A DNA stretch of 64,000 nucleotides from Phlegmacium glaucopus. Its lineage: Eukaryota; Basidiomycota; Agaricomycetes; Agaricales; Cortinariaceae. Positions within the stretch are counted from its first letter, which is position 1. The number at the start of each line of letters is the position of its first letter. Shown piece by piece: positions 1 through 64,000 of this stretch. The position numbers and the translations under genes were made by a program. The notes beneath the pieces are model-generated. The model worked only from the letters and a program-made list of their open reading frames with translations, ran no database searches and was not told where the DNA came from. The stretch is taken from positions 1 to 64,000 of the forward strand of contig MU130243.1 in the NCBI GenBank assembly GCA_015039465.1, read 5' to 3'.

Positions 1-802
1 TCTTATACCTCATTCATCTTCCAAGACCTTCATCCTCCTCCTTCTCTTCTCTATTCTTTCCTCTAACCTCTGTGTGTTAAAAGTCAAGGTTATACCTTCC
101 CTAAACGAACGACAGGGAGTCTCTTGACCTAAGGTCTGGTCCACTGCTCTCTGGTTGGTGTTTATATACAACAACAACAACGATTTATACCGTAGTTCCG
201 CTCCGACTCCAATCCTCTGTTTCACTCCGTCTTTTATTTCTATTTTTCACATCACACCACTTCTTATTTAATTAATTAATTATTATTGTATCATTCCTTT
301 ATTTATTTTATATCTCCGTTATGTCCATATTAGTACTTAAACACCCCCAGCCTAGCAGGGATCCCCATCCTTTCCTCTTTGGATCCCCTGCTAGGTAAGT
401 CACTTGTAGATATCTTTTCTGAAATATTATTAACTTTGGATCCCCTGCTAGCTTGACTAAGTCAGCGTTGCAGTTGCCCTAACAGCCTATTGAGTATAAT
501 TTACGATCTGACTCGCCAAGCAGCATGACTGGTTCCCCAGTGTTCAATGCTTATGGTACATGTCAACAATACTCAGTTTATGCATTGCCAGATCACATCT
601 GGCGCTGAAGATGTGTGCTAAAGTTGGGCCAAATCTGGTGAGTCAACACCATTTATTCACTCTATTCAACCTATTTAGCTCCCAGCTCAGGTTGTTGCTC
701 GTCAGGGTGGGGCCGTCAGCAGTCATTGGTAGTCTCTCAGTCAGTGAGATTCAGCGGTATCTTCATTCTCCAAACTAACCAAGCTTGAATAGATCTTCCA
801 TT
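1..802. other. Intergenic, no gene recognised
   Basis: No reading frame here looks like a protein and I see no splice-consistent gene. The only structure is the short hairpin at 351-395 and a third copy of its arm near 437-451. Confidence 0.5.
351..395. repeat. Short inverted repeat
   Basis: The arm CCTAGCAGGGATCC (351-364) is matched in inverted orientation by GGATCCCCTGCTAGG (381-395), with one extra base in the right arm. A direct copy of the right arm lies at about 437-451. It may be a remnant of a small mobile element; no function can be assigned. Confidence 0.5.
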
Positions 803-810
803 AGTGCAAC

Positions 811-3267
811 TAGTGATGGGCAGGGGTTTGGGAAACCCCTGGGGTACAAGGGTAAGGGTAAGGAGGGTCAGGGTCAGGGTACAGATTTTTTGACCCTTGA
901 AAAACCCTTACCCTTCTGGAGGGGTCAGGGTATTTTTGGGAATTTTTATTTCTCTGATATCAGAGTGATCTAACTGTTGTGTATCTATAAAATTGACTTT
1001 AAATCAGAGAAACAGCAATCTAAAGAGGCCTCACTTCTTTCACAACAATCAGTAGCTTAAAATACTAGTCAAACCCTCTCTATTTCATTTAAAATCTATT
1101 GCTAAACACCTTTAACACCCTGAACATGTTTTAAATAATAGCTACTTTGAAGGCTCCTTTGGATTACAAAACTTGAGGAAGGATTTGGACCAAACCCTTG
1201 TAGTGATGCCAAAGTTCGGTTCCGAACTGGCGCAAGAACCGAGAACCGAAAGAACCGAACCGTCGGTTCAGGTTCAGTTCAGTTCGGTCCAAGGATCTTG
1301 GACCATCGGTCCGGTTCTCGGTTCTCATATTCTACAATTTTGAGAACCGGGTTCGAACCGGTTCGAACCGAACTTTATGTAGATTTTTTTTCTAATTTTT
1401 CCGCAGAGAATTGAATTTATAATCTATAAAATATTGTTAGGCGCCCGACCCAATGTTTTGGATTTCGGAGTTTGAAAAATCCGCGACTCCCATTATCACG
1501 CTGACAACACCACTAACAACACCACAACCACACCAACAACACCAACAACCCCACCGGGGGTGTTATTTTTGGTAAGTTTCTTTATTTAATTAATGTATAT
1601 GACAGTACACAGGGATGACTACCATGGGTATGGACAACAATGTCGAGCACAATGATGACGAGCTTCCGAGTCGGTACTACCTTGGCAGGTATTTTTTTAA
1701 ATTTAAATTTAAATCTAATATAAACTACTACAGACAAACGACGATTCAACAAACGACGATTCAACAAACGACGATGAACAAACGACAACAACGAACACCG
1801 ACAATGAATGAATGAACATGAACAAACGACGACAAATGAGAACCAGCAACTTCGACATCGATCATTGACACAAACACACGCTGATCCCATGCTATCGGCA
1901 CCGCACAACAACCAACTGAGCAGGCGAAACACCATCGTTTGGGTCCCCACAAGACCCAGAAACAGCGGAGAGGTAAGGAGGACATTTCCCCCACCAGCAC
2001 CAGCATCGACATCGGCTGCGTCAACATCAACTGCATTGACGTCGGCTGTGCCCATCTCAACGCCTGCAACAGCCGAGATATACCGACAAGGGCAATGTCA
2101 AGGTGTGAAAACATACGTGTAATTTACTATCTTTCTTAATTTCTGAACATCGTCGCTAATATCCTTCTGCAGCGAAGGTCTATGACGACGACTCGTATTT
2201 TCACCAAGTATCACCTGGATCTAAGACCGATTAGCGGTATTGAAGGGGGTGATCACTAACAACTCCCCACTTATTTTTGGTAAGCATCTTGATTTAATCA
2301 ATGCACTATGACAACACACAGGGACGACAACGACGGGCATGGCCGACGACGTCACAACGATGACGAGCACAGGCATACCCCTTCGCAGGTTTTTTTTTTT
2401 CAATTTCAATTTTAATCTAATGTAAACTACTACAGACAAATGAAGACAACGATTCAACGAACGACAACGAACAAATGAGAACAAGGAACGATGACGAAGA
2501 ACGAACAAACACAAACAATGACAAACGAACAAACGACAAACGATAAACAAATGAAGCAGAGACAACAAACAGATGGATTAACGGACAATAACAACGAACG
2601 ATTGGACAACAACGAACGAACGGACACGACAGTGGCGACGAGCCACGCTACCTTGCCACAACACCACATCACCACACACAAGCACAACAACGAAGATGAT
2701 GCGCTCAGAGAGGAATACCAAGGCAGTGCCAAAGTGGCAGGACCAACAACGCGATGCGAACAACACCAGTGGGGTAGTTAATTTTAATTTTAATATCTAA
2801 TGTACTAAAGCTATGACAGATGAACAATAAACGACGACAACCGCCGTTTGGACCCAGCCACCACCCGTTTAGACAACCAACCACCACCGACCATCTGTTT
2901 GGACCCATTTCTTATTTTATTTGATAGTAATAATTGTAATAATGTCATAATGAATTATATGGGGGTTTTTTTTCATCGGTTCGATGGTTCGAACCGGTTC
3001 TGGTTCCGGTTCCGGTTCAGTTCAGCCAGGAACCCTTCGGTTCGGTTCTCAGTTCTCCAAAAATGGTTGAAGAACCGAACTGAACCGAACTTTGGCATCA
3101 CTAAACCCTTGCACTAAACCCTGCTGGGGTTTCTTACCCTCCAACCCCTCAGAAACCCTTACCCTTACCCTCCAAAACCCTTACCCTCAGCCAAGGGTAA
3201 GGGTTTTTGGAGGGTAAGGGTAAGGGTCAGCCTAATTCCACCCCGGGGTTACCCTTGACCATCACTA
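811..3267. mobile_element. 546-bp hAT-type MITE, copy 1, split by a nested element
   Basis: The element begins TAGTGATGGGCAGGGG and ends in the inverse of TAGTGATGGTCAAGGG. It is flanked by the 8-bp direct repeat AGTGCAAC (803-810 and 3268-3275), the TSD length of the hAT superfamily. Removing the nested insertion 1201-3103 and one copy of its TSD leaves 546 bp, the same length as the copy at 52689-53234, from which it differs at only a handful of positions. It contains many GGGTAA/TTACCC repeats and no coding capacity, so it is non-autonomous. Confidence 0.9.
1201..3103. mobile_element. 1.9-kb non-autonomous hAT-like element nested in the MITE
   Basis: The ends are TAGTGATGCCAAAGTTCGGT and its inverse at 3084-3103, flanked by the 8-bp duplication AACCCTTG (1193-1200 and 3104-3111). 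The uninterrupted MITE at 52689 has a single AACCCTTG at the matching point, which proves insertion. Subterminal regions are rich in GAACCG/CGGTTC motifs. The interior holds two related segments (about 1570-1760 and 2275-2460), each with GT..AG-like borders and runs of CAACGA/AACGAC, but no transposase is recognisable. Confidence 0.85.
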
Positions 3268-3275
3268 AGTGCAAC

Positions 3276-5301
3276 TGTGTCACGTTCATCTTACTCTGCT
3301 GTTCGTATTTTCTCATTCTAGGTTGCCACCATCACTACTAATCTTATTTCAATTACCAGCATCATGCATGGCAACAAGGTGTACAAGAAGTGGTTAACCT
3401 AGGTATGAAAGTGACCAATTTATGTCCTGCTCCCACTGACTCTTGCGTCAGTTTTCCCAGGTAATTGTAAATTATCACGAGTATTGGATTTTACTTAAAA
3501 CAAGCCTTGGTGATACTAACTTGACAGCGCCACATTACCTTGCCTGTTCGGATATTATGGTAAGCAATCTGTGTTTGTTATGGCAGTAGACATACTTTAA
3601 CATCTTGTTACATACAATTTATCGGGTTTTTATCTATCGTGTCACCTGTTCTCCTCGTTGCAGACCCCCCCTCTCTCTCTCAAGTCTCACTACCTCCCAC
3701 TGCCTAGTACGGTATGAGCCTCACCACAACATATTTCATATATTGGTACGTTCTACTCGCCCGTCTACCGGAAATCCTATTCTAATTTCTATCGCCCTCA
3801 GCCTATGATTATCGGTGGACATTAAAGGCCTTGTAAGAGGGGCAATAGTAGTTTACTGTACATCAAGTCGTAGTCAATGAATGAATTTATTTTATTGTTA
3901 TATCACTGAAATTCAACCCTTGTATTCTCCACAATCTAATACTTGTGACTAAAATTTTACATAGTCGACCATTCTTGCAGTCAAATACATAACCTTGTAT
4001 TCTCCACATTCCAATACTTGTGACTAAAAATTTGCATGTTCGGCAATTCTTGCATGCTCTGGCATTCTTCGCGATCCATGCAGCCCCTTGTAAATTGTTG
4101 CCGGTGTCCTAAAGTTCACATTTCTTGTGGTAATATGTATGTTTTTAGTTGGTAGTATTCACATGTATCTATCTACCCAAAATTTGAAGTTTACAGGTAT
4201 TTTATTGGTATGTTTGGGTATGTATCCAGATACAAGCATTGTGATGTTTTGGTGATGTTCAGATTGGTGATAGTCCCCCATAAACACGACCTTTATGATT
4301 TTATTGATTTATGACAATGGCCCGGGTACACTCCAAGGATTTCCCCATAATCTTAATGATTTGAGACTTGGTAAGGTTAATCCCTGAGTTGCACGGGCTA
4401 GTGTGAGTTGATCAGTAGAGTTTGCACTTCCGTAATATCATGTACATGCATCGTTTATCTGCCAGTTCGGTCACTTCGGTGTGCCTTTTCAAATCACTTG
4501 CCTCAACTCTATGGCATTCTGCACGGTGATTTCGGGGAACCCACGCAGTTGTTTTAACCTCCGAATCTAAAGAGAAAGGACAGTTACTATCCCTGCTTTG
4601 ACGGCTCGGCCTGATGAGTTGAAGGTTGATGTCATATATACAGGTCGACCATGGGCATGATTGACAATCGAGGATGGTCGTAAAGGAATGTGATCGACTG
4701 ATCAATCGATCACTCATGATGGACATGCGTGTGTAATTAACTAACCTGATGACACAGATTGAATGTCCAGGCGCCCAGGAGTCACTGACCTCGACTAGGG
4801 TCAATGAACACGTTGTTTTGCCAGTGAATTCTATTCAACCTTGTATCTAGAGCTCAAAAGACCTGGCTTACTGGCAATTCGAAGCAATATGGTTACCCGC
4901 TTTCTGTCGATCAGTTACCTCCAGTTACCCATTTGACGACAGGCCCCAAGCAGATATCTGATTACCATAGAGATGCCTCCGTACCAATCAGATCCTTCAT
5001 TTTTCGCCGGTTCCGTCTATATTTAGATTCCTTATACAAATACTACCCTGATCGTCACCATCATGTCCATTTGCCATCCTTTCGTTCTTGTTCTTTCTCT
5101 TCCCGTGCCCCAAGTAATGTATACTGTCACCTTATGTTTCTCAATACTCACCTCTACCTCTACTTTTCTAGCCTTTTTTTTGGGCTTGCCTAGTTGCATC
5201 CCCTGGTCTTCTTGGCTTGCAGCCTTTTTTCACTTTCAAACTTCACATTCATTCAAGCAGGCTCTTCAACTTCTTTACTTGATCACCAAATTAATTCAAA
5301 A
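3276..5301. other. Intergenic with a 2-copy 74-bp tandem repeat
   Basis: No gene is supported. At about 3917-4065 a unit containing CCTTGTATTCTCCACA and AATACTTGTGACTAAAA occurs twice with a period near 74 bp. The minus-strand open frame at 4412-4804 has no recognisable protein character. Confidence 0.45.
4984..5025 (+). promoter_or_regulatory. Putative promoter of the ferritin-like gene
   Basis: A CCAAT box (4984-4988) is followed by a TATA-like CTATATTTA (5017-5025), upstream of a pyrimidine-rich leader leading to the start codon at 5302. The spacing fits a fungal RNA polymerase II promoter. This is inferred from motifs alone. Confidence 0.35.
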
Positions 5302-7017
5302 ATGCGTTTTGCTAAAACTTCATCGTTGATCTCTTTGTTCGCAACGGCTCTTTTGGCGTCAGCAGCTCCGCACAGGAAGCGAGCAGCAGCCACTGACATC
5401 TTGGTCTACCGTGAGTAATTTAGCTGCACCAGAAAGACATTTTCATGACATAGGCCCTCATATATCTTTTTCAGAATTCGCTGATGTTCTAGAACAGTTT
5501 GAATCGGCATTTTACGCTCAAGCTCTTAGTCAATTCCAAGCCAGCGATTTCACATCGGCTGGCTTCTCTTCAAGTGAACTGGCTATCGAGCAACTCACCG
5601 TCATTCAAACTGACGAAGCTACCCACTCAACTGTGCTACAGGTAATTTTGAATTACACGAACCATTTATCACACAACTAAACCTAGTTTTTTAGGCTGCC
5701 ATAAAGTCTTTCGGCGCAACTCCCATCACGAGTTGTCAATTCGACTTCTCAAGTGCAATGAAGGATGTCACTACAATGGCTGCCACTGCCCGCATCATCG
5801 AATCCGTCGGCGTCTCCGCATACCTCGGCGGGGCCGCTCTCGTGAGCGACCCTGTTCTCCTCACCTCGGCTGCCTCGATCTTGACGGTCGAAGCTCGTCA
5901 CCAGACGATCCTGAACATATTGTCCAGCACTGGAACTGCCATTCCTAATGCTTTCGACTTTGCTCTCACTCCAAGCGAAGTTCTTGCTCTCGCTAGCCCG
6001 TTCTTTAAAGGTGCTTGTGATCTTGGTGTTCCAGGTATGTCGTACGAACATGGAATCCTCAAAACACTAAATTCATTATCAATATATAGTTAATCCTGTT
6101 CTGTCGGTTACAAACACCGGATCGATTGCTGTAGGGACTCAGCTCAGTTTCTCGTCTCCAGCAATCAACAGCAGCACAGATACAAGCGTAAGCCACGACC
6201 GCTTACGTTGAATCAACGCAAAAAAAACTAATTATCTTTTCAGAAATTCTACTGTCAAATGCTGCTCGGTGGTCAACCCACGTCCATCCCCTTCCCTTTC
6301 AATAGCTGTGTTGTTCCTCCAGGTATCAACGGACCAGTCGCCATTTTCATCACCTCCGATGGACAACCTCTGATTAACAACGTTGTCGACCGAGCTACTA
6401 CTCAACTTGTGGCTGGTCCGCTACTGACCTTCATTGACACTCAACCGCAGAAGTTGGGCGAAGCTGTAGGTATCGCCTCCGGCTCTAGTTCTGGCAGCAG
6501 CAGCAGTGGTAGCAGTACCGACAGCAGTGGTAGCAGTACTGACAGCAGTGGTAGTAGCGCTGCAACCCCAACTGCAACTGACAGCAGCGTTGGTGCCACC
6601 GATTCCGCCACTACCAGCAGTGGTAGTAGCGCTGCAACCCCGAGTGCAACTGATAGCAGCGCTAGTGCCACCGGTTCCGCCACTACCAGCAGTGGTAGTA
6701 GCGCTGCAACCCCAACTGCAACCGACAGCAGCGCTAGTGCCACCGGTTCCGCCAGTACCAGCACCGAAACTATCTCACCAGCAGAAGCCTCCATCGTCAT
6801 CGCGGGCGCTTCCTCAAGTGCCACTGCCAACGCAATGACACCAACCGCCAGCTCTGCGTCTTCACCTACGCCCGCATCGTCCGCCTCAGCTGCATCTGGA
6901 TCTCCCAACGTTTTCATAGCCGTTCCAGGAGGTCCCAACACCTACGTTGGGCCAGCTGCGGGTGGTACTTTGATCATCAAGGGATGGAATTATGTCCCTA
7001 ACCCCCACAAGGCTTAA
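5302..7017 (+). CDS. Secreted ferritin-like (Rds1-type) protein with Ser/Ala/Thr-rich tail
   Basis: Five exons (5302-5410, 5475-5641, 5695-6034, 6090-6187, 6244-7017), all with GT-AG introns of 53-64 nt, give an open frame of 495 residues. Residues about 1-21 form a signal peptide (MRFAKTSSLISLFATALLAS). The next ~170 residues resemble the Ferritin_2/Rds1 family of fungal stress-induced secreted proteins: helical, with FADVLEQFESAFY, a TDEATHSTVLQ segment and VEARHQTIL, where E/H residues could bind metal. A second conserved part follows (FYCQMLLGGQP to VAGPLLTF). From about residue 300 the chain is a low-complexity Ser/Ala/Thr region with three similar repeats around SSAATPTATDSS, typical of cell-wall proteins. 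The C-terminus is GGTLIIKGWNYVPNPHKA; no GPI signal is obvious. Enzymatic activity is not established for the family. Confidence 0.85.
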
Positions 7018-8092
7018 TCTAATCATCATAGCCACACCTCATTGCCCTTCCTAGTCATGAATGGATGGGGTAATTTCCATGGCTTCAATTATATTGGGTA
7101 TTCCTCTTTTCCACTTTTTTTATCGGAAGAAGGGGATGGGGGATTGTCTTGTTAAACCGTTTTGTACAATCAGTTCTTTCTCCTCCTTTTACAATGCGGA
7201 CTAGCGATGATCAATCATACCACAGTTGCTCAAGAAGATCTTCCGCCTTTCGACTTTCCTTTTTTTTTCATTGATAAAGTTTCCTTTTTGGTGTCAGTAA
7301 CGGTTGTATGAGCCGCTTGTATACTTTTAAATTTTATTTTTGTTCGCTCACTCTGAGACAGTGTGTTCTTTGATCTTTGACGGATCAACATATTTCCATG
7401 GAGCCCAACCTAGTGTTGAAACTATCTAATATAATACTAAGATGCTCGTTTTATTGTGATTCATGTGAATTATGTTTAAGTTTTGTAAGAGTGTCTGTCG
7501 GCTTATCTCGTTGCCATAATGTCAGAGGCTCTCTCCTGTAGTACTGCAGAGACTTCGCAGGATTGTTGTCTCGCCCGCGTCGCCCGATCACGAGGATACG
7601 GAATGGCATGGCATGGTGATTGTCACCAATACTTACGTCTACTACTAGCGCGGCGTCCCCATGGATAAGATATGTAATACTTATTCTGAGATCCTTCAAG
7701 CCTTACTAGAGGTCTGAAATAATAATCCTTTGCTTTCAATTCCAGTTCCAGTTCGAAATTTTACATCCGTGATTGTATCTATTATAGTATAGGTTCAACT
7801 TATCTTTTTATCTCATTCCCAAGTTTCTCCTCTGCGCACAGCTATCACTGTCTTTAGGGCTGTTGAAATTTATGTGCAAGAGTCCATGAGGCTGGCGATG
7901 AAACTGCCCGAAGCAGGTCCTGTCCGAAAGAGCAAGTTGGCTCGAGTCCTCGCATTCTGCATTTCAGCCACTCCTTCCTACTGGAATGCTGCCTCATGCT
8001 TCAATCGCCTCTACCCACACACTAACTCAGCCCGTTTCATGCACCTCTATCTCTATGCATCGATACCAATTCTCCATCCAAGCACCTATGCT
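7018..8092. other. Intergenic between convergent genes
   Basis: This is the 3' flank of the ferritin-like gene and of the EAF gene on the opposite strand. It is AT-rich with T-runs near 7258-7268. No gene or repeat is recognised. Confidence 0.5.
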
Positions 8093-10108
8093 TCAATCAT
8101 CATCACTATCATCACTGCTCGAATACTCCTCCTCGCTCATCTCTACCCCAGACGCAAGTCTATTCATTGAAATAGGTTGCCTTGTACCATCCGGTTCCGA
8201 GTCAACAGCAAGCCCCCCAAAAACGTCATCATCCGAATCATCCTCCACCTCTGCCACCTCCATATGTTCATTCAACTCCTGCTCGAAAGCAGTCACATCA
8301 ATTTCCTCTTCCTCGCCGTCATGATCTCCATCAACAGATGGTTGCATATCCACTTGTCTTTCGTCATCACCATCGATTTCTTCAAACACGTCTCGGAATA
8401 TATCTTGTTCCAACTCGAGTTCGTAAGCTACCGCATCATCGTCAACATTGGAATTGGAATTGGAATTGGAAGGGGCCAGAGCTAGATTGGCAGTAGACAC
8501 TTCATCCCAATCCTCTTCTTCATCAGTTTCATATTGACCCATCATTGGAGGCGAAGCTGGCGTAGATGTTGGCAAGGACAATGATGCAGGCACTGCCGGA
8601 GGCGGTGGTACTATTGGCGGTGGTACATTGCGGGAAGAGCTTCCAGTACCTCTGGAACTGTGAGACCCAGCAGGCAGCGGTGGCGGCGCAAATGAGTTCG
8701 ATCCACCTGGCAACGACAAGGTAACAGTCGCAGGAGGCGTTGGGGGGAGCGCGGGCTGCTGTGGCGTAGATGGTCGAGGCCGTTTCGCAGGTCTGCCGCC
8801 GAACTCGATTACTTCGTCTGTATATGAGGCTGATTTCGGAGGAGCGGTAGGTATAGAAGTAGGAACAGGAACAGGTTTCGCTTTCTTCTCCTTCTTCTGA
8901 ATTGGTTCTTTCTTCTGAGTTGATTCTGTCTTCTGGACTGGTTTTTTCTTCGGAACTGATCCTGTTTGCTGAACTGGTCCACTGTGTTCAACTTGTTCTT
9001 TTTTCTGAACTGGTCGTGGCTTTTGACGAGGCGGCGCAGGTACAGCAGGAACTGGGACAGTTGGAACAGCACTAGGTGGAAGAGGTGTTGCTTTTTGCCT
9101 TGGTTGAGATGCAGCGACCGGCGCTTTCGCTTCAACACGATGTTTGGGTATAGGCTTCACTGGACGAGCTTTCGGTGGTGGCAGAGGTTGTGCTTTTGGA
9201 GGGACGGGGGAAGAAGGCTTTGGGGGACTAAATACTTCTCCCTCTTCTACCTCTTTACGAACAATGGCTTTTGGTACGGCCACCACGCTCATGTCTATGT
9301 CTCCTTCAGCGTCTTCATCCAAGCCAAGAAGTTCAAGCTCTAGTTCGTCGATGGCTTGACGTTGTTTTCCTTTGCTTTTATTTGTCTTCTCTGTGGGAGG
9401 AGTAGCTTGGGGCGCAGCTATGGGGGCAACTGTAAATAATAAAAATATTGAAGCGCCTTGTTGACGGTGTCAAGGAAAGGCGAACATACTTGATGAACGA
9501 GGAGATACGGTTGTCTTCCGATCATAATGAAGATTCACAAAAGAGTCCAGCTTTTCTAGTGAATATGTCTAAGAATATTTCATTAATTAATAATTCCGAC
9601 GGATGAATAGGAATAGGAATAACGGACTCCAGTATCCTCATCATAGATGAGCACACAATCGACCTCCCTGGCAGATTGTTCAGTACCTCGAAATATATGG
9701 GCCTCTCCAGACTCATACAACGGGTCAGATCATTAAACATGTATATAATGATAAGATCCCACATACTTGAGTGCTGGGGTATTCTGCTAACACCTTGGTA
9801 TTATCGGCGCTCTTCTGGATCTCTATGGAAGCAGGTTTGGTGGTATCAATCGATGGTGGTTTGAAATTAACTGCGGGGATACACAAACGTAAGTTATGGT
9901 GAGCTAGAGAATTAAGGTAAACTAAGAACATACACCGAAAGGAATAAAAGTCGCGTTCAGGAAGGTTCGATCGTTTCGCTGTGGCGGTGGAACCAGGCGA
10001 TGCCTTCAGCTTCCTAGCTTTAAGCGCCTTAGCCAATGCAGGGCCTATATTGAAAGCATGGCGGCCAGGGGCAGGCGTCCAAGGGGCTATACTACTTGGG
10101 CTAGCCAT
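8093..10108 (-). CDS. EAF-family transcription elongation factor (ELL-associated)
   Basis: Five exons on the minus strand (10108-9934, 9870-9767, 9711-9628, 9568-9490, 9429-8093) join into an open frame of 592 residues; every junction keeps phase. Residues about 50-145 match the EAF N-terminal domain: FYSFRFNFKPPSIDT, IFRGTEQSAREVDCVLIYD, EDTGTYSLEKLDSFVNLHYD. EAF proteins bind ELL and stimulate RNA polymerase II elongation in the nucleus. The remaining ~440 residues are disordered: a Pro/Lys/Gln-rich stretch with repeated QKKEP/VQK units, proline runs, then a strongly acidic tail (DEEEDWDEV to SSSDDSDDD) that would suit a transactivation region. The intron 3 donor (GTCCGT) is weak but needed for the EDTG-TYSLEKL join. 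The gene is divergent in layout from the ferritin-like gene and its promoter is shared with the edge of the duplicated block. Confidence 0.85.
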
Positions 10109-10325
10109 GGTGGTATGGGAAGAACAAAGGATCCACCAATCCCCGGCCGTCCTTTGGACTGGGCCACAACAAAGGTGATTGATGACAGCAAGTTTACTAC
10201 AACCAGCTGCTGACTCAGCGCCGTTCTGACTGCACCAGGCCCCGAGAAGCGGTGTCCGCGAATTTGGTATTTGAGGCCCAAAAATCATCAAATTTGTGTC
10301 CACAAATTTGGGTATTTAAGGATAT

Positions 10326-10389
10326 AAAATGTCACCACTTTCTATATAAGTCAATAAAACTTAACTTATATAGAAAGTGGTGACATTTT
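10326..10389. repeat. Perfect 26-bp inverted repeat (hairpin)
   Basis: The arm 10326-10351 is exactly inverted at 10364-10389 around a 12-nt loop; the core is GTCACCACTTTCTATATAAG. The region is absent from the otherwise matching paralogous block at 55600-55790, so it was gained in copy A or lost from copy B. Confidence 0.85.
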
Positions 10390-10564
10390 GCAAATGATTT
10401 TCAAAAAAACAATAGGATGCCGAAATGTTCGATTTTGGAGCAGTCCCGTTTTATACAAAAGGTAAAATTACGGCTTCTTTTTGTGAAAAACAAAATATAT
10501 TTATGAATTTTGCACATTTGGATCGGATTTTGGATAGCTACAAAATAGTCCCATAGAATCAATT

Positions 10565-13500
10565 TCAATTGTTTTCATCCCAAATATTTTGATCCCGTTG
10601 ATAACTTCCAACATGGCGAAACCGAAGTTCACCCACCCGTGCAACAATTTCCTCCAAATCCATATCCTTATCAATCCCACTCCTCCTCTCCGCAATCAAC
10701 TCATGTGAATGAAACGCTGACATCCAGGAATACAAGTCGAATCCTCGCCGTGGAGCATCCATGGGCAACTTTGGGACGAAAAAAGCCGATATCAGACCCA
10801 TGAACAAGACGACTGCGAGGGTGATAGCCATGCCGACATTTAAGATGACTGTTTTAGTCACTACCGAATCTGGATAGCTGCGAGCCAATGTCGAGGCTGA
10901 GCCTACGAAGTATGGCAAAACGTTGCTCCCATCGGCTAAAGCTCGAGCTTTTCCGTAAAATTCCGCAGAAAGTTGCGTGTATCCATAAACACCATGACCT
11001 CCTGTAAACGATACCAGCTGCATCGAGTATACATAAGTAAATAATAATCAACGGTACAAAGGAAGCATACAGTCGGTGAAGGGACATAGAAAGAATCACG
11101 CCCGTTATCCTTCAAAATCTGGTTAACGCTATTTTGATGACCAGCAATATATCTACGTCCAAATTCAATCAAAATTCACTTCAGGATACAGGAAAACACT
11201 CACACAGGCTTCGAACCCGTAGAATTCAACTGCCTCTTCACAGCCGGATCCGTTAATCTATCACCGATCAATGTCTCCCTCACTCCTGAATTCACGTCGT
11301 CCTTGACAATCGCAGCTTTATCCACAATTCGCAACGAATTCGGAAGTCCAGCTGAGCTATTGTAAACCTCTAAAATCCAAGGCTCGTACAACTCCAGACA
11401 AACAGCTGCATCGTATCCAATGAATGTCAGTGTTCCATTTTGGTCTGGAATACTATCTGGTCCTGTGACACTGAAACTTCCGTTCGGCGCAAAGCTGGTA
11501 TTAAGCCTGACAAGAACGTTCTCAACCGTCATAAAACCAGTTCCATCGTCTCCTGTATTATTATCGATCCAAAGGCCTAAAGAAAGATTTAGGAAACCTA
11601 CCCAAATTTATTGGAGTACTTTTAAAGCTATGCGCAACACCGTTATCGAAGAATGTCGCTAGAACGCATAACAACTTAGCTAATAACGACAGAAGATCTG
11701 CTATGGAATATACCTGCTATAGCGATCGAGGTCAAATCCAATCTATCAGGAAGCGTATCACCCGGGGCGAGTACAGACGAGTCCAGTACCTGCTCCAGAA
11801 CAGCAGGAAAGGGTAGACTGAAGCCATCGAAAAGCGGCCGCAGAGTATCGCGTGGGGTGTAGAGATAAGTCAGATTATTTTTTGATATCGGCACTCTACC
11901 AAGTCCCAAATCAGGAAGGACTCTCTTAAAGACATATACCACACTCACATATCTACAGGATCTGTTATTTTGGCACACTTGATTCTGATACCCCATCGTG
12001 GAAACCTAGTTAAATATAAGCCTTCGCATCTCCTAGCAAGGCAAAATCCAAAAATATGCACCTCAGAACCGAGCCAACTTCGACGCCAGTAGATGGAACA
12101 GAATTTGCCGTCTGCAATAAGCTCGTATTAACATTAATAGAAGGCGCTGTTGATGCTGTGTCGAAAGTGCCAAAGCCGCTGCCATTCGGAAGTAGCTGCG
12201 AGAAAATGACTTCGGAGAAGTACACAGGGTCATTATTCCACTCAAAGGACACCACAGCGGGCAGACTACCATGCGACGAGAATGGTGCCAAGGTCCATGT
12301 GATAAGGAAGTTCTAAAATGAATGGTTTAGCCTAAAAGGGCTGTTGAATCTTTACCCTAATATGATTTTCACCTCGAATGCAGGTTGAAGAGCTGCCGCT
12401 TGTTGTATATTCGTGTCTGTAAGGTCACCTGTGACTGCAACTTCATAATACGTCTCGTGTTGGTGCTGTAAAATGGAAATGTGAGTAAAAATAGACATTA
12501 AGAATGGGATGAAGGTCAACACACGAGAACGAGGACACTAATATCTACGATTCGAGCGAAGGCAAAAGACAAAGCTCCAGCTACCAGGATGTTGGCTACG
12601 AAAAACAAGATAACAAGGGTCCATGATCTTGAGCTATAACACGAAAGACAATACAGGCAAACAATCAGTCTTCTGGAACCATAGATCACCAATAATGGTC
12701 GAACTCAACTCGTAACTCCTGCGGTGACTTCTAGCAGTTCCTGGATAAGAATGTCGATCCCAAAGTAATCTAAGAGCAGGCAACGCGCTATAAGGATCAT
12801 CTGATTGAGCTGCCAGGTCCCTCAGTCTAACCCCAGGACAATCTGCAGCACGCGATTGATGTATTATTGTAGCCCAAGCTGTTTGAAATCAGAATCAATA
12901 GTTAAACATGAAAAATCGTTCCGTACTCGCAGCTTCCAACATCCTTCTTCCTAACACAGTCAGGCTTACTCCAAGCATAAGGCCCAAAAGGCTTGAACCC
13001 ACACCTACAGATAATCGTGCCCAGAACAGCGTCTTGCCTTGTGCCACGATCACAAAGGCCAATAAAACCGGGTAGGCCAGTCCACATAATACTACATGCA
13101 CCGCCATATTCCTCCACTGAGGAGGTTCACATCCTGTCATGAAAGGATGCTGTTTTAGTTTTCTCGAAAACGCAGGACTAGGCGGGTACAGCCCCAGAGT
13201 CGGGGATTTGAAAAAGGACGACGATGCAGAGGACTCTGTGTTTGAAAGCGGCGAAAACAGGGTTACGTTGGAGTCAGGCGAGTACGAAAATAATTTCTGA
13301 GAGTCAAATTCAGTAGGTGATGTATCATCGTATTTCAGGGACTCCAATCGTGTGTATTTTCCGCCTCGTTTCCAACTAAAATTTGCCAGATGAATAGCAG
13401 AATCGACAGCACCTGCACCTGGTGGCAGTGGAGTAGGTTGTGATTGCGTCGTTTGCGTAGTGTTGAAGGGCGAGAGTGGTATGTCCATCCCCTCTGGGTC

Positions 13501-13695
13501 GTATGGATTGTAAGGTATTACGTAAGTTGCATCATAGGAAGTTCTGTCTCTATCAGTTAGAATAGACGCTGGTCGAGTGGCTAATGGCGTTGGTGTGTCC
13601 AGATCTTCGATTATGACTTCTCGGGATAGTCTTGAATGGCCAGGAAAGGTGAGTAGATGACGCTTTTGTCTTGGCTGAGGTAGGCCTTGAGCCAT
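10565..13695 (-). CDS. Four-TM membrane protein of unknown function, copy A
   Basis: Eleven exons (13695-12927, 12878-12710, 12633-12525, 12465-12373, 12312-12062, 12005-11949, 11895-11714, 11658-11602, 11576-11204, 11152-11071, 11017-10565) give an uninterrupted frame of 864 residues with all phases consistent. The start chosen is the first ATG (MAQGLPQPRQKRHLL). About 200 cytosol-like disordered Ser/Pro/Thr residues lead to two TM helices (MAVHVVLCGLAYPVLLAFVI; GVGSSLLGLMLGVSLTVLG). A third TM follows (WTLVILFFVANILVAGALSF), then a region of about 420 residues with many NxS/T sites, probably lumenal or extracellular, and a fourth TM (MAITLAVVLFMGLISAFFV) near the C-terminus. I do not recognise the family beyond resemblance to uncharacterised basidiomycete membrane proteins. 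A near-identical paralogue lies at 55787-58884. Confidence 0.85.
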
Positions 13696-14580
13696 TTCAG
13701 TCGACAACAGAGTAATGCCAAGAGGTAGAAGGTGGAAAGAGGAGAAAAACGACTGTAGGGTATTGGGCTGAGTTCTCGATCCAATATATGATCGGTAACC
13801 TCACTGTAGCAGCATGATGTGAAGAATTAGTTTGCCTTGTCTGGAGGTAAGCGGGCGGTTCATCGTTCATCCTCATGGAAGAGTGGGACACGTTTAGACG
13901 TTGATGATCACATTCTTGATGATCACATTCCAACAAAGTGTACCTGACAGAGAAGATAAGTAAACGAATTTCTTGAAAATGTTTGGAAAAAAATCATGTA
14001 AACCTTGGGGGAGATAACTAGAAAAAAGATCTCAACGATGAGAATATATGCCTAAAATAATTGAGATTCAATGAGCCAACGTGCCAGAGAAGATAATGTT
14101 GACCTAGATGATACCGCTAAATGTGTCACTGAGACTTGAGAATAGATATCCAGGGCCTGCGCTCCGACTTTCATGGCACGACAAGTCCACGCAAGTTTTC
14201 CCATGGAGAAGTTTCGAAGAGTTTGTCAGGCACTGACTGTGTTTCTTTGTGTTGTGAAGATGACTCTGATAATTTTGCCCTTATAGATTAGTGTGAGCGT
14301 GCTTGCGCCGCATACCTCATAGTACACAAGTCCATTAGAGTTCAAACCATCGCTGAAGTTCAAAAAAGAGAGACTGAGGTTGAACAAAGAGCTTGGAAAG
14401 ATAGAACCACATACAAATTCGAAATCTTGCATCTACGTCATGAATACTCCTGCTCAGTTGATTCCTTTTTCTCAATCGCTTCAGGTCCTTTACTGTCCAG
14501 CTAAGTACTGTCGATTTGTGATGGTGCCGATCTTTTTTTCATTCGCTACAGCTGTTTCAAGAGGCACAATAAAGGGCTGC
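13696..14580. other. Upstream region of four-TM gene A; short coding-like remnant
   Basis: No complete gene is seen. About 14345-14510 on the plus strand reads as a charged helical peptide (around DRTTYKFEILHLRHEYSC) that is also preserved in copy B at about 59570-59735. Preservation alone does not prove it is translated, since the whole block is duplicated. Confidence 0.35.
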
Positions 14581-14601
14581 ATCAGTAAATTGTGGAAATC
14601 T
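14581..14601 (+). repeat. Left terminal inverted repeat of the 18.9-kb element
   Basis: ATCAGTAAA-TT-GTGGAAATCT; its partner is at 33425-33445 in inverted orientation with AC in place of TT. Confidence 0.85.
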
Positions 14602-14775
14602 CTGTAATGCTTTATAAAAGGAATATCAGTGCCACAATCACCTAGCAGCGGTATATTTTGGGATCAGATGGCAGCTTGTGTTATTAGGGCAATACATTGG
14701 CGGGTAGGTTAGTATCATGGCTGCCATTTCACTGCCATTCTGATGAGGATGGCCCTCTGGAATAATGATGATATC

Positions 14776-15420
14776 TACCTTGTAGTTCAATCGTAATTTT
14801 ATTGCATATCTATAAGAGACTGTAATGATGGTCATCATTAGTAATGCCAGATACCATTCCCATTATCATGAGAGGGTATGATCAGCTTCCATCTATTTTG
14901 CGCCACTTGCCAAGGTTTAACCTGCATGACATCCAAGGGTAGGTAGTCATAATCAAGATTCTCAGCTTGCATGCACAACACCTACCTTGCAGTTCTGTCA
15001 TGATCTTATCAAGATCTTATTGCCTCTCTATAAGAGTCTGTAGTGATGGTTATCGTTAGTAATGCCAGATACCATTCCTATCATCATGAGAGGGCATGGT
15101 CAACTTCCATCTGTTTTGCATGACTTGACAAGGTTTAACCTACATGACATCCAAAGGTAAGTAGTAAGAATCAAGATTCTCAGCTCACATGTACAATGCC
15201 TACCTTGCAGTTCTGTCATGATCTTATCAAGATCTTATCACCTGTCTATAAGAGTCTGTAGTGATGGTCGTCATTAGTAATGCCAGATGCCATTCCCATC
15301 ATGATGAGAGTCTGTGGTCAACTTCCATCTATTTTGCGCAAATTAACAAGGCTTGACCTACATAACACCCAAGGGTAAACAGTAATAATTAAGATTCTCA
15401 GCTTGCATGCATGGGTAACC
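14776..15420. repeat. 218-bp tandem repeat, about three copies
   Basis: Copies of TAGTAATGCCAGATRCCATT recur with unit starts at 14821, 15039 and 15257, a period of 218 bp. Each carries TTCCATCT.TTTTGC, AAGGTTTAACCT-like and TCAAGATTCTCAGCT blocks. The array lies just inside the left TIR, where subterminal repeats of CMC-type transposons commonly sit. Confidence 0.8.
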
Positions 15421-15546
15421 AGTAGTGGTCAAAATAAGGAAGCATCATTATATATTTAGTACGATAAGAACCAGCCATTTATGAAGCGACGGTAATTCAA
15501 AATAAGGGCAAAAAGAAACTTATAAACAGGCTCTGGGGAGATAAAA

Positions 15547-17087
15547 CTAGTCATAATCCTCATTTTGTTGTGCTGTGAGTAAATCATATGACTCGGTGGA
15601 GTCAGCAGTGGAAGCAACGTGTTGGGGAAAGACTTGACTAGAGGGAGGGATCAGATAATGAATTATAAATAATAGAGTGAGTGAAAACATACCAATTCCA
15701 CCAGGAGAGAAGAGTATTGACTCGTTTCTTTGACGGATCATTACGGAATTCCTCAAAGTAGTCCACAAGAAAATTATAAAACGCTACAAAGTTAAAGCTG
15801 TTGTAAGATTCAGACCACTGGGTAGCATCGGTTAGGTTGAAGACAAGCTAGCAGATCAATATATTAAAAACTGGCAATGTAAGTGGTCAAATCACTTACA
15901 AGGACTGCGGCATAGGCAATGGATCGGCCAGAGACTTTCCCATCCATGTTTAGGAGGGAGGCAACATTACTCTTGGTAGCTTTCTTTTGCCCTGCTGTCC
16001 TCTGTTTCTTACGAGCTGGCCCATCCACAGTTTCTTCTTCAAATCCATCTGCTGAAGATGGTGATGTGAAGATAGCACAGAAGACCTACAGAATGGAACA
16101 TGAAAATAAGAAAAAGAGTAAATCTCTTATGACTGACCTTCAAAAGCAGTTTACTCCTCAAAAAGTTTTGCTCTACCTGTCTTTGGTTACCACGGCCAGC
16201 GGGATAAAGACAGGCGAGGAAATATTTATTAGCAGGTGAGAACCCATCCGCTCCATTGCGAATATTGGCACGGACCCTGATGAACAAAATTAAGGCGGGT
16301 GGACAAATGTATAACATATAGTAAGATCTTACTCAGGGTCTTGCCAATCAAACTGGATTGGAGTAAGTAGTCCACCGCAGACATCATGTTGGAGCCCCCG
16401 ACCATCTCGAGTCTTTGGATCCAGGAGCTTGATGGGTTTGTAATCAAGATTAATCCAAGTCCCGAGCTCTTCCTTGATGCGTTTGATATCATCACTACGA
16501 GCCCCATTGGCCCCTTCCTGAAGCTTGAAGAGTAACTGATTTAGAAAGGCAATGAAAGGAAGATTGAGAAGGAAAGCTCACCTGGGAAAGAAACGTATTC
16601 AGACTTGTGGGGTCAGGATCTTCCAGAACTTTCTTCAGCTGTGGGGCGAGGTACAGGAGAATTTTATATGCAGCCCATGTACGGTCACGGCTAAAGAATG
16701 AATGAGGAAATAGAATTAATATAAGAAAAAGAAGGGTCTTACGCCCTTTTGACAGTGTTGTCTTCTTCAACCTCGGTGTTCTCGAAGTTCTCATACTCCA
16801 TTAATCGTCGATCAGCCTCTTCCACGATACTTGACAAATTTTCGAAGAGAGAGACAACCTTGCGAACACCCCTTCCTGTAGTTGTTAAAGTCCTAGAAAG
16901 AAATGGTTAGCTATGAATTGAAATAAAGTGCGGAGGCTCACGGAGGCTTTTTGCGCTTGGCATTTGTGGCTTCAACCAGTGCATCCTGGGAGGTAGCGAG
17001 GCATCGCTTGAGCCTTGCAACTTCAGCTCTGGGATCATCTGGGATTTCCAGGTTGACTGGAGCTGGTTGTGGCGAAGGACAAGGCAT
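15547..17087 (-). CDS. DUF6698-like fungal protein
   Basis: Multi-exon minus-strand gene starting MPCPSPQPAPVNLEIPDDP. A short coiled-coil (AEVARLKRCLATSQDALVEA) is followed by the family core: RDRTWAAYKILLYLAPQLKK, EGANGARSDDIKRIKEELG, then DGFSPANKYFLACLYPAGRG, ALL..F(C)AIFTSPSSADG, IAYAAVL.VFNL and LLSWWNW. It ends SYDLLTAQQNEDYD. I joined the first junctions explicitly (KKPP|TLTTTGRGVRK; VKRA|RDRTWAAYK) and saw no stop; later junctions are approximate. The family is an uncharacterised basidiomycete group often met near transposons. Here it lies inside the 18.9-kb TIR element, between the tandem array and a DUF6589 remnant, so it is probably cargo. Confidence 0.65.
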
Positions 17088-18600
17088 GATTTGGGTGAGT
17101 AACCGTGAGTTAATGAGATGGAAGTTCAAAGTTATTTGTTGAGGCCTACACACAAGCACAAGTTAAGCCGCTGCTAGTTTTTAACTGAAGAAGAAAGCCA
17201 TTAGTTGGCACCACACAGATATAGATCTTGAATTATTCAGGGAGGGTGACTTACAATTCATATGGAAAATGAGACCTGACCGCAAGCAGCATTGACCTCT
17301 ATTCAAGTTTGAATCACCAGTGAAGCCAGGCTAAGCTAAGCGAGGCTGCAGAAAATGGTAGAAGACGCTAGGTCATGGTACAAGCTCTAGCCGAGCCATA
17401 GGAAATGGCAGGACTTTAGGCCTCCTAGCAGCTATATAAGTGTCGTCCACATGACTAAGACACGTAATATAGTCTGACAGAGTTCGCTAGCCAGTCACAC
17501 TTGCAAGCTCTAGTCACAAAGCATCACAGGAGCACATGATCAGCAAGGAGCGAGCTCGCTGCTTCGGGCCCATTTTGATGTGGCGACTTCGTCAAAAAAA
17601 GTGGCCACACCTCAAAAAAAAGTGCTCAAATTGAGTATATATATTATCATTTTTTTGCATTCTGAATTGAATAGAATAGTTTTTAAAAAGGTGAATTTTT
17701 ATCAAACTTTTACTCCATACAAAAGTAGCTACTTTGTTGTTGTTGACAGGAGCACAGAGACGAGACATGATGGGTGAAAGTGATGGATTGGAATCAAGAG
17801 ACACAGCGAATATCTACGGAATATGGTAGATATGAGCCGTGGGAACAAATCTGGATGTAGACAACGACCTGGAAGGCATTGTTGATGACGGGTTCAACAA
17901 TGAAAGACCACAAAGAAAATGGAAAAGACGAGAAGATGTTCAAAATATGAAAATAGAATTCCAAACAACCTGAAAAGAGCCTGAAACGAAGGAAAGAGCC
18001 TAAAACGAAGGAAAGAGTGGAAATGCAACAGAGAATTTAGGAAAGAAGAAAGAAAAAAAAGAACGCAAGAAAACAAAAATGAGAGAAGCAAGAGAAAATA
18101 GAGGCGTTGGAAGAATGGTGGAGTCCAGAAATTGGGAAATGAAGAGAAAGTGAACATTAAAAGGAAGAGAAAATATGCCGCATTGGTGCGTGTTGTGCTT
18201 GAAACTCAGGAAAGGACTGTGGTACTGCCAGAGACAAAGTCCAGAGGCGATAGCAATGCTGAGGAGCCTCAAATGTTGAGTGCTAAGTGACAAGGGGATC
18301 TTGGCACAGCTGGAATGTGCGACAAATGTACGTGAAAAGAAATGCAAAGTTGGTAAATGATACGCTATGAGTGGATGATTATGAAGAGGAGGCAGAAAAC
18401 CAATAGAAGACCAGAAAACAAGAAGTGAATTGATGGAAAAATCGCAGATCAGGAATGAAAGAAAATAGTCAGAAGGACTTGAAAACCGGGAAATGAACAG
18501 AAAAGATCTGGCTACAAAGGAATGAACAAGAAGTGGTTGGGAGGACACTAGTAAACAAAATTTAAAATGAAAGGCGAGGCCAGAAAGGCGGCCAGAAAGC
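17088..18600. other. No gene recognised
   Basis: The long minus-strand open frames at 17894-18680 are Phe/Leu/Ser-rich artefacts of purine-rich DNA (AGGAAAGA-type runs). A short inverted motif AAAAGTAGCTACTTT occurs at about 17721-17735. Nothing else is identified. Confidence 0.4.
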
Positions 18601-18604
18601 ACCA

Positions 18605-19897
18605 ATCTCGGAGCCTTTACCTGTTGAGCTCCAGGGTGATATGGTCTTCGAAAATGGCTGCTTGTTCTTGAGAGATGCACTGCTCACCCGGTTGTTTGCA
18701 GATGCTGTCAAGTCAGGCAATTCAGGGCTTGTGATATTGGTGCTAAAACAATGGTCATTCAGCTATCAAGGAAATGGTCAAATGGAATATGCGCACGAGA
18801 TGCTCCACCTCTTGCATAACTTGACCAATGTCTGGATGAAGGAAATATGGTATGTTCTATAAGAAATTAGATATCAGTGCCTTATAAACATTTACAGGAG
18901 AGTTGTTACTGAAAATTGGCTCCTGAATCCAACGGGAAAAGCAAACGCATTCGTGGAAATGGATCTCGTCCAGGAACATCTGAATTTTTGGATCAAGGCA
19001 CGCATACCTAAATGTTGCGATTGGATAAACTCACTGAATACCGTTGAAGAGAGTGTATAAAGCTGAAGGAGGCAGTCATTATTGGGACTGGCTTGCATTA
19101 GTCTCGCCATGTGTTGAAATTCTATGAAAGCTGTCAACTAAGATCAATCACAAACTTGGAACAGAGCAAGGGTCAAAACATACATTCCAGATCTCCAGAG
19201 AGACATAGGTCGCCAGATGAATGTGCTCAAGGAACACGATGTATATGAGATCATTCCTGGACGTGTTGTGGATGCACAGGATTGCACAGTTCCCGATGTT
19301 AGATCGGTTGGAATCGCACAATTATCGCACGGAAATTTGACCAACCCTATCACAGTTTTCGATCAGCAATTTGACCATATGCGAGAGCGACGAAAGCTCA
19401 CCCCAATAACAGATGAACTCAACTTCAATCTGCCAGAATCCATGCTCAACAAAGGCTCTGCAATTTCAGAAGTAGTGATGATGAATGCTACAGAACTGTT
19501 AGAAGAAGAGAAGGACAATGAACAGCGACAAGTCTCACTGTCTGACGAGGACTCAGCATCCGAAGACTGCAATTCTGAGCAAGATCAAGAGATCAATCCC
19601 AAAATGGAAGCGGCATTAATGGAATCACCAACACTTGGTGAATATGATGTCACTTTGGATATGGATGGCTGGGAGATGGACCAGGAATCAGAGGACGACA
19701 TGAGGGAGAAGGTGGATCTGATGTTGAGTGACCAACATGGTGTTTGTGTGACTTGGCGTAAAGCTTCTAACTTTCTAAGTTCTCGCGCACAGTGGGTCCA
19801 GGTGGGAACGAGCCTAACTAAGACCCTGGGCAATAGGCCAAGAGGCAGGGTCCCAGATTTCAACTTTTTGTCCAGACAGGGCATCGCGATTCAGTGA
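18605..19897 (+). pseudogene. DUF6589 protein, 3' part only
   Basis: The frame reads PLPVELQGDMVFENGC, then FLRDALLTRLFADAVKSG and YAHEMLHLLHNLTNVWMKEI. Across a GT-AG intron at about 18849-18896 it continues NWLLNPTGKANAFVEMDLVQ and EHLNFWIK, and after another intron RVYKAEGGSHYWDWLALVSP. These are hallmarks of DUF6589, a fungal family linked with transposons. A TGA stop at 19125-19127 stands where related proteins have Arg (CGA to TGA). The downstream acidic C-terminal region (19217-19740) is open. The N-terminal two thirds of the family are missing upstream of about 18600, so this is a truncated, decayed copy. Confidence 0.65.
19822..19853 (+). repeat. 32-nt hairpin repeat, left copy
   Basis: GACCCTGGGCAATAGGCCAA... 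ending CAGGGTCC is identical over 32 nt to 32612-32643, in the same orientation. Each copy can fold through GGACCCTG/CAGGGTC-type ends. CCAGACAGG follows each copy within 30 nt. The pair brackets the Plavaka-to-TET gene block. Confidence 0.8.
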
Positions 19898-20990
19898 GCA
19901 TATGCATCATTGTCGTTGGTGCATTCAGGTTGGTCAGGACCTCTGTTTGCGTTGTCCAGTGGGGACTAGAGGTTGGTGGGGTGGGATGTGGCAGAGAACG
20001 TGAGGGGTCCTCGTTACTTACCTCCTCCTTGCCACTCTCCTTGCCTTTTTTGTGGTGTTGACCGATGGGTGTGTTCGCTGCCTCATATTGGTAATGTCGT
20101 CACCAATGACGCTGCAGGCAGGTGAGTTAGGGTGGTTATGTGGCAGTTAATGGCCAGTGGGTGTTGGCGTTGACTGGCCTCATTCTAGTTGCCATATGTT
20201 ATTTGATGATTGCCGACACCAGCCTGAAACATAAAATCAGTAACTGACAGGGAGCGGGTGAGTTGACTCGCGACGCACTGGGCCTCCCATCCATGGGTCC
20301 CTCGGCTCTCCAAACCTGTCTCAGAAGGCCACCTCGCTCTGCGAAGGGAAGGGCCATCTGGTATGCTACCCAATCATTTTTCTTAATGTAAACATCTGCA
20401 GCTCAAAAGTTAGTGATCGCAGAGTAGGCCGCAGGGTGAGAGTATGTCATGCTGCCATCTCTTCCAACACTAAAGAGGTCACTAGTTGCGGTTCCCCCTT
20501 GTGGGACGGTCTGTGGATGCATGAGCTGGGAGGTGGGATAACTGACTATTGGGACACACCTAGGAGACTTCCTCATTGGGGGTACTTCCTCCCTCCTTTC
20601 CAGTTGTGATGTGTAACATGGTGCCCACATTGCTCGATGAGGAGCTGTTAATCTTCAGGTAGCTTTAAAGAATTGCTGTAGAGGTATAGATACTTTATTA
20701 ATCAGTGGTCATAGATAGAATATACATTTACCTAGCTTTTGATTGCATTTTCGAAGCTCCAGACCATGGCAGATGAAGGTTGAACATTGAAGGTTGAATG
20801 TTGAATGTTGATATTCATTTTGAGTGGAGTTTAAAGGCTAAGACGGTTCATCAACATTACTTATCATGGTCATGTATCATTATCATTATTATTGTAATCC
20901 TATTGATGAGATTTCATGTGGTTGATAGATAATAATTCTACAACCTAAAACCCTGCAGTGTCCCCCCTACCCAAAACCTGGGTGGATTTT
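19898..20990. other. Non-coding 3' flank of the Plavaka gene
   Basis: No gene recognised. GTTGAATGTTGAATG at about 20797-20811 is repeated at about 32540-32554 near the other end of the block. A sharp change in composition occurs near 20960. Confidence 0.4.
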
Positions 20991-20995
20991 GGAAC

Positions 20996-23900
20996 CTACA
21001 AGTCGTCATACCCAATGTCATCTTCACTATCCCTATCATCTTGGTCTTCTTCCTCATCTTCCTCATCTTCATCTGCTCCATCCTCTTCCTCTTCATCTTC
21101 AGTGTCTTCTTCATCCTCTCCTTCACCTACATCCTTGTTTGGCCCTTGCCAGATTTCATCGTCATCATATTCTTCAGATTCTTCACAAGCATCTGGGTCA
21201 CAGTCCATGTCGTCAGAAATGCTGGCATTGGCACTGCCATCTCGATGACCAATTCCCATGCCTGCAAAACGCATGAACATATCACGGTCGACAAATCTGT
21301 GGAATAATATAGTCGGCAATACTGGGAGAAAAATGAAGACTTACATCCCAACGTAGTAAGCCGTCCAATCATCAATCTGTCCATTTGGCCTTGCTTCGGT
21401 GGGAGCCTGAGTACTTAACAAGTCCGTTGTTTTACCATCCACAAATGCTGGAATGAGATGACACCCTCGGATGACGAGAGAAGGGTCTAAAAATCCAAAT
21501 GCATATTCATCTGTATCCTTGATGAAGCCTATCTTGGGTAATCTGGCTTGCTTGCATCCAAAAGAACGGTCAGGGACAACGCCTAGCCACCGGACCCAAA
21601 GGAAGTCCATTGGTTTCCAAGAAAGGCTGCTAGAATTACGGCCGACGTGTTGTATCTCTGCATGGAATACACCAATGACGGCACAATACCAGAAAGGATG
21701 AGCGGCTGGGTTAGACTCTACCTCTGGGGAAGCAACCATGACAAATGGATGTGTGCGTGGATTGATCGTATCGTAATCGCGACGAATGTCATAGGTGGTG
21801 TGGTTGATTCGAGCTGTCCGAAGGCGGTAGATTGCATTGTTGCGAATGCGAATATTATTTCGATCGTCGTGTGAATAAGACTCATGTGTGTCGCCATCGA
21901 AGTTGCGCCCAAGAATTCGGCCTAAAAGGTGGTCTTGAAGTTTTGGAATAAAATCCTAAGTACTCGAGTCCAGAATCAGAAAATAATGGAAAAAAACTAT
22001 GGCCATACCTTTTTAGCAGGGTCTCCATTGGTTTGCGCAAATGAAAGCAGATTGAGGGGGGCATTTTTTGTGTGAGAAATGACATAGTGGTCACTCAGAC
22101 AACCAGCCTTGTCTGCTTCTTTTTCTTCCTGTCGTTCCACGCTACGAAAAGCTTGCTGCCGGGTGTATTTCTTGCCGATCTGCTGGATTGCATTTTTTTT
22201 GTTTGTGAGGCTGTAGAGCCGCTTCACAAGTCGATGGGCAAGTTCTCCCTGTTGTGAGTTGGACTTGAGTAAATATGCGTTGGCCTAGATTGATATCCAC
22301 ATCATTCACATACCAGCTGTGTCGAGTATGAATCTGTTGTCCCGAATAAACGGATATGACGAACGTAGTCTCCCAGGAAATGCAGCTTGACGGTAAATAG
22401 GTTCAACCCCTTTTTCTTTCCTCGAGGACTGGGACCTGAGGGTTGTCCTTGAGAAGGATTTGTTGATGCAGTGACCAGCGGAACTCCAGTTCCTGAATGT
22501 AGTGGGGCTGAAGCTGTGGCATCGCTGCTAGTCATACTGCTAGTCATTCCGATGTTGGGATTGCTAGCAGGTGCCAATGTCGACTGGGGAACCGTGGATG
22601 ACCCAGCAGGTTGTTGTTTGGCACCTCTTCGCTTTCGTGCAGCGGTCTCTCGTGGAAGCTCAACTGTTTTGAATTGGCTACAAGTAAAGCCACGGAATTG
22701 TCGAATTAATTGGCCAAACTCTGTAGTCAATTCTTCTAGCAAAAGCAAGGTGCTGTCGGAATGCATTCGAAGCTTGGCGAGAGCGTGCCACTCTGCCGTT
22801 CGATATAGAAGTTTCATGAGGCGCTTGTTGTGAGGCTCATCAAGAAGACCCTCAAATGAAGGTATTGCACACTATAAATGATTGAACAATAAATCTAAAA
22901 AACTGAAGATACAAGATGTTGCCCCACCTGAAGGAGGTCCTCGAAGTCCCGTGCTGCTAATTTTTTCATTTCTGATGAATTTGCTGCAAACGTACGAATG
23001 GTACCATGCCCGAAGGTTGAAATTGATCTATAGCTGCAGCATGGGATTAGTCTATGCTACCACTCTCTGATTAAAGCTCAAGCTTACCGTCTGTCAAGTT
23101 CAACTACGATGTCATCTGAGCCACGGCCAGCTGCATGAAGTAAGCGAATAAGGTGGGTGAAGAGAGACTTCCAGATGCCAAGTTCAAACTCATGTAAAAG
23201 ATCAACAACAAGCATGCATGAGGGATTGAAATCGGAGCCAAGCCGCTCAACAAATGCATTCTGCTATATGAGGTAAGTGTGGTATTCCTATATTACGATA
23301 ATTAAGTACTTGCCAATGTTGGAACACCTGAAAAACTCTTGAGTAAATCCTCAACGACCGTACTATGAATGGCTTTTGCTAGATTGTAGATTGCTTTTCG
23401 TGCAATATCAACTTTGTCAGCTGCATATTCTCGGAATTTATTAATACGAATTGAGATATCTCGATGCAAGCCCAAGCGATCCAGCTCTGACTTGGAGACA
23501 AGGCATCGGGGGCAAGGGCATAAGCCTTTGTTTCGGATAGTTGCAAGGAGAACTCTATTTAAAAACCTTCAGGATGGGCCCATGAGAAAAGTTCAAGGTG
23601 GCTTACTTTTCAGGATAATCAGCAGAGTAAGTAAAAAACCTGGGGTAGATGCGTCGCTCAATTCCATCAATACACTTGATGACAATTCCATAGATATAGG
23701 CATGAATGAAGTCGTCGTCAAGAATTTTGGCCCAGACAGCATGCATAAGTTCGCGACGGCAGTGTGTCATGATGTCGGCTTTCTGTGTTCGCCATTTACA
23801 ATGAAACACGGAGACGAAGTCTTGAAATGAGTCGGGCAACTAAAGAACAAACATCAATGATCGTTTAACAAATTGAAGAATGAATTAAAATAATTTCAAG

Positions 23901-25341
23901 CAACTTACAGATGGAATATATGCAAGATGGTGCAAAGCACCCGAGTTGGGCAGAGACCGAAAATACTTTGAAAGATTTCCAAGCATAAGATAGAATGGCC
24001 ATGCCTTCGCATTGCCAAAGTCTGTCAAATGGGTCGCGTCTGAGGAGATCATTAGTGCCGCGACTACCTTTTCACGTTGGCAACTGAGATCATCTGATGG
24101 AAGTTTGCCATGTCGTTGAACTTCCTCATGCTCTGCCAAAAATGCATCTGAAGTATACAGCTCCCCAAATATTCACTCTTCCTTTTTCATTAGGGGGTTA
24201 TGGTGGAATAATTTGAAGGGGGAAAGGTGGAGAAGATGTGAGAGGGGGTCATTGAATGCATCTATGATGACAGAGGTCAGTTTTCTATGCAAGAGCCCTG
24301 GAACAGAAAAAAGTTTGGCGGGAACTTTGGGATCTCCTGAAGGAACTAGGATATTAACAGAAGAATCAGAGAACTGGCTCTTGAGAGCAGCCCTTGAGAG
24401 GGCTTTGTCGAGTCGCTGATTTTCCCGATGGGCATTAAAGCCAATAAGGTCATCCTTGTTGAAATCCGACGCATGAATCACAGTTTCGACAAATGCAGTG
24501 GCTTCTGCTTCTGACTTGGCAGTCTTGCCATTGTTCAACCAGGCCATTACTCTCCAGATGGTAGCGTTTTGACATGGCCAATAAAAAGGACGTTCGGAGT
24601 CTGGCGAAGATGTTGGTAGATCTGCAGGCAATGATGGCTCAGGTAAATTTGAGGGAATGCGATAAGAATTTGACAATTCCTCCAGAGAAAGTGAACCATC
24701 TGGATCAATAGTAGGACGGCGGGGATAGTCACGCCAGACACCAAAAGAATTTGCTGTGGTAACCAGTCTATCCCGCACAATCAGTAGGACACGACGAGCT
24801 GGTCCTGCAACTCCTGCTTCTGGTTGTGATTCATAAGGTGCAGGCGCAGGAGCTAGTGCCTCCGGGAGATTATCTGTGAACCTCCTTGGAAGCCTGCGTT
24901 GACGATAAGGCCGCCCAGATGCTGTCAGAGTTGGAGGAAGAGGTGGGGGTGGTTTTGGGAGTTCTGGTTCAAGTGGGATGAAATTATGGATAGGTGAAAG
25001 TGGTGGAGGTGGATCAACATCCATTGTTTCTGGTTCAATCCGGGAAATAGATGACACTGTGGGTTCTTGGGGATATGCATCCTGGATTGAAGCCTATGCA
25101 AATAGTAAATATATCTGATTTTAACATAACATAATGAAACAATGCCTACCTTCAACCTTTGCTTTCGCCCAAATGGAGAGGTTTCCTCTGGAAATGCGTC
25201 ATCCCCTTTATCTTTACGAATTTGCTGGGATTTCTTGCGTATTTCGAGAGCGGCTGTGCATGATTGCTTGTGTTGCACCAGAGCAAAAGACTTATTAAAT
25301 TCTTTTCTGCAAGTTGGGACACAAGCATATATCTGGGGCAT
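20996..25341 (-). CDS. Plavaka-type (CMC superfamily) DNA transposase
   Basis: Multi-exon minus-strand gene. The most likely start is MPQIYACVPTCRKEFNKSF at 25341, which opens a zinc-finger-like C-x3-C...H-x4-C unit. Next come a Pro-rich linker with SGRPYRQRRLPRRF and the typical Plavaka blocks: ANSFGVWRDYPRRPT, NATIWRVMAWLNNGKT, GFNAHRENQRLDKAL, LFSVPGLLHRKLTSVI. The catalytic-type core follows: VAALMISSDATHLTDFG, AWPFYLMLGNLSKYFRSLP, HHLAYIPS, then MLVVDLLHEFELGIWKSLF. The C-terminal part has FVDRDMFMRFAGMGIGHRDG and a long Asp/Glu tail. I saw no stop or frameshift within the exons traced, so it may be active. It is the only recognisable transposase inside the 18.9-kb element. Exact splice sites of the middle exons were not all resolved. 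Confidence 0.85.
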
Positions 25342-25744
25342 ACAGATTGAGGTTAAAAGAAGGATCAACAAGACAAGACTGCCCCTTTGGCCAGGGGCCA
25401 TTGCATAAGTGAGGAAGGTGGGTGAAGTAGCGCACTGAATCCAACAACTTGATGGCATTTTAAAAATCCGCTCAATGCCCTTGTGTGTGATGCCCCTATT
25501 TCGCAATGGCAGGGAAAGGAGGACATAGATAGAAATTATCAATGGCAATATATTACATGGGATATGAACTGGTAACAAGCGATATGGATTATAGAACTAC
25601 TACTACATAAGCTGAAGCATAGTCAAAGGTCAGCGTGGACTAGTCTGCAGATAGGCGATATATCTCATCATTAAGCCAAGATGAAGAAGCAGCCTCGGAT
25701 AACAAGGCAGCTAGAGGTCAATCAGAATGAGATAATAACAAATT

Positions 25745-27660
25745 CTAGTAACACGCACAGGGATTGCATATATCATAAAAAGAGATGTCCGAGAAAGAAC
25801 CTTCCTGAGGTGCAGAAGGTAAGGGAGCGACATCCCATGACAACACGCTAGTTTGGAGGGTTGAACCACTTTGGCCTGTTTCTGTGCTTTGAGGTCCATA
25901 AGTCTTCCTAAATGGAGTTTGCTTCGCCCAGGCTTCAAGGCCATTTGTTTGGCTATGATATTTGAAATATTAGAGTAGAAGAAAGGATGAGATGATGATC
26001 CTACAGTGCGTAATCCCACCAATCATGATACATGGCTGTGAGGATGGGGCCAGCGTACGGGTCGTTCTCAGCTGCTGTAATACCAGAAAGGATGTTATTA
26101 TACTTTCGCTCATCACTAATGGCCTCCAGGTTTCTATTGACCTGGGTTCCGGTGGCCCACTCTTCAAGACAAAGATATGCCTAAAGGTGATGGTTAGTAA
26201 TACTCTAGGGGTTGACAAAATATAGATTTACCATCGTGTGCCCAAAGGCAATCAGTTGGGAAGTAAATGGTGGGCCAAATTTGGCAGCGAATGTATGGCC
26301 AAGAGAGCTTGACTTTTCAAAGAGAAACTTCGAAATTATTTCCCGGCAACAGGGGTGATTCCACCTTCCAGGATTTCCCTACAACTGAAGTTAAATATTG
26401 ATGATTACTAGTAGAGGTCAAAAGAACTTGCGTGTTTGTCTGCTTGGCCATCGGTGAAAGCCATGTTTGATGGACCAGAGTTGTCCAGCAGCTCCTTGAC
26501 TCTGAGAGCTATGCCTTCTGCTGGACTCAGCTCCTGTATTTCATATGCGCCTTCCTCATTGTTGATCTCAAGAAGGTGGTATTGCTTCTCAACGATGAAT
26601 CGAGCCTCTTTCTTGACTGCACCCCGGATCGCTCCAAGTGTGGAAAGAAGCTATGCCAGCTTTTAGGCAGAATAGCAGGATAGAAACAATATGACATACT
26701 ATGGTAACATGGTTGTTGTCCACTCGTATATCAGCTAAATATTATAGTATAAGCGCAATGATAATAGTAATGAAGATTAAAAGACTTACAACAATCCCTT
26801 TTTTGGGCTGTGTGAGTGAAAATATCAAGAGACATTGTTCGGAATATCTGGATATGAGGTGAACATTTGTAGTAAAAGAATAAACCAGCAGAAAATGCTG
26901 TAGCCGTAAAAGTCTCTTTGGCGATAACAAGGATATCATATGTTTTGGTTCCTTGATAATCTCTGAGGGCTGGGCGTGTTTGTGTTGGATTATTAGGGCG
27001 TCGATGGCGGGGGTTCATGGTTGATGAGATAACAGAGTGTTGTGATATGCTCCCAGACTGGTGGGTGTGAGCGTCGGATGTGCCATCGCTGATAGAAGTC
27101 ATGGAGTTCATAGAGTTCATGCGCTGTAAGAAACCATTATTGTAGATAGGTGATAGGTATTTGAGATGCTAACCTGAATGGGATGAAATGATGGCAGTGG
27201 CTGAGTGCTTCGAGTTGCATTCAAAGGCTGTGTGCCCATACCCAAGAGCTGATGAGGGAATTCATACCTGGGTATCACTTGATTGGGGAAAAGGAGTGAA
27301 GACTGTGACGCATTAACTTTGTGGAATTCAGGAGGTCTGTCGTAGTTACTGAATGCAGCCAGTGAGGGAGCAACTGGCCCATAGATATCTTCTTGGAATT
27401 CGGGAGGTCCTTGGTAGTTACTGAATGCAGCCAGTGACAGAGCGGCTGGCGCTGGTTGGGGTTGTAGGTCTAAGATCTAGTTAATATAAGAATATTTAAT
27501 AGCTCACTGTGTGAAGAGGAGGATGGATTTGCTGGTATTACAAACACTCCAGGTCTGACGAGTGGAGGGTAGTGAGCTGTTTGGAAATAGATCAGATTAT
27601 TAAACACAGAAGTCAAGCTGCCAATGATAACTTACCTTCATGAGGTGAATTCTCTGACAT
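25745..27660 (-). CDS. DUF6532 protein
   Basis: Minus-strand multi-exon gene: MSENSPHE joins across an intron to AHYPPLVRPGVFVIPANPSS, then a Gln/Pro/Ser-rich region with an internal repeat (LAAFSNYQGPPEF / LAAFSNYDRPPEF). The conserved core is DILVIAKETFTATAFSAGLF, ILLSTLGAIRGAVKKEARFI, NHPCCREIISKFLFEKSSSL, LIAFGHTMAYLCLEEWATG and ERKYNNILSGI. This layout fits DUF6532, a basidiomycete family of unknown role. A last exon (about 25940-25745) ends IPISFYDICNPCACY-like; that final splice (AL|QTNGLEAWAK) is probable rather than certain. It sits 159 nt from the coiled-coil gene and is co-directional with the transposase. Confidence 0.7.
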
Positions 27661-27818
27661 TTGAGTTACAGTGGAGTTGGAGCATTTACTCACTGGATAT
27701 GCGCATTAAGTATTGGCGTTCGCCAGACAAAAGCAACAAGGATGAAACATATGGCATACAAACAACATATAATTACAAAATCATGAAACACTGATTGTAA
27801 AAAAGTAATGGCCGCAAA

Positions 27819-28572
27819 TTAAAGGTCTTCATCAGGAGCTGATTCGAAATCGGAGGTAGATTCCATGTCGGATTCAAAGTCTAAGGAAAGGGGGTGATCT
27901 TGAAGTGGTGCAGAATTGAAGTGAAGAGGGTGGAAGTTGATATTAATACCTTCCTGATCAAAGAGCGTCATTATGGAGGCAATCTGGTGATGCGCATCTT
28001 CAGCTCGGGCATGAGCATCGTCCATTGAATCTTGGAGTGTTGCAAGGAGGCCCTTGCACTCCTCCACCCGGAGCTTAGCTGTCTTCTCTTCAGCCATAAG
28101 TGTATCCCTTGCTGCGCGGGCCAGAGCGAGTGCAAGCTGAGGCTCTAGGGAAGTCCAATTGAGGCCCTTCTGAGCAGCCAACACCAGCACCTGCAGCTCC
28201 TTCTCCTGTTCCCGGCATTGGTTTTCCTCAGCAGCAGCTCTGGAACGAGAAGTCTGATGGAGCATGCGTAGTCGTTGTGTACAGAATTCCTCTGCAGCAA
28301 GACGCATAGTATGGTCCTGCTTGATCCGTGAATGAAACTATAGATCATAATAATGTGAAATATGAAATATGAAATGACTAGGTGTTGAAACACACCATTT
28401 TGGCCCGTTTGATCACAGCGCACTTGATAAGGCTTGAAGGTTTAATGCATATGCGCACATTTCCTGCATCTTGGGGATGCCGCTTAATCGATGGGTGATC
28501 AATGTTTTCCAGGAGGGAAATTGTAGGAGGTGGGGTGGCGAGGCTTGTCATTGAGGTACATGTGCTGGACAT
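27819..28572 (-). CDS. Small coiled-coil protein, unknown function
   Basis: Two exons (28572-28396 and 28337-27819) join through a GT-AG intron to 231 residues without a stop. Residues about 60-165 are a long Ala/Glu/Arg/Gln helix (for example EENQCREQEKELQVLVLAAQ and RDTLMAEEKTAKLRVEECKG), likely a coiled coil. The C-terminus is acidic (DFESDMESTSDFESAPDEDL). I do not recognise a family. It lies between the DUF6532 and TET/JBP-like genes, all co-directional, suggesting it travels with them. Confidence 0.65.
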
Positions 28573-28742
28573 CGTGGTACTAGTAAGAGGAGATAGATGA
28601 TCATTGAAATGAAGCCAGAAGGCCCTTTGGGAAGACAGACTCTCACGCCTCCATATTGAACCTTGGTGTATTAAATAATTTCCGTTTCATTTTTCCAAAA
28701 TGCAATTCTTCAAAGTTAATCACCAAAAATTATTTCTAAGTA

Positions 28743-31700
28743 TTAAATCAAGTAACTATCGCTTGTTGTTTTCCTAAAATATATATTATGCTGCCATCCA
28801 TTGCGATCCTTGAGCCAACCAGCAGCTGATTTATCAGAATGAAATACCAATGAAGCGCGTCTCCCCTTGTGATTCAGATTAAAGTGAGTAATGCTCGATG
28901 AAGGAAACAGGACAACATCTCCATTTTTGAGATTTAGAACGATGCCAGGCTCATGGAGACACAGTTCTCCTCCTTCACCATCGAATATGACCAGGATCAT
29001 GCATACTCCTGCATCCATCCAGTCACGGTGAACAAGTGTGCAGCTGTTCAAGTTCAAGACCCAGCCCAAAAATGGGTAAATAGGAGATAGCCCACCACAA
29101 GGAAGCTCGTCAACATAGCTTCCAAGCCTCTCGTAATCCTCCGGGAGCAGGTTTTTAATCTAAAAATTAATAAAATTGAGTGCATTTGGCGAAATGAATG
29201 TGCAAAACTATTACCAGCTCTTGCAACCAGCTAAAAGTGGCTTGAAAAGCGTTTTTGAGAACATGATATGAGGGCTCATCTTGCTTGAGCTCTTGACTAA
29301 TGTGCGGCACACGTTGGGTTGTGTTGACTCTTGTCTTCCCTTTTTTCCGAAGAGTAGAGGGATCTGCATCAGGGGGAGAACCATCACCCTATCCAAAAGT
29401 TTTAATATAACAAAATAATATCAAAGAAAAGAGTATACCCTCGTGGCATAACGATTCCAATATGTATAATGGCGGGCAATAAATGAATGAGTGTCTCTTT
29501 CCGCCTCAGTGTCTAGATCTTTAATTTCGCCAGGGAAAACTAGATCAATTTTACCAAGAAGCGTATCGCGAAGGTTGGCGGGCATATCTGGGCAGACAAG
29601 AACAAGCATGTCTCGGTTTTTGTCATTGATCCTCAAGATATTCCTAGAAGATAATTAATATCAGATGAAATTCTCAACAGTCATGCAGTGAAATATACCC
29701 ATCAAGGATTTCTCTGCCTAAATACAGGTAGGGCATGCTGGCATCCTTTGCTCCAGTCCTGAGATTGTTGGTAAGCTTAACAGAAAAGGTACATTAGGTA
29801 TAACTTGGTAGATGCAAAGAACAAGACACTCACTTTTTTTTCAAACTCATGAAAACTGTACGACTTTGGAGCAGTGGATGCAAGCTTCCTCTCGGCTTGA
29901 GTGTGAAGATATTTTTCAACCTTATTTAAGTGGCGGAAGCTAACCTTTTGGTTTTCTTCCAGTTCAGGATTGAAGCTGGTGTCAATAGTCCGAACACCAG
30001 GAATAGGCTTGTTGCGATTCCAGCCAGGTGGCACATCAGTTATTGTAGATAGGTCCAACCCCGTTTCCGATGAATCCTCTGGTATATTGGTTAAGGGTGA
30101 TGTTATAGCAGTTGGGGAAGATGGTGTAAAGCATAGGTCCAATGTCGGCCTCAACGTCGCAGATAACACTGAATGATTAATGAGATGATAAGGGTAGGAA
30201 TGAGAGTTAGGAGGCAAAGAATAACATGATGCCCAGGCAACACTATCTCGGTCCTTAATGAAGTCACTAACATGGTATGTCGTTATCAAATTAATTGAAA
30301 AGATGGAAGAGACTTACTTGTATGGAAACTTGTCAAAGAAATGGTCAGACTCTTGTATATCCATACAATCAAGCTCGAGGACATCAACATAGAAAATGGA
30401 GTCTAGGAACACCTTGTTAAAAACAAGGCGTACTGATATTGGGTATTTTTTGCGAGCACAGTCCACTGCAGGTATAATGGTTGTTTTAATCATTTTCCCC
30501 TCATCACTCTCTGTAGAGAATAGAACAATTAGAAAAAATAATAATAAGGAGAATAATAGGGGTACCAGTTGGGAATCGTATAAGTCGACTTAGACTTGCT
30601 ATCTGATCTCCAGATATACTGCGGACAGCCATCCTATTGCGTGTTTCAGCTGTTATGACAAGTAGATAAATAGAACCTGAATGGGAATCAGATAACATTC
30701 AATGGAAAAGAAAGGCAGATTACATACCAGCGCCAGCCAAGGAGGAAAATTTTACTCCATCACAATAAACTTCTCGCAGATAGCTGACAGAAAGGCCATT
30801 AATTCTCCTGATATCATTAAATAAAGCATTCCTCGACGTGGGCCTGCGCTTGCGCTTGGGATTATCTTGTGATGGATTAATGGTATGTAATTCTCTAGAA
30901 CTATGAATGAGACCAAAAAAAAACTGATGATCAAGGATTAAACGCACAATATGGCCAAAGAAACAAATTGGATGGCATTAATAATGTATGTGAACTGGGC
31001 TGCACTTTCCATTGCTTCAGACATCTCGCAGTTCCGGGAAAACTGGGCACAGCTCTCTATATTTGAAGGATTATCTGGTCGCATAGGGCTTCTCTACCGC
31101 AGGTAAAACATTTCAAAAATGATGAGACTTCTAATCCGTTCGCATTTGCTGAAAGGATCTGTTCACAACGCGAGTTTATACACAGGAGGAATTTTCGGGC
31201 CTCAAAGCTAAGGTCTTGCTGCTCAGGAAGAGGATGATTGCTGATTGTATAATAATTGTGAACTCCTGAACGATCATTATCCAAGTCTTGGTCGTTCTCC
31301 CTCTCCTGGTCCTCCTCCAGCTGACGTCTATCCTCCTCCAGCTGACGTCTATGCTCTTGGCGTTGACGGCGCACAAAGTCAGCTAATTCTTGTCCTGCTG
31401 CTCCTCCTCGAGAACAAATGTTTAGTCCACCACCTCCACGTCCTCTGCCCCCACGTCCTCTGCCCCCACGTCCATGTCCTCTGCCTCCACGTCCACCTCC
31501 TCTGCCTCCACGTCCACCTCCTCCATGTCCTCCACCTCCTCCACCGCCACCGCCTCCACCGCCTCCACCTCCTGCGCCGCCTCCTCCACCTCCACCACCA
31601 GCTCCGCCGCCACCTCCACCTCCACCACCAGCTCCGCCGCCACCTCCATTCCCACCACTACCGCCTCTACCACTGCCTCGTGGTTCACGACCTTCCATCC

Positions 31701-32457
31701 CATTTGGCTGATAGTTGCGGTTTCCCGTTAGCCATTCATTCAGATCGCCATTGCTCTCTTGATCCTCGTTTCCGGCATCACTGTTTCCTCCATCATCACT
31801 TGGACTGTTGGTCTGATCGAAGGGATATTCATTCATCGAATATTCCTGTGGGAGGATTTGCGATGGATTAACAGTCAGCGGCGGCATAGATGTTGTAGAC
31901 GAGTACAGGCCAGATGTTGAGGCCCAAGGTGGCAGGAACTGGGTAACATAGTGTTAGTCTAAAAAAAAAAGGGTGCAATCTTGACCGCGCTCACTGATAT
32001 GCCGAGGTTCTGAAGATATTGCATTGAAGAGGGATCATTGTTATTGACCCCGAACGCATCCTGTTGGTTTTTAATGTAATTAGGTTATGAAAGTGAGCTG
32101 TAAGACATATGGAGACGCACTGATGTCCCAGAAAACAAGCCACAAAACTGGCACCCAGATGTGGGTGGCAAGCCAGGAAGAGGGGCCTAAAAAGAACAGA
32201 AGATACTAATAAATATCACACGGTGCATATGATAGGTTGATGTCATTACTCACAATTCCTTGCCATGGCCGGGATGGTGTTGCAGTGTTGACAGTAATAG
32301 GTGCTGGCTCAAGGCCGAAATCTGAGTTTGCCCAAGCTGCATCCTGTGCAGTTCGCATTTTGGATAAGAGGTGCTGTAACGACGGCGGCAGGTTTAGAGC
32401 GTGAAGCGTTTCCAATAATTCCGAGAGCTCGGCATCAGTGATATCGAACGAGGACAT
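28743..32457 (-). CDS. TET/JBP-like 2-oxoglutarate, Fe(II) dioxygenase
   Basis: A run of minus-strand exons starts MSSFDITDAELSELLETLHA (32457). It passes through a glycine-rich region of about 100 residues (31711-31422) and a Cys cluster (CINSRCEQIL...CFTCG). The C-terminal exons contain GGLSPIYPFLGWVLNLN, CTLVHRDWMDAGVCMILVIF, GGELCLHEPGIVLNLKNGD, SSSITHFNLNHKGRRASLVF and HSDKSAAGW. That is the double-stranded beta-helix pattern HxD (HRD, 29030-29022), distal His (ITHF) and 2-oxoglutarate-binding Arg (GRRAS). It resembles the fungal TET/JBP family, whose Coprinopsis member oxidises 5-methylcytosine and whose members are reported beside KDZ transposons. Whether the N-terminal exons (32457-31057) belong to this gene or to a separate one is not settled; the join near 31060 is uncertain. 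The catalytic residues look intact. Confidence 0.65.
31422..31711 (-). repeat. Trinucleotide-rich tract coding a poly-glycine region
   Basis: GGN-repeat DNA (CCNCC on the plus strand) encodes glycine-rich sequence with RGG-like units (GRGGRGRGGRG). Such tracts expand by slippage and create long open frames on both strands; the plus-strand frames here are shadows. Confidence 0.8.
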
Positions 32458-32557
32458 GATGCGGTTGCCGGACTGAGTTGAATTCTTCTGAAGAATTGTG
32501 ACCGTGTTATCACGTGGTCACATACAACGCGTCGCGTCGTTGAATGTTGAATGTACG

Positions 32558-32795
32558 ATGGTGGGAAGAGTCGTTTTCAGAAAATGAAAGTTCCCACCAT
32601 CAGTTAGGCAGGACCCTGGGCAATAGGCCAAGAGGCAGGGTCCGAATCCAGACAGGATTCAAGCTTTTTTGATGGACGGCTAGGGTCAATCCGGACAAGA
32701 TTTGCCGAAATTTTTTGGGCAGCCAGTGCCAGAATCCAGACAAGTTTGGGGAAATTGTGATAGGCTAGTTGCCTATCCGGACAAAATTTAGGGTA
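32558..32795. repeat. Hairpin and subterminal repeats at the right end of the Plavaka-TET block
   Basis: GATGGTGGGAA (32558) pairs with TTCCCACCATC (32591-32601). The 32-nt hairpin copy lies at 32612-32643. Four copies of ATCC(A/G)GACA(A/G) follow within 150 nt (about 32645-32785). Clustered short repeats next to an end are usual for CMC-type transposons. Confidence 0.6.
32612..32643 (+). repeat. 32-nt hairpin repeat, right copy
   Basis: Identical to 19822-19853 over 32 nt and in the same orientation. It is not an ordinary inverted terminal repeat, although the hairpin ends are themselves complementary. Confidence 0.8.
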
Positions 32796-32813
32796 CTAAT
32801 ATGCTATAGTATG

Positions 32814-32882
32814 GTGTAGTCTGTTGAGCGTAAGAATGACTCAATATCTGCCGGTTCGACTCCCTCTCTGATTACTTTTTTC
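32814..32882 (+). other. tRNA-like pol III segment (SINE or tRNA remnant)
   Basis: GGTTCGACTCC (32852-32862) is a perfect B-box/T-loop sequence and is followed by a T-run (from about 32876) suitable for pol III termination. The T stem pairs poorly and no acceptor stem forms, so this is not a functional tRNA. Confidence 0.3.
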
Positions 32883-33424
32883 TTTGCTGTATGTTATTCT
32901 GGACTTTTCATGAAAAGCCCTACCCTAACTCATCAAACCCTACCCTCGTGTGTGGGTACACGGGGTTGCTTGTGACAATCGCTATTTATATTTAAACATG
33001 AGTAGTGAAAGCAGAGAGTTGGGATTACATATGAAGGAATCAAGAAAAATTAGCTGATATGTTCTCAAACCCTAATTACAGCTGGATGGCCAGATGAAAA
33101 GAAAATTGTGAATCATTATGCAATATTTGACATTGACTTTCATTCCTTATATGTCAAATAGAATAATGATAGTACCCTCATGGCTACCCTATACCCCACT
33201 TGACATAATGATCTACCTCTTCCATTCGTTGTACCTTTCCAGGAACTTTATTATAGCATTGGGTCAGATTGATATGATATGGCACTAACTTATGTTATCA
33301 ATACATAATGGCAGGATCCTACGATCTTCATATAATGTCGATGACTCAGATACAATCCTATATCTTGCCTTGCCATTGGCCGCCACACTGCCGACCCGGT
33401 TGCCGGAGCTACAACTATATACCA

Positions 33425-33445
33425 AGATTTCCACGTTTTACTGAT
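33425..33445 (-). repeat. Right terminal inverted repeat of the 18.9-kb element
   Basis: Reads AGATTTCCACGTTTTACTGA(T) on the plus strand, the inverse of 14581-14601 with two mismatches. Block A sequence resumes at 33446. Confidence 0.85.
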
Positions 33446-33904
33446 GTGTGCGCCTCCCCCCCTGTGTCATTTACTGTAAAAAAGGTTAGTGCCATGTCAA
33501 AAGTGTAAAATATAGTTTGATGCACAAGTACCTCTTGTTTGCTCCCCTCTATATTTCGTGCGCCTAATCTCAGCTGTAGAGATCAATTTATGGAAAATAA
33601 TGGTCTAGCATTCCATGATAGACACACGCACAATATATTTGCTTTTACATGGCCCAAGTCCTTGCGACACCTCTTCACCTGCCGTTCTTTTTCATCGTCT
33701 TTACACATGTCTTGCGCGCAATTGGGAAAAGAACGGACCCTGTGTGTCTTATCGCTAACTTCTAAGCAGTTTATAAGCCATGATTCGGTGGTACTAGCAC
33801 ATGTTTAATAGTTCCTGACTAGTTATTTAGCAGTCTCGAAGCTCGGGAGGAGAATGTTGCATCTGCCACCTTACCTTGCCGGCTCGGAGAGGCAAGGGAG
33901 GTCG

Positions 33905-34230
33905 TGTTGGATTACAAACCGTTCATTGTCAGGAACATGAGGTATTTTTATCCATATTTCTCTTACTCATACAATTCTTCATTCCATTCCTGCTTCGTAA
34001 CCACGTTCACTCGCATACCGTAGTTCTCCGAGGATGGAGAGAATTTCCTTCATATATGATACATTATTTGTTTGTCATAACCTCAGTCCTTTTATTCGGA
34101 GACTGAGGTTCGTACCACTACTTTACTGTTACAGCTTTGGTCTGACTATAGTAATAGTTTACTTTGTTCAATAGGTATAGAATACCAATACAGTCCTTTT
34201 ATTCGGGGACTGAGTTTACTTTGTTCAATA
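33905..34230 (+). repeat. copia 5' LTR, with intron-like segment and appended spliced-form unit
   Basis: It begins TGTTGGATTACAAACC. The palindrome at 34081-34108 (CAGTCC...GGACTGAG type) is followed by a GT...AG segment 34108-34157 and the tail TTTACTTTGTTCAATA (34158-34173). After a short linker, the same palindrome (34191-34214) joins directly to the same tail (34215-34230). The 3' LTR has only palindrome plus tail, so the two LTRs differ by about 117 bp. Confidence 0.85.
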
Positions 34231-34243
34231 GGTTATGGGCCCC
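34231..34243 (+). promoter_or_regulatory. Primer-binding site, initiator tRNA-Met anticodon-stem type
   Basis: GGTTATGGGCCCC directly follows the 5' LTR. GGTTATGGGCCC is complementary to the anticodon arm of eukaryotic initiator tRNA-Met (GGGC(C/T)CATAACC), the half-tRNA priming described for Drosophila copia, rather than to a tRNA 3' end. Confidence 0.65.
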
Positions 34244-34316
34244 GAGCTCAGTCTTTAAAACAAAAGAAACTATTTGAATTGTTTTTGCTATTCCATCCAC
34301 TGCACAATCCAATACA

Positions 34317-37300
34317 ATGTCTACTTCTACAAAACTTGGCGACGAATTCCTTCGAATTCCAAAGCTCGACGCATCCGGCTCTAACTGGGTTATTTTCAAA
34401 GATTGTTTTCTGTGGTCAATTGATGCCTGTGGTTTTCTTGATCACCTCGAAGAACTCAATGGAGAACTGATCTGTCCCGTTGTTGATCCGGAGGGAACGT
34501 TAAGTGATGCAGAGAAATTGTTAGTTAAAGAGTGGAAAAGGGAGATGAAAGAATGGAAACAAAGTGAAGCGATCGTCAAACAACAAATCGCAAGCTCTAT
34601 TCCGGACTCACTTTTTATGAAAATCCGTTCCAAAGGGACAGCCTATGAATTTTGGCAGAATTATCCAAAAACTTCCAAAACAAATCTCGAATGGTCTCAG
34701 TCGATCTACAAAGACGCATGCAAGAACAGAGGTGCCCGGAGAAGGGCGACGTAACCACCCATTTTTCCACACTCCGAACTATGCGTGAAGATCTAGCGTT
34801 GATGGGTCAGTCTTTAACAGAAAATGACTTTTATGCCATAATACTGGGCTCCTTACCTTCATCATACGACCCATATATTGTTGGAATATCGAGCACACCG
34901 CAAGACATTGTTGGGTGCCCGGACCTTACATTCTTGTGGCCCACTAGTCCCTTTTTACCTCGTATCATTCCAGACCATTCCTAATTCCACTTTATTGTTT
35001 CGTATCTACATAAGTACATAGTTATAATAATGAATACCCTCGCGCGATTGCGAGGGTCCACTGCTATCCCGAGTGAGCTTGTAGAACAGCTCATTTTAAC
35101 ATATATTTCCACTGTAAATGCCACCTCGAGCGTCCTAGGAAAAACCCTGTCAGCCAACGATCTCATGCTTACAATAACTAAAGAATACGAACGCCAAAAT
35201 TTGAAGTCCAAAATTGGCAAGAAGGACGAAAATGTCGCCTTCTACTCCAACAATTCCGGGAAGGGTTGTAGGGGAGGTTCTAGCTCAGGTTTGAGCTCCA
35301 GAAAAAGCAGTGTCAAATGTTTTAATTGCCATAAAAAGGGGCATTATGCGGCTGATTGTTGGGCACCGGGAGGTGGAAAGGAAGGACAGGGTCCCAAACA
35401 AAAGGGGAAGTCAAAAGCAAAAGCAAAGAGTGGAGAGACCTCAGCCACAGCGAAAGAGAAAGTAGACAAAATAGAGGAAGCCTGGATGGTAGCCCTAGAC
35501 GACTTCTCTGACCCTGAAACCAAACACGATGCAGACATAGCACTCAATACTGACCTAGCCGATATTGATATAGACGATATCTATTTATTGGAACCAGACC
35601 AACACTTGGATTTCGATGAAATGAGCGACGTACCTGATCTTCTTGAAGATTATATTGATCCAGAAGACGATATTTTCAATGACAACTGGGAAGACTTCAA
35701 TAATACCTCCCCAGATGCTGCATACACGAGTCTTAACTCCATACTAAACCAACTGGAGTCAAGATCGACCTGTACGATTCGGGCACTACTCGTCATATGT
35801 CCGGATTTCACCATAAGTTCATTAACTTCGTCGAAACTGAACCAGTGCCTATTACCGCGGCTGATACACAAACATTTGAGGCCACTGGGAGAGGAGATAT
35901 GTATATTTACATACCTAAAAGGGGAGAGCAATCTTGTGTCCTCTTGAAGGATGTATTGTACTTGTTGTCTATGAAGGTCACATTGGTATCAATAAGCCAA
36001 ATGACCAACGCCGGGTCGACAGCGCTATTCACCAGAGACATTTGCCAAATCTATAACAAAGAAAGGGAGATGGTGGGGGAAATCAAAGTAAAGGGGGGAC
36101 TTTACCGGGTATTTACCACAAACTTGGAAATGAACGCATATACCTCAAATGCAAAGGAAGGCCTATCTATAAATGAACTGCACCGCCAACTCGGTCATGT
36201 ATCGCACGAAAGAGCCAAACTGTTAGTCAGGAAAGGTCTTGTCAAAGGTGTTGATTTAGACGCCGGTAGTGAAGCTGGGGCTTGTGAGTCTTGTGAGTGG
36301 GCAAAAGGAGAATGAAGAGCAGTAATGAAGGTTTGAGAGGAAGGAAAAAGTGTTGCTGTAGGAGATGAAATCCATTCCGATTTATGGGGGCCAGCTCCTG
36401 TTGAATCTATCAACCGGAAGAGATATTTTATCAGTTTTACAGATGACTACAGCAAATACACGAACATCCACTTTCTCCAAACCAAAGACGAAGCTCTGAA
36501 CTTCTACCAAATTTACGAGGCCTGGTTATCAACTCAGTATAACACTCGCATAAAGTGTCTGCGCTCGGATCGAGGGGGAGAATATCTAAGTGAAGATTTT
36601 TCCAATCACCTCAAGAAAGCTGGGACAATTAGACGACTTACGGTTCATGATACTCCTGAACATAACGGTGTCGCCGAGCACCTCAATCAAACTATACTTG
36701 AAAAGGTTTGAGCAATGCTTCATGAATCCGATCTTCCTAAATTCCTATGGGCTGAGGCTACAATGCATGCAGTTTATTTAAAAAATTGTACCTGGACTCG
36801 AAGTCTCAAAGGAACGACCCCTTACGGAGTCCTGAACAACCAGAAGCCCAACCTTTCCAACCTACAACCCTGGGGATGTAAAGTCCGAGTACACGATCCG
36901 AGCGGCTCAAAACTAGACGGGCGCTCAAAGATTGGCAGATGGATGGAGTTTGACCCTGATACCAAAGAGGGACACTGTATCTACTGGCCAGAGAAGAGGT
37001 CCGTAACTGTTGAGAGAAGCGTCAAATTCAATTTTGAAGATGAAGAGATAAGAATTGGGATCATACCTTTTGAGGAAGAAGTTGGAGATGTTGAATCAAC
37101 GAAAGAGAAAGCCGAATTGATCCCCGAAATACCAGAAATTCCAGAAGTTGAGGACGTCACCGAACAACCAAACGATGAACCAATCGAAGTAATTGAAGGA
37201 AGAGGGAAGCACGTTCGCAAGGAATCTGGGTATATCAAGAGGTTGAGAGGGGGAGATGGCATAACAGGGGAGAGAGGAGTACTTCCCAAGGGTTTGCAGA

Positions 37301-38368
37301 AAGGATCAATAGTCGAAGTCAATCTTGAGGAAGGAAGGGTTGGTGATGTGGCGATTGAAGAGTATGCAATGGCGAGTGCAATTGGAGGTGCTGAGGGGAT
37401 TGAACCCACGTATGACGAAGCTAGAAGACGTCCAGATTGGCCTAAGTGGAAGGAAGCCATCGAGATTGAGCTCAACAATCTACAAAAATCCGGCACTTAC
37501 AAGCTAGTCAAGAGGCCTCCAGATGCAAATGTGGTCGACAACCGATGGGTACTTCAAATCAAAAAGAATGCCGCTGGCGAAATTGAAAAGTATAAGGCTC
37601 GATTAGTTGCAAAGGGATTCACCCAAATATACGGTATCAATTACTATAAAACCTATGCACCAGTGGCGAAACTTGCATCTTTTCGACTACTTCTTGCACT
37701 TGCTGCTCGCAACGGTTGGCCTGTCGACACATTCAACTTCGATTCAGCCTATTTAAATAGCCCATTGGGAGAAGGCAAAATGATATACCATGAGCAACCA
37801 CCAGGTTATGAGACGAGAGGACGAGAGTGGGTTTGGAAATTGCTGAAGACGCTGTACGGATTGAAGCAAGGTGCAAAGAACTGGTACAAGGCGCTTAATC
37901 AGGCGCTAAACGAATTGGGGTTTACCAGAACGGAGGCAGACCATGGGGTCTTCTTTAAGCGAGTTGGAGAGGCGGTGATAATACTGGCAATACACATTGA
38001 CAATTGCATGGTAACTGGGAGTTTGCAAAAGCTCATTAACGGCTTCAAAATTGAGATGGACAAGAAATACAAACTCACCGATCTTGGAGCAGCTCACTGG
38101 CTCCTCGGTTATCAAGATCAGTCGTGATATTGCCGACAAGACCATTTCCCTATCCCAACATGCCTACATCGATTTGATAATCACCAGGTTCAACTTCAAT
38201 GATTTGAAGCCTTCGTCGATCCCGATAGATCCATCAGTTCCATTACTAAAATCCCAATCACCTGCCAAAATCGAAGACATAGTCAGGATGAAGAACGTAC
38301 TGTATAGAGAAGCCGTCGGCTCACTGATGTACGCAGCCATTTCAGCGCTTGGACTTGGCACGGTTTGA
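34317..38368 (+). pseudogene. copia gag-pol polyprotein (degraded)
   Basis: gag starts MSTSTKLGDEFLRIPKLDAS. The CCHC knuckle is CFNCHKKGHYAADC (about 35317-35358), the protease motif DSGTTRHMS, the integrase core WGPAPVES...FTDDYSKYTN...LRSDRGGEYLS, and RT runs from NRWVLQIKKN to LYGLKQGAKNWYKALNQ. The RT active-site block reads HIDNC, with the second catalytic Asp changed to Asn at 38002-38004 (a G-to-A change in a CpG). TGA replaces Arg at 36313, 36334 and 36709. Frameshifts occur near 34720 and, by one extra base, near 38108. A solo LTR interrupts gag at 34879. It cannot make a working polyprotein. Confidence 0.9.
34879..35101 (+). mobile_element. Solo LTR nested in copia gag
   Basis: A 223-bp TGTTGGAATATCG...CATTTTAACA unit flanked by the 5-bp duplication TATAT (34874-34878 and 35102-35106). 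Removing it and one TATAT restores the gag reading SYDPYISTVNATSSVLG without a frameshift. It contains a hairpin ACCCTCGC/GCGAGGGT near its 3' end but not the intron-like duplication of the other LTRs. Confidence 0.9.
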
Positions 38369-38385
38369 GGGGGAGTGTTGGATTA

Positions 38386-38594
38386 CAAACCGTTCATTGT
38401 CAGGAATGTGAGGTATTTTTATCCATATTTCTCTTACTCATACAATTCTTCATTCCATTCCTGCTTTGTAACCACATTCACTCACATACCGTAGTTCTCT
38501 GAGGATGGAGAGAATTTCCTTCATATATGATACATTATTTGTTTGTCATAAGCGCAGTCCTTTTATTCGGAGACTGAGTTTACTTTGTTCAATA
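38386..38594 (+). repeat. copia 3' LTR, short form
   Basis: Same family as 33905-34230 but 209 bp: the palindrome (38555-38578) runs directly into the tail (38579-38594), without the GT...AG segment and without the second unit. Confidence 0.9.
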
Positions 38595-38790
38595 GGTCGC
38601 ATAGGAGGGAAGTAGGAGCAAAAACACCTTGCGTCTTTGATGGATGGCATGCAAATTCCATGTACTCTGATGTCGTCGTCATATTTGCTGTTAGATTTCC
38701 TCAAAGTGATAGCTGATACTCAAATGGCAATCCAGTCTCCGTCGACAAGCTATATTCTTTCTGTAACCGATCTGGCGTTGGCTCAAGGGG

Positions 38791-39159
38791 TATGCATGCA
38801 TAAACTCAGCTACACAACCTTGTTTTTTGTGTTTAAGGCTCCCCTCCCCACTTGCCTAATTAGGAAGGTCACATGATTTATATAATTATATTTTATGTTT
38901 TTTTTTTTTATAAAATTTAAATTAAATTAAAAAATTTATCACCACTTTTGACTCCCAACCATATACCCCACATCTTTTTGTGTTCATCATCACAGAACCA
39001 ACCTCCTGTTGGTCTTCCAAGTAGTCCTTGGCATGTGAGACAATACTAAAGTGATATTCATTTAGTAAAGAAAACTAGAAGAAAATAAGAAATTTACAGT
39101 CAATTTGTAAATTTAGACTTTGACAATGCTCATTGCTTAGAGAGAGAGAAAGGCATGGA
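38791..39159. other. Non-coding AT-rich stretch
   Basis: T-run and AAATTTAAATTAAATT at about 38897-38935. No gene seen. Block A homology has ended. Confidence 0.4.
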
Positions 39160-39492
39160 TGTCGAATAACAAACCGTATGTAATCACAATTATGCATCTT
39201 CATTATTTTCTCCTTCTATCTATTATTTATTCCGAGCCCCTCTTACTATTTATATTCTGCCTTGTATGACCGTCGTACAAACCCGTCACTCTCCGGGAAT
39301 GGAGAAGTTCTTATTTATATTGTTTACTCATTGTAGTCGTACCTCAGTCTATCTTTTCGAGACTGAGGTCAGTATCTATCCCTTTTACTTTACCACAAAG
39401 ACTCATAAAGTAGTAGCTTTATCTGTTCTATAGGTACAGCTAACAATAACACAAAGTCTATCTTTTCGAGACTGAGCTTTATCTGTTCTATA
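39160..39492 (+). mobile_element. Solo LTR with intron-like segment and appended spliced-form unit
   Basis: 333 bp, TGTCGAATAACAAACC...CTGTTCTATA, flanked by ATGGA (39155-39159 and 39493-39497). Palindrome 39342-39368 is followed by GT...AG segment 39368-39416 and tail CTTTATCTGTTCTATA (39417-39432). Palindrome 39455-39476 is joined directly to the same tail (39477-39492). Confidence 0.85.
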
Positions 39493-40240
39493 ATGGATTT
39501 ACTCAACAATGGCCTATTTTTGTTACATGTGACTTAGCTTTTTGATAATAATGTGTAAAATTAATATTATTTTGCTCAAAATGGGTTCATTCTAGATAAA
39601 AATGATGCAATATGTCTAATTTCTACATACTGTATGTAATTGGGTACTCAGTCACTTAAGGCCAATGTTTGAGTTTCTCCATGAAAAATTTAGATTTTTG
39701 AAAGAAAATTGTACATTTGTGTAGTCTAGCATCTTCGCTACCGTTTTTATGAGTTTTGTATCTTTAAGCACAGTATTTACCCCTCCATGAATATTTCACG
39801 AACGTGTGTTGGATTTGGAACCGGTTACCTAGTACCCGGCCACATGCATCACAGCATGTCACAGGGCCTGTCAGCTCGTTTTCAAAGCTGATATCTTATT
39901 GATAAGCGCTTGCTTGTTGACAACGACCTCAGCCTCACTTCCTCTTCCGCAACGAGTAGTGAGGTTCAAGTGGAGGCTCAGAACTCATGAGATCTGCTCC
40001 TGTGCCTCCTGATAGCTGGATGTTGGTTGCCACATTCAACATGTTTGGTATGGGTTCAGGAGCAGCAACCTGTTCCCTAGTCATGTCCACAGTCTCCGTT
40101 TCAGCGGCTGGTTGTTGAGTTACCTTGCGCAGTTGATGTAGGCCCTTTCCTTTCTGCTGCTTGGCTTACCGGAAAATAAGGTCAGGTTTCTACTGAAAGC
40201 AAGTAAGTGAATTTACTTACCTGTCTTCCGTGTGACTGAT

Positions 40241-40564
40241 TGTTGGGATTTATGAGTTTTGACTTGTTATTCATTTATTGTTTCATATTGGATATCTTAT
40301 CATTTCTTTCATTCATCTATACGTGACGATAAATGTTACCTAATCACTCCTTTTAGTCACACTTTATTTTATATAGCAAGTCTCAACTTTATACCAAAGT
40401 TGAGATGTGAGTTCAGTTGAATATCTTGTTCGTTATTATATCTAACAACTACCTAGTTACATTCCTATTTGTTCTAGGTATATATATATTAATACACTCC
40501 AACTTTATACCAAAGTTGAGACTTACATTCCTATTTGTTCTAGCTGCGAAATATTACAGCAACA
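40241..40564 (+). mobile_element. Solo LTR in the pogo gene, with intron-like segment
   Basis: 324 bp, TGTTGGGATTTATG...ATTACAGCAACA, flanked by CTGAT (40236-40240 and 40565-40569). The palindrome TCTCAACTTTATACCAAAGT (from 40381) is followed by GT...AG segment 40407-40456 (with CTAAC branch-like sequence) and tail TTACATTCCTATTTGTTCTA(G) (40457-40477). The palindrome at about 40499-40522 is joined directly to the same tail (40523-40543). Confidence 0.85.
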
Positions 40565-42102
40565 CTGATTCCCCTGTTTCTGTAGCACTATTGTCTTCAT
40601 CTGACCCTTCAGAGCTGGATTTGACATGTCTTCCCTTGCCCTTGGCAGCCTTCACCCTCACCACTTTCCTCCTTTTTTCCTCCTGCAATGCCTTCTTCTT
40701 CAGTGCTACCTTGTAATCTTCCACATATTTTGCCACATTTGCCATCTCTCATCTCCGTGCTGCCTCTCCCTTCTCTGCAGCTGCTTGAGCCTTCTTCTCC
40801 TGGGCCACCCGTCGCTTTTCCTCATCTGCCCTCATCTTTTCCTGCACTATAAGATCACGGTAGTACTCCTCAATTTCCTCGTGCTTTCGCTTGAATGTTG
40901 GCTTTGCCTTATCATGGTCCACCTTCATCTTTGCATGCCAATCTGCCTTTGCACCTTCATCTAATGACTCATCTGAGGTCATGTGGCATGCCTCTGCTGT
41001 TGTACATTTATCCTCCTTCTTCTTTTGCTTCCAATGTAATCGCTGACGCAGCTGCTTGTTCTCTTGGTCCATCAGCCGTTTCTGGGCATGATCTCGCTGA
41101 ATCTGCTCCTCCGCAAGCTTGAGTAGCTGAAATAGCTCCTTGTTTTGCTCGCAAAGCTCCTGACGTGATGCAGTGCCCTTTAATGGCTTCGGGACCTTCA
41201 ATTTGAGTCTGGGTAAGTTGCCTTCATTGTCGTGAGGAGTTTGAGAGTCTGAAGACAAGATGGCAGGTCCACCCACGGTTGCATTGGATGAACTTGGGAC
41301 ATGTGATGGGGTGGTTGCCTCTGTGGGGGTGGTAGCTGTGATAGTGACAAGCTCGGCAGATGGAAAAGTTATTGGTAAGGGCTGAGCTGCCTGCATTGTA
41401 GTATTTAATGAAGGATCAAAAACATGTGGGTCGAGAGCGTTGCGATTTATTGGCCATATGCCTGTCTTTTTGAATGATGAACAAATTGTTTCACATTTGA
41501 ATGCTCGCTGTTATGAACTTCCTTTTTCTTTCCTTAACTCCTCTGAACACATTCCCGTTTCACCTACATGCGCTTCACTTCATCTTTTCATTACCATCCA
41601 CACATGCCTACCTCACTTCTTTCATCATTTTACCTATTATTACATATGCATACCTTCTTACATGCTGATGCCTCACCTTATGCATGACCCTTCTATTTAC
41701 TATAAATACCCTAGTCACAACTCATGTATTCCCTTAGCTAATTCTTGAGAATATAACACGGTTACTTTCTACTCAAACTCTCTCAAACTCTTAAGACAAT
41801 TCCTCGAGACTTCTCTCTTGGTATTCTTTTGAAGCTCATTGAATGACAAACCGATCCTTTATACAACTGTCTATGGTCAGAACTATCTGAACCGTTCAAA
41901 GTTGTAACAAAAGAATTAGCTACTACATTTCTATACACTCTCTTCTTAGAAGTGTTGGTTATATCTAGCCGAAACTGAAACCAACAAAACAAAACAAAAC
42001 CGAACAAATACTGTGAAAGGAGAAATACCTGAGCCAGTATAAGAAGCAAAGAGCAAGGCCGTCTTACTTCTACAGAACAAACCAAAACAAGAAGAATCAA
42101 CA

Positions 42103-42963
42103 ATGGCTGGAGAAGCTTCATCCGCTCCCCATGTCCTGAAAGAACTCAACATCAACAAACCAACACCTTTTACTGGTGACCGACGCAAAGTAAAAACATT
42201 CTTACAAGAATGCAGAATATACTTAACCGTCAACGACAAACTCTATTTTGAAGATGGACCAAAAATCACATTCATACTTTCTTTTATGAATGGCGGAGAA
42301 GCAGCTCAGTGGAAAGAAAGTTGGTTAGACAGTATCACCGCCACTGACGGAACGATCATCCTCCCAACCCTTGCTGATTTCTATGCAACCATCACCGAAC
42401 AATTCAAAGAAGTCAACCGAACCCAAGACGCCATACACAAATTGACTCATTTAAGACAAGGAAAGAAATCTGCCAAACAAGTCATCACAGAATTCTCTCT
42501 CTTGACCAGACAAGCAGGACTAGAAGAGAAAACCGACTCCAATAACATCCACTTGATTCACATGTTCCGAAATTTTTTGAATCCTTCCTTGTCAAGAAAA
42601 ATCCTAGTAGCCGACAACGTCCCCATGACGATCAAAGGCTGGAAAGACAGAGCGATTCAATATGACTCACAATACCAATTCGCCATGGCAATTTTACAAT
42701 CTGATCAACCAAACAAGAAACCATACGACCCAACATACCGAGAAGAAAAACCCAAATACGAAGGACAAAAATGGTCCTTGAACAGACAAAGCGACCCTGA
42801 CACAATGGATATCGACGCAATGAGTTATGAGAAACGAGGAGAATATATGCGCAAAGGCTTGTGTTTCAAATGCGACAAGCCGGGCCACATATCCCGAGAC
42901 TGCAAAGAAAAGAAGGGAGGATACCAAGGGAACAGAAGCCAAGGGTCTTCGAACAATAACTGA
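42103..42963 (+). pseudogene. gypsy gag
   Basis: MAGEASSAPHVLKELNINKP opens a 286-codon frame with gag core (TLADFYATITEQFKEVN; LTHLRQGKKSAKQVITEFS) and a CCHC knuckle CFKCDKPGHISRDC at about 42864-42905. TGA at 42961 (probably former CGA) cuts it; the same frame then continues to a TAA at 43121, adding SLIKGLSQDEHEKL. Most of the protein is intact. Confidence 0.85.
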
Positions 42964-43136
42964 AACAACAATCAGACCCAGCAAAAGAAACTCTTGGTCA
43001 AAGACATCCATTCCTTGATCAAAGGACTAAGCCAAGACGAACATGAAAAGCTCGCCAACCTCCAACTTGGCATCAATGAAGACAAAAAGATAGTTGAAAT
43101 TGAAGAAGAAGAGGATTTTTAAAGCGGAGATCTGAA

Positions 43137-46100
43137 TTGATGTCAGTTTCTCCCATGCTATCCATATCAAATTGCTTAGTACCTCGTTTAAATATTCACC
43201 GAATGAAAATACCTATTTCTATAACGAGCAAAACGCAAGGAGATCTGAAAATCATCGAACAAGCCTTTATCGACTCTGGCACAGACGGAAAATTCATTGA
43301 CCAAAACTTCATGAGAACACAAAAATTTACAATCAAGACCTTAAATGTTCCCATCAAAGTTTTTAACATTGACAGTACTCTCAACAAACAAGGCACAATC
43401 AAACATTACGTAAACCTCGAGATCAATGTACTAGGACGAAAGAAGATGAACCGACTTCTAATCACTGGATTAGGGAAACACAAGATTATTCTTGGTGCAA
43501 CTTGGCTCAAAGAAAACAATCCCAAAATAAATTGGAAGAAAGAAACCCTTACATGGCGTGAACCCGAACAAATGAAAGAAGAACAACCACGGAAACTGAT
43601 TTTCAGGACACCCTCTATCCCTACTACTGTTGAAGAAGAATATGATATTGAAGAATATCTTAATTGAACTCAAAACCCAACTGACAATGATGAAATATCA
43701 GTACTCGTCGCTTTTATTACTGGCGAAATGGACAACAAATATTGGATCAATGTGAAAACCTCTGCTTCACAAAATCTGGCTATGAAATATGACATCAAGC
43801 CTGACATCCCTGTCGAAGAAATTGTACCACCCGAGTATCATGAATACTTAGATGTATTTGATGAGAAAAAGGCGGACAGATTTCCTGAACCAAGACCTTG
43901 GGACCACAAGATCAAAATGAAACCAGACTTTGAACCGAAATCTTTCAAAATGTACAACCTCACACTGGCAGAACAAATTGAATTGGACAAATTCCTCAAA
44001 GAGAATCTGAATTGTGGATATATTCAGAAATCACATTCCCAAATGGCCTCACCTTTCTTCTTTGTATCTATGGTGCCAGCCACCTAGAGGCCGCTACTTT
44101 TGTACAAGGCGCCAAATAGGCTGGAGAATTTTTTTCAAAAGTAGCCCTAACCTAAGGGTGATTTTTGTAATGATCTTTGTACACCGTAGTGTCTTTTGTT
44201 GAAATTGTCATTCAAGAATTCCTTAATTTAGTACTATCATGAGCCAAAACTGTAAGTCTGTAACATGCAATGAAAACATCTGAATCTGCAAGGATAACCT
44301 GTTCAGGTATTGTGATTAAGTATGTTCAACACCCTGAAGACCGTACGAGTATGGGAAGATTATGTCGATGCAGGCATCCTCAACAGGTATGGATGCAAAA
44401 GATGCTCATGTTCCAGAGACTTTGGGCATAGATTAGATTAGATTATGGACCCTTAATTCCCCTTTTGAGACATGCACCATTTCATTCAACTCAAAATCAA
44501 ATAACTCTGTCAGTTTTGGTCCGATTGCTTATCCCTTTAACCAATTTGTAGCCCTCAATGAATGAAAGCGATTTGTTAAAGGAATAAGAATTTCTCCTTT
44601 TTTTGATGGCCCTATTTAGGTTGTACAAAAGTAGCGGCCTTTAGGCGACCGGCACCATAAGAAAGACGGAAAGCTTCGACCTTGCCAAGACTATTGATAC
44701 CTGAACAATCACACGATTAAAAACACTTATCCACTTCCACTTATCACAGAGATCATGGACAAACTCAAAGGCGCAACTTGTTTCACCAAGTTTGATGTCC
44801 TCAGAGGCTACAACAATGTCCAGATTGCGAAAGGAGATGAATGGAAAGCTGCATTCAAGACAAATCGAGGATTATGTGAACCAACAGTAATGTTCTTTGG
44901 AATGTGCAATTCACTGGCAACATTTCAAGCGATGATGGATTCTATCTTTGAAGATCTTATCGAAGGCGGCTATATCATTGTATACATGGACGACATCCTG
45001 ATCTTTGCAAAGAACAAAAAAGGTCTTACAGTTGTCTACAGGAAAATGATCTCTATTTGAAACCAAAGAAATGCAAATTCAATAAGAAGAAAGTCGAATA
45101 TCTAGGAATGATCATTGAAGAAGGCAAGATCTCTATGGACCCAACCAAACTCAAAGGTATCCGAGACTGGCCGACCCCTACATCTGTGAAAGAAGTACGA
45201 TCCTTCTTAGGATTTGGAAACTTTTACCGACGATTCATCCAACATTTCTCTGACTTATGTCAACCGCTGAATAATCTTTTGAAAAAAGATATGCCTTTTG
45301 AATGGACCGATAAATGCCAAGAAACTTTTGAACTCCTGAAACAATGCTTTACTGAGGAGCCAGTCTTACAAATGCCCGATCCGACCCGACCCTTCCAAAT
45401 CGAATCCAATGCTTTGAAATATGCATCAGGTGCAGTCCTTACACAGACAGACATGAACAGAGACCAACACCCTGTAGCTTTCTTATCAAAAAGCTTTTCA
45501 CCAACCGAACAAAACTACGAAATCTATGATCGTGAACTCCTAGCAATCATATGAGCTTTAACTGACTGGAGACATTACATTCTTGGATCTGAACACATGA
45601 CCACAGTCTATTCTGATCACAAGAATTTAACTTATTATTGAACCGCACAGAAACTGAACAGACGACAAGCTCGATGGTCATTGTTCCTCTCTGAATTCAA
45701 TGTCAACCTGATCCATCTACCTGGAACCAAGATGATCCTGACACTCTTTCCCAACGAGCTGATTTCTGTCCCAAGGACAACAATGACAATGAAGACATCA
45801 CAATGCTCCCTGATTCTTTATTTGTCAATCTGGTCGACCTTGATTTACAAGAACAAATAGCCAACTCTACCGATATAGACACCGACGCCGCTGATGCATT
45901 ACGCTCCTTACTCAAAAAGGGACCTTCTAATCTAAGGAATGATCTTGAACACTGGTCGACTGAGGAATTTATGGGAAAACCAATCCTGTTTTATAAAGGA
46001 AAAACTATATTCCCCAAAACTGAGAACTTTGTCAGAAATTAGTCAAACAATTCCATGATGCACCGACTGCAGGACATCCAGGAGAATTGGAGACTTACAA

Positions 46101-47301
46101 TTCTATTTCTCAACATTACTGGTGGCCAGGTCTTTGAACCTTCGTGAAGAACTATGTGAAAGGATGTTCCGATTGCCAACAGTTTAAAATCAACAGAAAC
46201 CCATTGAGACCATCTTTTCTACCGATAGAAGGACCGAAGGACTCTAGACCTTTTGCGAACTGTTCCATGGACTTGATCACTGACTTACCACCTATTGACG
46301 GCAAGGATGCTGTATTGGTCGTGGTCGACCACGGGCTTACAAAGGGGGTGATTCTTATCCCTTGCGCAAAAACTTGCACTTCAGAAGACATCACTCAATT
46401 TTTGCTCGACAACCTTTACAAATGATTTGGACTCCCCAACAAGATGATCTCCGACAGAGACCCTCAATTTACCGCCAAAGCCTTCAAAAACCTTTTCAAA
46501 CTACTCGGAATCGAACACATGAAAACAACGGCTTTCCACCCTCAATCTGATGGAACAACTGAACGTTTCAACCAAGAAATTGAAGCATACCTTTTTATTT
46601 ATTGCTTTGACAATCCGACAAGTTGGTTAACCGCCCTACCTACACTCAAATTTACCCACAACAACCGAAGACATTCTGGAAGAACACGAACTCCTTTCAA
46701 GTTGATCATGGGATCATCTCCTATCCCCATACCCCTTTCATTTGAAAACACACAATTCCCTGCCGTTGAAGAACGAACATGGAAATTACTCAAAGACCGA
46801 GAAGAAGCTCTAGCAGCACATGAACTAGCATGACACCGAATGGAGAACAGGATCAAATTGAACTTTAAACCATTCCGAGAAGGACAACTAGTTTGGTTAG
46901 ACTCCAGAAATTTAAAAACAAATTACAACAAGAAGATCACACCACAACGAGAAGGACCATTCCCTATTGAAAAAGTCCTTGGACCCCTCACTTATTGATT
47001 GAAACTCCCTGAAACATGGAAGATTCATAATGTTTTTCATGCATACCTCCTCATGCCATACATTGAAAATGAAGTACACAGACCAAATTTCCTTAAACCA
47101 CCTGCTGAAATTATTGATGGAGAAGAAGAATACAAAGTCGAAGCCATCATAGGACATAGAAAACGAGGACGTGGATACCAATTCAAGATCTGATGGAAAG
47201 ATTACCCAATCTCCGAAGCAACGTGGGAACCAGAATCACACATCAAAAATGCAGATGACATGTTGTCACTTTACAAACAAAGCCATCACCTCAACTTCTA
47301 A
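43137..47301 (+). pseudogene. gypsy pol with C-terminal chromodomain
   Basis: Protease FIDSGTDGKFID (about 43267). [14 protein letters not shown] and YMDD (44983-44994). RNase H with the catalytic ESDAS position now ESNAL (Asp to Asn, 45408-45410). Integrase with HDAPTAGHPGE...CSDCQQFK zinc site and D,D,E blocks (SMDLITDLP; MISDRDPQF; FHPQSDGTTERFNQEIE). Chromodomain YKVEAIIGHRKRGRG...WKDYP.SEATWEPE. In-frame TGA at 43665, 44695, 45552, 45639, 46135, 46423, 46831, 46996 and 47191 each stand where Arg is expected. Frameshifts lie near 45030, 45730 and 46036, and a MITE interrupts RT at 44071. Confidence 0.9.
44071..44657. mobile_element. 587-bp MITE with TA target duplication, nested in gypsy RT
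   Basis: TIRs of about 46 bp (TGGTGCC...GCCGCTACTTTTGTACAA) lie at both ends, with TA on each side (44069-44070 and 44658-44659), as for Tc1/mariner-type elements. Removing the element and one TA restores FFVSKKDGKLRPCQDY in frame. No coding capacity. Confidence 0.9.
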
Positions 47302-47500
47302 AACATGTGTTACACTTCTTACCAACATGAATGCATCGACTGGGAGTTCTTGAAATTCATTGACGTCATTGCCAAAATCGCCAACGAATTCGAGGATATA
47401 AGACTCGCCCTCGAAAAACAAAAAGACAATAATTTTGTACTTCCTGAATTTGACTTTGAGCTCAAATATTCTCGAATTTACAATTTCTCCCTTTGAAACC

Positions 47501-48121
47501 ATGCCTCAAACTCCTTCCTCGTCTTCTTCCTCTCACTGTACTCATCCTTGATCCCCGATTTTTGATTTCACGCACAACAAATTCTCTTCCTATGTACAAA
47601 ACCAACATGACATCAACAACCTCACTCCTTTCCTTCAAACAAACCCTGTCTTATACACCAAATTCCTGTATTTCCACCATGTCGACCAGAGCATCATACA
47701 AGCTAAGCGAGAACTTGAATATCTACAAACTCAAGCAGACACATTGTACGATAACATGGCTGGTTGTGGCCTAATTCAACAAATTGAACCATTCATTAGA
47801 CTCAAACGACGAAACCCCACTGGCTCAAGAAGACATTCTCCTTACCCTCTACGACAATCGTTTTCTCCCCTCCCTCTTCCCAACTCAAACACTTCTGGAA
47901 CACAACAAAACCCTATCATCATCGACGACGACGATGAAGTTGTTGTACAATGTCACTGTTCTATTTGCAATACTGACGGTCATCCCTCTCGACTATGTTA
48001 TTTTGCGGTCGGAGGAGAACAGATCATCTTTTCAGAAGAACGACCACTCACTGAATACCGACGATGCAACAATTGCCACGAGATAGGTCACGGATGGCAA
48101 CACTGTCCAGATGAACAATGA
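47501..48121 (+). pseudogene. gypsy third ORF with two CCHC zinc knuckles
   Basis: Downstream of pol a frame of about 206 codons starts MPQTPSSSSSSHCTHP and ends WQHCPDEQ. It carries CSICNTDGHPSRLC and CNNCHEIGHGWQHC, both C-x2-C-x4-H-x4-C, after an acidic IIIDDDDEVV stretch and a helical VDQSIIQAKRELEYLQTQ region. One TGA at 47549 interrupts the Ser-rich N-terminus (again a CGA-type site). Similar late zinc-knuckle ORFs occur in some basidiomycete Ty3 elements; the role is unknown. Confidence 0.65.
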
Positions 48122-48180
48122 GAAGGGTTATTCTTAGAATCTGAGTCAAATTCGGAGTCTTCAAGGTAAAATGGGGGTAA

Positions 48181-48459
48181 TGTTACAAACTTCCTTTTTC
48201 TTTCCTTAACTCCTCCAAATACATTCCCGTTTCACCTACATGCGCTTCACTTTATCTTTTCATTACTGTCCACACATGCCTACCTCACTTCTTTCATCGT
48301 TTCACCTATTATTACATATGCATACCTTCTTACATGCTGATGCCTCACCTTATGCATGACCCTTCTATTTACTATAAATACCGTAGTCACAACTCATGTA
48401 TTCCCTTAGCTAATTCTTGAGAATCTAACACGGTTACTTTCTACTCAAACTCTCTCAAA
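48181..48459 (+). repeat. gypsy 3' LTR
   Basis: Matches 41509-41787 with about a dozen differences. It ends against a different LTR-like sequence at 48460. Confidence 0.85.
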
Positions 48460-49016
48460 TGTTGAGAGTTGAGGCATAACCATATTGGGAAAGGCCACTG
48501 TGAACAGTGTTGAGAGCTGAGGCATAACCATATTGGGAAAGGCCGCTATGAACAAAGCGGTATGGGCGACGAGTAGGAGACTATGCCACAGATGCCACTC
48601 CATTGTACCACCAACATATAAATACCGTACCACCCCATAGACGTACCTCAGTCATTATAACAAGTGACTGAGGTACACTATCTTATTTCCTCTCTTACTT
48701 ACTTCATTTACTTACATTTACTGTACCTAGTATTGTCACATCATCATCTAGGTACGATAGACTAAAATATCAGTCGTTATAACAAGTGACTGAGTATTGT
48801 CACATCATCATCTAGCGCCATACTAAGATATTAGATTCTAACAGCAAGGGACTGAGTATTGTCACATCATCATCTAGGTACGATAGACTAAAATATCAGT
48901 CGTTATAACAAGTGACTGAGTATTGTCACATCATCATCTAGGTACGATAGACTAAAATATCAGTCGTTATAACAAGTGACTGAGTATTGTCACATCATCA
49001 TCTAGCGCCATCTAGG
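48460..49016 (+). mobile_element. LTR fragment with intron-like segment and a tandem array of spliced-form units
   Basis: It starts TGTTGAGAG, with a 48-bp duplication of its start (48460 and 48508). Palindrome 48646-48673 is followed by GT...AG segment 48673-48730 and tail TATTGTCACATCATCATCTA(G). Then linker plus palindrome (CAGTCGTTATAACAAGTGAC...) joined directly to the tail recurs, unit about 64 bp, at about 48752-48815, 48879-48942 and 48943-49006; a diverged unit lies at 48816-48878. No clean target duplication was found. Confidence 0.7.
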
Positions 49017-49096
49017 GTATTAGATTTGACATGACAAGTCTCACAAAACATAATATTTTTTACTGAAGAAAAAAACCCGTCTTCTACTTTGACTAT

Positions 49097-52000
49097 GCCT
49101 GGGCCAACCGCAACAAATTCGGGGGAGCTTGGACCACGGAAGAGGAAGGCCCCTTTGAATGATAATGGAGATCCAGTTACTGTCACTGTCAATACCAAAA
49201 ATAAAATTAAAAAAAAAACAGAAAATGGGTGAGTGCAGTTCCAAAAAAAAAACCCAAATCATCATGTAAACAAAAGCCAAAGTATTGCCCAAGTCTACAA
49301 AACAGCAAGCTAAGCCTGGGAACCCTTCCCATCAAAAAGTTTTACCTGTACCCAAAGTAGCGAGGCCTGCCACACGACGACCTTCAGTTGAGATTGTGGA
49401 TGTTTCAGATGACAATGAGCCTATCCGCAGACCAGCTCCGCGAAATCGTGATAGAATTATTGAGGCAATGGATAGTGATGATGAAGAGGATGGCGACGAA
49501 CCTGAGGATGACAATCCACCTCCACCCACCATGGATGTTGATGATGACAAAGAAGAGGAGGTACCGGAGGAGCCAGCGGTTGAAAGTGACGAGGCCAAAC
49601 TTGGTTTGTAATTGAAAACTGCTCGGAATATATTTTAGTAACCATTTATAAACCATAGAACATCTTATGGGCAAATGGAGCTCACCCATATATGTTTTCT
49701 TCAAAACCACCCCCCGCATTGAGTATATAGGAGGCTGTCGAGCTCATATATTTGAATGTGCATCCGGCAGATGCAAAGCTCGGAATGGAAGGGATGTGCG
49801 TCGCTTTATGGATAAAAGTGATAGGAACTCGACAGGCAACCTTCATAAACATGCTGAAGGTTGCTGGGGTGAGGATGCTGTTGCTGCTGCTGATGCTACT
49901 CGTGACGTTGATGCAGCTCGTGAAATCTTGATAAAGTCAAATATTAGAGATGGATCTATTACGGCGGAATTTCAGTGAATAGGCAAAGGAAAAGTGAGTT
50001 TCTCAACAAGGCAACATACCAAAAGCGAGGCACGGTGCATATCACTTGATTCATCCAAATCCTCCTTTGTCTGACCTAAATGCAAGTGCTGAAATCGTGT
50101 GGTGGGTGTCAGAAAATAAACGGCCATTTTCTATTGTCAACAACCATGGGTTTCAGTCACTAATAAAGACAGGACGTCCAGAATATCACATACCTTCTCC
50201 TGAGACTGTCTCCAGGGATGTGAAAAATGTCTTCGTCCGAGTACGCAAGCGTATTGCGAAGATGCTTCAGGTACATAAGTGATTAAATATATATTGTAAA
50301 TATGAGAGCTTACCATGCTGATAGGAGCATGATGGTGCTCTCAACTTCGCCACAGATGCATGGACATCTCCAAATAACAAGGCGTTCGTTGCAGTGTCTG
50401 TTCACTTCGAAAATAGTGGGGTGCTGGTGGCAATGCTGCTTGATGTTGTGGAAGTAGCTGAGTCGCACTCAGGTGCCAATCTTGCTCTTGCGTTCGCAAA
50501 AATTCTTGATGACTTTGGTATTAGTGACAAGGTAAGTAAATAAACATTCAAATTTTATTAAAACGACTCACTCTATACCAGATGCTGAGCTTATCTTGTG
50601 ATAATGCATCAAATAACGATACTATGATTGCAGAGTTAGCAAATCTAGTCGATGAATTTCCAGGAGCAGCAAACCAGACCCGGTGCTTCCTACATATCCT
50701 CAATTTAGTTGTAAAAAGTATTATACGGCAGTTTGACTTACCGAAATGACAAGCAGATGGCATTTTGGATGAGGCAAAAGCCGAACTTTGCAACTTGGCT
50801 GGGAATCTCGAGCTTGAAGAGCTGATTTCACAACAGGACTGCGATACTGATGACGATGATGATAACGAAGAGGGTTGGGTTGACGAGCGCAAGGAAATGA
50901 CAGTGATGGAGAAAGATGAACTTGATGAGAGTGTGGGACCATTGCGCCTCATGTTAACGAAGGTCAGCCCATTTCATCTGAGTTTGAAATTCTTTCATTA
51001 CTAATTGGGTTCTGCCAGTTGCGAAAAGCCGCGTTCACGATCAAAAACTCCACAACAATAATTCTACCTAAATGGTTTTCAACTCTCGAAGACTTAGGGC
51101 TGAGTGCTCGCATGATTCCCCGCAATGTTTCCACCCGCTGGAACTCAACGTTTGATATGCTTGATTTTGCTATTGATTACCGCGCCGCTCTTGATAGCAT
51201 CACCAGTGATCAAGATATGAAGTTGCGTCAGTTCAAATTAAGTACAGAAGATTGGGATACCGCAGTCCATTTGCGTGATGCATTGAAGGTATGGGTCTCC
51301 ATTATATTTTCTTGCTTATGCTAACATTAATTTGAAAGATATTCAAGGATGCAACCCTTTTTTTTTCACGAAGTACACCCAATCTCGCTATGGTTATTCC
51401 TGTCATGGATCACATCAACAAACATCTTGCCACCACTGCCACCGATGATGCCTGCCTGCTCGCATTAAAGGCTGCTTTAGCAATTGGGAAGAAAACACTC
51501 AACAGATACTATGATAAAACGGACTATTCAGAGGTTTTCCGGATTGCAATGGGTAAGTTTTGTTTTATTAAAAGCTATATTTATGAATTAAACTCTTTCA
51601 GTTCTGCACCCCCGACACAAACTCGAATACTTCAAGAATGCCAGTTGGGACGAAGAATGGATTTCCTCGGCACGAAACATTGTCAATGATGAATACAGGC
51701 AATCATATGCGTCGAGGGATGTCGTCCCAGACCCCGAAATTGAAATTCCTCCTCCAGTAAGTTGTTATGGTTAGGGAAATCAAACGGATGATTAACAATT
51801 AATTTTAGAGCAAATTTTCAACCTCAAAAAACATGTTCGACAACCTTCCCTCGCTATCCACACCACAACGAGAGCAACGCAGTGAGCTTGAAGGTATTTA
51901 AACACAGACATCGAGCTCATTGACGATCCTTTGTTGTGGTGGTTTGAGCATAGGCATGTGTATCCTCGTCTCTTGCGCATGGCGCTCGACTATCTATCTA

Positions 52001-52282
52001 TTCCTGGTGAGTAAGAAATCGTGATATATTTTGACAGACTAATTAATTTGCAACAAATTGTACAGCTACGTCGGTAGATGTTGAACGAGTCTTTAGCCAA
52101 GGCAGACTCTGCTCTCCCATGTACGGAGCTGGCTGTCCGTTCAATCGACTTGGGCGCTTATGTGTCTGGGGGTCTGGAGTTTAATGGGATTTGTAAAAAA
52201 TGTTGATATCTTGCAAGTTGCAGCCTTACCAGAGGTCCTTGGTGAGGAGGATGAGCTTGGGGATGGTTGGGATGCGATATAA
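49097..52282 (+). pseudogene. hAT-family transposase
   Basis: Multi-exon plus-strand gene starting MPGPTATNSGELGPRKRKAP. BED-type zinc finger region at 49667-49900 (ECASGRCKARN...NSTGNLHKHAEGCWG). Core segments: WWVSENKRPFSIVNNHGFQS, TDAWTSPNNKAFVAVSVHF, LSCDNASNNDTMIAELANLV, STRWNSTFDMLDFAIDYRAA and FFSRSTPNLAMVIPVMDHIN. The C-terminal dimerisation motif SVDVERVFSQGRL lies at about 52070. It is broken by TGA at 49976 and 50747, by frame changes near 50030 and 51900, and near 52165 before MGFVKNVDILQVAAL. Confidence 0.8.
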
Positions 52283-52323
52283 TTGTATGATAGAATTATA
52301 TTACCGTAGTAAAAGTAATTAAT

Positions 52324-52494
52324 TTTGTATACCCATGCACTCTACCCACAGCGGGTTTTTGTACCCATGCAACCCACCAAACCTGTGACCCGCACCCGCC
52401 ATAAACCCGTACCCATGCTTTTGGGTATGGGTATCCACGGGTTGGGGTACGGGTTGCCCCTGATGTACCCCGGGGTTACCCGTGACAGTCCCTA
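52324..52494. mobile_element. 3' end of the hAT element
   Basis: The GGGT/ACCC-rich sequence ends TTACCCGTGACAGTCCCTA at 52494, a hAT-style terminus (TAGGGACTGTCAC inward). The following 8 bp are TGAGTAGG. The 5' terminus was not found upstream of 49081, so the element is 5'-truncated. The terminus shares GTAACCCCGGGGT with the 546-bp MITEs. Confidence 0.65.
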
Positions 52495-52688
52495 TGAGTA
52501 GGTTATACTTTGTTATTGGTATATATTCCCTAGCAGCCCGGTTCACCTGGGCTTTCCAGCTTGATGCGAGAGGACCAAAGACACCAATGTCGCAAGGCTG
52601 TAAGACATGTGTGGTATGAGATGGTAGGCAAATTATGACAATATTGTGCTCCTTGGCAAATTTACAGAATCAATATGTGCAATGTGAG

Positions 52689-53234
52689 TAGTGATGGGCA
52701 GGGGTTTGGGAAACCCCTGGGGTACAAGGGTAAGGGTAAGGAGGGTCAGGGTCAGGGTACAGATTTTCTGACCCTTGAAAAACCCTTACCCTTCTGGAGG
52801 GGTCAGGGTATTTTTGGGAATTTTTATTTCTCTGATATCAGAGTGATCTAACTGTTGTGTATCTATAAAATTGACTTTAAATCAGAGAAAAAGCAATCTA
52901 AAGAGGCCTCACTGCTTTCACAACAATCAGTAGCTTAAAATACTAGTCAAACCCTCTCTATTTCATTTAAAATCTATTGCTAAACACCTTTAACACCCTG
53001 AACATGTTTTAAATAATAGCTACTTTGAAGGCTCCTTTGGATTACAAAGCTTGAGGAAGGATTTGGACCAAACCCTTGCACTAAACCCTGCTGGGGTTTC
53101 TTACCCTCCAACCCCTCAGAAACCCTTACCCTTACCCTCCAAAACCCTTACCCTCAGCCAAGGGTAAGGGTTTTTGGAGGGTAAGGGTAAGGGTCAGCCT
53201 AATTCCACCCCGGGGTTACCCTTGACCATCACTA
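52689..53234. mobile_element. 546-bp hAT-type MITE, copy 2
   Basis: TAGTGATGGGCAGGGG...CCTTGACCATCACTA flanked by AATGTGAG (52681-52688 and 53235-53242). Inserted in the DDE core of the pogo gene, right after DGHNSHL. Almost identical to the 811-3267 copy once the nested element there is removed. Confidence 0.95.
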
Positions 53235-54327
53235 AATGTGAGTTATGGCCATCGAGAATAAGTAGTTGATAACCCCCAGTCTTGTTGTGTGCAGCACTCA
53301 TTGGCTCAAAATCTCCCCCAAGCAACTTTGCACCAAGTTCCTGATCAGTCCACCCATTTGGTGAGCAAGCAACACTGCATCGAAAATATGTCATTTCATA
53401 ATTTCATTATATTATCAAACATAGTACTTGTTTGATGCACCTTGCATGACAGGGATTTTTCTTTGTCCAGCCCAGATTCATGCGCTTTCCTTCAAAAATA
53501 ACCGTTGGCTGCAAAGCACTTCCATTGGCACACACTGTTTCAATGATAGTCACCAGCTCACAATTCCCATGTTCTAGATTGTAGACATTTTTCTGATTCC
53601 GATCAACAATTGCTGCAATATGTTTCCCAACCCCTAGTTGAATACCCTTCTCATCCATGTTGTAGATATTTTTGATGGGTATATTGAACTCTCATACAAA
53701 CTCCTCCAAAATATCAAAGAATTTGTAGACAGTAGGATGGTTGACATTGTTGGCTCGACACTGCTCCAAGCTCTGAGTCCAGCGGGTTTTAAGATCAGCA
53801 TGTCAATTCATGAATTGTGCCTGCCAGGAAGTCCCAACTGGGCATCCTGCAATATCACTAGCATGGTCTGCAAGGGTGGATGGTGAAATTGGGACACCCT
53901 GCCGAGCTTGTACCTTGGCCCAGTCTGCTAGAATCCGCTCCTGTGCAGCTGATAGGAGTTGCTGAAATTTATGGGCCTCCTGGCGGGTGCCAACACCATT
54001 ATAAAAGTCAGTTAGTGTAGACCTTGGCACACCATAGGCTTTGGCAGCCTGTTGCAGTGAGAGCTTGGGTTTCCCACCAGAAGACAGCACACTATTATTG
54101 ATGGCTTCAATAGCAAGTGCAATGCGCTCCTCTTGTGGAACAACCTCAGGGTCAGGAAGTGGTGGAATGACATCGTCAATATCAGGAACTGAAAAGGAGG
54201 GAGTTTTGGAGGATTTATGAGGTGATTTCCAAGGTGATTTCCGAGGTGCCTTTAAACACATCTGCAGCAGTTGACAGGAAGATGGGGCAACCAAGCCTTG
54301 GACAACTTTTTCCTTCTCATATTTCAC

Positions 54328-55600
54328 TCAAATCTGATTCTAGTACTTTGAGAGAGCATAGCTAAAGTGGGATACTTCACAAGATTGTCAGAGATCGCTA
54401 AAATTGTCTTATCTAAATGATGGTAAAAATAGTGAATTTTCCCATAACCTAACAGTCTTTAAATAGTGAGCAAGCTGATTAAGTGCAGTTTTTTTGTGGT
54501 AAGAAGTATCTACAGATGCCACATGTTGATTTCGACCACTTGTTTCCTCTTGAAGTCTAACCAAACTGAACATAAAATTTCAAATAGTTATATTAGCCAA
54601 AACAGCCCATTGTTGCAGATCATTCATTCAAGGTCCCAAAAAAATCGGTAAAATTATCCTCTACATCGAAATTAGTTCCTTAATGTGTGTTTTACCTCCT
54701 CACTTGAAATCTCGCAGGTAATCTTTGTGGTATTCCCAGCAGCGCACTTGAGGAATGGAGTTAATATGCATAAAAGAACATGTGATTAAGCTAAATAAAG
54801 CTCTTTTATTTTCATATTCTCTTGTATATTGACCTGGATTGAGTAGTTCAGGCATAGAGAGAAGCTAAGGTTTGCCAGAATACAAGTTTTCATGACTGTA
54901 GATGTCTCTTATCGTCGTGTGAGATTACCATTTCCATTTATGGACATGGTCTATATTTGGAAATTCGGCATTTTTAGACTAACTTCCCCCATCTGACATG
55001 ATTTTCTCGACGCGTACAGCAGATTTATACATAAAATTTATATGCATAGATAGAGGTCGATGCAAGCTATAAAATCACTCAAAATTTTCCAAGGGAAAGT
55101 ATTCCTCAGTGCTGTACAGCGTGGTTGACCGAGTACCCAGGGTGGCCGAGTCCCTGATTACGTACAGTAGACTTTACCCAGGAACCACATTTTTGGCAAA
55201 AATAAAGTCCTAAAAAAAATATGTTTAAGGGCTGACTGACCCCCTCCCAGAGTCCCAAGGTTGTGTGCCGGAGTTTGCCAGTGCATACCCTTTCCATTGG
55301 CTCATCTTGCCTATTGAATATACATTGCGACCATTTACTCAACATTGGAATTGGAGACCGGAGTTGAAACATTGAAATCTCGTGCATATGTGATCGAGGC
55401 GAAGGAGTTGTTTTGAATCGTCGCAAATTGATTTAATTTTGCATGTGTGCGTTGAAAGTTACGAGTCTTACGTAAGTATAACTTGCCGGGGGCTGTGTGG
55501 GAAATAGCAAAAACTGAAAAATAAAGAGTACCTATTTCCTTGGCATTAGAGCCTGTTTGAGGCCCAGAACAGCCAGAACTGAGCATTTGGGGGCGATTTG
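54328..55600. other. Intergenic, no gene recognised
   Basis: AT-rich 5' flank of the pogo gene and spacer to block B. TTGAATCGTCGCAAATTGAT near 55413 resembles 60449-60475, just beyond the other end of block B, as expected if A and B arose as a tandem duplication. Confidence 0.45.
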
Positions 55601-58600
55601 CCAGTTTACTGCAACCAGCTGCTGACTCAGCGCCGTTCTGACTGCACTTGACGGCTCAATGGAGTACCTTTATTATAGCTTTTATTATTTGTCTATTCTA
55701 CTGTACCACGGAATCAATTTCAATTGTTTCTTTTCATCCAAAATATTTTGGTCCCGTTGGAAAGCCGGCAAACAGCCGGCAATCCACTAACTTCCAACAT
55801 GGCGAAACCGGAGTTCACCCACCCGTGCAACAATTTCCTCCAAATCCATATCCTTATCAATCCCACTATTCCTCTGCGCAATCAACTCACGTGAATGAAA
55901 CGCTGACATCCAGGAATACAAGTCGAATCCTCGCCGTGGAGCATCCATGGGCAACTTTGGGACGAAAAAAGCCGATATCAGACCCATGAGCAAGACGACT
56001 GCGAGGGTGATAGCTATGCCGACATTTGAGATGACTATTTTCGCTATAACCGAATCTGGATAGCTGCGAGCCAATGTCAAGGCTGAGCCCACGAAGTATG
56101 GTAAAACGTTGCTTCCATCGGCTAAAGCTCGAGCTTTTCCGTAAAATTCCGCAGAAAGTTGCGTGTATCCATTAGCACCATGACCTCCTGTAAACGATAC
56201 CAGCTGCATCGATTATACATAAGTAAATAATAATCAACAGTACAAAGGAAGCATACCGTCGGTGAAGGGACATAGAAAGAATCACGCCCATTATCCTTCA
56301 AAATCTGGTTAGCACTATTTTGATGACCAGCAATATATCTACGTCCAAATTCAATCAAAATTCACTTCAGGATACAGGAAAACACTCACACCGCACCCAA
56401 ACCCGTAGAATTCAACTGCCTCTTCACAGCCGGATCCGTTAATCTATCACCGATCAATGCCTCCCTCACTCCCACGTCGTCCTTGACAATCGCAGCTTTA
56501 TCCACAATTCGCAACGAATTCGGAAGTCCAGCTGAGCTATGGTAAACCTCTAAAATCCACGGCTCATACAACTCCACACAAACAGCTGCATCGTATCCAA
56601 TGAATGTCGGTTTTCCATTTTGGTCTGGAACACTATTTGGTCCTGTGACACTGAAGCTTCCGTTCGGCGCAAAGCTGGTATTAAGCCTGACAAGAACGTT
56701 CTCAACCGTCATAAAACCAGTGCCATCGTCTCCTGTATTATTATCAATCCAAAAGCCCAAAGAAAGATTCAGGAAACCTACCCCAATTTATTGGAGTACT
56801 TTTCAGACTATGGGCAACACCGTTATCGGAGAATGTCGCTAGAACGCATAACAACTTAGCTAATAACGACAGAAGATCTGCTATGGGGTATACCTGCTAT
56901 AGCGATCGAGGTCAAATCCAACCCACCAGGAACCGTATCACCCGGGACGAGTACAGACGAGTTCAGTACCTGCTCCAGTTCGGCAGGAAAAGGTAGACTG
57001 AACCAATCGAAAAGCGGCCGCAGAGTATCGCGTGGGGTGTAGAGATAAGTCAGATTATTTTTTGATATCGGCACTCTACCAAGTCCCAAATCAGGAAGGA
57101 TTCTCTTAAAGACATATACCACACCTACATATCTACAGGATCTGTTATTTTGGCACACTTGATTCTGATACCCCATCGTGGAAACCTAGTCAAAAAAAAT
57201 AAGCCTTCGCATCTCCTAGCAAGGCAAAATTTTAGAAATATGCACCTCAGAACCGAGCCAACTTCGACCCCAGTAGATGGAACAGATGTTGCCGTCTGCG
57301 ATAGGCTCGTATTAACATTAATAGAAGGCGCTGTTGATGCTGTGTCGAAAGTGCCAAAGCCGCTGCCATTCGGAAGTAGCTGCGGGAGAATGACTTCGGA
57401 GAAGTACACAGAGTCATTTTTCCACTGAAAGGACACCACAGCGGGAAGACCACCATGCGAGGAGAATGGTGCCAAGGTCCATGTGATAAGGAAGTTCTAA
57501 AAAGAAGGGTTTAGTCTAAAAGGGTTGAATCTTACCCTAATATAATTTTCACCTCGAATGTAGGTTGAAGAGCTGCCGCTCGCTGTATATTCGTGTCTGT
57601 AAGGTCACCTGTGACTGCAACTTCATAATACGTCTCGTGTTGGTGCTGTAAAAAGGAAATGTGAGTAAAAATAGACATTAAGAACGGGATGAAGGTCAAC
57701 ACACGAGAACGAGAACACTAATATCTGCGATTCGAGCAAACGCAAAAGACAAAGCTCCAGCTACCAAGATGTTGGCTACGAAAAATAAGATAACAAGGGT
57801 CCATGGTTTTGAGCTATAACACGAAAGACAATACAGGCAAACAATCAGTCCTCCGGAACCATAAATCACCAATAATGGCTGAACTCAACTCGTAACTCCT
57901 GCGGTGACTTCTAGCAGTTCCTGGATAAGAATGTCGATCCCAAAGTAATCTAAGAGCAGGCAACGCGCTATAAGGATCATCTGATTGAGCTGCCAGGTCC
58001 TTCAGTCTAACCCCAGGACAATCTGCAGCACGCGATTGATGTATTATTGTAGCCCAAGCTGTTTGAAATCAGAATCAATAGTTAAACATGAAAAATCGTT
58101 CCGTACTCGCAGCTTCCAACATCCTTCTCCCTGACACAGTCAGGCTTACTCCAAGCATAAGGCCCAAAAGGCTTGAACCCACACCTACAAATAATCGTGC
58201 CCAGAACAGCGTCTTGCCTTGTGCCACGATCACAGAGGCCAATAAAACCGGGTAGGCCAGTCCACATAATACTACATGCACCGCCATATTCCTCCACTGA
58301 GGAGGTTCACATCCTGTCATGAAAGGATGCTGTTTTAGTTTTCTCGAAAACGCAGGACTAGGCGGGTACAGCCCCAGAGTCGGGGATTTGAAAAAGGACG
58401 ACGATGCAGGGGACTCTGTGTTTGAAAGCGGCGAAAACAGGGTTGCATTGGAGTCAGGCGAGTGCGAAAATAGTTTCTGAGAGTCAAATCCAGTAGGTGA
58501 TGTATCATCGTATTTCAGGGACTCCAATCGTGTGTATCGTCCACCTCGTTTCCAACTAAAATTTGCCAGATGAATAGTAGAATCGACAGCACCTGCACCT

Positions 58601-60410
58601 GCACCTTGTGGCAGTGGAGTAGGCTGTGATTGCGTCGTTTGCGTGGTGTTGAAGGGTGAGAGTGGTATGTCCGTCCTCTCTGGGTCGTCTGGGTTGTAAG
58701 GTATTCTGTGAGTTTCATCATAGGAAGTATGAATGTCTCTATGAGTAAGAATAGACGCTGGTCGAGTGGCTGATGGCGTTGGTGTGCCCGGATCTTCGAA
58801 TGTGACTTCTTGGGATAGACTTGAATGGCCAGGAAAGATGAGTAGATGACGCTTTTGTCTTGGCTGAGGTAGGCCTTGAGCCATTTCAGTCGACAACAGA
58901 GTAATGCCAAGTGGTAGAAGGTGAAAGGAGAAGAAAAACGATTGTAGGGCATTTGGCTGAGTTCTCGAATCAATATATGATCGGTAACATCACTGTAACA
59001 TGTGAAGAATTGGTCTGCCTTGTATGGAGGTAAGCGGGCGGTTCGTCCTCATGGAACAGTGGCACGTTTAGACGTTAATGATCACATTCAAACGAAGTGT
59101 ACCTGACAGAGAAGATAAGTGCACGAATCTCTTGAAAATGTTCGGAAAAAAACTATGTAAACCTTGGGGGAGAGAACTAGAAAGAAAATCTCAACAATGA
59201 GAATATATGCCTAAACAAATTGCGATTCAACGAGCCAATGAGCCAGAGATGATAATGTTGACCTAGATGATGCCGCTAAATATATCACTGGCACTGAGAC
59301 TTGAGAATAGATATCGGCGTTGTGCCAGGCCTACCCTCCGACTTTGATGGCACGACAAGTCGACGCAAGTTTTCCCATGGAGAAGTTCCAAAGAGTCTGT
59401 CAGGCACTGGCTGTGTTTCTTTGTGTTGTGAAGATGGCTCTGATAATCTAAGAATGGAGGAGGCTTTAGGCCTTTTAGATCCGATGTGAGCGGAGGTATG
59501 CTTGTGCCGCATAACTCATGGTACACAAGTCCATTAGGATCTCTAAAAATCTCAATTGAGGCTCGCATCAGAGTTCAAATCATCGCTGAAGTTCAAAAAA
59601 ACAAAGACGAGTTTGAACAAGGAGCTTGGAAAGATAGAACCACATACAAATTCGAAATCTTGCGTCTACGTCATGAATACTCCTGCTCAGTTGATTCCTT
59701 TTTCTCAATCTCTTCAGGTCCTCCACTGCCCACCTAAGTACACGGTTTGTGATGGTGCCGACTTTTTTTTTCATTAGATACAGCTGTTTCAAGAGGCACA
59801 ACAAAAGGCTGCGCCCTCCTTCATGTATCATTTACTGTAAAAAAAGGTTAGTTCAGTCCCATATCAAAAGCGTAAAATATTTCGATGCACAAGTACCTTT
59901 TGTTTCTCCCCTCTATATTTCGTGCGGCTAATGTCAGCTGTAGATTCAATTTATAGAAAATAATGGTCTAGAATTCCAGGACAGACATACGCGCAATATA
60001 TTTGCTTTTACATGGCACAAGACTCTTCAATCGCTAACTTCTAAGCAGTTTATAAGCCATAATTCGGTGGCACTAGCACATGTTCGCATGTGGGACGCCT
60101 ATAGTTTTCGACTAGTTATTTAGCTCGTTTGCTCGAAGCTCGGGAGGATGTTGCATCCGCCACTTACCTTACCGGCTCGGAGGGGCAAGGGAGGTCGCAT
60201 AGGAGGGAAGTAGGAGCAAAAATGCCCTCAGGCGTCTTTCGATGGATAACCTTTGTCGTAGGCATGCAAATTCCATTACTCTGATGCCGCCGTCATGTTT
60301 GCGCTGTTAGATTTCCTCAAAGTGATATGTTCGATACATAGCTGATACTCAAACGGCAATGCAGTCTCCGTTGACAAGCTATATGACCGATCTGGCGTCG
60401 AACCTCATGA
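55601..60410. repeat. Segmental duplication, copy B (uninterrupted)
   Basis: Matches 10193-14580, 33446-33904 and 38595-38790 in order and without the 18.9-kb or cop­ia insertions. It therefore preserves both empty target sites (about 59808-59815 and 60193-60197). Confidence 0.85.
55787..58884 (-). CDS. Four-TM membrane protein of unknown function, copy B
   Basis: Same exon layout as copy A, starting MAQGLPQPRQKRHLLIFPGH. The exon 1 frame is open to the MLEAA splice, with the same two TM helices (VHVVLCGLAYPVLLASVIVA; GVGSSLLGLMLGVSLTVSG). The middle exons (for example NNTGDDGTGFMTVENVLVRL) and the last TM (GIAITLAVVLLMGLISAFFV) are all preserved. The protein ends RHVGS, about ten residues earlier than copy A, because of a TAG at 55787. 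Coding changes are mostly conservative substitutions and in-frame indels (an extra GAGA in the N-terminal region; loss of three residues around DDVGVREAL), which suggests both copies are maintained. Confidence 0.8.
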
Positions 60411-60740
60411 GATTGGCTCATGAGTAGACAGTAGGTGCTTATATAACTTTGAATCGTCGATTACCTGCAAATTGATTTATGTAATTTTGCATGTGTACAT
60501 TATTGAAAGTCTGATGATGACTTCAGAATAGGTGATATGTATAGCGATGAAACTCGATGCCAGCGGCCACTATCTAAATCACAACTGCTGTTTGATCATG
60601 AACGCATACCTACTTTCCACGAGTGCTGGATGGTGATGATTTCGGTGAACAGAAGAATGTTAAAAATGTTAGAGGTTCATCATGATGTGATAATTGAGTA
60701 TAGTATTCAATGGCAATCACTAGAACTTCCAACTACATCA
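58885..60740. other. Upstream region of four-TM gene B and 3' flank of KRR1
   Basis: The first 1.5 kb belong to duplicated block B. A plus-strand open frame at 59486-59737 is the counterpart of the remnant in block A. No convincing gene otherwise. Confidence 0.4.
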
Positions 60741-62349
<1,609 letters not shown>

Positions 62350-62513
62350 GCCAAGCGTTCAGATTGAAAGAGAGCTCACAAGCTAGACATTCATATAATT
62401 ACGTAATATGTTCGTAATAGACTTGGCCTCAGCACTCTTTCAAAGTCATCCACGTCCATTGTCGTGTCTTTTCTTCAAATCCTTGAATCTTCTCCACATA
62501 TTCAACTCTAAAA
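62350..62513. promoter_or_regulatory. Short divergent promoter between KRR1 and the NCBP3-like gene
   Basis: Only 164 bp separate the two start codons, so the promoters must overlap. Both genes act in RNA metabolism, which fits shared control; no specific motif is claimed. Confidence 0.5.
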
Positions 62514-63911
62514 ATGGACAATACTCCAGATGGTGTCGATATCCAAGAGTTTTCAGCATTAAACTACGATGACACCGTCGCATACGAACAGCAAATTCCA
62601 ACTGAAGCTGAGGTTGCTTCACTCGCAAAACGCATCGGGAATAGCAAGGTCTATCTACTTTCAGAGTCATCCGCCGCGACTAGAGCGGGAAAGGTGCGCC
62701 GGTAGCATGTTATTGGGCGCATAAAGCGATCAGGTCCTGATGTGGAGTTGGCTCTCCCTTTCTTTTTTCTTGGTTTTTGGTACGGTAAGCGCAAGCACAA
62801 TGGGATAGACGATGAAGACAGGATAGTCGAGGATGAAGACGAGATGGATGAAGGTGAGCCCGACCCTGAGTCTCCAAATTTATTTTATTAAATATTGACC
62901 CTCCATGAAAAAGACCTCGCATATCGACCAAATGCTCTTCTAATGACTGGCCCACCTATAGCCTATCTCCCGACGGCCCGTATTTTTGCGTATTCGACAC
63001 ATTTTGACGCCCATCCTATGGGTCTTGAATGGGTCGATGATAACACCTGCGTCCTTGTGTTTGAGTCCATAAAGACGGCCCGTGAAGCATTTAACCGCCT
63101 TCAGAAGTCTGCGTCAGAGGCACCCGACATGGAAGATCTTATCACCGCAAAGCCTATTCCCATCGCGTTCTGGCCACCGGAAGAGCGCATCAACCAAACG
63201 CTAGGCAAAGGACAAGGTCTCAAAGGCACCATCCGGATGAGATGGGCAAAATCGGATGACGTAAAAAAGAAAGGAGCGAAAAAGGAAAGTCAGTTCTACA
63301 GAAAGCATGGTAGAACAGCTGGAAAAGAGCTGTTTAATGGCCGAGACCTGCCTCCTCCCAAACGGAGACGACGAGATGATAGTCAAGACGATGAACGACG
63401 AAAAGCGGAATTGGACAACCAATTGGACCAATTCCTAGCGGAAGATGAAGAAATACTAACAAACGAGGACATTCAATCCGATGTCCCAGCATCCCCTCCG
63501 TCGAAAATGCGTTCAGACTACATCGCAAAGGATGGTCGGACATTGCTAGAACGAACTTCCCTTATCCGCCTACACTCCTCCAGCGATCTTCCAGACCTCG
63601 CATCTCGGTTAACGGCACCTTTGCCTCGACGCGCTAGAGGTGGTGCTGAGAACTTGGGTGATCGTTTGCGACTTCCTACTTCCGAAAGGCTGGAATGGGG
63701 TTACGATGAGGGGCGCCGGCAGCCTAGAGGTCGGAATGAGAGGGATCTTGAATTGCTTAGCGGGTCGGATGGGCATCTCAAGCAGCGACGATGGAGACGG
63801 GGCGGAGGGGAAAGGGAAAGACCCGAAAGGGCAGGTGGAGAACAACGATCAAGAAAAACACAGCAGCAGCTGGATGATGAATTGGATGCCTTTCTCAAAT
63901 CTCATGATTGA
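62514..63911 (+). CDS. NCBP3-like (DUF2414) cap-binding subunit homologue
   Basis: Three exons (62514-62693, 62790-62853, 62914-63911) give an open frame of 413 residues. The conserved domain begins LAYRPNALLMTGPPIAYLPT and continues ARIFAYSTHFDAHPMGLEWV, DDNTCVLVFESIKTAREAF, an RNA-recognition-like fold typical of the NCBP3/DUF2414 family that works with the cap-binding complex in mRNA export. IRMRWAKSDDVKKKGAKKES and RSDYIAKDGRTLLERTS follow, then an Arg/Gly-rich region. It ends LDDELDAFLKSHD, like the C-terminal motif of the CHTOP family of mRNA-export proteins. The acceptor of intron 1 (GGTAAG) is weak; intron 2 is well supported by phase. Confidence 0.75.
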
Positions 63912-64000
63912 TTTTATCAAAAATTGAGGTTCAATTCGTCATTCTCCTCGGGCCCTCAGTCAATTACTACTATTGGATAGCAAAATCATCAAATAATGGC

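Follow-up and report, generated by a model that had tools for sequence, protein, structure and literature searches.

LTR families in the window

The analysed window is a stretch of 64,000 nucleotides of Phlegmacium glaucopus (contig MU130243.1). It contains LTRs of four families, F1 to F4, which share one layout (Table 1). A palindrome (P1) is followed by a segment that starts with GT and ends with AG (intron A) and by a tail (T1). Further downstream, behind a linker, P and T recur in directly fused form (P2-T2). The four GT..AG segments lie where an earlier note on this sequence had placed them and the fusion is found in all four LTRs, as described there. P2 matches P1 exactly in F2 and departs from it by one base in F1 and in F4 and at the final base of P in F3, while T1 equals T2 in all four families. 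The note had called the LTRs unrelated and their P and T completely different, which goes too far: AGTC..GACTGAG is common to F1, F2 and F4 (F3 has AACTT..AAGTTGAGAY), and LTRs of F2 and F1b show 71-73% similarity in their 3' parts. An LTR can continue past T2: the F3 LTR extends to 40564 and the F4 LTR spans 48460-48843. We rejected F4 as the LTR of a gypsy element because it is an insertion within a gypsy LTR.

Table 1. Coordinates of the LTR features in the window (exons and introns are putative; slashes mark splice borders).
Feature	Position	Strand	Remarks
Target duplication GGTCG, left of F1	33900..33904	+	5 bp; repeated at 38595-38599
F1 5' LTR (copia)	33905..34230	+	TGTTGG..CAATA
F1 TATA-like box	34053..34059	+	~32 nt upstream of P1
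F1 U3 bases ACCTC	34080..34084	+	pair with GAG/GT of intron A donor
F1 P1 (hairpin)	34085..34107	+	putative first exon and RNA start
F1 intron A	34108..34157	+	GTTCGT..CTGAC..TAG
F1 T1	34158..34174	+	putative micro-exon
F1 intron B	34175..34231	+	GTATAG linker, P2 and T2; the primer-binding site supplies, as its first base, the G of the closing AG
F1 P2	34192..34214	+	copy of P1, 1 base different
F1 T2	34215..34230	+	copy of T1; LTR end
F1 primer-binding site	34231..34242	+	GGTTATGGGCCC
F1 3' LTR, intronless	38376..38594	+	P 38556-38578 fused to T 38579-38594
F2 solo LTR	39160..39492	+	target duplication ATGGA on both sides
F2 P1	39346..39367	+	
F2 intron A	39368..39416	+	
F2 T1	39417..39433	+	
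F2 P2-T2	39455..39492	+	P2 39455-39476, T2 39477-39492
F3 solo LTR	40241..40564	+	target duplication CTGAT on both sides
F3 P1	40385..40406	+	
F3 intron A	40407..40456	+	GTGAGT..CTAAC..CCTAG
F3 T1	40457..40477	+	
F3 intron B	40478..40543	+	linker, P2 40501-40522, T2 40523-40543
F4 LTR	48460..48843	+	inserted in Ty3/gypsy-type LTR (48181-48459)
F4 P1	48650..48672	+	~33 nt after TATAAATA; same layout in F4 copies
F4 intron A	48673..48730	+	
F4 T1	48731..48751	+	
F4 intron B	48752..48815	+	linker, P2 48772-48794, T2 48795-48815
Extra P-T-linker units behind F4 LTR	48844..49031	+	rearranged local array

On sequence grounds F1, F2b and F3 are Ty1/copia-like elements, which they resemble in their copia-type gag or pol domains, LTRs starting with TG, 5-bp target duplications and a primer-binding site (PBS) adjoining the LTR. 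F1 matches RVT_2 (8.5e-58), gag_pre-integrs and Pol_BBD, and a reverse transcriptase was seen in F1 only; its Retrotran_gag_2 match (24.2 bits) stays under the 27-bit cut-off. In F1 gag_pre-integrs and SH3_retrovirus precede RVT_2, with the integrase core unmatched in the open reading frames given. F3 shows Retrotran_gag_2 (1.1e-13) and Pol_BBD in L073 and gag in L062 (6.4e-07), F2b shows gag in L044 (5.1e-28), and L072 gave no relevant domain match. The primer-binding site AGGTTATGGGCC occurs 210 times genome-wide compared to 21 times for the reversed control.

An Rfam covariance search of positions 33800-49200 returned no match at E up to 1, and a known structured RNA was rejected on this basis. 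A search for a copia polymerase in viral contigs gave eight pattern stretches and no relatives. The P1 pattern was seen in 16 stretches of viral contigs, an observation that led nowhere.

Architecture across the genome

The layout P1, GT..AG segment of ~50 nt, T1, linker starting with GTA, P2 and T2 was found in 80 of 110 parsed pieces of the genome, with P2-T2 having the sequence of P1 fused to T1. The 80 pieces represent 79 distinct places (L017 and L058 coincide, both counted); L103, L107 and L108 were not passed to the parser and stand outside the 110. Counts out of 78 leave out L017 and L058, whose start base is not clear. We located the start base of P1 by AGT[CT], AACTT or ACCTT and the end of T1 by AGG[TC]A (AAATA in one copy). 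Genome-wide the P1 signature occurs 146 times in its AGTC type and 78 times in its AACTT type.

The parser gives a bonus for GT, AG and GAG and favours GT-AG among equivalent placements. A seed detector that has no such preference recovered the P1-A-T1-linker-P2-T2 form at 60 of 102 loci; in 53 of these 60, one of the equivalent placements (on average 2.5) is compatible with GT-AG. For flanking DNA (195,800 bases) GT-AG was seen in 4 of 129 similar insertion events, the 129 being inflated by tandem arrays. Judged from these sequences, the P-T architecture is not a product of chance.

A perfect 5-bp target duplication encloses the whole structure P1-A-T1-linker-P2-T2 in 25 of 53 LTRs that have no PBS behind them; any 3' LTRs in this set are unable to display a duplication, and L078 (415 bp) is a doubtful case among the 25. 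The fused copy is not added behind the LTR, as the earlier note had it, and constitutes the R-U5 part inside the LTR, within the target duplication where one is present. Loss forms also occur: among the pieces examined eight lack intron B, four lack both introns and none lacks intron A alone. The search pattern for intronless F3 also matches reversed intron-containing copies, and its 133 matches therefore give no loss count.

Comparison of the two copies

Both copies have sharp edges. Across 76 LTRs (leaving out L106 and L109) the identity between copy 1 and copy 2 is 0.42, 0.30 and 0.13 at positions -1, -2 and -3. At the base where P starts it is 0.99, and at the first base past P 0.01. It amounts to 0.96-1.00 in T, 0.68 at the last T base, which is where the F1 and F2 LTRs end, and 0.26 after T. 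Variable ends of the deleted segment, named in the earlier note as a sign of chance deletion, were not seen: in the parsed copies P2 meets T2 exactly where the borders of intron A fall.

The two copies evolve in concert, P1 changing together with P2 and T1 with T2 from family to family. The similarity within an LTR is 0.876 for P and 0.968 for T, against 0.385 and 0.326 between LTRs, and was as high in 0 of 10000 permutations. P1+T1 is identical to P2+T2 in 32 of 69 copies (L053, L066-L068, L106, L109 and L111-L113 left out), despite 28 distinct T1 and 33 distinct P1. The junction just before P2 is the most variable stretch of the region with 23 changes in 32 columns (0.72). The values per column are 0.02-0.07 for P, T, the linker and intron A, and 0.26 for the U3 flank; these counts cover 43 of the 78 LTRs in eight groups of our choosing. 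The linker, with its last bases before P2, is identical between both LTRs of an element in 4 of 4 listed pairs.

We favour, with a probability of roughly 75%, the reading that R is encoded twice, once split by introns and once contiguous, and that a spliced leader rewrites P2-T2. This retains the core of the earlier note, a spliced LTR leader copied by strong-stop synthesis; no rival that we found accounts as well for the sequence evidence. P2-T2 would then be rewritten in each cycle and not accumulated. Some results speak against this reading: for P1 the best-matching P2 is the own copy in 33 of 55 sets, compared to 52 of 55 for T, with ties among near copies; differences between P1 and P2, which should grow with age, do so weakly and not monotonically (rho 0.31, p 0.011); and F2b, one of the eight groups, shows no change in the three junction columns.

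The rival that survives best, though we consider it improbable, assumes an old tandem duplication with one copy interrupted, in which the P and T pairs were homogenised by DNA gene conversion. It gains from the parser's GT-AG preference and from the loss forms, which are of a recombination type and fit simple recombination between direct repeats equally well. However, gene conversion would not be expected to respect the GT/AG borders and a single start base across all families, or to yield a hypervariable junction common to both LTRs of an element.

Probable transcription start

The identity between the copies begins sharply at one base, which in two of the four families lies 33-34 nt past a TATA-like box. 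This box starts at -34 in F1 (10/10), at -33 in F4 (9/9) and between -27 and -35 in F2 (15/16). F3 mostly has no TATA-like box near -30, a point against the two-intron reading. We regard it as quite unlikely that the RNA starts at P2 without any splicing, with P1-A-T1-linker as part of U3 and the repeats kept alike by other means. Such a start would likewise place a variable strong-stop junction right before P2, but it leaves the GT-AG borders and the tracking of P2/T2 by P1/T1 across families unexplained. In addition, the best box lies before P1 in F1 and F4 (TATAAATA in F4), whereas before P2 the best boxes have no fixed position and reach lower scores (mean 4.0 vs 4.7 before P1).

Splice-like signals

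Intron A starts with GT in 68 of 78 copies, 65 of which read GTNNGY, and ends with AG in 74 of 78 as first parsed. A branch-like CTNAY, a loose motif counted without a shuffle control, lies within it in 77 of 78. GT-AG borders and a branch-like motif are what a spliceosomal intron would show. Directly after T1 we observed AG/GTA in 76 of 78 copies, a conditional count as the T1 end was itself located by AGG[TC]A. The earlier note had taken the GGTA of the linker as an echo of the PBS start. We rejected a PBS remnant as its source: AG/GTA also follows T1 in F3 and F4, where U5 lies behind T2, and it reads as a second splice donor.

One spliced intron, as first proposed, would not suffice. The second (intron B, from the GTA linker to the end of T2) would have to leave the RNA as well, since the LTR would otherwise gain one unit per cycle. 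The usual fungal donor consensus is GTNNGT; donor B is the weaker GTAYAN in most copies, which counts against the two-intron reading. In F1 and F2, 6 of 6 LTRs that adjoin a PBS carry the AG of intron B vs 7 of 30 elsewhere (L113 left out).

That only intron A is spliced, joining P1 to T1, with selection or slippage holding the array length, is very unlikely in our view. The weak donor B and the extra units at the F4 locus of the window are as expected if intron B is kept. The AG/GTA after T1 argues against it, as does what lies behind T2 in the 80 parsed LTRs, namely U5, PBS or flank except in L074 (short T repeats) and in L106 and L109 (piece ends at T2). P-T-U5-PBS and P-T-PBS forms also exist (L104, L105), though recombination could make them as well. 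Palindromes in the control region of an LTR could well be binding sites, but that P, A and T serve in protein binding or packaging and merely resemble introns is hardly credible given the P-T fusion at GT-AG borders, the GTNNGY donors and the joint change of P and T between families, which point to splicing.

A predicted hairpin over the intron A donor

In 98-100% of 42 distinct AGTC-type LTRs and in 95-100% of 21 distinct F3 LTRs, the U3 bases at -1 to -5 are complementary to the exon end and donor, compared to 0-71% for the equivalent bases at P2. Duplicates were merged, and L106, L109, L066-L068 and L111-L113 (short upstream sequence) left out. In predicted folds, adding 8 nt of U3 changes the local hairpin from -3.2 to -15.2 kcal/mol and the unpaired fraction of the donor GT from 0.79 to 0.23; the GT becomes more hidden in 39 of 43. 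Shuffled 8-nt U3 masks partly (-7.8 kcal/mol, GT 0.38), with the real energy reached by 22 of 860 shuffles. The predicted masking is less in F3 (0.56), against the two-intron reading, and weaker in a longer fold, where the GT goes from 0.33 to 0.21 (shuffled U3: 0.29) and the own U3 lies below the shuffled one in 39 of 62 (L112 and L113 left out). A hairpin completed only by RNA that contains U3 may mask the intron A donor and keep the 3' LTR unspliced.

Proposed replication cycle

RNA polymerase would start at the first base of P1. Introns A and B would be removed from the transcript of the 5' LTR, which leaves a leader P-T-(U5)-PBS, and the LTR at the 3' end of that RNA would be left unspliced. 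There, U3 bases upstream of P1 would pair with exon end and donor GT, which an RNA starting at P1 cannot do; in F1 and F2, moreover, the AG of intron B would form solely in the 5' LTR, where LTR and PBS meet. Minus strong-stop DNA of the spliced leader would anneal to P2-T2 at the RNA 3' end and be extended through linker, T1, intron A and P1 into U3. As it pairs with the unspliced P2-T2, both introns would survive. The P2-T2 of the new LTR would be a fresh copy of the parent's spliced P1-T1, and the junction before P2 would reflect bases gained or lost at the strong-stop end. That a replicating RNA regularly spliced at its 5' end keeps its introns in this way, hairpin masking and the PBS-completed acceptor distinguishing the two LTRs, is in our estimate quite probable. 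A likely benefit is a poly(A) site near P2-T2 that would be intronic in the 5' LTR but not in the 3' LTR.

Relation to known systems

These elements would differ from Ty1/copia in having two introns inside the LTR, with R once split and once contiguous. Foamy viruses have a splice donor inside R. RNA that begins at +1 leaves this donor more accessible than it is in the 3' LTR, where bases -13 to -1 lengthen the first stem (Schrom et al. 2013, PMC3694450). Our elements would resemble them in a putative donor in R that is predicted to be masked when U3 precedes; there, however, the unspliced genome is replicated and the switch serves polyadenylation, whereas here the replicated RNA would lack the introns. 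Ogre and EVADE are LTR elements whose introns yield subgenomic RNAs by alternative splicing (PMC12786077). They share with our elements a retrotransposon RNA with introns, functional there and putative here, but in the accessible part of the source those introns are not located in the LTR, unlike introns A and B.

We found no description of LTR-internal introns removed from genomic RNA in titles and abstract openings, a search that covered subscription journals thinly. Normally introns do not survive a passage through reverse transcription. If the proposed cycle is true, introns can persist within the terminal repeats of a retroelement over many generations, and one sequence is handled in two ways, depending on the end of the RNA at which it lies. 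The P1/P2 record would imprint past splice junctions and RNA starts in genomic DNA and may thus be read for old elements without RNA.

Architecture of the four LTRs

All four intron-like segments that the earlier note had claimed for this stretch were recovered in place. In each of the four LTRs (families F1 to F4) a hairpin, P1, precedes a GT..AG segment 49-58 nt long (intron A) and, after it, a tail, T1. Behind T1 a short linker with a GTA start leads to P2-T2, in which P1 is fused to T1 exactly at the GT/AG borders. The 5' LTR of the F1 element shows this full form and its 3' LTR an intronless P-T form. Copia-type domains were seen in the interiors of F1, F3 and the subgroup F2b, with the F1 gag match below its cut-off, and we file these elements as Ty1/copia LTR retrotransposons. 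Among the 120 relatives listed of 3509 for the F1 polymerase, those named by organism were all mushrooms (Trametes, Cyclocybe, Agrocybe, Hermanssonia), which makes an agaricomycete host probable.

Features of the window
Feature	Position	Target duplication or context
F1 copia element, LTRs	33905-34230 and 38376-38594	GGTCG
F2 solo LTR	39160-39492	ATGGA
F3 solo LTR	40241-40564	CTGAT
Ty3/gypsy-type element	41509-48459	3' LTR broken by F4
F4 LTR	48460-48843	insertion within Ty3/gypsy-type LTR
Extra P-T-linker units	48844-49031	behind F4 LTR

The extra units behind F4 form a rearranged array that looks like the product of local unequal exchange; their junctions carry GACTGAG, which is also present in the flank (compare the genome copy L091). 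F4 sits at the matching place in L091. The coding sequence of the Ty3/gypsy-type element is split over several separate frames.

Frequency in the genome and loss forms

The genome from which the window comes (60.5 Mb, 259 contigs) was searched with the four window LTRs as queries. The full architecture was present in 80 of the 110 pieces parsed (L017 and L058 being one place), with a parser that favoured GT-AG where several placements were equivalent. Of 102 loci put through a detector free of this preference, 60 showed the form; in 53 of these 60 the equivalent placements (mean 2.5) included a GT-AG one, the exceptions being L015, L066, L069, L072, L074, L075 and L099. The P1 signature CCTCAGTC-N8-16-GACTGAGG occurs at 146 genome sites compared to 4 for the reversed control, and the F3 signature including the donor 78 times compared to 9 for its control. 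Three pieces picked for a PBS behind a P1 site (L111-L113) show the same architecture with different T sequences.

Only linker-P2-T2 is missing in eight pieces (L012, L013, L016, L036, L037, L062, L063, L077) and both introns in four (L008, L018, L104, L105); loss of intron A alone was seen in none of the pieces examined. At ten genome sites the base right behind a P1 of the AGTC type (F1, F2 and F4) is not G. Three of these sites belong to intronless copies (L018, L104, L105), at five the intron persists behind an altered donor (L103, L106, L109, L110, one in L011), and no T was seen in L107 and L108. The loss forms are neutral between the readings, because recombination between direct repeats explains them equally well as a misplaced strand transfer.

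L030, a 5' LTR, has lost P2-T2 together with the first bases of the PBS in a deletion between short TAT repeats; its partner L024 retains P2-T2. Positions 1-700 of L024 hold ~56-nt tandem repeats with GTAAGT and TTTTGACAG, resembling an array of intron-like units. Two F2 LTRs ~7.5 kb apart in opposite orientation (L033, L034) share the target duplication CCACC and may be an inverted duplication. In six F3 copies (L069, L072, L074, L079, L080, L090) the intron A donor GT reads AT, fitting CG-to-CA decay.

Concerted evolution of the two copies

Across 76 LTRs the identity between copy 1 and copy 2 is 0.99 starting at one fixed P base, and in the three positions ahead of that base it is only 0.42, 0.30 and 0.13. 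At the first base past P (intron A against T2) it is 0.01. Along T we observed 0.96-1.00, then 0.68 at the last T base, which is the end of the F1 and F2 LTRs, and 0.26 directly past T. The similarity of P is 0.876 within an LTR compared to 0.385 between LTRs, and that of T 0.968 compared to 0.326. For P the LTR's own copy was the best match in 33 of 55 sets, and for T it was in 52 of 55; near relatives tied. P1+T1 and P2+T2 showed zero differences in 32 of 69 copies, and the copies compared included 28 distinct T1 and 33 distinct P1. Transitions made up 55 of the 73 differences, as expected of post-insertion decay. Given the sharp edges, the likeness within LTRs and the identical copies despite many P1 and T1 sequences, P1-T1 appears to be the source from which P2-T2 is renewed, with the spliced unit as the copied unit. 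At the centre of L082 the P1 loop is inverted relative to P2 (TTTAGAATAAAG vs TTTATTCTAAAG), resembling the outcome of a single hairpin flip.

A proposed second intron in the leader

By established retroviral logic, the part of a new LTR behind P2 is copied from the RNA leader as far as the PBS. The stretch behind the P2 start reads P-T-(U5), from which we infer a template lacking both intron A and linker-P2-T2. This putative intron B starts with GT in 76 of 78 copies (T1 end located by AGG[TC]A) and ends with AG where PBS or U5 comes next. Its median length is 59 nt, its donor is weak (GTAYAN in most copies), and a branch-like motif near the P2 end (CTGAG in 52 of 78, CTTAC in 10, otherwise similar) lies a median 18 nt ahead of the intron end. 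In F1 and F2 the LTR contributes its final A and the PBS its opening G to this AG, which was found in 6/6 LTRs ahead of a PBS compared to 7/30 others, where it occurs by chance. As the AG of F3 and F4 lies inside the LTR, this asymmetry is confined to F1 and F2.

The junction ahead of P2 and the proposed RNA start

Within eight groups of close relatives of our choosing (43 of 78 LTRs), the last three bases ahead of P2 showed 23 changes in 32 columns, part of which may be a placement effect in some F3 copies with a less certain start base. P1, intron A, T1, linker, P2 and T2 showed 0.02-0.07 changes per column and the U3 flank 0.26. The subgroups F1b, F2a, F4a and F2c were clean; F2b had no change in the three columns, its changes sitting just upstream. 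The linker was identical between both LTRs of one element in all four pairs listed, and because the two LTRs share it the junction variant was probably born during reverse transcription. The RNA would start at the P1 start, and the P2 start would be a copy of where the RNA begins; a variable junction ahead of P2 is the mark expected from strand transfer of a strong-stop DNA that stops at the 5' end of the RNA. A TATA-like box starts 33-34 nt ahead of P1 in F1 (10/10) and F4 (9/9) and lies 27-35 nt ahead in 15 of 16 F2 copies; near that distance it is mostly absent from F3. The LTR layout, the joint evolution of the two copies, the variable junction and the splice-like signals are seen directly in the sequence; splicing, the RNA start and the strand transfer are our inference. 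To our knowledge, no LTR with an R assembled by splicing has been described, and a literature search of partial coverage, mostly at listing level, found none.

Possible donor masking at the 3' LTR

Ahead of its start base the P1 stem continues for five more bases. Pairing of ACCTC with GAG|GT is seen in 98-100% of AGTC-type LTRs (n=42), and of GTCTC with GAGAC in 95-100% of F3 (n=21, G-U counted); P2 lacks this extension, with 0-71% paired at the corresponding positions. The changes are compensating (ACCTC/GAGGT, GTCTC/GAGAC, ATCTC/GAGAT). The local hairpin predicted from the P1 start has -3.2 kcal/mol with GT unpaired at 0.79, compared to -15.2 kcal/mol and 0.23 with 8 nt of U3. Shuffled U3 gave -7.8 kcal/mol and 0.38, and 22 of 860 shuffles were at least as stable as the real sequence. 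For P2, taken with 8 nt of linker, the energy was -5.4 kcal/mol. Longer folds predict a smaller masking effect (GT unpaired 0.33 to 0.21; shuffled 0.29), and in F3 the GT is less hidden (0.56 unpaired).

A comparable switch for a splice donor in R is reported for foamy viruses (PMC3694450), where it serves to control polyadenylation. RNA starting at P1 would lack the five upstream pairing bases, leaving the donor of intron A open, whereas the 3' LTR, carrying the U3 bases, could stay unspliced through the hairpin over its donor.
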